Virus record (IMG/VR): IMGVR_UViG_3300030328_004671 | Coordinates: 1-27,153 of that record | Source: a virus | Direction: 5' to 3' (one strand) | DNA length: 27,153 bases | In this document: one piece after another, positions 1-27,153 of the stretch | Layout of the letters: every line of letters begins with the position of its first letter | Position numbering within the stretch: position 1 is the stretch's first letter | The notes under the pieces: model-generated | Databases searched by the model: none | What the model was told of the DNA's origin: nothing | Seen by the model: the letters and a program-made list of their open reading frames with translations, nothing else | Made by a program: the position numbers and the translations under genes

Positions 1-1
1 G

Positions 2-52
2 GATGATGATGACGAAGCACTTTCGTATTTTGCGAAACTCGCTGCTGAATAA
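2..52 (+). CDS. C-terminal end of an upstream gene, product unknown (partial)
   Basis: The reading frame is open from the window edge and ends with TAA at 50-52. It encodes DDDDEALSYFAKLAAE. The run of aspartates followed by a short amphipathic end resembles the acidic tails of phage DNA-binding proteins such as gp32-type ssDNA-binding proteins, but sixteen residues are too few to name the protein. It is transcribed rightward into the hairpin at 60-86, which supports this being the true end of a gene. The identity is left open. Confidence 0.55.
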   Translation, partial: DDDDEALSYFAKLAAE

Positions 53-59
53 CACAAGA

Positions 60-86
60 AAGGGGTTCGTTAGAACCCCTTTTTTT
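60..86. terminator. Rho-independent terminator between convergent genes
   Basis: A perfect 9-bp stem (AAGGGGTTC at 60-68, GAACCCCTT at 73-81) closes a GTTA loop and is followed by an uninterrupted T run (80-86). It lies 7 nt after the stop codon of the rightward gene. The leftward gp53 stop codon (85-87) overlaps the T run, so the same hairpin directly follows gp53 on the other strand. There the downstream sequence TTTCTTGTG is only moderately U-rich. Termination is likely strong rightward and weaker leftward. Confidence 0.9.
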
Positions 87-744
87 ATGGCATTGTAATA
101 TTGGTATTTTCTGTTTTTATAGTATTATCATCTACATATTGAGATGATCTACCATATACCATTATATCTCTAAAGTCATTTAAGAATTGTTGTAGATATT
201 CGGGTTTTAATAAGTAAATATTTCTCTTTTCATCATTTAAATCAACTTCATGCTGCCAATATGATACACCTTTTTTTACATTACTTCCAGATTTAGTTGT
301 ATAATGATCTCTATCCCAATATGTAATACTGAAATCTGAATCTACTCTTTTACCTGCAGGTAAAATTAAATGTCCATCAAGATCTTTTATTTCTTTTGTT
401 ACATAATATTTGGTATCATTTATTTTTGTTCCATATTTATTATCAACATAATTCCATAATTGATTATTAGGAAGAGGCCATTCGTCTCTAATATTAATTA
501 TATTAGAAGTTGTTATAACAACCCAATCAAGTTCATCGCTACCATAATAATCTTCTGCTACATTATCTGGTCTCCATCCATCTGGAATTTGATATTTGTT
601 AAACAGAGTGAATACATTTTGAAGATCGTCTCTTAATTTTGATCTACGAAATATATTTTTTGTTTTAATATAATCAAGAGAAGAATTTTTATCTTTTAAA
701 AATGATTGATATTCTAAATCTGGTAGTTCTCTAAAGTATCCCAT
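85..744 (-). CDS. 53: Baseplate wedge subunit gp53
   Basis: This 219-aa protein has the hallmarks of T4-type gp53, a component of the baseplate wedges (T4 gp53 is about 196 aa). The N-terminus begins MGYFRELPDLEYQSFL. The central segment DWVVITTSNIINIRDEWPLP (about residues 73-92) is the characteristic gp53 motif, followed by LWNYVDNKYG. No signal peptide or membrane segment is seen. It is the last gene of the leftward block: its ATG (744-742) lies one base beyond the stop codon of the gp48 gene, so the two are probably translationally coupled. Transcription probably ends at the hairpin at 60-86. The assignment rests on motif recognition from family knowledge and on the neighbouring gp48 gene. 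Confidence 0.9.
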   Translation of the reverse strand: MGYFRELPDLEYQSFLKDKNSSLDYIKTKNIFRRSKLRDDLQNVFTLFNKYQIPDGWRPDNVAEDYYGSDELDWVVITTSNIINIRDEWPLPNNQLWNYVDNKYGTKINDTKYYVTKEIKDLDGHLILPAGKRVDSDFSITYWDRDHYTTKSGSNVKKGVSYWQHEVDLNDEKRNIYLLKPEYLQQFLNDFRDIMVYGRSSQYVDDNTIKTENTNITMP

Positions 745-745
745 T

Positions 746-1903
746 TTAATATCCTACTGTGTTGTCTGCATCATTTCCATCATCATCAAAATAATCAGTA
801 TCATAAATTGGTTCAATTTCTTTAAATGTTAGATCCATATTCATTGATATTGGTGTTCCATCATCATATGTTGCATATACATTTTCTCCAGTATAATTTA
901 CATTCATATCGGTAAGAAAACATTGTTTAAATTTATGTAAGAATGGGTGATTTTTACTTCCTTGTCTATATCTTAATTCAAAAATATTTGGACTTTTTAA
1001 TAGGTATTGATTTCCTGCTTGAGTTGTTTTAGTTTTTGGTGCCATATTAAGTTTGAAAGATCTTATAATCATTTTAATTTGTACCATTTCATCTTGACTT
1101 CTAGGAGTCATTTTAAATGAAAATCTAAAACTTCTTAGAGTTGGACCATTAAATAATAATTCCATATTTGGATTAAATATTTCTCCACTTTCTCTTGCAA
1201 GAAGTTGATCTGCACTTACATTTCCACCAAAAATTCCAACTGCTTTTGATGCTAATTTTTTAGTTATGAGATTTTGAGCTTCTGCACTAGCAGTGTTAAA
1301 TATATTGGTAGTTTCTGTACCTACTGATGTTCCTATTGCTTTCATTTTTGCATCTAAACCTTCTTTACCTACCGAAGATTTCATTATATTTTCAACTGCA
1401 TCAGCTCCCATAGCAGTTAAAGTGTTTAAACTATCTTCTGCATATTTGACACTATTACCATCTTTAACATTAGATGGTATTTGTAATAATATACTACCTT
1501 TACCTATTATTCCTTTTTTTGCTAATGATCCAGATGTTGTACCTCCTACACTTTTAGCTGCACCAAGACTTCTAGTTCCAGCTGATCCAACTACTGAACC
1601 AGTTAGTTGTTTTGATGATTTATATTCTACAATATCTATTTGCAAGTAATCTGTATCTTGTGTTAATGATTCTAATGGATATCTTAATATACCACCTCTT
1701 GCTTTTATAGCACTTTCTTTTTTATTTTGTTTTGATTGTGTTTGTGTTTTTTGTTTCTGCCATTCTTCTGCTTCTTTAAATGCTTTTTGCTCAGTTTCTT
1801 TATAATCTGCAGGAAGACCGCCAATACCCTTCTTTGCTTTTGCAGCTAATCTCTTAGCTTTCTTGTCAGCTTTCTTTGCCTTATACTTTGCACTCCATCC
1901 CAT
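746..1903 (-). CDS. 48: Baseplate tail-tube cap gp48-like protein
   Basis: This 385-aa protein is close in length to T4 gp48 (about 364 aa), which sits on the hub and starts tail-tube polymerisation. The first 65 residues are very rich in Lys and Ala. Residues 70-90 contain GGILRYPLESLTQDTDYLQI. A Gly/Ser/Ala-rich middle follows. The C-terminal third carries a tube-like domain with ELLFNGPTLRSFRFSFKMTP and then RSQDEMVQIKMIIRSFKLNM, a pattern shared with marine T4-like tube-cap proteins. The protein ends in an acidic tail rich in Asp. A late-like box lies upstream on the same strand (1938-1931). gp48 and gp54 are structurally related, so the two names could be swapped, but length and position next to gp53 favour gp48. 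Confidence 0.78.
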   Translation of the reverse strand: MGWSAKYKAKKADKKAKRLAAKAKKGIGGLPADYKETEQKAFKEAEEWQKQKTQTQSKQNKKESAIKARGGILRYPLESLTQDTDYLQIDIVEYKSSKQLTGSVVGSAGTRSLGAAKSVGGTTSGSLAKKGIIGKGSILLQIPSNVKDGNSVKYAEDSLNTLTAMGADAVENIMKSSVGKEGLDAKMKAIGTSVGTETTNIFNTASAEAQNLITKKLASKAVGIFGGNVSADQLLARESGEIFNPNMELLFNGPTLRSFRFSFKMTPRSQDEMVQIKMIIRSFKLNMAPKTKTTQAGNQYLLKSPNIFELRYRQGSKNHPFLHKFKQCFLTDMNVNYTGENVYATYDDGTPISMNMDLTFKEIEPIYDTDYFDDDGNDADNTVGY

Positions 1904-1926
1904 ATTTTTCTCGACCTACTATATTT

Positions 1927-2274
1927 TTAACTATTTAGACGTATTTTTCCATAAGGTATTCCACGTAGAGATTCTATTTCTTCGTTTGTTGCCATATAGA
2001 GTTGTCCTACAACTTCATTCCATGTATATTGTCTATCTTGACCCCAGTGAAAGTTTAATCCTTTAAATCCCCATTGAAATACATCAGTAACTGCCACTAA
2101 TGGAAATTCATCATATTTAACACCTGGTGTTTTGGGTTTATAAACAAAAGTATAGTAATTTCCTGCTTCAGGAATTGTTCCTGTTTCTGGTAATACTTCT
2201 ATTATTTTAAGCATTAAATCATCTGGACTTTCAATTCCCAACATATTATTTTTTATACTTGAAATTCTATCCAT
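1927..2274 (-). CDS. Conserved-looking virion-block protein of unknown function (115 aa)
   Basis: I do not recognise a named family. The protein starts MDRISSIKNNMLGIESPDDL and has a compact core: YDEFPLVAVTDVFQWGFKGL followed by NFHWGQDRQYTWNEVVGQLY, ending PYGKIRLNS. It is rich in aromatic residues, with no membrane segment or signal peptide, and looks like a small folded structural or assembly protein. Its ATG shares one base with the stop codon of gp4 (TAATG at 2276-2272), so translation is probably coupled to gp4. The gp48 gene follows 23 nt later. The setting between a head-completion gene and a tail-tube-cap gene suggests a role in virion assembly, but that is inference. Confidence 0.85.
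   Translation of the reverse strand: MDRISSIKNNMLGIESPDDLMLKIIEVLPETGTIPEAGNYYTFVYKPKTPGVKYDEFPLVAVTDVFQWGFKGLNFHWGQDRQYTWNEVVGQLYMATNEEIESLRGIPYGKIRLNS
1931..1938 (-). promoter_or_regulatory. Late-like promoter box CTAAATAG before gp48
   Basis: Read on the minus strand, CTAAATAG lies 28 nt upstream of the gp48 ATG and overlaps the end of the 115-aa gene. It resembles the T4 late box TATAAATA and matches the boxes found in the 2712-2752 divergent gap. No -35 element is expected for this class. Confidence 0.5.
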
Positions 2275-2711
2275 TACTTAATACCCAGTTCGTTTTCGGT
2301 TAATACTTTAAATTCTAATCTACGATCTTTACAATATTCTGTTGCTGCTTTCCATTTTGCTTGATTTTTTGCATATTCATATACTTCATATACATATCCT
2401 TTTGTTTTTCTTTTTTGAACTTTTGGTTCTATACATTGTTTCTTTGGTTTTATTTCGATTATATACTTTTTAATTTGACCACTATTTTCTCGTACCTTAA
2501 TATAGAAGTCTGGAAAGTATCTATGGTATCTATTATCTATTGGTGACTTGTAAGGAATAAAGAATTCTTCACTTCCCCACTCTAAAATATTTTGATTACT
2601 ATCACAATATTTCATGAACTTTAGTTCCCATAAAGAACGATATATTATATTAGTGTAGTCTCCTTTATATTTGTTAGGAATTTTTGGTCTAAATTTTCCT
2701 TTATAAGCCAT
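2274..2711 (-). CDS. 4: Head completion protein gp4 (gp50/65 family)
   Basis: This 145-aa protein matches T4 gp4 in length (about 150 aa). gp4 is needed to complete filled heads before tail joining. The sequence shows the PD-(D/E)xK nuclease-like layout known for this family: YRSLWELKFMKYCD (Glu29), YHRYFPDFYIKV (Asp68) and IIEIKPKKQ (Glu86-x-Lys88). The acidic triad and lysine are all present, so a nuclease or DNA-end function is possible, though the activity is inferred from the family fold. It is the first gene of the leftward block. A CTAAATAC box lies about 33 nt upstream. No clear Shine-Dalgarno sequence is visible before the ATG. It overlaps the next gene by one base. Confidence 0.88.
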   Translation of the reverse strand: MAYKGKFRPKIPNKYKGDYTNIIYRSLWELKFMKYCDSNQNILEWGSEEFFIPYKSPIDNRYHRYFPDFYIKVRENSGQIKKYIIEIKPKKQCIEPKVQKRKTKGYVYEVYEYAKNQAKWKAATEYCKDRRLEFKVLTENELGIK

Positions 2712-2719
2712 CTAAATAG
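2712..2719 (+). promoter_or_regulatory. Late-like promoter box CTAAATAG before gp54
   Basis: CTAAATAG lies 33 nt upstream of the GTG start of gp54 in the 41-bp divergent gap. It resembles the T4 late promoter box. Transcription starting just downstream would give a short leader containing the TAAGG ribosome-binding site at 2740-2744. Confidence 0.55.
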
Positions 2720-2743
2720 ATAATAATATAGTAATAATATAAG

Positions 2744-2751
2744 GTATTTAG
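2744..2751 (-). promoter_or_regulatory. Late-like promoter box CTAAATAC before gp4
   Basis: On the minus strand CTAAATAC occupies 2751-2744, about 33 nt before the gp4 ATG. It mirrors the plus-strand box at 2712-2719, so the two boxes sit at opposite ends of the same short gap. The resulting transcripts would overlap by a few tens of bases around the middle of the gap. Confidence 0.55.
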
Positions 2752-2752
2752 A

Positions 2753-3484
2753 GTGGCAGAGTCTATTATTCAAAAATTATCAATGAATGAAGCCAAGTAT
2801 AAACTTGGTAAAGTGGCATTAACTAATTACTATCAAGTTAATTTTTCTGTATTAAAACCTACAATAACTGATTATCTTAATAATATTGTTGGTTTAAATG
2901 ACGCTTCAAATTTTTTATCTAGGGATGCAGGAATACTTTGCTCTGAAGCATCATTACCTGCAAGTGCATTTGCGACAGCTGAAGTAAAGGATAATTTTAT
3001 GGGAGTACCTCAAGAATTTGCTCATAGTCGATTATATACAGATATTGATTTTACTTTTTATATTGATGAAGATTATACTTTGTTAAGGATTTTTGAAGGA
3101 TGGATGGATTATATTTCGGGTGGTTCTAATGTTGATCCTGATCATAAAGCATTTTATAGAAGATTTACATATCCCGATCAATATAAAGTAAATACTATGT
3201 CTATTCAGAAATTTGAAAGGGATTATAGAAGACAGATACAATATGATTTTAAAAATGCATTTCCTAAATCAATTACTTCTATTCCAGTTTCTTATGGTGC
3301 TGCAGATATTTTAAAAGTTAGTGTTACTTTTAATTATGATAGATATGTTGTAAATAGAAAATATGGTGCAAGCACTATTAGTAATGATACTCCATCAGAA
3401 TCTCCTAGTGGTGGTCTTTCTCTACCAAGATTAAATCGATTGGGTGTGGGTGCAAATGATCTAGATAACTCTAATATTGCTTGA
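2753..3484 (+). CDS. 54: Baseplate-tail tube initiator gp54-like protein
   Basis: This 243-aa protein begins at a GTG (2753), preceded by TAAGG 8 nt upstream, which fixes the start. The N-terminal NYYQVNFSVLKPTITDYL (about residues 25-42) and the C-terminal SVTFNYDRYVVNRKYG are typical of tail-tube-fold proteins of marine T4-like phages. In T4, gp54 (about 320 aa) binds the hub and starts tube polymerisation together with gp48. The present protein is shorter. Its place immediately before gp26 and gp51 fits the hub/tube cluster. It could also be described simply as a tail-tube-like baseplate protein. There is no membrane segment, and the C-terminus is a Ser/Gly/Asn-rich tail. Confidence 0.68.
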   Translation: MAESIIQKLSMNEAKYKLGKVALTNYYQVNFSVLKPTITDYLNNIVGLNDASNFLSRDAGILCSEASLPASAFATAEVKDNFMGVPQEFAHSRLYTDIDFTFYIDEDYTLLRIFEGWMDYISGGSNVDPDHKAFYRRFTYPDQYKVNTMSIQKFERDYRRQIQYDFKNAFPKSITSIPVSYGAADILKVSVTFNYDRYVVNRKYGASTISNDTPSESPSGGLSLPRLNRLGVGANDLDNSNIA

Positions 3485-3490
3485 TAAATA
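3483..3490 (+). promoter_or_regulatory. Late-like promoter box GATAAATA before gp26
   Basis: GATAAATA overlaps the gp54 stop codon (TGA at 3482-3484) and lies 24 nt before the gp26 ATG. It is one substitution from the T4 late box TATAAATA. Confidence 0.5.
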
Positions 3491-3514
3491 AACATACTGA
3501 AGTGTAAAAACATT

Positions 3515-4237
3515 ATGCCTTTACCAAAAATTAATACTCCAACCTATGAGTTAGTATTGCCTTCTACTGGAAAAAAGATTAAATATCGACCATTTTTAGT
3601 AAGAGAAGAAAAGATTCTTATTATGGCATTGGAGACTGAAGATATGAAACAGATTACTAATGCTGTTGTACAAATATTAAATGAATGTATTTTAACAAAG
3701 GGAGTAGATGTAAGTAAACTTGCTACTTTTGATATTGAATATTTATTTTTAAATGTTCGTGCAAAATCTGTTGGTGAAACTGTTGATGTAAATATAACTT
3801 GTCCTGATGATAATGAAACATCTGTTGAAATGCAGATCAATATTGATTCTATTAAAGTGCAAAAGACTAGAGGACATAAGAATACTATTAAAATAGATGA
3901 TCAATATTCTATGAAACTTAAGTATCCAGCACTTGATGAATTTATTAATAGTAATTTTGACGTTGAAAATGAGACAACTGATGTTACTAAATCACTTAGT
4001 ATGATTAGTTCATGTATTGAAATGATTTATGATGATGAAGAAAGTTGGGATGCTGCTGATTCTACTAAAGAAGAATTAGAAGAATTTATTGAACAATTAA
4101 ATAGTAAACAATTCAAACAGTTAGAGAAATTTTTCTCTACAATGCCAAAATTATCACATAAAATAAAAGTAACAAATCCTAAAACAGGAGTTGAATCTGA
4201 AGTAGTATTGGAGGGATTAGCAAGTTTTTTCACTTAA
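3515..4237 (+). CDS. 26: Baseplate hub subunit gp26-like protein
   Basis: This 240-aa protein matches the gp26 / T4_baseplate family (T4 gp26 is about 208 aa). The diagnostic N-terminal pattern is present: PLPKINTPTYELVLPSTGKK followed by KYRPFLVREEKILIMALETE. Next comes a domain with DVNITCPDDNE and LKYPALDEFI, and then an acidic helical C-terminus (DDEESWDAADSTKEELEEFI). gp26 takes part in assembly of the central hub. The gene is followed after two bases by the gp51 gene, the same adjacency as in T4. No strong Shine-Dalgarno sequence is visible. A late-like box precedes it. Confidence 0.88.
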   Translation: MPLPKINTPTYELVLPSTGKKIKYRPFLVREEKILIMALETEDMKQITNAVVQILNECILTKGVDVSKLATFDIEYLFLNVRAKSVGETVDVNITCPDDNETSVEMQINIDSIKVQKTRGHKNTIKIDDQYSMKLKYPALDEFINSNFDVENETTDVTKSLSMISSCIEMIYDDEESWDAADSTKEELEEFIEQLNSKQFKQLEKFFSTMPKLSHKIKVTNPKTGVESEVVLEGLASFFT

Positions 4238-4239
4238 GT

Positions 4240-4419
4240 ATGGCTCATACTAGTCTTGAGTCATACTATAAGGTTAATTTTGCCTTGATGCAACACCATA
4301 AATACTCATTAACAGAGCTAGATAATATGATGCCTTGGGAAAGGGAAGTTTATGTGACTTTATTACAACAATATATTGAAGAAGAAAACCTAAAACAGCA
4401 ACAACAGAGTGGCGTTTAA
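4240..4419 (+). CDS. 51: Baseplate hub assembly catalyst gp51 (59 aa)
   Basis: A short open frame starts with ATG at 4240, two bases after the gp26 stop, and ends TAA at 4417-4419. The product begins MAHTSLESYYKVNFALMQHH and contains PWEREVYVTLLQQYIEEENL, the recognisable core of gp51. In T4, gp51 acts catalytically in baseplate hub formation and is itself small. The tail is Gln-rich. The GTG start of the next gene lies inside this gene in another frame, giving an 11-nt overlap and probable coupling. The gp26 neighbourhood strongly supports the call. The gene is easily missed because of its size. Confidence 0.88.
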   Translation: MAHTSLESYYKVNFALMQHHKYSLTELDNMMPWEREVYVTLLQQYIEEENLKQQQQSGV

Positions 4420-5851
4420 TTCTTATTTAAAACCAGAATCTACATCGAAACCAAAATTGGGGAAGACATCAGTTTCTTCTTCTATATTTTCTGGTGGAAC
4501 TAAACTTAATGTTACTCCTAAATTTACTTTTGGATCTGTTGCTAGATCAATTGGATCATCTCAGGAAATAACTAAACTTGATCCTATAGAAGTTCCTCAA
4601 AAAGGACCTGATCTTGGCATTAGTAAAATTCATGCTACTATTAGTAAACTTACTGCACATGTAAGAAAATCTTTAGGTAGAATAATTAAATTAGAAAAAA
4701 GAGTAGATGTTAATGCAAAGAAGATTACTCTTTTAAAAAACGTATTAGAAGCAAAAGATAGTTTTGGTGGAAAAGAAGATCCATTAATAGAAACTAATAG
4801 GATTCTTGTAGAGATACAAAGTCAATTGGCAATAGATTTTGCATCTAGAATTGCTGCAAAAGAGGATGATCTATCGGATGCTAAAGTAGGTAAAGAAAAG
4901 AAAAAAAGAAATCTTGCAGAAAAATCTATAGAGGGTATAAAAAGTGTAGCAAAAGGTATTGTTAGTACAGTTGATGCGGTATTTACTCCAGTAAAAGGTT
5001 TTTTTGAAAAAATTAAAGAGTTTGTTCTTGTTGTATCTGCTGGTATTTTAGCAAATGAATCTTTTGAATGGTTAAAAGATCCTAATAATCAACAAAGTTT
5101 AATTAATGTTTTAACATTTATAGCATCACAATGGAAATGGATTGTTGGTATAGTTGCTGGAGTTATTGTTTTTAAAGTTATACGTAAGATAGTAAAAATA
5201 GTAAAAGGAATTTGGAAAATTCTTAAATTCTTAAATAAAGTTAGAAAGGGTATAGGGTCAATATTTAAACATGGGTTAAAAAGAGCTGGAAAACGTGCAG
5301 CACTTAAAGTTGGTGGAAAAGTAGGAGCAAAGACTGGTGCAAAATTATTAGGAAAAAGTGCTCTTAAAAAAATTCCTCTTGTTGGTTTAGGTGCAGCATT
5401 ATTTTTTGCTGGACAAAGAGCATTATCAGGAGATCTTGCTGGTGCTGGTCTTGAATTGGCATCGGGTGCAGCATCTACAATTCCTGGTGTTGGAACTGCA
5501 GCATCTGTTGGTATTGATGTTGCTTTAGCAGCTAGAGATATTAAGAATGCAGGTAATGAAGATAAAGGTCAAGGTGGATCTAAAAATAGAAGACCTGGAT
5601 CTAGATCTTATATTCCTAAGAGAAATGAGAAACAATTATCGGATAATACTCAGAAGATGATTAAATCAATATCAAATTCTTCTTCTGATGATTTAAATAT
5701 AATTGATATTGATATTCCTACAATTCAATCACCACCACCTGAAATTAAAACACCATCAGCAGGAAAACCCAATCCTGTTATTAAGGTTTCTTCTTTTAAT
5801 ATGATGAATGAATACATGATAAAAACACCAGAGTTGCATGGTATAGTATAG
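4409..5851 (+). CDS. Coiled-coil and hydrophobic tail protein, candidate tape measure or hub protein (480 aa)
   Basis: No named family is certain. The start is a GTG (product MAFNSYLKPE) overlapping gp51 by 11 nt. Visible parts are a Ser/Lys-rich N-terminus, a likely coiled coil (about residues 70-115), a hydrophobic/amphipathic stretch from about 195 to 275 (KEFVLVVSAGILANE; WIVGIVAGVIVFKVI), a Lys/Gly/Ala-rich basic region (275-320), a second hydrophobic Gly/Ala-rich region (322-375), and a polar tail. Helical, membrane-prone tail proteins of this type fit a tape measure or a hub-associated factor. In T4 the genes around this position are 27, 28 and 29, and no gp29 homologue is otherwise visible. 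It shares a motif with the next gene. The function is inferred. Confidence 0.55.
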   Translation: MAFNSYLKPESTSKPKLGKTSVSSSIFSGGTKLNVTPKFTFGSVARSIGSSQEITKLDPIEVPQKGPDLGISKIHATISKLTAHVRKSLGRIIKLEKRVDVNAKKITLLKNVLEAKDSFGGKEDPLIETNRILVEIQSQLAIDFASRIAAKEDDLSDAKVGKEKKKRNLAEKSIEGIKSVAKGIVSTVDAVFTPVKGFFEKIKEFVLVVSAGILANESFEWLKDPNNQQSLINVLTFIASQWKWIVGIVAGVIVFKVIRKIVKIVKGIWKILKFLNKVRKGIGSIFKHGLKRAGKRAALKVGGKVGAKTGAKLLGKSALKKIPLVGLGAALFFAGQRALSGDLAGAGLELASGAASTIPGVGTAASVGIDVALAARDIKNAGNEDKGQGGSKNRRPGSRSYIPKRNEKQLSDNTQKMIKSISNSSSDDLNIIDIDIPTIQSPPPEIKTPSAGKPNPVIKVSSFNMMNEYMIKTPELHGIV

Positions 5852-5855
5852 AATT

Positions 5856-7130
5856 ATGGCAGTTATTAAAGTACAAGAAAAACAAGTAAAGCAACTTAGA
5901 ATAAATGTAACTAATATTAATAGTTTTCTTATTGATAGTAATAAAAAATTGGCAAAATTAAGAAAACAAAAAGAATTAAATAATCAGAGATTAGAAGAGA
6001 AAGAGAAACAAAAAAAAGAAGAAGCAAATTTAGAAGCAGCTAATAAAAATACTGAAGGTGGATCTCTAAAAAAGAATATTATGAAATCTTCTTTAAGTTT
6101 ATTTGATAAAGCTAAAGAGTTTTTTGGACTTTTACTTACAGGAATAATTGTTAATGAGTTACCAAATATTGTAGATGGTATTAGTACATTTATGGATAAT
6201 AATGCAGGTTGGATTAGTGGTATTGGAACATTTTTGATGAGTATTGTAAAGGTTGCATCTGGATTAATTAATTTATTTAAGAAGGATAAACCTGAGATAG
6301 ATTCTTCAGTAAAAGAAGGAAATGCAGCACTTAAAGAATTAACTACTGAATCTTCTGTATTAGATTCTATGGATGAATACCTTAAGAATGAAACTAAAGA
6401 ATCTGAGGATGAAATGTCTGAAGACAGTGAAAGTGATAATAAAGAGAATAGTACTTCTGAAACTGAGAGTCAGAATACTCCACCAAAAAACGATTGGGCA
6501 AAAGAGTTAACAAACGAAAAACAATCTGGAATTCAAAATGAGAAAAAAGAAAATCCTGAAGGTAAGGGTGGTGGTGGAGAAAAACCAATTGTTGGTCGTG
6601 TAGGATCTACAGGATTATCAACAGGTCCTCATGTTCATATTGAGAGTGGTGATGGATTTGATGGTCGGGGAAAAGAAATTCCCGAACATATTGTAAATAA
6701 TGTACTTATTAATGGAAAATCTATTGATGAATATGAACTTACTTCAAAACCAGGACCAAGAAATCATCCAGTAACGGGTGAAGTAAGTGAGCATATGGGA
6801 TACGATTATGCTGCTCCTTTAGGATCTGCTATTACATTGTCTGGTGGATTAAAAGTCGTGGAATATTCTCCTGGAGAAAATAATGGGTATGGAAATCTTT
6901 TAGTTATACAAGATTCTTTTGGAAAATTATATAGTCTTTCACATTTGCAAAGTGGACCACAAAAAACTAAAAAAGTTAAATTAGATGATAAGAATTTAAT
7001 TCGTGGTAAAGGTGGAAGAGATTTATCTTTGTTGACAAATAGTACTGGTAGAAAATCTAGAACTGTTATTATTGCAACTCAAAAGGTCGAGACAATGGTT
7101 CCATATCCACAATATATTCCAGTAGGGTAA
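5856..7130 (+). CDS. Tail protein with a C-terminal, circularly permuted M23 (LytM-type) peptidase domain (424 aa)
   Basis: Residues 1-62 form a Lys/Glu/Gln-rich coiled coil. Residues 82-140 are hydrophobic, with LFDKAKEFFGLLLTGIIVNE related to the preceding protein. Residues 150-240 are an acidic, low-complexity linker. The C-terminal domain carries M23 metallopeptidase motifs in an unusual order: GSTGLSTGPHVHIE (His259, His261), then NHPVTGEVSEHMGYDYAAPL (His313, Asp317), then KLYSLSHLQSG (His363). In normal LytM-type enzymes the HxH motif comes last. All five expected residues are present, so cleavage of peptidoglycan peptide cross-links is plausible, perhaps during DNA injection. The gene lies directly upstream of the gp27- and gp5-like hub genes. 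Activity and mechanism are inferred. Confidence 0.72.
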   Translation: MAVIKVQEKQVKQLRINVTNINSFLIDSNKKLAKLRKQKELNNQRLEEKEKQKKEEANLEAANKNTEGGSLKKNIMKSSLSLFDKAKEFFGLLLTGIIVNELPNIVDGISTFMDNNAGWISGIGTFLMSIVKVASGLINLFKKDKPEIDSSVKEGNAALKELTTESSVLDSMDEYLKNETKESEDEMSEDSESDNKENSTSETESQNTPPKNDWAKELTNEKQSGIQNEKKENPEGKGGGGEKPIVGRVGSTGLSTGPHVHIESGDGFDGRGKEIPEHIVNNVLINGKSIDEYELTSKPGPRNHPVTGEVSEHMGYDYAAPLGSAITLSGGLKVVEYSPGENNGYGNLLVIQDSFGKLYSLSHLQSGPQKTKKVKLDDKNLIRGKGGRDLSLLTNSTGRKSRTVIIATQKVETMVPYPQYIPVG

Positions 7131-7136
7131 AGAAAT

Positions 7137-8411
7137 ATGAGTGCATCAAGAGCTTCACTATATACTCATTTAGTAATTGATAAGGACGGTAAAAGAGTTC
7201 CTCTTCAAGGAAAAACTGTTGAGTTTGAATATTTTGAGAGTTTGTATTCTCCAGTAATTACTGCAAATTTGGTTTATAGTGATGCTGGTGGATCAGTTCC
7301 TGCAGAAAAAGATCAAGATTCTGCTGGTAGACTTGGTAGTATTAAAGATTCATTACCTATTACTGGATATGAAGATTTAGAAGTAGTAATTTCTAATGAT
7401 TCTGGAGAATTAAATTTTAAGAAAAACCCCTTTAGAGTTAATGGTGCTCCAATTCTTGGTCAAGAATCTAATCGTCAAACAGTTCTTTTACAATTAACTT
7501 CAGTTACTGCAGAAGAAAATTTACAACCTAAAGATCCATGTAAAAAGTATATGGGTAGAATAAGTGATACTGTTGATAAAATATTAAAAGATGAACTTAA
7601 TATAAGTGAAGATAAAATTAAAATTGATAGTACAAGAAACTCATATAATTTTGTAACAAAGGGAAGAGGTGGATTAGATTTAATAAATGATTTGTGTAGA
7701 AAATCTATACCTGATCAGGGTGATCCTGGATATTTTTTCTATGAAACTCAAGATGGTTTTAATTTTAAATCAATAGATAATCTTATTAGTCAAGAACCAG
7801 TACAAACTTATAATTATAATGGTATTTTGATTGCAAATTTAGATAATAATCAAAATGATTTTAGAATTTTACTAGAACCTTCTATACAAAAAGATCAAAA
7901 TGTATTGAAAGCATTGGAGTCAGGAACTTATTATAGTCGTAATATATTCTTTGATCCTAGAACTTTTGCTTATGATGAATTAACTTTTAATTTAAAAGAT
8001 GATGGTGTTAAAAAAACACTTGGAAAAATTCCACCATTTGTAGATAAAGTAGAAACATATACTAAAACAAATTGTCATGTATTGGATGTTGGTAGTTTAG
8101 ATCCCTATGTTAGTATAGGTATTAATAATGATCCTAAAGAATGGCAAGCAAAATCTATAATGAGGTATAATCTTCTTCATTCTCAGATTATGCATATACA
8201 AGTTCCATGTAATGTAAAATTAAAAGCTGGTAATATTATTAGATGTGAATTTGAAAAACAAAGTGATGAAAAAGAATTGGGTTCAATAGATCAGCAACAA
8301 AGTGGAAATTATTTAATATTACATCTTTGTCATCATTTTGATACTAAAAATTCATTTACATCTTTAACTGTTGTTCGTGATACTTACGGTCTATATACTA
8401 ATAAAAAATAA
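7137..8411 (+). CDS. 27: Baseplate hub subunit gp27-like protein
   Basis: This 424-aa protein is close in size to T4 gp27 (about 391 aa), which forms the trimeric central hub ring and holds gp5. The N-terminal part shows KTVEFEYFESLYSPVITANL followed by VYSDAGG. The middle contains GYFFYETQDGFNFKSIDNLI, as in hub proteins of the gp27/VgrG/gpD group. The C-terminal part contains VKLKAGNIIRCEFE and LILHLCHHFDTKNSFTSLTV, resembling the end of the second barrel domain. The ATG follows the previous stop by 6 nt, and the stop overlaps the ATG of the next gene by one base (TAATG). That coupling to an OB-fold gp5-like gene supports the hub role. Confidence 0.8.
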   Translation: MSASRASLYTHLVIDKDGKRVPLQGKTVEFEYFESLYSPVITANLVYSDAGGSVPAEKDQDSAGRLGSIKDSLPITGYEDLEVVISNDSGELNFKKNPFRVNGAPILGQESNRQTVLLQLTSVTAEENLQPKDPCKKYMGRISDTVDKILKDELNISEDKIKIDSTRNSYNFVTKGRGGLDLINDLCRKSIPDQGDPGYFFYETQDGFNFKSIDNLISQEPVQTYNYNGILIANLDNNQNDFRILLEPSIQKDQNVLKALESGTYYSRNIFFDPRTFAYDELTFNLKDDGVKKTLGKIPPFVDKVETYTKTNCHVLDVGSLDPYVSIGINNDPKEWQAKSIMRYNLLHSQIMHIQVPCNVKLKAGNIIRCEFEKQSDEKELGSIDQQQSGNYLILHLCHHFDTKNSFTSLTVVRDTYGLYTNKK

Positions 8412-9271
8412 TGTCTAACCAAGCTCCTTCATTTTTTGATAAAGCACCAGAAGCATGGACTGGAAAAGTTGTATCAATAGCTTCTCAAAAAGAGCAGGTA
8501 TCTGGTTTTGGTTGGGGTACCAGATATAAGGTTCGTATTTTTGGACAATATTCTGAGAATGATAATATTGATGATAAGGATGTTCATACTGCAACTGTAA
8601 TGATGTCTCCTACTGATGGGAGTGGTTCTGCTGGTAGGATGAGAACAGTTAAAATTACTCAAGGTGATATTGTTTATGGTGTTTTCATGGCACCTGATCA
8701 AGGGTTTCCTGTTATTCAGGGGGTTTTGGGTCAAACTAGAGATAAAGTTAATAGTGGTGGTAAATTTGGATCAGAGTCTGGTTTTACTGAAAGTAAAAAA
8801 CCAGGGTTAACTGGAAGACAAGAATCTAATGAGCAGAATGGGGTAACTATACCTGGAATACTTAATTGTAAGGATAATGTTGGTGGTGGAGTTGGTAAGT
8901 CTTCTCCTAAAGAGGCATTTCAAAAAATGGGATTAGATGCAAATCTACCATCTGAATTGGGTTCTATTTCTAAACCAGATTCATCTAAAACTAATAAAAA
9001 TATTCTTAAACCAGATAGTTATGTTAATAAACCAACTAATGAATTGCAAGTTGGTGAATCAAATGATGAAACAATTAGAGACTCACTTCAAGAAGAAGAG
9101 AATGTTAGAGCATGGAATGCTGGTGAAACACCAAGAGAAGTTAATGTTAATCTAGTAGATGGTGGTGGATCTGAACCTAATTATGGAACTCCAGAATGGG
9201 ATGAATGGAATAGGAAAGAAAGTGAGTATGTTAGAAATAATCCAGATTCATCTGGTTTTACATTACAGTAA
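8411..9271 (+). CDS. 5: gp5-type hub protein, OB-fold domain without lysozyme
   Basis: The first 110 or so residues match the gp5 N-terminal OB-fold: TGKVVSIASQKEQVSGFGWG, then TRYKVRIFGQYSEND, then KITQGDIVYGVFMAPDQGFP and VIQGVLGQTRDK. In T4, gp5 (575 aa) also carries a lysozyme domain and a beta-helix needle. This protein stops at 286 aa. After the OB domain it has only a polar Gly/Ser/Asn/Lys-rich region, with no lysozyme catalytic segment and no beta-helix repeats. It overlaps gp27 by one base. It probably binds the gp27 ring and acts in the hub together with a separately encoded needle. The OB assignment is firm. The symbol 5 refers only to the N-terminal domain homology. Confidence 0.78.
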   Translation: MSNQAPSFFDKAPEAWTGKVVSIASQKEQVSGFGWGTRYKVRIFGQYSENDNIDDKDVHTATVMMSPTDGSGSAGRMRTVKITQGDIVYGVFMAPDQGFPVIQGVLGQTRDKVNSGGKFGSESGFTESKKPGLTGRQESNEQNGVTIPGILNCKDNVGGGVGKSSPKEAFQKMGLDANLPSELGSISKPDSSKTNKNILKPDSYVNKPTNELQVGESNDETIRDSLQEEENVRAWNAGETPREVNVNLVDGGGSEPNYGTPEWDEWNRKESEYVRNNPDSSGFTLQ

Positions 9272-9277
9272 TAAATA
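9270..9277 (+). promoter_or_regulatory. Late-like promoter box AATAAATA
   Basis: AATAAATA overlaps the gp5-like stop codon and lies 25 nt before the ATG at 9303. It is followed by the strongest Shine-Dalgarno match I saw in the window (AAGGAGG at 9283-9289), 13 nt from the start codon, an unusually long spacing. Confidence 0.5.
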
Positions 9278-9302
9278 ATAAGAAGGAGGATATTGATACA
9301 TA

Positions 9303-11138
9303 ATGGTATTAAAGATTAACGAAACTGTAGAATTATTAAAAGGTGTTACTCCACCTTCAAAAATTCCTTCACCTAAACAGGTTGAGTATTTTTCTCAGCT
9401 TATAAAAGACAATCCCCAAGATCTAGTTAATAAAGGTATAATTGATAAGGTTAAGAAACAATGGCCTTCTCAATTAGGATCTGTTTTACCTAGTACACCA
9501 GAATCTATTGCTAATTTAGGAAAATCTGATCTTAAATCTTTTCAACAAAGAATGGGTCAGTATAAAAAACATACTGAACCATGTTTACCTTCTGCTATTG
9601 ATACTATTGGTAATACTATTATATTTGCAGATCCTTGTAAAGATAATTTTTTTGCTAAGTCGGAAGCATATTTAGAGAATTTTTTTAATAATATTACTAA
9701 AACTTCTAGTTTTGCTATGGATCTTCCTGGTGAAATAAAGGGTGTGACAAAGCAGTTAGGATCTGCTTCACAATTACTTGTTGGAAAAATTGGTAATAAA
9801 CTTACTGATGAAATGATTAAATTTTCTCAGCAGGGTATGACAAATGTAGCAGATAGAATTTTTAGTAATCCCATTTATGCAAATAATCGACCTGCTGCAC
9901 TAGCAAAAGTTATTCAAGAACAGACTGCTCTTGTTGGTCCAATTAGTAATATGTTTGATTCTACCAGTTGTTTAACTACAAAAGTTGGAGATGCTTTACA
10001 AGATTCTATAAGTGATATGTTAGTTGGAATGGCAAAAAATGTACTGAACCCTAGTACTTGTGCTGTTCAACAAATGATAGGTGGCATTACAAATAAGATT
10101 GGATCTGAGATTGATGATGCAGTAACACCATTTACTGCTCCATTAGAAAAAGCTTTTGGAATTGCATTTAATGTTAAAGAAGTTGCTATGGGTGGAATTC
10201 AATTAGCACGTAAAACTGAAAATCTTTTTAATTGTGGGCAAAAACCTAAATGTCCTGCTAGTTCTAAATATAAAATTGGTTCTGGCACACAAAGGTCTAA
10301 GAGTCAGAATGAACAGCAAGGTCTTTTAGATAAAGCATTTAATGCTGCACAAACTGCTTCAAGTTTAGTTGATCAGGCACAAGGTGCTATTCAAGGAGTT
10401 GGCACTCAATTAAGTAATTTTGAAAAAGAATATGGACAATGGGAAATATTTGGATCTAAAATTAATGAGGCAGCAGATCATGGTATTGGTCAAGATTGTT
10501 ATACTGGAAATATTTTTAAATGTGGAGCACCTAAGGTAGAATTTTTTGGTGGAGATGGGATTGGTGGAGCAGGAAAAGTTCTTCTTGGTAATTTTATAGA
10601 TAAAATTGATCCTGAAGATATCTATGGGACTATTAAAAAAACTGGTGGTATTCTTGGTGTAAAGATGAGTGATCGTGGGAATGGATATACTGAAGAACCG
10701 ATGATAGCATTTTCTGATAATTGTAATCAGGGATATGGTGCTTATGGAAAAGCAGTTATTGATAAAAATATGAATTCTCCAACTTATGGACAAATTATAG
10801 ATATTGTAATTACAGGTACTGGTATTAATTATCCAGTAGAAGAAGAAAAACCTTTATATATTTCAAATGTGATTATTGAAAATCCTGGTAATGATTATTC
10901 TGATGATGATGTGATTGATGATCCTAATTTAGAATTAGTAATTACTGACGGACAAGTTACTGGTGTTAATATATTAGCACAAGAACCATTTGAAATATTA
11001 CCTTCAATTGATATTATTAGTTCTAGTGGTTATGGTGCAGTCATTCTTCCAGTAATGAGTGATGTGAAGATTACTACAGAAGCAGTTCTTAATACTTCTA
11101 TTGACTGTATTGGAAATTATACTAAAAGTGGAGAATAG
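9303..11138 (+). CDS. Virion structural protein with Cys residues and GxGY-type C-terminal modules (611 aa)
   Basis: The first 350 or so residues are mainly helical and Gln/Ala/Ser/Lys-rich. The region from about 395 onward is beta-rich: CYTGNIFKCGAPKVEFFGGD, then GVKMSDRGNGYTEEPMIAFS, then DNCNQGYGAYGKAVID and IVITGTGINYP. This pattern is recurrent in marine T4-like phage virion proteins. Ten cysteines are present, several in CxxxxxxxC or CxxxxC spacings, which could allow metal binding or disulfides in the mature particle. The gene sits between the OB hub protein and the beta-helix needle candidate, so a baseplate or hub-peripheral role is likely. I do not recognise a T4 counterpart. An AAGGAGG site supports the ATG at 9303, although the 13-nt spacing is long. 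Confidence 0.75.
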   Translation: MVLKINETVELLKGVTPPSKIPSPKQVEYFSQLIKDNPQDLVNKGIIDKVKKQWPSQLGSVLPSTPESIANLGKSDLKSFQQRMGQYKKHTEPCLPSAIDTIGNTIIFADPCKDNFFAKSEAYLENFFNNITKTSSFAMDLPGEIKGVTKQLGSASQLLVGKIGNKLTDEMIKFSQQGMTNVADRIFSNPIYANNRPAALAKVIQEQTALVGPISNMFDSTSCLTTKVGDALQDSISDMLVGMAKNVLNPSTCAVQQMIGGITNKIGSEIDDAVTPFTAPLEKAFGIAFNVKEVAMGGIQLARKTENLFNCGQKPKCPASSKYKIGSGTQRSKSQNEQQGLLDKAFNAAQTASSLVDQAQGAIQGVGTQLSNFEKEYGQWEIFGSKINEAADHGIGQDCYTGNIFKCGAPKVEFFGGDGIGGAGKVLLGNFIDKIDPEDIYGTIKKTGGILGVKMSDRGNGYTEEPMIAFSDNCNQGYGAYGKAVIDKNMNSPTYGQIIDIVITGTGINYPVEEEKPLYISNVIIENPGNDYSDDDVIDDPNLELVITDGQVTGVNILAQEPFEILPSIDIISSSGYGAVILPVMSDVKITTEAVLNTSIDCIGNYTKSGE

Positions 11139-11142
11139 TTAA

Positions 11143-11691
11143 ATGAGCAATCAAGAAAATAGGTGTTTAGATATACCAACCCAAAAGTTATTATTTGAGA
11201 GTGGTTCAGAAAGAGAAGAAGCTCCAGGAAAAGCTGCATATTGGATGCAGTCAATGACTGATCAGGGTATTAAGTATAATCAGAGTTTGCATGAGGGTAG
11301 TGGTTTATCTCGTCATTATGCAGATAAAACACTACAAGTAGAGTGTGGTCAACATGTTAATCCAAGTGATAATGCATACACTCTTGTTGCTCATAAGGGC
11401 AATATTGGAATTGATGCTTCTAAAGGGCATATTTTAATAAGTGCATCTCAAATTACACTTGATGCTTCGGATATAGTTATTAAAGGTTCAAGTATTAAAA
11501 TTGGGGAAGATGGTACAAGTAATATAGATCTTGTAGCATCAAATATAAATGTTTCTCCAAATTGTGGCAATATAGGAATACATCTTAAAATTTGTAATAA
11601 ATTTAAAGCACTAAGTACAAGTTTTGTTCAAGGTGAAATGGATAAATTAGTTAGTGGAGTATCTAAAGCTTCGACTGGAGGATTAGTATAA
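11143..11691 (+). CDS. Beta-helix needle-like protein, candidate tail spike (182 aa)
   Basis: After an N-terminal segment (NRCLDIPTQKLLFES; GKAAYWMQSMTDQGIKYNQS), residues from about 75 to 150 show short alternating beta repeats: VAHKGNIGIDASKGHILISA, then SQITLDASDIVIKGSSIKIG and SNIDLVASNINVSPNCGNIG. This is the look of the triple-stranded beta-helix in the C-terminus of T4 gp5 and of VgrG spikes. The upstream gp5-like gene lacks this part, so the protein may supply the needle as a separate chain. The gene sits 4 nt after the previous stop, and its own stop abuts the next ATG. Alternative: a small baseplate protein with beta-solenoid repeats. No PAAR tip motif is evident. Confidence 0.6.
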   Translation: MSNQENRCLDIPTQKLLFESGSEREEAPGKAAYWMQSMTDQGIKYNQSLHEGSGLSRHYADKTLQVECGQHVNPSDNAYTLVAHKGNIGIDASKGHILISASQITLDASDIVIKGSSIKIGEDGTSNIDLVASNINVSPNCGNIGIHLKICNKFKALSTSFVQGEMDKLVSGVSKASTGGLV

Positions 11692-14600
11692 ATGACTGGG
11701 GTAGGTAATCAAAATATCAATACTGGTGATTCTGTATTTAATGATGTATATATTTACGGTAAGTTAGATTATGATTTTAGTGGTGATAATATTGCAACAA
11801 ATGATTTAGATGTACTTGGAAATTTAACTGTTAGTGGAATAGCTACATTTAAAAATGATGTTTATTTTGAACAGAATGCAATTTTTCCTTATCTAACTGT
11901 TTTAAAAAGATTTCAAGTTGGTTCTGCTGGAACAATATTATCTGCAGATGCACATACTGATACTGTTGGTGTTGCTAATACTGGTGCTATCCATAGATTT
12001 CAAGTAGGAGGACCTAATACTAGTGGTAGTGGAGAGACTGCAGATAAAGCTTTTGTTGTTACAAATCTTGCTAAGATTGGAATAGGTACTACAACTCCTA
12101 GACAGAAATTAGATATTGAAGGAACTGCTATTGTTGGTACAGGATATTCATTTGGTATTGGTATTATTCAACCAAGGCAAGATCTAGATGTTATTGGAAC
12201 TGGTGTTTATAGTCAATCAATTGGTATAGGTAATGAAGAACCTATAGGTGCATTTCAATCAGGACAAGGTGATGATTCAGTAACTATTTTAAGTGGTATT
12301 AATACTACTATAACAAGAGTTGGTATAGGAACTACAAATCCATATAATCCTGCTGCTATAGCAGATCTTGATGATGGTGTACATGGACCGTTAAGACTTG
12401 CTGTAGAAGGAAGTATATCTATTACAAAAAATATTTACGATAATGCTGGATCTCCAGGTGCAAATAATTGGTGGTTAAGAAGAGATGAACATGGAATTAG
12501 ATGGGTAGCACTTACACCAGCATATGATGATGGAATTTATATTCAGGATGAAGGATCTTTTCTTCCAACAGATATAAATCATAATCCTATTGGTGCAGCA
12601 CAATCATTTTCAACTATAAATTTTGTACAGAGTAATAGTCTTGGAATTGGAACTGATACATTAAGACCTACTGCTGGAGATACTTCTACTCCAGCTGGAT
12701 CTGGATTATCTACAATATTTACATATGATTTATGGGGATATGTTGGTGCTGGTGCTGATGCACCTATCTATAGGATGACTAAGGTTGGTATTAAGAATAA
12801 TAATCCATCTAAAGAATTAGATGTAACTGGAGAACTTCATGTTACTGATGATGTTGATTTTGACTCCGATTTAAATGTAGATGGTAATGTAAAAATTGAT
12901 CTTACTTTAGATGTAGATGGTGCCACAACACTTAACAATACATTAGATGTAGATGGTGATACTACATTGAATGCCACATTAGATGTAGATGGTGCCACAA
13001 CACTTAACAATACATTAGATGTAGATGGTAAGACAACATTTAATGATGTAACAGATTCAACAAGTCCTACTTCATCTAGTTCTGTTCAAATTGATGGTGG
13101 TGTTGGAATAGTTAAGAGATTGAATGTTGGTGGAAATGTTGATTTTGATCAAGCATTGAATGTAGACGGTAATACTGATTTAAATGCGGCATTGGATGTA
13201 GATGGTGCTACAACACTTAATGACACATTGGATGTAGATGGTAAAGCAACATTTAATGATACTACAGATGCAACTAGTCCTACTGATACTGCTTCTGTTC
13301 AAATAGATGGTGGTGTTGGAATAGCTAAAAAATTATTTGTTGGTAGTAATACAAAAATTGAAGGAACTCTTGAATTAGATAGTTCTTTACTTGATATAAA
13401 TGATAACATATCTGGACCAGGAGTTGGTCAAACTGATTATAGGTTATCATCTGTTGGGACAGGGGTATCTTGGAGACCACCTGGTGTTGAAACTGATAAT
13501 GCTATTTGGGTTACTATGGATGGTAGAGATACTAATACTGGTTTATTAGAAGGAGATGCTAAAGCAACTATTGGTGCAGCTGCAGCAATTGCAAAAGAAG
13601 GAGATACTATTATTATTCGTTCTGGTACTTATGTGGAGAATAATCCAATTGGATTAAGAACTGATGTTTCTGTATCTGGTGAAGATTTAAGACTTGTAAC
13701 TATTGTTCCTCAAAATAGAACTAAAGATGTATTCCATGTTAGAAGAGGATGTTTAATACAGAATCTTAACTTCTCTGGTCCTCAGGATGATGGACAAGGT
13801 GGAGTTTCCTATGATCATACTGGATGTGCTGCTGTTGCTTTCCCTCCATTAATTGTAGCAGATCAAGCAAATACAGGATATATTGCATTAGGACCAGCAA
13901 ATGAAGGTCCTAGTGGAAGATGGAAATCTCCATATGTTCGTAACTCTACTAATTTTATGACTGGAAGTATTGGTATGAGAATTGATGGAAATCATGCTAA
14001 TGCTGCTTATGATGGAACCAATGATCTAGGACAAGATTTAAAATCATTTGTTTGTGATGCATTTACTCAATATAATCAAAATGGTATTGGAGTATCACTT
14101 ACTAATAATGCTTATGCTCAGTTAGTTTCTATCTTTACTATTGGATGTGATATTGGCATATCTGCTAGAAGTGGAGGTCAATGCGATTTAACAAACTCTA
14201 ACTCTTCATTTGGTAATTATGGTTTAGTTGCTGATGGTGTAGGTGCTACAGAATTTACTGGTACAACTACTGAAGATGTTGCTGCTGATATAGATGTTTA
14301 TAAAATAGATAATTTATTAGATAATGCTGGTAATTATAGAAAACCTTTTGATGGACAAGGAGTATTCTTTAAACTTAGTTTAGATAATTATACTGATACT
14401 ACTGCTACAGGAACTCTAACACAACCTTTACAATTAATTAGAAATATAAGAGTTACTAATGGTGGTTCTGGTTATAGTCAAGCAGCACCCCCTATAGTCA
14501 CTGTTCCAAATCCTCAAGGTCCAGAAGGAATCATTGCTGAATTTTCAGCAAATGTAAGTGCTGCTGGAACTATTAGTTCTGTTGATGTAATTTCTAGTGG

Positions 14601-15099
14601 TAGAAATTATCTTCCAAATTCTGGAACTGGTCCATTACAATCCATTGCAGTTAGTATTTCTGGTAATGGATCTGCATCTGCAGAAGTTGATTTGGATCCA
14701 ATTTTATATACTGTAAGTGTTGCAACAGAACCAACTACAAATGTTGGACTTACAACTGTTACTTTTAATGAATTTATTCCTTATGCAGTTGATTCTGGAA
14801 CTGATGTAGAAATGGTAAGGCTTAGTCGAATTATTACCAGTTCACATTCCTTTGAATATATCGGTGCTGGTACGGATATAAATAAAGCGAACCCCTTCCA
14901 AGGTGGAGAACCTATAACAGGTCAAGAAGTTATTGCTATAAATGGTGGTCAATGTCCATACACAAGTACCGATCAAAAAGGTAATTTTAAAATTGGAGAT
15001 GGATTAACCGTAGATCAAACAACTTCTACTATTAGAGGAAGAGATTTTAACCGAGCAATACAAGCACAATTAACACCATTAATATTAGCGTTGAGATAA
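11692..15099 (+). CDS. Large fibre/baseplate-associated protein with 12-aa repeats and a beta-helix domain (1135 aa)
   Basis: Domains in order: an N-terminal region with fibre-like pieces (LTVSGIATFKNDVYF; repeated VGIGTTNP/IGIGTTTP motifs, about 40-230); a linker with NWWLRRDEHGIRWVALTPAY; 12-residue repeats of the form LDVDGATTLNNT between about 375 and 540; then a likely right-handed beta-helix of the pectate-lyase type (about 600-870: EGDTIIIRSGTYVENNPIGL, CLIQNLNFSG, GNYGLVADGVGATEFTG). A GxGY module follows (VTNGGSGYSQAAPPIVTV, about 923). The C-terminus has a segment with GNFKIGDGLTVDQTTSTIRG. It is probably a trimeric adhesin or baseplate-fibre connector. No catalytic residues of a polysaccharide lyase could be assigned. 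Its ATG abuts the previous stop. Confidence 0.72.
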   Translation: MTGVGNQNINTGDSVFNDVYIYGKLDYDFSGDNIATNDLDVLGNLTVSGIATFKNDVYFEQNAIFPYLTVLKRFQVGSAGTILSADAHTDTVGVANTGAIHRFQVGGPNTSGSGETADKAFVVTNLAKIGIGTTTPRQKLDIEGTAIVGTGYSFGIGIIQPRQDLDVIGTGVYSQSIGIGNEEPIGAFQSGQGDDSVTILSGINTTITRVGIGTTNPYNPAAIADLDDGVHGPLRLAVEGSISITKNIYDNAGSPGANNWWLRRDEHGIRWVALTPAYDDGIYIQDEGSFLPTDINHNPIGAAQSFSTINFVQSNSLGIGTDTLRPTAGDTSTPAGSGLSTIFTYDLWGYVGAGADAPIYRMTKVGIKNNNPSKELDVTGELHVTDDVDFDSDLNVDGNVKIDLTLDVDGATTLNNTLDVDGDTTLNATLDVDGATTLNNTLDVDGKTTFNDVTDSTSPTSSSSVQIDGGVGIVKRLNVGGNVDFDQALNVDGNTDLNAALDVDGATTLNDTLDVDGKATFNDTTDATSPTDTASVQIDGGVGIAKKLFVGSNTKIEGTLELDSSLLDINDNISGPGVGQTDYRLSSVGTGVSWRPPGVETDNAIWVTMDGRDTNTGLLEGDAKATIGAAAAIAKEGDTIIIRSGTYVENNPIGLRTDVSVSGEDLRLVTIVPQNRTKDVFHVRRGCLIQNLNFSGPQDDGQGGVSYDHTGCAAVAFPPLIVADQANTGYIALGPANEGPSGRWKSPYVRNSTNFMTGSIGMRIDGNHANAAYDGTNDLGQDLKSFVCDAFTQYNQNGIGVSLTNNAYAQLVSIFTIGCDIGISARSGGQCDLTNSNSSFGNYGLVADGVGATEFTGTTTEDVAADIDVYKIDNLLDNAGNYRKPFDGQGVFFKLSLDNYTDTTATGTLTQPLQLIRNIRVTNGGSGYSQAAPPIVTVPNPQGPEGIIAEFSANVSAAGTISSVDVISSGRNYLPNSGTGPLQSIAVSISGNGSASAEVDLDPILYTVSVATEPTTNVGLTTVTFNEFIPYAVDSGTDVEMVRLSRIITSSHSFEYIGAGTDINKANPFQGGEPITGQEVIAINGGQCPYTSTDQKGNFKIGDGLTVDQTTSTIRGRDFNRAIQAQLTPLILALR
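12907..13029 (+). repeat. Perfect 51-bp direct repeat in the 12-aa repeat zone
   Basis: The same 51-bp sequence occurs at 12907-12957 and 12979-13029, starting 72 bp apart (exactly 24 codons, two 12-aa units). It encodes the LDVDGATTLNNT unit. A similar, more diverged block occurs near 13190-13250. The frame is preserved, so recombination between copies would change fibre length without breaking the gene. Confidence 0.95.
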
Positions 15100-15100
15100 T

Positions 15101-17053
15101 ATGGCAATAGCACCAGTTAATAAATTTATATCTGTCGCTGTACCTGTAGCACCAGGAGAGCAAAAATTATATGAAGTTCCAACAGGGACATCTGCATTAT
15201 TGTTATATGCACAAGTCGCCAATGTTGGTGTAGGAACATATCCAACTTGTACTTTTATTCAAAGAAGAGAATCAAGAAGTACTGGAAATGTAAGAGATAT
15301 TAGAGTTATGAAGGATGTGGAGATTCCACCCAATGATGCAGTTATATTGATTGATGGTAGAATGGTTTTGGAAAAAACACCATTAGTTGTAGATCGTATA
15401 TTAATTTCAGGAACTCAGAGTGGAGTAAGTACAATTAATGATGTTCAATATCATGAACCATCAGGTATTGCTACAATAAGAACAATAGATCCTCATGGAT
15501 TTAATGTTGGATCTGAGATCACTTTAGCTGGTATAGCATTTACCTGTGCAAATTATTCTGGAATAACTACTACAATATTCCCATTTCCACAAAAATCATA
15601 TGTAGTAGATAGTATTGTTGATAGTGTAGGAACTTCTAGAACTTTTACTTCATTAGTTGGTAGTTCTAATAGTATTACTCATTATTATAATCCCGCAATA
15701 CATAAATTTATTAAGGCATCAAATAATGCAATATCGGTGACTGGTGGTGGTCATGGACCATATACTCCTACTTTTGCTATATATGAACCAAAGACTGGTA
15801 TTTGCACTTTAACTATAAAGGAGCATGATTTCTTTTCTGGTGCTTCTACATATTCTGGAGATATAACTGGTGCTTTATATAATGCTCCTTCTGGAATATT
15901 GACTGTTACTACTAATAGTGATCCTGGATGGGCTACTGGTGATTTGGTTAAGTTTGATCCTGGGTCTTTGTCATTTAAATGTGCAATGGATAGTAATACA
16001 GCAACTAAAACATATCCAAGATCAACAGATCCTGCTAGTCGTTCATGGAAGAAAGTTACGAAAGTAGATCCTACTAATTATAGTTTAAATGTTGGAGCAT
16101 CACCTTTTGATTATTTTGAACCATCTGAGGTTGAATACAGTGCTAATACTGGTATCGCAACTTTTACTATCGGTAATCATTCATTGTCAGCAGGTACAAG
16201 TATTAGGTTGGCAAAGGCATCTGTTAAGTTTGTTTGTGCTCAAGATGGTTTTAGTGCAGTAAAGTCTTATCCCAGACCTGCAGATTATGAAAGTGCGGGA
16301 ACACCTGCTACTGCCGACTCTGCATATAATACTGCAGTTAATATTACTGCGGTTACTGATACAACAATAACAATGAATGTTGGATCTTCATCTTATGTTG
16401 GAGTTCATACTTTTGTTCCTACAACTACATCAACACCCACAGATGTTGCATATAATCCATCTACAGGTGTAATGACTTTAACTATTAATGGGCATGGCTT
16501 TGAGAATGGTGATGCAATTAAGATTGCTAATAATTCAATAACTTTAAGTTGTACTTATGGTAATAGAACAGGTGTTTCTTCTCATTCATCCTATCCTAGA
16601 TCAACAGATCCAATTAGTGGACAATGGATACCTATTTCAAATGCTACTACAAATACATTTGATGTTCAAGTAGGTAATGCTGGTATTGCTGGTGGAGAGA
16701 CTCATCATTTTCAATCTGCAACTGCTGGTATTACAAGATCTGTTATTAGATCTGGTGGTAATTATCTGCATACTTTTGTTGATTATGCAACAAATAGTTT
16801 GAAGAGAGTATCTGTTACAGATACTGTTAATATTGCTGCAGGATCATTAGTATTTACTTGTAGTCAAGATGGATTTTCATCTGAACATGGATACCCTAGA
16901 GCAACTGATCCAATATTTGGGCAGAATGTTCCAATAATTTCTGCAGATGATAATACAATATCCATTTATGCTGGTATATCTACAGCAGGTGGACTTGTTG
17001 CACCACTCCAAATGGAGTTTATGGCCAGTGTTCTAGAGAATAGTAATGCCTAA
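15101..17053 (+). CDS. Virion protein built of repeated HGF...YPRxTDP modules (650 aa)
   Basis: Residues 1-110 form a distinct N-terminal domain (MAIAPVNKFISVAVPVAPGE; TFIQRRESRSTGNVRDIRVM). The remainder consists of about five diverged modules of roughly 85-110 residues. Each module runs from YxPxTGxxTLTIxxHGF through a Gly-Asp turn, a strand with a Cys (LxFKC, VKFVC, ITLSC, LVFTC), the motif YPRSTDP or a variant, and NVG. Complete YPR motifs are encoded near 16012, 16268, 16591 and 16891, with a degenerate version near 15577. The modules look like immunoglobulin-like or other small beta-sandwich folds. The gene overlaps the giant fibre gene by 8 nt (ATGCCTAA), so it probably forms part of the same fibre or its attachment. 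Confidence 0.75.
   Translation: MAIAPVNKFISVAVPVAPGEQKLYEVPTGTSALLLYAQVANVGVGTYPTCTFIQRRESRSTGNVRDIRVMKDVEIPPNDAVILIDGRMVLEKTPLVVDRILISGTQSGVSTINDVQYHEPSGIATIRTIDPHGFNVGSEITLAGIAFTCANYSGITTTIFPFPQKSYVVDSIVDSVGTSRTFTSLVGSSNSITHYYNPAIHKFIKASNNAISVTGGGHGPYTPTFAIYEPKTGICTLTIKEHDFFSGASTYSGDITGALYNAPSGILTVTTNSDPGWATGDLVKFDPGSLSFKCAMDSNTATKTYPRSTDPASRSWKKVTKVDPTNYSLNVGASPFDYFEPSEVEYSANTGIATFTIGNHSLSAGTSIRLAKASVKFVCAQDGFSAVKSYPRPADYESAGTPATADSAYNTAVNITAVTDTTITMNVGSSSYVGVHTFVPTTTSTPTDVAYNPSTGVMTLTINGHGFENGDAIKIANNSITLSCTYGNRTGVSSHSSYPRSTDPISGQWIPISNATTNTFDVQVGNAGIAGGETHHFQSATAGITRSVIRSGGNYLHTFVDYATNSLKRVSVTDTVNIAAGSLVFTCSQDGFSSEHGYPRATDPIFGQNVPIISADDNTISIYAGISTAGGLVAPLQMEFMASVLENSNA
15577..16911 (+). 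repeat. Protein-level tandem modules (YPRxTDP type)
   Basis: Within the 650-aa protein, motifs YPRSTDP, YPRPADY, YPRSTDP and YPRATDP are encoded near 16012, 16268, 16591 and 16891, preceded by a degenerate form near 15577. The spacing is about 256-323 bp. Each motif follows a Cys-containing strand. The DNA copies have diverged, so this is an old duplication. Confidence 0.8.
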
Positions 17054-20000
17054 GTATTTAAGTGGTAGGGCTAAAAGGACCCCTCAAGATAAGTTATCTG
17101 CTGATAGATATCAGTATTTGGCTTTAGACCAAGCAGAACCAAATATTGGAGATCCTATTAACCCTAGTGATCCTTCTTATGTTGCTCCACCCACTGGAGC
17201 ACAATATCAATTAGTATCGGTTATATCAAATCCAGGAGATAGGTATTGGGTTCCTATTACTGGTGGTACGATTCCTGGAGTTATTAGTGTTTATGATGAA
17301 GGAACACTTGTAGGATCTGCCAATAGTATTAATCAACTTAATTTTGTTGGTCTTGCAATTACTGCAAATGCGAATCCTCTTGGATTTGCTGCAACAATTA
17401 CAGTATCTCCTCCTGGTCCTAATGGAAGTGTATTATTTAAAGAATCGGATGAATTTGCAACATCTCCAAAATTAGTATTTAATAGTTCTGTTGGTATTAT
17501 TACTGTAGCAAATGGTTTAGATGTAGGAATTGGTAGAACTATATTTAATGCAATTGGTGTTGGTGATTCTTCTTATGTTGGAATTGGAACGGATGATCCA
17601 ACTCAGAATTTACATCTCGATGGTAATTTAAGGATAACAAAAACAATTTATGATGTTAATAATGATCCAGGAAATATAGGTGAATTATTACTTAAGGGTG
17701 TAGAAGGACTTGAATGGACATCATCATCAAGTCTTAATGCTGGTGCTGGTGGAACTTATTATGAGGTTCAATATCATAATAGTGCTGGTGTTCTTGATGG
17801 TTCTCCAAATTTTGTTTGGAATAATACTTCAGGAAGTGGACGTGTAGGTATTGGAAGTACTCAACCAACTGCTTTATTAGATGTTGTTGGTGTTGCTACT
17901 TTTAAAGATAGTCTTACTGCTGAACAATTTAAAGTAGTTGGATTTTCTACTTTTCTTAATCGTATTGATGCTAATGGTGGTATAGTTGCTTCTACTGCAA
18001 GAGTTAGTGATCTTACAAATGGTCGTGTTGTTTTTGCGGGATCTTCTGGAGAATTACAAGATGATTCTGATTTAACTTTTGATGGATATACTCTTGCTAG
18101 TACTGGAATAAGTGTTTCTGGTATTACTACAACTGCTAATTTAAAAGTAACTAGTGTTGCAAATATTGGAGATGTTCAAATATCTGTAAATAAAGTTGAA
18201 TCTAGTGCTGGTAATTTACTTATAGATGCTGTAGGTGGAACAGTACAAATTGAAAAAGCATTATTTGTAAATAATTCTGCGACATCTACAAATAAAGATA
18301 CTGGATCAATTGTTACCAATGGTGGTGTTGGTATTGAAGAAAATTTAAATGTTGGTGGACAATTAAATATAGCTGGTGTAACAACTCTTGCTAGTAGTGG
18401 TGGTATTACTACCACTGGTGGAGATTTATATGTTGGTGGAGATTTATATATTGGGGATGATGTTGTTTTTGATGAAGGTAGGTTTGAAAGACTTATTGTA
18501 AGTCCAGGAATTGCAACATTTAAAGGAGATGTAGAGTTTCATGGATCTGGGGGATCAAAGTCATCTTATTGGGATAAGTCAGATAATTCTTGGAATTTCT
18601 TTGATAATGTTAAAACAAAATGGGGAAATAGTGGAGATTTAGAAGTATTTCATGATAGTAATAATTCATACATAAAGGATGTTGGAACTGGAGATCTTAT
18701 AATTCAAGGTGCTGCTGATGTAGCAATTCAAAATTCATCTAGTGAAAGTAGTGCAGTATTTAATACTGATGGTGGTGTAGAATTATATTGGAGAGGTGTA
18801 AGTAATTCTGGTAAGAAGTTTGAAACTAATAGTAATGGTGCTATTGTTTATAATAATTTCGATGTAGAAGGTTTATTAGATGTAGATGGAAATGCTTCAT
18901 TTAATGCAAATGTAACATTAGGTAATCAAGTTACTGATGAAGTATCTTTTACAGGAAAAGTTGCTACTAATGTATTACCAAAAACAACTACTACTTATGA
19001 TTTAGGATCTGATTCTAATAGGTGGAATACTGTTTATGCTAATGAATTTAATGTAACAAATCTTGTAGAAAGTACAGAGGTAAGAGTTGAGCAATTATTA
19101 GTAACTGGTATTGCAACATTTAAGGATGATGTAGAGTTTCATGGTAAAGATGGAACTAAGGAATTATATTGGGATAAGGATAGTAGTACAAAATCTTACC
19201 TTAGATTTCTTGATGGTGTTAAATTAACATTTGGTTCTGATGGCGTTTCTAGTGAAGGACTTAGAATCTGGAATGCGGCAAATTCACCAACTGTAAATAC
19301 TACTTATATTGATGGATCATATACAAAAGGGTCAGTTTATGTTTGGGGTGGTCAAGATGGATTATTTTTGCAAGGAAAAGGTGGAGAATCTAGTGTATCT
19401 TGTTTTCCTGATCTTGGAGTTCAGATTGCTTATAATGGTAATACAAAAATAGAAACATCACCAATAGGTGTATTAGTATCAGGAACAACTACTACAACAG
19501 ATCTTAAAGTAACTGGTGATGTTGATAGTAATTTAATACCAAAAACAAATGCAACTTATACTTTAGGAACTACTGATAAAAGATGGGATATTGTTTGGGC
19601 AAATAGAATAGAAGGATTAACTAATGTTGATATTGATCATCTATATGTAACTGGTATTGCAACATTTAAGGATGATGTACAGTTTCATGGTGTTGCTGGT
19701 GTTACATCTGCATTTTGGGATAAGTCTGATAATAGACTTAAGTTTAATGATGAAGCACGAGTTACCTTTGGTACTGGAAAAGATTTAGAAATATATCATA
19801 CTAATGAACTTAGAGATCAAGTTGATTCTAATGGTGATTCAATTGTTGATGGTAGAACCACATATATCAGGGAGAAGGGTTCTGGAGGATTAATATTTAA
19901 GACAGACGGTGCTGATGGACCAGGAGCATTTCAATTCTATGATTCTAGTTGGAAACCACTATTAAAATTACATAGTGGTAATCGTGCAAGAGCTGCTTTA

Positions 20001-23000
20001 TTTTTTAATGGAGTACAAAAATTAGAAACAACACAAGCAGGTATATTAGTTGGTGGTGGTATTACAGCATATCAAGGTGGGTTAACCATAGGAGATTCTT
20101 CCTCTTTAATTGCTGGATCTGGTGATATTGTTACTGATGGTGGTAGTGATGGTATATTTGGTTTTTATAATACAACTAATGATGGATCATTTAACATTAA
20201 TATGAAGGATAGTGGATCCTCTCAAATTACTATGCTTAGTGCTAAGGTTTCAACTGGTATAATTGCAGGTGCTAATATAACACCAGATACTGATGGAACA
20301 CGTGATTTAGGATCTTTATCTAAAAAATGGGATAAAGTTTATGCACAGGAATTTGTTGGTGCTATGAATGCAATTGTTGCAAGTGCCACTACAGCAACTA
20401 ATGTTGTAGGTGGTATAGCATCTGTAACACAGTTACATGTATCTCCTGGAATATCAACATTTAAAGGTGATGTAGAATTTTGGGGTAATGCTGGCATTGC
20501 AAAATCAGTTTATTGGGATAAGTCAGCTGATACTTTAAAATTTGATAATAATGTTAAAGCAACATTTGGTGATGGTGCTACTAATCTTGAACAACTTAAA
20601 ATTTATTCTAGTTCATTTTCACCAACTGTTCATTTTACTTATATTGATGGATCACAAACAAAAGGGGGAGTTTATATTTACGGTGGTGATGATGGATTAT
20701 ATTTACAAGGAAAAAGTGGAGAAGGTAGTGTAAGTTGTATTCCTGATGCTGAAGTTCAGATTTTTTATGATAATGTTAAAAAAATAGAAACAACCCAGGC
20801 AGGTGTATTAGTTTCAGGAACAACTACTACAACAGATCTTAAAGTAACTGATAAAGTTAAGAGTACTTTAAGACCAGATGTAACTTTAAGTCATGATTTA
20901 GGTACTAATCTTTTAAGATGGAATACTGTCTATGCTAATGAATTTAATGGAGTAGTAAAAGTAGATGCTCAAGAATTAACAGTTACTAATTTATTGGTAA
21001 GTGGTATTGGAACATTTCAAGATAAATTGCATTTACTTGATAATGATGTATTACATTTTGGTGGTTCTTTAGGTGAAGCTGGAGATTTACAGGTTTATCA
21101 TAATAGTAGTACAGGTACTAATTATATTGATAGTAGGAATGGGCATGTATATATTAGAAATAATACTGTTACTGATCTTGGTGCTAATATCTATCTTCAA
21201 GCAAAAGCAGGACAAGAAGGTATTGTTATTAATGATGATGAATCTGTAGATTTATTCTATAATGGATCACAAAAATTTGAGACAACTAATATTGGAACAA
21301 AAGTTACTGGACAATTACAAACAACTGGTGATATAGATGTAGATGGTGATTCATATCTTGGTACTGATGAAAATCAAACAGCTTATATTAATGCAAGAGT
21401 TGATACTGATATTATTCCAAAAAATAATGGTACAAAAAATCTTGGAGCAGCAACTAAAAAATGGGGTAAAATTTATGCAGAGGAATTTGTTGGAGAAAGT
21501 GTTGGAAATGTTGCATTTGCCACTACAGCAACTAATGTTGTAGGTGGTATAGCTTCAGTATCACAACTTGTTGTTGGTGAAAGAGAATATTTAGATGGTG
21601 CAACTCCAGGAATATCTACATTTTATGGTGATGTAAAATTCTTTGGTAATACAGGAGTAACATCATCTTTTTGGGATCAATCTGCAAATTCTCTTAATTT
21701 TGTTGATGATGTCAAAGTAGTCTTTGGTGATGGTAGTAATAAATTAAACATATATTCAAAGAATGAAAGTAATAATTATATTGATAGTTTTAATACTAAT
21801 TTAGAACTTCGTCTTACTTCAACAAATGCCAATCAAAAGATTTCATTAAAACCTAATTCAGGTGAAGATGGTCTTGTAATTAATTACCAAGGTTCAGTTC
21901 AGTTATATCATAGTAATACTAGAATTTTTGATACTTCTAGTCAAGGTGTATCTGTACGTGGTACAACAGTAGGTGCTGGAATATCATTTTATGAAGCAAC
22001 TGCTAATGGAACACATAATATTAAAATTAAATCACCTGATACATTAGCAGCAAGTTATACACTTACTCTACCTCCAGATGATGGAGAGCCAGGAGAGCTT
22101 TTAAAAAGTGATGGTAATGGAAATTTAGATTGGATATCTGTTGCTAGTGTTGGTGCCGACCCTGGTGGATCTGATACCGAAGTTCAATATAATGACAATG
22201 AATCCTTTAATGGAATGACTAATTTCACTTATAATAAGGTTTCAGGCGATATAACAATTGGTGGAGATGCAAAGAATGCTGTTTGGGATAAGTCAGCTGA
22301 TACTTTAAAATTTGATGCTGATGCTAAGATTCAACTTGGTGCTGATGCAAATGCATTACAAATTTATAATAAGGTATCGGATGGAAATAATTATATTAAA
22401 GCAATAAAAGGTGCTGGAACATCTAACTTATTTGTTGATTCTGTAGGCAGTATTTATTTAAGACAGGGTAATACTGAACCTGCTTTAGTATGTAATCATA
22501 ATGGGTCTACAGACTTACATTTTAATGGTTCGGTACAAGCTAAATTAAAAACTAATATTAATGGAGTATCAATATATGGAAATAGTGGTGTTACTGCGGG
22601 TACACTACAACTTTATAATAAAAATGATGATAAAAAGGTTTCATTAACAATACCAGATATCGGAGCAGATTATACACTTACTTTACCTGCAAATGATGGT
22701 GGCTCTAATGAAGTTCTTACTACTGATGGAAATGGAATTTTAAGTTGGACTGCTAAAGGTAGTAGTAGTGGTGGTACATCTCCTGGTGGATCTGAGACAC
22801 AAGTTCAATTCCATGATACAGGAGCTACTTTTGGTGGAATGTCTAATTTCACTTATAATAAGAGTACAAGTGATATAACTTTTACTGGTACTTCAAAAAA
22901 TGTAGTATGGGATTTTTCTGCAAATGCATTTCACTTTGATAATGATTCAAAGGCAACCTTTGGCAATACTTCATCTGATCCTCATTTACTGATAGAGGCT

Positions 23001-25250
23001 AATGGTAGTAGTAATAATACTAATATTAGACATAATAACTCTGCTTCTTCAGGATTATATTTACTAAGTAATAAAAGAGTTGAAATAACTGATTTAAATC
23101 CAGGATCACCATCTGGTCATATAGGTTTAAGATTTAATTATAGTGATACAAATCATGAAATAGAATTGTTCTATAATAATGTAAAGAAATTTGAAACTAC
23201 TGATGATGGAGTAAAAATTATTGGAAAAACCACTGCGGCAGCAACATTAGATCTTTATGAAGCAGGAGATAATGGTGGTGGTAAGATTAGGATAAAGTCT
23301 CCAGATGCTATAGGATCAGAGTATACATTTACTCTACCTCCAGATGCGGGAGATGAGAATGATGTTCTTCGTACTGATGGTAGTGGAACATTAACTTGGG
23401 TTCCTCAATCTGGTGGTGGTGGATCAACTTCACCTTCTGGATCTGATAAGCAACTCCAGTTCAATGATAATAATGTTCTTGCTGGTACTGTAGGTTTAGA
23501 ATGGAATAAAACACCTGGCACATTAACACAAACAGGTAGTTATATACGATCTACAAAATCAAATGGTGCAAATTTTGCGGAGATACATTCTGATGGTGGA
23601 ATTGAGTTAAAGAGATCAGATGAATCAGAAACTGGTGGTGGACCTTATATTGATTTTAAATATTCATCTGATGATGACATGGATGCTCGTATCCAAATGG
23701 AGACTTCTTCTGGAAGTACGAGTAATGCTGCTTTTTCTGCAATTAAATTTTTAACAGGTGGTGATGGTCTAGCTGCAGATGGTGGTGATGTAGAAGAAAG
23801 ATTACGTATCGGAAAAGCAGGAGAAATTGGAATTGATGCAGGAAATGGTAGTAAAACTGCTGCTCAAATTTATGGAGAAAGTGGTCAAGTATTAAAGAGT
23901 GGTGGTGGTGGGAATAGTGTTTATTGGTCTAATGAAGCAGGTGGTGGTAGTGGATCAAATTATGCTCATGCAGTAGCAGCAAGTGGTAATAATATCTTAA
24001 TAGGATTAAAAAATGTTACTGATGATACTACTGATAACATTACTTTAGTAAAAGGATCTGGTATATCATTTAGTGCAGTAGATACAACTCTGAAGAAATT
24101 TACTATTAGTGCTGATAGTCAAGCTGGTACAACATATGATCTTTCAGCATTATTATCTCCTGGAATAAAATTAACAGGTAGTAATGGTACAAATGATAGT
24201 ATATTCTTTGATAGTGATAGTACTATATCAATAACTCGTAGTGTAGCACCAGGTCCTGATGGTGGTGGAACTATAAAATTCTCTGTTCCAGCTCAAGCTG
24301 GTACAACATATACTTTACCTACATCTCAAGCTACTGCTACTTCTCCAGTTCTATTAAAATTAACACCAGTTGGAGGTGCAGCAGGAGCTAATCAGACTGT
24401 TACAATAAGTCCTGGAGACAATATTACTCTTACTGAAAATGGTCAAGGATTTACTATTAATGCTGCTGATGGTGCTGGTTTAGGGATTAATGCAAATATT
24501 TCTGATTTACTTAGTCTTGATACAAATAAGATTAAAGCAGTTGATGCTGGTGGATCAGATAAAATATTCTTCTGGGATGATAGTGCCAATAAAGCAACAT
24601 ACCTAAGTGTTGGAGGTGGATTACAGATAATTGATACTGAAATAAGTGCAACTGGTAGTTCAAGTAATACGACATATACTTTACCATGCTCAGGAACAAA
24701 TGGTACTGGTGGTGCTGTTGGTGGATCAGGTCTTGCTAAAATAACATTAAAAGGATCAGATGACACTACAGATGTTGTACAATTTACATCTGGTAAAGGG
24801 ATTGTACTTGATAGTATAGTTCCTGGTGGTTTTAGAATTAGTGCTGATGTTGCAGATGGTGGTGGAATTACTAATATTTTAGTAACACAAGATGGCAGGT
24901 CTGGTTGTACAAATCCAATAACAGTCGCAGGTACGGCAACAAAAGTAATTAATATTACTAATGGTAGTAATGCTTATGGTACAAAATACGTACAGACTGC
25001 TGATCCATCAGATGCTGCAACAATATGTAATGGGGATATATGGTATGATACTAGTGAATCAGATACAAATCAAGAATATGTACAGCCTGTTGGTGCTATT
25101 ATTGCATATGGTGGATCAAGTGCACCTTCAGGTTGGTTATTATGTAATGGACAATCAACAAGTGGATATGCTGCTTTAGCATCAATTGTTGGTTCTAATG
25201 TTCCTAACTATACATCAAAGGATTTATATCCTTACATTATTAAGACTTGA
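17046..25250 (+). CDS. Giant tail fibre protein with serial modules and a C-terminal tail-collar-like domain (2734 aa)
   Basis: This is the largest gene of the window. The N-terminus (KRTPQDKLSADRYQYLALDQ; QYQLVSVISNPGDRYWVPIT) is probably the attachment domain. From about residue 485 to 2060 there are eight modules with a GIATFKDDVEFHG-like or GDI-type start and a WDKS-type motif. They include five LxPxTxxTYxLGTxxxRWxxVYANEF segments and repeated FETTxxGVxVxG pieces. Three TLTLPPDDG...DGNGxLxW segments follow (about 1670-2125). After a Gly/Ser-rich zone there are TTYTLP-type repeats. The last 58 residues resemble the phage tail collar domain: VGAIIAYGGSSAPSGWLLCN, ending YPYIIKT. The likely role is a long trimeric host-recognition fibre. 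It overlaps the preceding gene by 8 nt, and a late-like box follows it. Confidence 0.82.
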   Translation: MPKYLSGRAKRTPQDKLSADRYQYLALDQAEPNIGDPINPSDPSYVAPPTGAQYQLVSVISNPGDRYWVPITGGTIPGVISVYDEGTLVGSANSINQLNFVGLAITANANPLGFAATITVSPPGPNGSVLFKESDEFATSPKLVFNSSVGIITVANGLDVGIGRTIFNAIGVGDSSYVGIGTDDPTQNLHLDGNLRITKTIYDVNNDPGNIGELLLKGVEGLEWTSSSSLNAGAGGTYYEVQYHNSAGVLDGSPNFVWNNTSGSGRVGIGSTQPTALLDVVGVATFKDSLTAEQFKVVGFSTFLNRIDANGGIVASTARVSDLTNGRVVFAGSSGELQDDSDLTFDGYTLASTGISVSGITTTANLKVTSVANIGDVQISVNKVESSAGNLLIDAVGGTVQIEKALFVNNSATSTNKDTGSIVTNGGVGIEENLNVGGQLNIAGVTTLASSGGITTTGGDLYVGGDLYIGDDVVFDEGRFERLIVSPGIATFKGDVEFHGSGGSKSSYWDKSDNSWNFFDNVKTKWGNSGDLEVFHDSNNSYIKDVGTGDLIIQGAADVAIQNSSSESSAVFNTDGGVELYWRGVSNSGKKFETNSNGAIVYNNFDVEGLLDVDGNASFNANVTLGNQVTDEVSFTGKVATNVLPKTTTTYDLGSDSNRWNTVYANEFNVTNLVESTEVRVEQLLVTGIATFKDDVEFHGKDGTKELYWDKDSSTKSYLRFLDGVKLTFGSDGVSSEGLRIWNAANSPTVNTTYIDGSYTKGSVYVWGGQDGLFLQGKGGESSVSCFPDLGVQIAYNGNTKIETSPIGVLVSGTTTTTDLKVTGDVDSNLIPKTNATYTLGTTDKRWDIVWANRIEGLTNVDIDHLYVTGIATFKDDVQFHGVAGVTSAFWDKSDNRLKFNDEARVTFGTGKDLEIYHTNELRDQVDSNGDSIVDGRTTYIREKGSGGLIFKTDGADGPGAFQFYDSSWKPLLKLHSGNRARAALFFNGVQKLETTQAGILVGGGITAYQGGLTIGDSSSLIAGSGDIVTDGGSDGIFGFYNTTNDGSFNINMKDSGSSQITMLSAKVSTGIIAGANITPDTDGTRDLGSLSKKWDKVYAQEFVGAMNAIVASATTATNVVGGIASVTQLHVSPGISTFKGDVEFWGNAGIAKSVYWDKSADTLKFDNNVKATFGDGATNLEQLKIYSSSFSPTVHFTYIDGSQTKGGVYIYGGDDGLYLQGKSGEGSVSCIPDAEVQIFYDNVKKIETTQAGVLVSGTTTTTDLKVTDKVKSTLRPDVTLSHDLGTNLLRWNTVYANEFNGVVKVDAQELTVTNLLVSGIGTFQDKLHLLDNDVLHFGGSLGEAGDLQVYHNSSTGTNYIDSRNGHVYIRNNTVTDLGANIYLQAKAGQEGIVINDDESVDLFYNGSQKFETTNIGTKVTGQLQTTGDIDVDGDSYLGTDENQTAYINARVDTDIIPKNNGTKNLGAATKKWGKIYAEEFVGESVGNVAFATTATNVVGGIASVSQLVVGEREYLDGATPGISTFYGDVKFFGNTGVTSSFWDQSANSLNFVDDVKVVFGDGSNKLNIYSKNESNNYIDSFNTNLELRLTSTNANQKISLKPNSGEDGLVINYQGSVQLYHSNTRIFDTSSQGVSVRGTTVGAGISFYEATANGTHNIKIKSPDTLAASYTLTLPPDDGEPGELLKSDGNGNLDWISVASVGADPGGSDTEVQYNDNESFNGMTNFTYNKVSGDITIGGDAKNAVWDKSADTLKFDADAKIQLGADANALQIYNKVSDGNNYIKAIKGAGTSNLFVDSVGSIYLRQGNTEPALVCNHNGSTDLHFNGSVQAKLKTNINGVSIYGNSGVTAGTLQLYNKNDDKKVSLTIPDIGADYTLTLPANDGGSNEVLTTDGNGILSWTAKGSSSGGTSPGGSETQVQFHDTGATFGGMSNFTYNKSTSDITFTGTSKNVVWDFSANAFHFDNDSKATFGNTSSDPHLLIEANGSSNNTNIRHNNSASSGLYLLSNKRVEITDLNPGSPSGHIGLRFNYSDTNHEIELFYNNVKKFETTDDGVKIIGKTTAAATLDLYEAGDNGGGKIRIKSPDAIGSEYTFTLPPDAGDENDVLRTDGSGTLTWVPQSGGGGSTSPSGSDKQLQFNDNNVLAGTVGLEWNKTPGTLTQTGSYIRSTKSNGANFAEIHSDGGIELKRSDESETGGGPYIDFKYSSDDDMDARIQMETSSGSTSNAAFSAIKFLTGGDGLAADGGDVEERLRIGKAGEIGIDAGNGSKTAAQIYGESGQVLKSGGGGNSVYWSNEAGGGSGSNYAHAVAASGNNILIGLKNVTDDTTDNITLVKGSGISFSAVDTTLKKFTISADSQAGTTYDLSALLSPGIKLTGSNGTNDSIFFDSDSTISITRSVAPGPDGGGTIKFSVPAQAGTTYTLPTSQATATSPVLLKLTPVGGAAGANQTVTISPGDNITLTENGQGFTINAADGAGLGINANISDLLSLDTNKIKAVDAGGSDKIFFWDDSANKATYLSVGGGLQIIDTEISATGSSSNTTYTLPCSGTNGTGGAVGGSGLAKITLKGSDDTTDVVQFTSGKGIVLDSIVPGGFRISADVADGGGITNILVTQDGRSGCTNPITVAGTATKVINITNGSNAYGTKYVQTADPSDAATICNGDIWYDTSESDTNQEYVQPVGAIIAYGGSSAPSGWLLCNGQSTSGYAALASIVGSNVPNYTSKDLYPYIIKT
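19479..20850 (+). repeat. Pair of exact 37-bp repeats within the giant fibre gene
   Basis: An identical 37-bp tract encoding SGTTTTTDLKVT occurs at 19479-19515 and 20814-20850, 1335 bp apart (445 codons, in frame). A 33-bp exact tract is also shared by 19101-19133 and 19647-19679. Confidence 0.92.
20384..21553 (+). repeat. Pair of exact 36-bp repeats within the giant fibre gene
   Basis: An identical 36-bp tract encoding ATTATNVVGGIA occurs at 20384-20419 and 21518-21553, 1134 bp apart (378 codons, in frame). A further exact 34-bp tract encoding WDKSADTLKFD occurs at 20513-20546 and 22283-22316. Confidence 0.92.
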
Positions 25251-25272
25251 TTTATTATTAATTATATTGTAA

Positions 25273-25280
25273 AATAAATA
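25273..25280 (+). promoter_or_regulatory. Late-like promoter box AATAAATA after the giant fibre gene
   Basis: AATAAATA lies in the 48-bp gap, 18 nt before the ATG at 25299. It is followed immediately by GAGGAAA (25281-25287), which can serve as the ribosome-binding site. It would allow the next gene to be transcribed separately from the long upstream unit. Confidence 0.5.
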
Positions 25281-25298
25281 GAGGAAAAAGATAAGATT

Positions 25299-26486
25299 AT
25301 GGCAATTAAAGTTAGATCTGGCGGTCAATGGGTAACTGTAGCAGAAAAAGGTTCTAAGGGTGATAAAGGAGATAAGGGTGATAAGGGTGATCCAGGAGAT
25401 CCAGCTAGTGGTGGTGGTCAGGTTAAAGTCACTGGTCAACTGCTTGCTTCTCAAACTAGTATAGGTGGACAAGGTTCATATACTGTTCCTGAAATAGAAG
25501 TCACTGGATTAAACCATATTATTGAACCATATCCAGATGCGACGGATCCAACAAAAGTGCGTGTTAGAGCTCATGCAACTGTAGTAAATGACAATTTTGA
25601 CTATCAATATGGTACAACTAATCAATCTAGACCTGCTGTATATGGAGTAAGATATTATCTACATGTACAAGCTTATGCAGAATTTAAAAATCAATCTCCT
25701 CGTCCATGGCCACCTCATTTAAATCCTACACAAGCAGGAAGAGAAGGTAACATAAGACATAGATCCCAGTCAGTTACTGGTAATCCTTCTGGTAGTGATG
25801 GTAGTATGCCAGATTGGAGTTATCCTGCAGGGTCAACATTTTGGGGTAATGCTGGAGGAGCACCTTGGATAACTGCAACTCGTCTTTCTATGGGTGTATA
25901 TGAAATTTTGATGAGGAACCCAATGTCATCATGTGATAATTGTAATGCTGATAATCCAGGAACTACAACATATTCAGAAGCTGATGGTGGAGATTTTACT
26001 GCCACTAATCCTTATTATGGTGGTAGCACTATAAAAGTTGGTGGATCTTATTATACTGTTCAATGTACACCTACTGAAATGCCATCAGGATCAGCCGATC
26101 ATCCACCAGATGATGGATATAATATTCCAGCATATCCAGTTGTTTATGAAACTCTTCCAGGTTTTAGAACAATAAGAAATGGTAGAGGTGATAATGCCGA
26201 ATCTGCTCCAGGTATTATTTCTAATAGATATGAAGAAACTATAGGGACGGATGGTAATATTCCAGCAAATACGACAGTTGTACAACCATATAAATTTCCA
26301 TATAAAAAACCTAATACCTCTAAAAATGTTGCTGGTGGAAGAGGAAAAACAAATACAAGATTTTATGTAGTCACATATGCTAATTCTGGTTTTGATGGTC
26401 AAGGAGTTACTCTGTGGCCTGGATCTGCAGGATGGGATAATCAAAAAGTTGATTGTGGTTTTGATCTTGCAGTTATTGGCATTTAA
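25299..26486 (+). CDS. Fibre-tip or adhesin candidate with a short collagen-like stretch (395 aa)
   Basis: The N-terminus MAIKVRSGGQWVTVAEKG is of a type common in phage tail fibres. It is followed by six Gly-x-y triplets (GSK, then GDK three times, then GDP twice; residues 18-35), a collagen-like trimerising stalk. A Gly-rich hinge leads into a beta-rich, Pro/Tyr/Asn/Gly-rich globular region (40-395) containing CDNCNADNPG and YYTVQCTPTEMP. I do not recognise the globular domain. The stalk plus a unique C-terminal domain, directly after the giant fibre gene and before a probable fibre chaperone, suggests a receptor-binding or fibre-tip protein. Its own late-like box and ribosome-binding site precede it. 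Confidence 0.68.
   Translation: MAIKVRSGGQWVTVAEKGSKGDKGDKGDKGDPGDPASGGGQVKVTGQLLASQTSIGGQGSYTVPEIEVTGLNHIIEPYPDATDPTKVRVRAHATVVNDNFDYQYGTTNQSRPAVYGVRYYLHVQAYAEFKNQSPRPWPPHLNPTQAGREGNIRHRSQSVTGNPSGSDGSMPDWSYPAGSTFWGNAGGAPWITATRLSMGVYEILMRNPMSSCDNCNADNPGTTTYSEADGGDFTATNPYYGGSTIKVGGSYYTVQCTPTEMPSGSADHPPDDGYNIPAYPVVYETLPGFRTIRNGRGDNAESAPGIISNRYEETIGTDGNIPANTTVVQPYKFPYKKPNTSKNVAGGRGKTNTRFYVVTYANSGFDGQGVTLWPGSAGWDNQKVDCGFDLAVIGI
25350..25403 (+). repeat. Collagen-like Gly-x-y triplets
   Basis: Six consecutive 9-bp codon triplets encode GSK, GDK three times and GDP twice. Repeats of this kind form short trimeric collagen-like helices in phage fibres and are prone to expansion or contraction by slippage. 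Confidence 0.9.
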
Positions 26487-26492
26487 TGTTAA

Positions 26493-26500
26493 AATAAATA
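26493..26500 (+). promoter_or_regulatory. Late-like promoter box AATAAATA before the 166-aa gene
   Basis: AATAAATA lies 24 nt before the ATG at 26525, in the 38-bp gap. A TTAAGG ribosome-binding site follows at 26509-26514. The arrangement matches that of the preceding gene. Confidence 0.5.
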
Positions 26501-26524
26501 TGTTTATATTAAGGTTTAGATAAT

Positions 26525-27025
26525 ATGTTTACTTGTTTAGTCGTATATCCACATAATCATTATACATCTGAAGTTACAGGTGTTGCTGAATTGGGTATAC
26601 AGGCAGGTTTAGGAACTACTGCAGTTAATGAATTAATTAATGATGTTATTCCTGATGGAAGTCCATATACAATTATAAGCCCAGAAGATTATCCAAATGA
26701 TTGTGGTTTTAGAGATGCATGGGTATGGAGCAATACTTCTCCTATTGGTATTGGAATTCATACTGAGACTGCAAAATCAATACAACGACGTAGATTTCGT
26801 ATTTCCCGTAACGGTAGATTGGGAAAATTAGATGTAGATTTTGTAAGAGCATTAGAAACTGGTGCTGATACAAGTGCTATTGTTGCTGAAAAACAAGAAC
26901 TTAGAGATGTTACAAAACTTGTAACTGATTTGGTTATTACAGAAACTACAGTATCTGGTATATGTTCGCAGATTGATGCTACTTGGGATAGAGATAAATG
27001 GGGATCTCCGCTTAATAATTTATAA
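26525..27025 (+). CDS. Probable tail fibre assembly chaperone (166 aa)
   Basis: The N-terminal half (MFTCLVVYPHNHYTSEVTGV; YTIISPEDYPNDCGFRDAWV) is not recognised. The C-terminal half looks like the small fibre-assembly or chaperone proteins often found right after phage fibre genes: a helix with SIQRRRFRISRNGRLGKLDV, then DFVRALETGADTSAIVAEKQ and ELRDVTKLV, comparable to the basic helix, acidic spacer and QxLRDIP pattern of those families. Position after the fibre genes supports this. A similar domain may instead be a small structural fibre accessory. Its stop codon lies within a perfect AT palindrome and just upstream of the sigma70 promoter of the next unit. Confidence 0.55.
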   Translation: MFTCLVVYPHNHYTSEVTGVAELGIQAGLGTTAVNELINDVIPDGSPYTIISPEDYPNDCGFRDAWVWSNTSPIGIGIHTETAKSIQRRRFRISRNGRLGKLDVDFVRALETGADTSAIVAEKQELRDVTKLVTDLVITETTVSGICSQIDATWDRDKWGSPLNNL

Positions 27026-27031
27026 ATTATT
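27014..27031. repeat. Perfect 18-bp AT-only palindrome
   Basis: AATAATTTATAAATTATT reads the same on both strands. It contains the stop codon of the 166-aa gene (27023-27025) and reaches the first two bases of the -35 element of the next promoter. With no G or C and no T run it is a poor terminator. It could be a repressor operator, or a chance feature of AT-rich DNA. Confidence 0.8.
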
Positions 27032-27058
27032 GACATAATAGTTTTCATATGATATAAT
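27030..27058 (+). promoter_or_regulatory. Consensus sigma70 promoter (TTGACA-17 bp-TATAAT)
   Basis: TTGACA at 27030-27035 and TATAAT at 27053-27058 are both exact consensus hexamers with the optimal 17-bp spacer. This is a strong early-type promoter for the host RNA polymerase. It drives the partial gene at 27082, leaving a leader of roughly 17 nt. It contrasts with the ATAAATA-type boxes in front of the structural genes. Confidence 0.85.
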
Positions 27059-27081
27059 CCAAATTATTATAGGATTAATTT

Positions 27082-27153
27082 ATGGATGATGATACTGTAT
27101 TGGGTGTAGTAATTGATTTATGTTCTCGTAAATTTTTACTATTGAGTGAAGAA
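27082..27153 (+). CDS. Start of a small gene of unknown function (partial)
   Basis: An ATG at 27082, preceded by AGGA (27071-27074), opens a frame that runs to the window edge. It encodes MDDDTVLGVVIDLCSRKFLL followed by LSEE. The acidic start and the hydrophobic strand VLGVVIDL are visible, but no family can be named from 24 residues. The consensus sigma70 promoter upstream suggests early expression, separate from the late fibre genes. Confidence 0.65.
   Translation, partial: MDDDTVLGVVIDLCSRKFLLLSEE

Follow-up and report, generated by a model that had tools for sequence, protein, structure and literature searches.

A putative circularly permuted M23 peptidase domain in a tail protein of a Kyanoviridae-like marine phage, with relatives in diverse phage tails

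A variable tail gene beside the baseplate hub

We analysed a 27,153-nucleotide stretch (the window) of a 33,352-base IMG/VR record that comes from a T4-like marine phage. Marine virus AG-345-L05, a member of Kyanoviridae by classification, shares 81% identity with it in gp26, and on sequence grounds the window phage is a Kyanoviridae-like T4-type marine phage. The genes considered here run in the order gp26, A, B, a tail protein at the gp27 position and a gp5-like hub in two genes:

3515–4237, plus strand: gp26-like baseplate hub protein (PF12322, E = 2.3 × 10−75), the synteny anchor
4409–5851, plus strand: gene A, 480 amino acids (aa), a paralogue of B by hhalign, without a hydrolase domain by Pfam
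5856–7130, plus strand: tail gene B, 424 aa, with the predicted permuted M23 domain (open reading frame (ORF), Pfam, synteny)
7137–8411, plus strand: tail protein at the gp27 (hub) position (PHROG 350)
8411–9271, plus strand: N-terminal part of the gp5-like hub (PHROG 1922, positions 20–156), no lysozyme domain found
9303–11138, plus strand: the rest of the gp5-like hub as a second gene (PHROG 1922, positions 205–654), no lysozyme domain found

B is syntenic with a variable Kyanoviridae gene located between gp26/gp51 and the gp27-like gene. Genes A and B are paralogous (hhalign probability 97.9, E = 6 × 10−13 over 139 columns), sharing a charged coiled-coil-like stretch and an amphipathic segment, and the two may be the tape-measure-like proteins of Kyanoviridae. 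The division of the gp5-like hub protein into two genes apparently occurs in AG-345-L05 too (L004, 6772–7425 and 7468–9339). Further upstream, an ORF at 2274–2711 encodes a TnsA-like endonuclease domain (PF08722, E = 1.3 × 10−23) where relatives have the head completion protein gp4.

By Pfam, no Phage_lysozyme match was found in the window ORFs tested, the gp5-like genes included, and no wall hydrolase besides B among those same ORFs (a set without a 1942-aa ORF that extends past the window). A second M23 domain was not found within the 33-kb record either. For the window, then, B does carry the only visible wall-degrading module, as had been proposed from the sequence.

The M23 segments of B stand in permuted order

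M23 peptidases present their active-site segments in the order HxxxD, third histidine, HxH. In the open frame of B, by contrast, GSTGLSTGPHVHIE (H259, H261) comes before EHMGYD (H313, D317), which comes before YSLSHL (H363), exactly the residues and order reported by the first-pass annotation. Because the segment order is HxH, HxxxD, His, we call B a permuted variant and not an ordinary PF01551 member. The domain boundaries proposed earlier (6577–7127) did not stand, as the permuted domain covers approximately residues 243–372 (nucleotides 6582–6971) and B divides as follows:

5856–6581, plus strand: N-terminal region, residues 1–242, fast evolving and paralogous to gene A; a charged coiled-coil-like stretch is present, as is a hydrophobic segment
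6588–6647, plus strand: C-terminal M23 segment in displaced position, IVGRVGSTGLSTGPHVHIES, which includes H259 and H261 (HxH); PF01551 positions 68–86, canonical profile columns 93–128
6648–6728, plus strand: linker, residues 265–291, between what are the C and N termini of the canonical domain; it aligns with the corresponding linkers in permuted relatives
6729–6953, plus strand: canonical N-terminal and central M23 part with GPRNHP, HxxxD (H313, D317) and YSLSHL (H363); PF01551 positions 2–55, canonical profile columns 6–85
6984–7127, plus strand: C-terminal tail, residues 377–424, outside the M23 domain; pLDDT below 50 in the model, one non-synonymous change relative to contig L001

The Pfam profile PF01551 matches B with 32 bits (E = 1.5 × 10−7; cut-off 28.7 bits) as two non-overlapping pieces in reversed order, with profile positions 2–55 at residues 312–367 and the profile's C-terminal part (positions 68–86) upstream, at residues 245–263. 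The same reversed pair appears in phmmer comparisons of B with M23 peptidases of the PDB (3slu, 6muk and 9m7n). With a canonical M23 HMM built from 59 sequences of the fetched loci, native B gives a best domain of 46.0 bits plus a second piece, and moving its front segment to the end (rotation) yields a single domain of 70.5 bits over HMM positions 3–110; the rotated single domain likewise outscores the best native domain in 30 of 30 other permuted representatives. At the level of the whole family, hhalign returns two matches for the native profile that tile canonical columns 6–85 and 93–128 in the wrong order (E = 6.9 × 10−22 and 6.8 × 10−15), and one match for the rotated profile, over columns 11–128 (E = 1.5 × 10−35). 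Homology to M23 thus extends across the whole domain, with PF01551 above its cut-off in B and the rotated profile in one piece. An assembly chimera was ruled out by the independent IMG/VR contig L001, which has the same ORF with a 99% identical domain.

A collinear family in tape-measure, internal virion and hub-like proteins

Searching 50,697 phage records with B (tblastn) recovered collinear matches in the tape-measure proteins of Acinetobacter and Moraxella phages (31% identity over ~130 residues, E = 5 × 10−8), and further members came from scanning IMG/VR and bacterial genomes. Classified by motif, all fetched loci together hold 325 permuted occurrences (overlapping copies included), corresponding to 112 distinct domain sequences and 43 representatives. 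HxH precedes HxxxD in 43 of these 43, and in none does an HxH follow within 140 residues after HxxxD.

Its carriers are phage tape-measure proteins (such as L255 and L009, and a 3007-aa Leptolyngbya protein that reads like one), T7-like internal virion proteins, VgrG/hub-like proteins and short stand-alone ORFs. In the VgrG/hub-like tail protein of L249 (2804–4339) the permuted M23 is the C-terminal domain, and in the T7-like internal virion protein of L011 (3328–6366) a FlgJ-like glucosaminidase directly precedes it; the latter protein would combine two wall hydrolases in one ejected chain. The stand-alone ORFs (225–270 aa) start with HxH and keep the same permuted order. Among cultured phages, carriers comprise the Acinetobacter and Moraxella tape-measure proteins, proteins of S-TIM54 and S-TIM66 that are virion structural proteins by annotation alone, and a ‘peptidase M23 family’ protein of S-EIVl that resembles the stand-alone ORFs. 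The permuted C terminus is sharply marked, as several members stop just past the third histidine (LLHLQAGSAR*, LLMHGSNNNLR*). P60 gp33 of Synechococcus phage P60 (L472, 2778–5780) ends in a degenerate permuted M23 whose HxxxD histidine is apparently lost. Proteins of the family are already present in databases, under the labels tape measure, internal virion protein or M23.

Predicted structure of the permuted domain

An AlphaFold2 (AF2) model of the core of B (residues 236–376, 44 alignment rows) reached a pLDDT of 84.6 and a pTM of 0.79, with both M23 parts at pLDDT ~92–96. An earlier model of residues 225–424 with 32 rows had a pLDDT of 66.9 and no significant Foldseek match in the PDB; trimming to the core and using 44 rows raised the confidence of the model, and Foldseek against the PDB was still not significant, as expected for a permutation under order-dependent aligners. 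We ran VIA-align on the PDB chains ranked by Foldseek, and the top nine were all M23 peptidases (Z 4.3–5.3, r.m.s.d. 2.7–3.4, 20–29% identity), among them lysostaphin (4qpb), 2gu1, StM23, ShyA, LytU, the gonococcal M23 and Csd1/Csd2; unrelated folds came next, at 3.8. These alignments, from aligners that depend on sequence order, span model residues ~41–135 alone, and both the partial coverage and the modest Z scores can be attributed to the HxH segment, which cannot align in sequence order. Full-domain matches were obtained in a viral structure library (TMq 0.64–0.67), to an S-TIM5 virion protein, a tape-measure fragment and the P60 internal virion protein, and the permuted order is confirmed by sequence in the S-TIM relatives and, minus the first HxxxD histidine, in P60 gp33. 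Structure prediction, put forward as a check when the domain was noticed, gave for the core a confident, compact domain whose nine best re-aligned PDB matches are M23 peptidases.

Active-site residues and the predicted third zinc ligand

B has the full set of M23 motifs, that is, HxxxD, HxH, a further histidine and the GxR context. Across the 44-row alignment, the positions of H259, H313, D317 and H363 and those of G-x-R are invariant. The second histidine of HxH is the sole active-site residue that alternates, between His and Asp: it is His in B, L011, L292, several stand-alone ORFs and the HKH, HGH and HAH forms, and Asp in the majority of the remaining members. M23 enzymes coordinate their zinc through two histidines and one aspartate of the motifs and use the first histidine of HxH to activate the water (PMC9662197); under this ligand scheme, the second histidine would be the third zinc ligand. 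Most permuted domains (for example, L009, L158 and L245–L287) read HLD in place of HxH, a histidine-to-aspartate change at that ligand. An aspartate there could still bind zinc, but some family members may be altered or inactive, given that most relatives have Asp in place of H261.

Constraint and origin

Between the window and L001, the permuted domain differs by 0 non-synonymous and 6 synonymous changes and residues 1–242 by 27 and 4, respectively (Fisher P = 9 × 10−5 for the contrast, from two sequences). In this two-sequence comparison the permuted domain is under strong purifying selection, in strong contrast to the N-terminal region.

Circular permutations usually arise by duplication followed by partial deletion. 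A tree of rotated permuted domains together with canonical ones has two permuted clades (29 and 13 rows) and leaves the window unplaced; a topology that unites the permuted rows in a single clade is not rejected (p-AU 0.82), and the tree is compatible with one origin of the permutation as well as with several.

Genes A and B across Kyanoviridae

The content of the A and B positions varies among Kyanoviridae. The B-position gene encodes a canonical M23 in S-RIM32, S-MbCM7 and S-H9-1, a phage lysozyme plus M23 in Sf-CH8 and an M23 match without the HxxxD end in S-SRM01; gene A of P-HM1 encodes a VanY, and in several Kyanoviridae Pfam recognised nothing. As the same genes carry a canonical M23, a lysozyme with M23, a VanY or nothing in relatives, the A/B pair seems to be a position beside the hub where wall hydrolases can be swapped. 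In AG-345-L05, which is closest to the window phage by gp26, B is only 306 aa long (L004, 4499–5419) and has no M23; since this closest full relative lacks it, the module is dispensable in that lineage, and we read the difference from the window as a recent gain or loss. One hydrophobic, Gly/Ala-rich motif (KKIPLVGLGAALFFAGQRALSGD...PGVGTA) is conserved but differs in location: it occupies residues ~322–378 of A in the window, belongs to B in both S-MbCM7 and S-H9-1, and is part of a single fused gene in ACG-2014i; the loci compared include L007 (3625–6291). Because this motif changes gene among relatives, modules seem to shuffle between neighbouring genes.

Discussion

The circular permutation noticed in B is borne out by the profile tiling, the rotation test, the collinear family, a compact, confidently predicted model that resembles M23 structures, and purifying selection, so that, as far as sequence and fold prediction reach, the C-terminal half of B is supported as a circularly permuted M23 (LytM/lysostaphin-type) domain. 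B is quite probably a tail- or baseplate-associated protein whose C-terminal half is a permuted M23 zinc peptidase domain serving to open the wall at entry, where zinc binding, cutting and the role in entry are what we infer; the domain is most likely a putative zinc endopeptidase that would open peptidoglycan during entry. In the arrangement we propose, the last canonical strands, which contain HxH, would be encoded first, followed by a linker of ~27 residues to the canonical N terminus, and the domain would end just past the third histidine. H313, D317 and H261 are predicted to hold the zinc, and H259 and H363 to activate the water. Contraction would drive the hub-associated B through the outer membrane, where its M23 domain would cut stem peptides or cross-links of the host peptidoglycan and let the tube pass, an activity that would stand in for the T4 tail lysozyme. 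Gene position, the A/B paralogy, the domain partners in relatives and the constraint on the domain support this mechanism, and the neighbours of B (gp26, gp27-like and gp5-like) place it, like its paralogy to A, in the tail module.

Could the domain be a non-catalytic peptidoglycan-binding or structural module instead, comparable to the degenerate LytM domains found in EnvC and NlpD? The aspartate at the third zinc ligand of most relatives and the apparent loss of the HxxxD histidine in P60 gp33 would fit, but B, L011, L292 and a number of stand-alone ORFs retain all five residues, four of the positions show no variation across the 44 rows and strong purifying selection acts on the domain, which makes this rather unlikely. 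A domain swap, in which the M23 parts of one chain stay unpacked and the site forms between neighbouring subunits of a hub or tail-tip oligomer, would also tolerate the permuted order, and B adjoins hub genes and may be oligomeric. We hold it to be quite improbable, given the pTM and pLDDT of the single-chain core, a linker that is short and alignable across the permuted family, and stand-alone ORFs of ~235 aa with the same order.

Cyanophage lysis enzymes with a canonical M23 exist (PaV-LD ORF123; PMC9096620), and B might by analogy be an endolysin and not a virion-associated lysin; its place within the baseplate hub gene cluster, its paralogy to tail gene A and the occurrence of its domain relatives in tape-measure, internal virion and hub-like proteins render this highly improbable. 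PaV-LD ORF123 was itself considered as an already tested permuted enzyme and ruled out, as its order is canonical. That the reversed order is functionless debris of a tandem duplication and deletion, or a sequencing or assembly chimera, deserves almost no credence: duplication with partial deletion is the usual route to a permutation in general, no result here favours debris, and the two independent contigs, the large collinear family and the absence of non-synonymous change in the domain (dN zero) speak against it. Conservation of the permuted domain contradicts this reading.

M23B/LytM-type enzymes (LytM, lysostaphin, ShyA, MepM; PF01551) share with B all active-site residues (GxR, HxxxD, HxH and the third histidine), are homologous by profile (E = 1.5 × 10−35 after rotation) and provide the nearest solved structures to the model, whereas B has the HxH part first. 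In Sf-CH8, S-RIM32, S-MbCM7 and S-H9-1, the gene that lies, as B does, between gp26/gp51 and the gp27-like gene encodes an M23 domain in canonical order. Conversely, the Acinetobacter Vieuvirus and Moraxella domains have the permuted order of B and 31% identity to it over ~130 residues, but are embedded in a lambda-type tape measure and have Asp as the second HxH residue; we found no description of them as permuted in the literature. Phage phi29 also has an M23 on its tail, the tail-tip endopeptidase gp13, an ordinary M23 member that opens peptidoglycan at entry (PMC9662197); it belongs to a podovirus of a Gram-positive host, and we compared it by description only. T4 gp5 has the function that we propose for B, making an opening in the wall at the baseplate hub, but is a muramidase of unrelated fold, and Pfam finds no lysozyme domain in the gp5-like genes of the window.

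Circularly permuted NlpC/P60 enzymes (YaeF, LRAT-like) offer a precedent for a permuted wall-peptidase superfamily (PMC6403190), although their cysteine peptidase fold is unrelated to M23. A review of M23 gives the family motifs and no permuted member (PMC9662197), and in the literature, which we covered in part, no description of a permuted M23, LytM or tail lysin was found, the permuted wall peptidases met being NlpC/P60 relatives. The permuted M23 is thus apparently undescribed until now. The first-pass annotation was aware of no permuted M23 described in T4-like phages; the domain is confined neither to the window phage nor to the T4-like group. On balance, we favour seeing in the permuted M23 a widespread, undescribed class of phage entry enzymes, moved among T4-, T7-, lambda- and S-TIM5-like tails and tails with VgrG-like hubs, perhaps with more than one origin and in many cases with His-Asp-Asp instead of His-Asp-His zinc ligands.

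Few wall hydrolases and antibacterial enzymes have been studied as thoroughly as the M23 peptidases; that circular permutation occurs naturally and repeatedly among them would mean that their active site accepts new termini. The permutation explains the half-matches that profile annotation returns in phage tape-measure and internal virion proteins, and the His/Asp swap at a zinc ligand is directly testable. For several aquatic and cyanobacterial phages, the permuted domain provides a candidate wall-opening enzyme.
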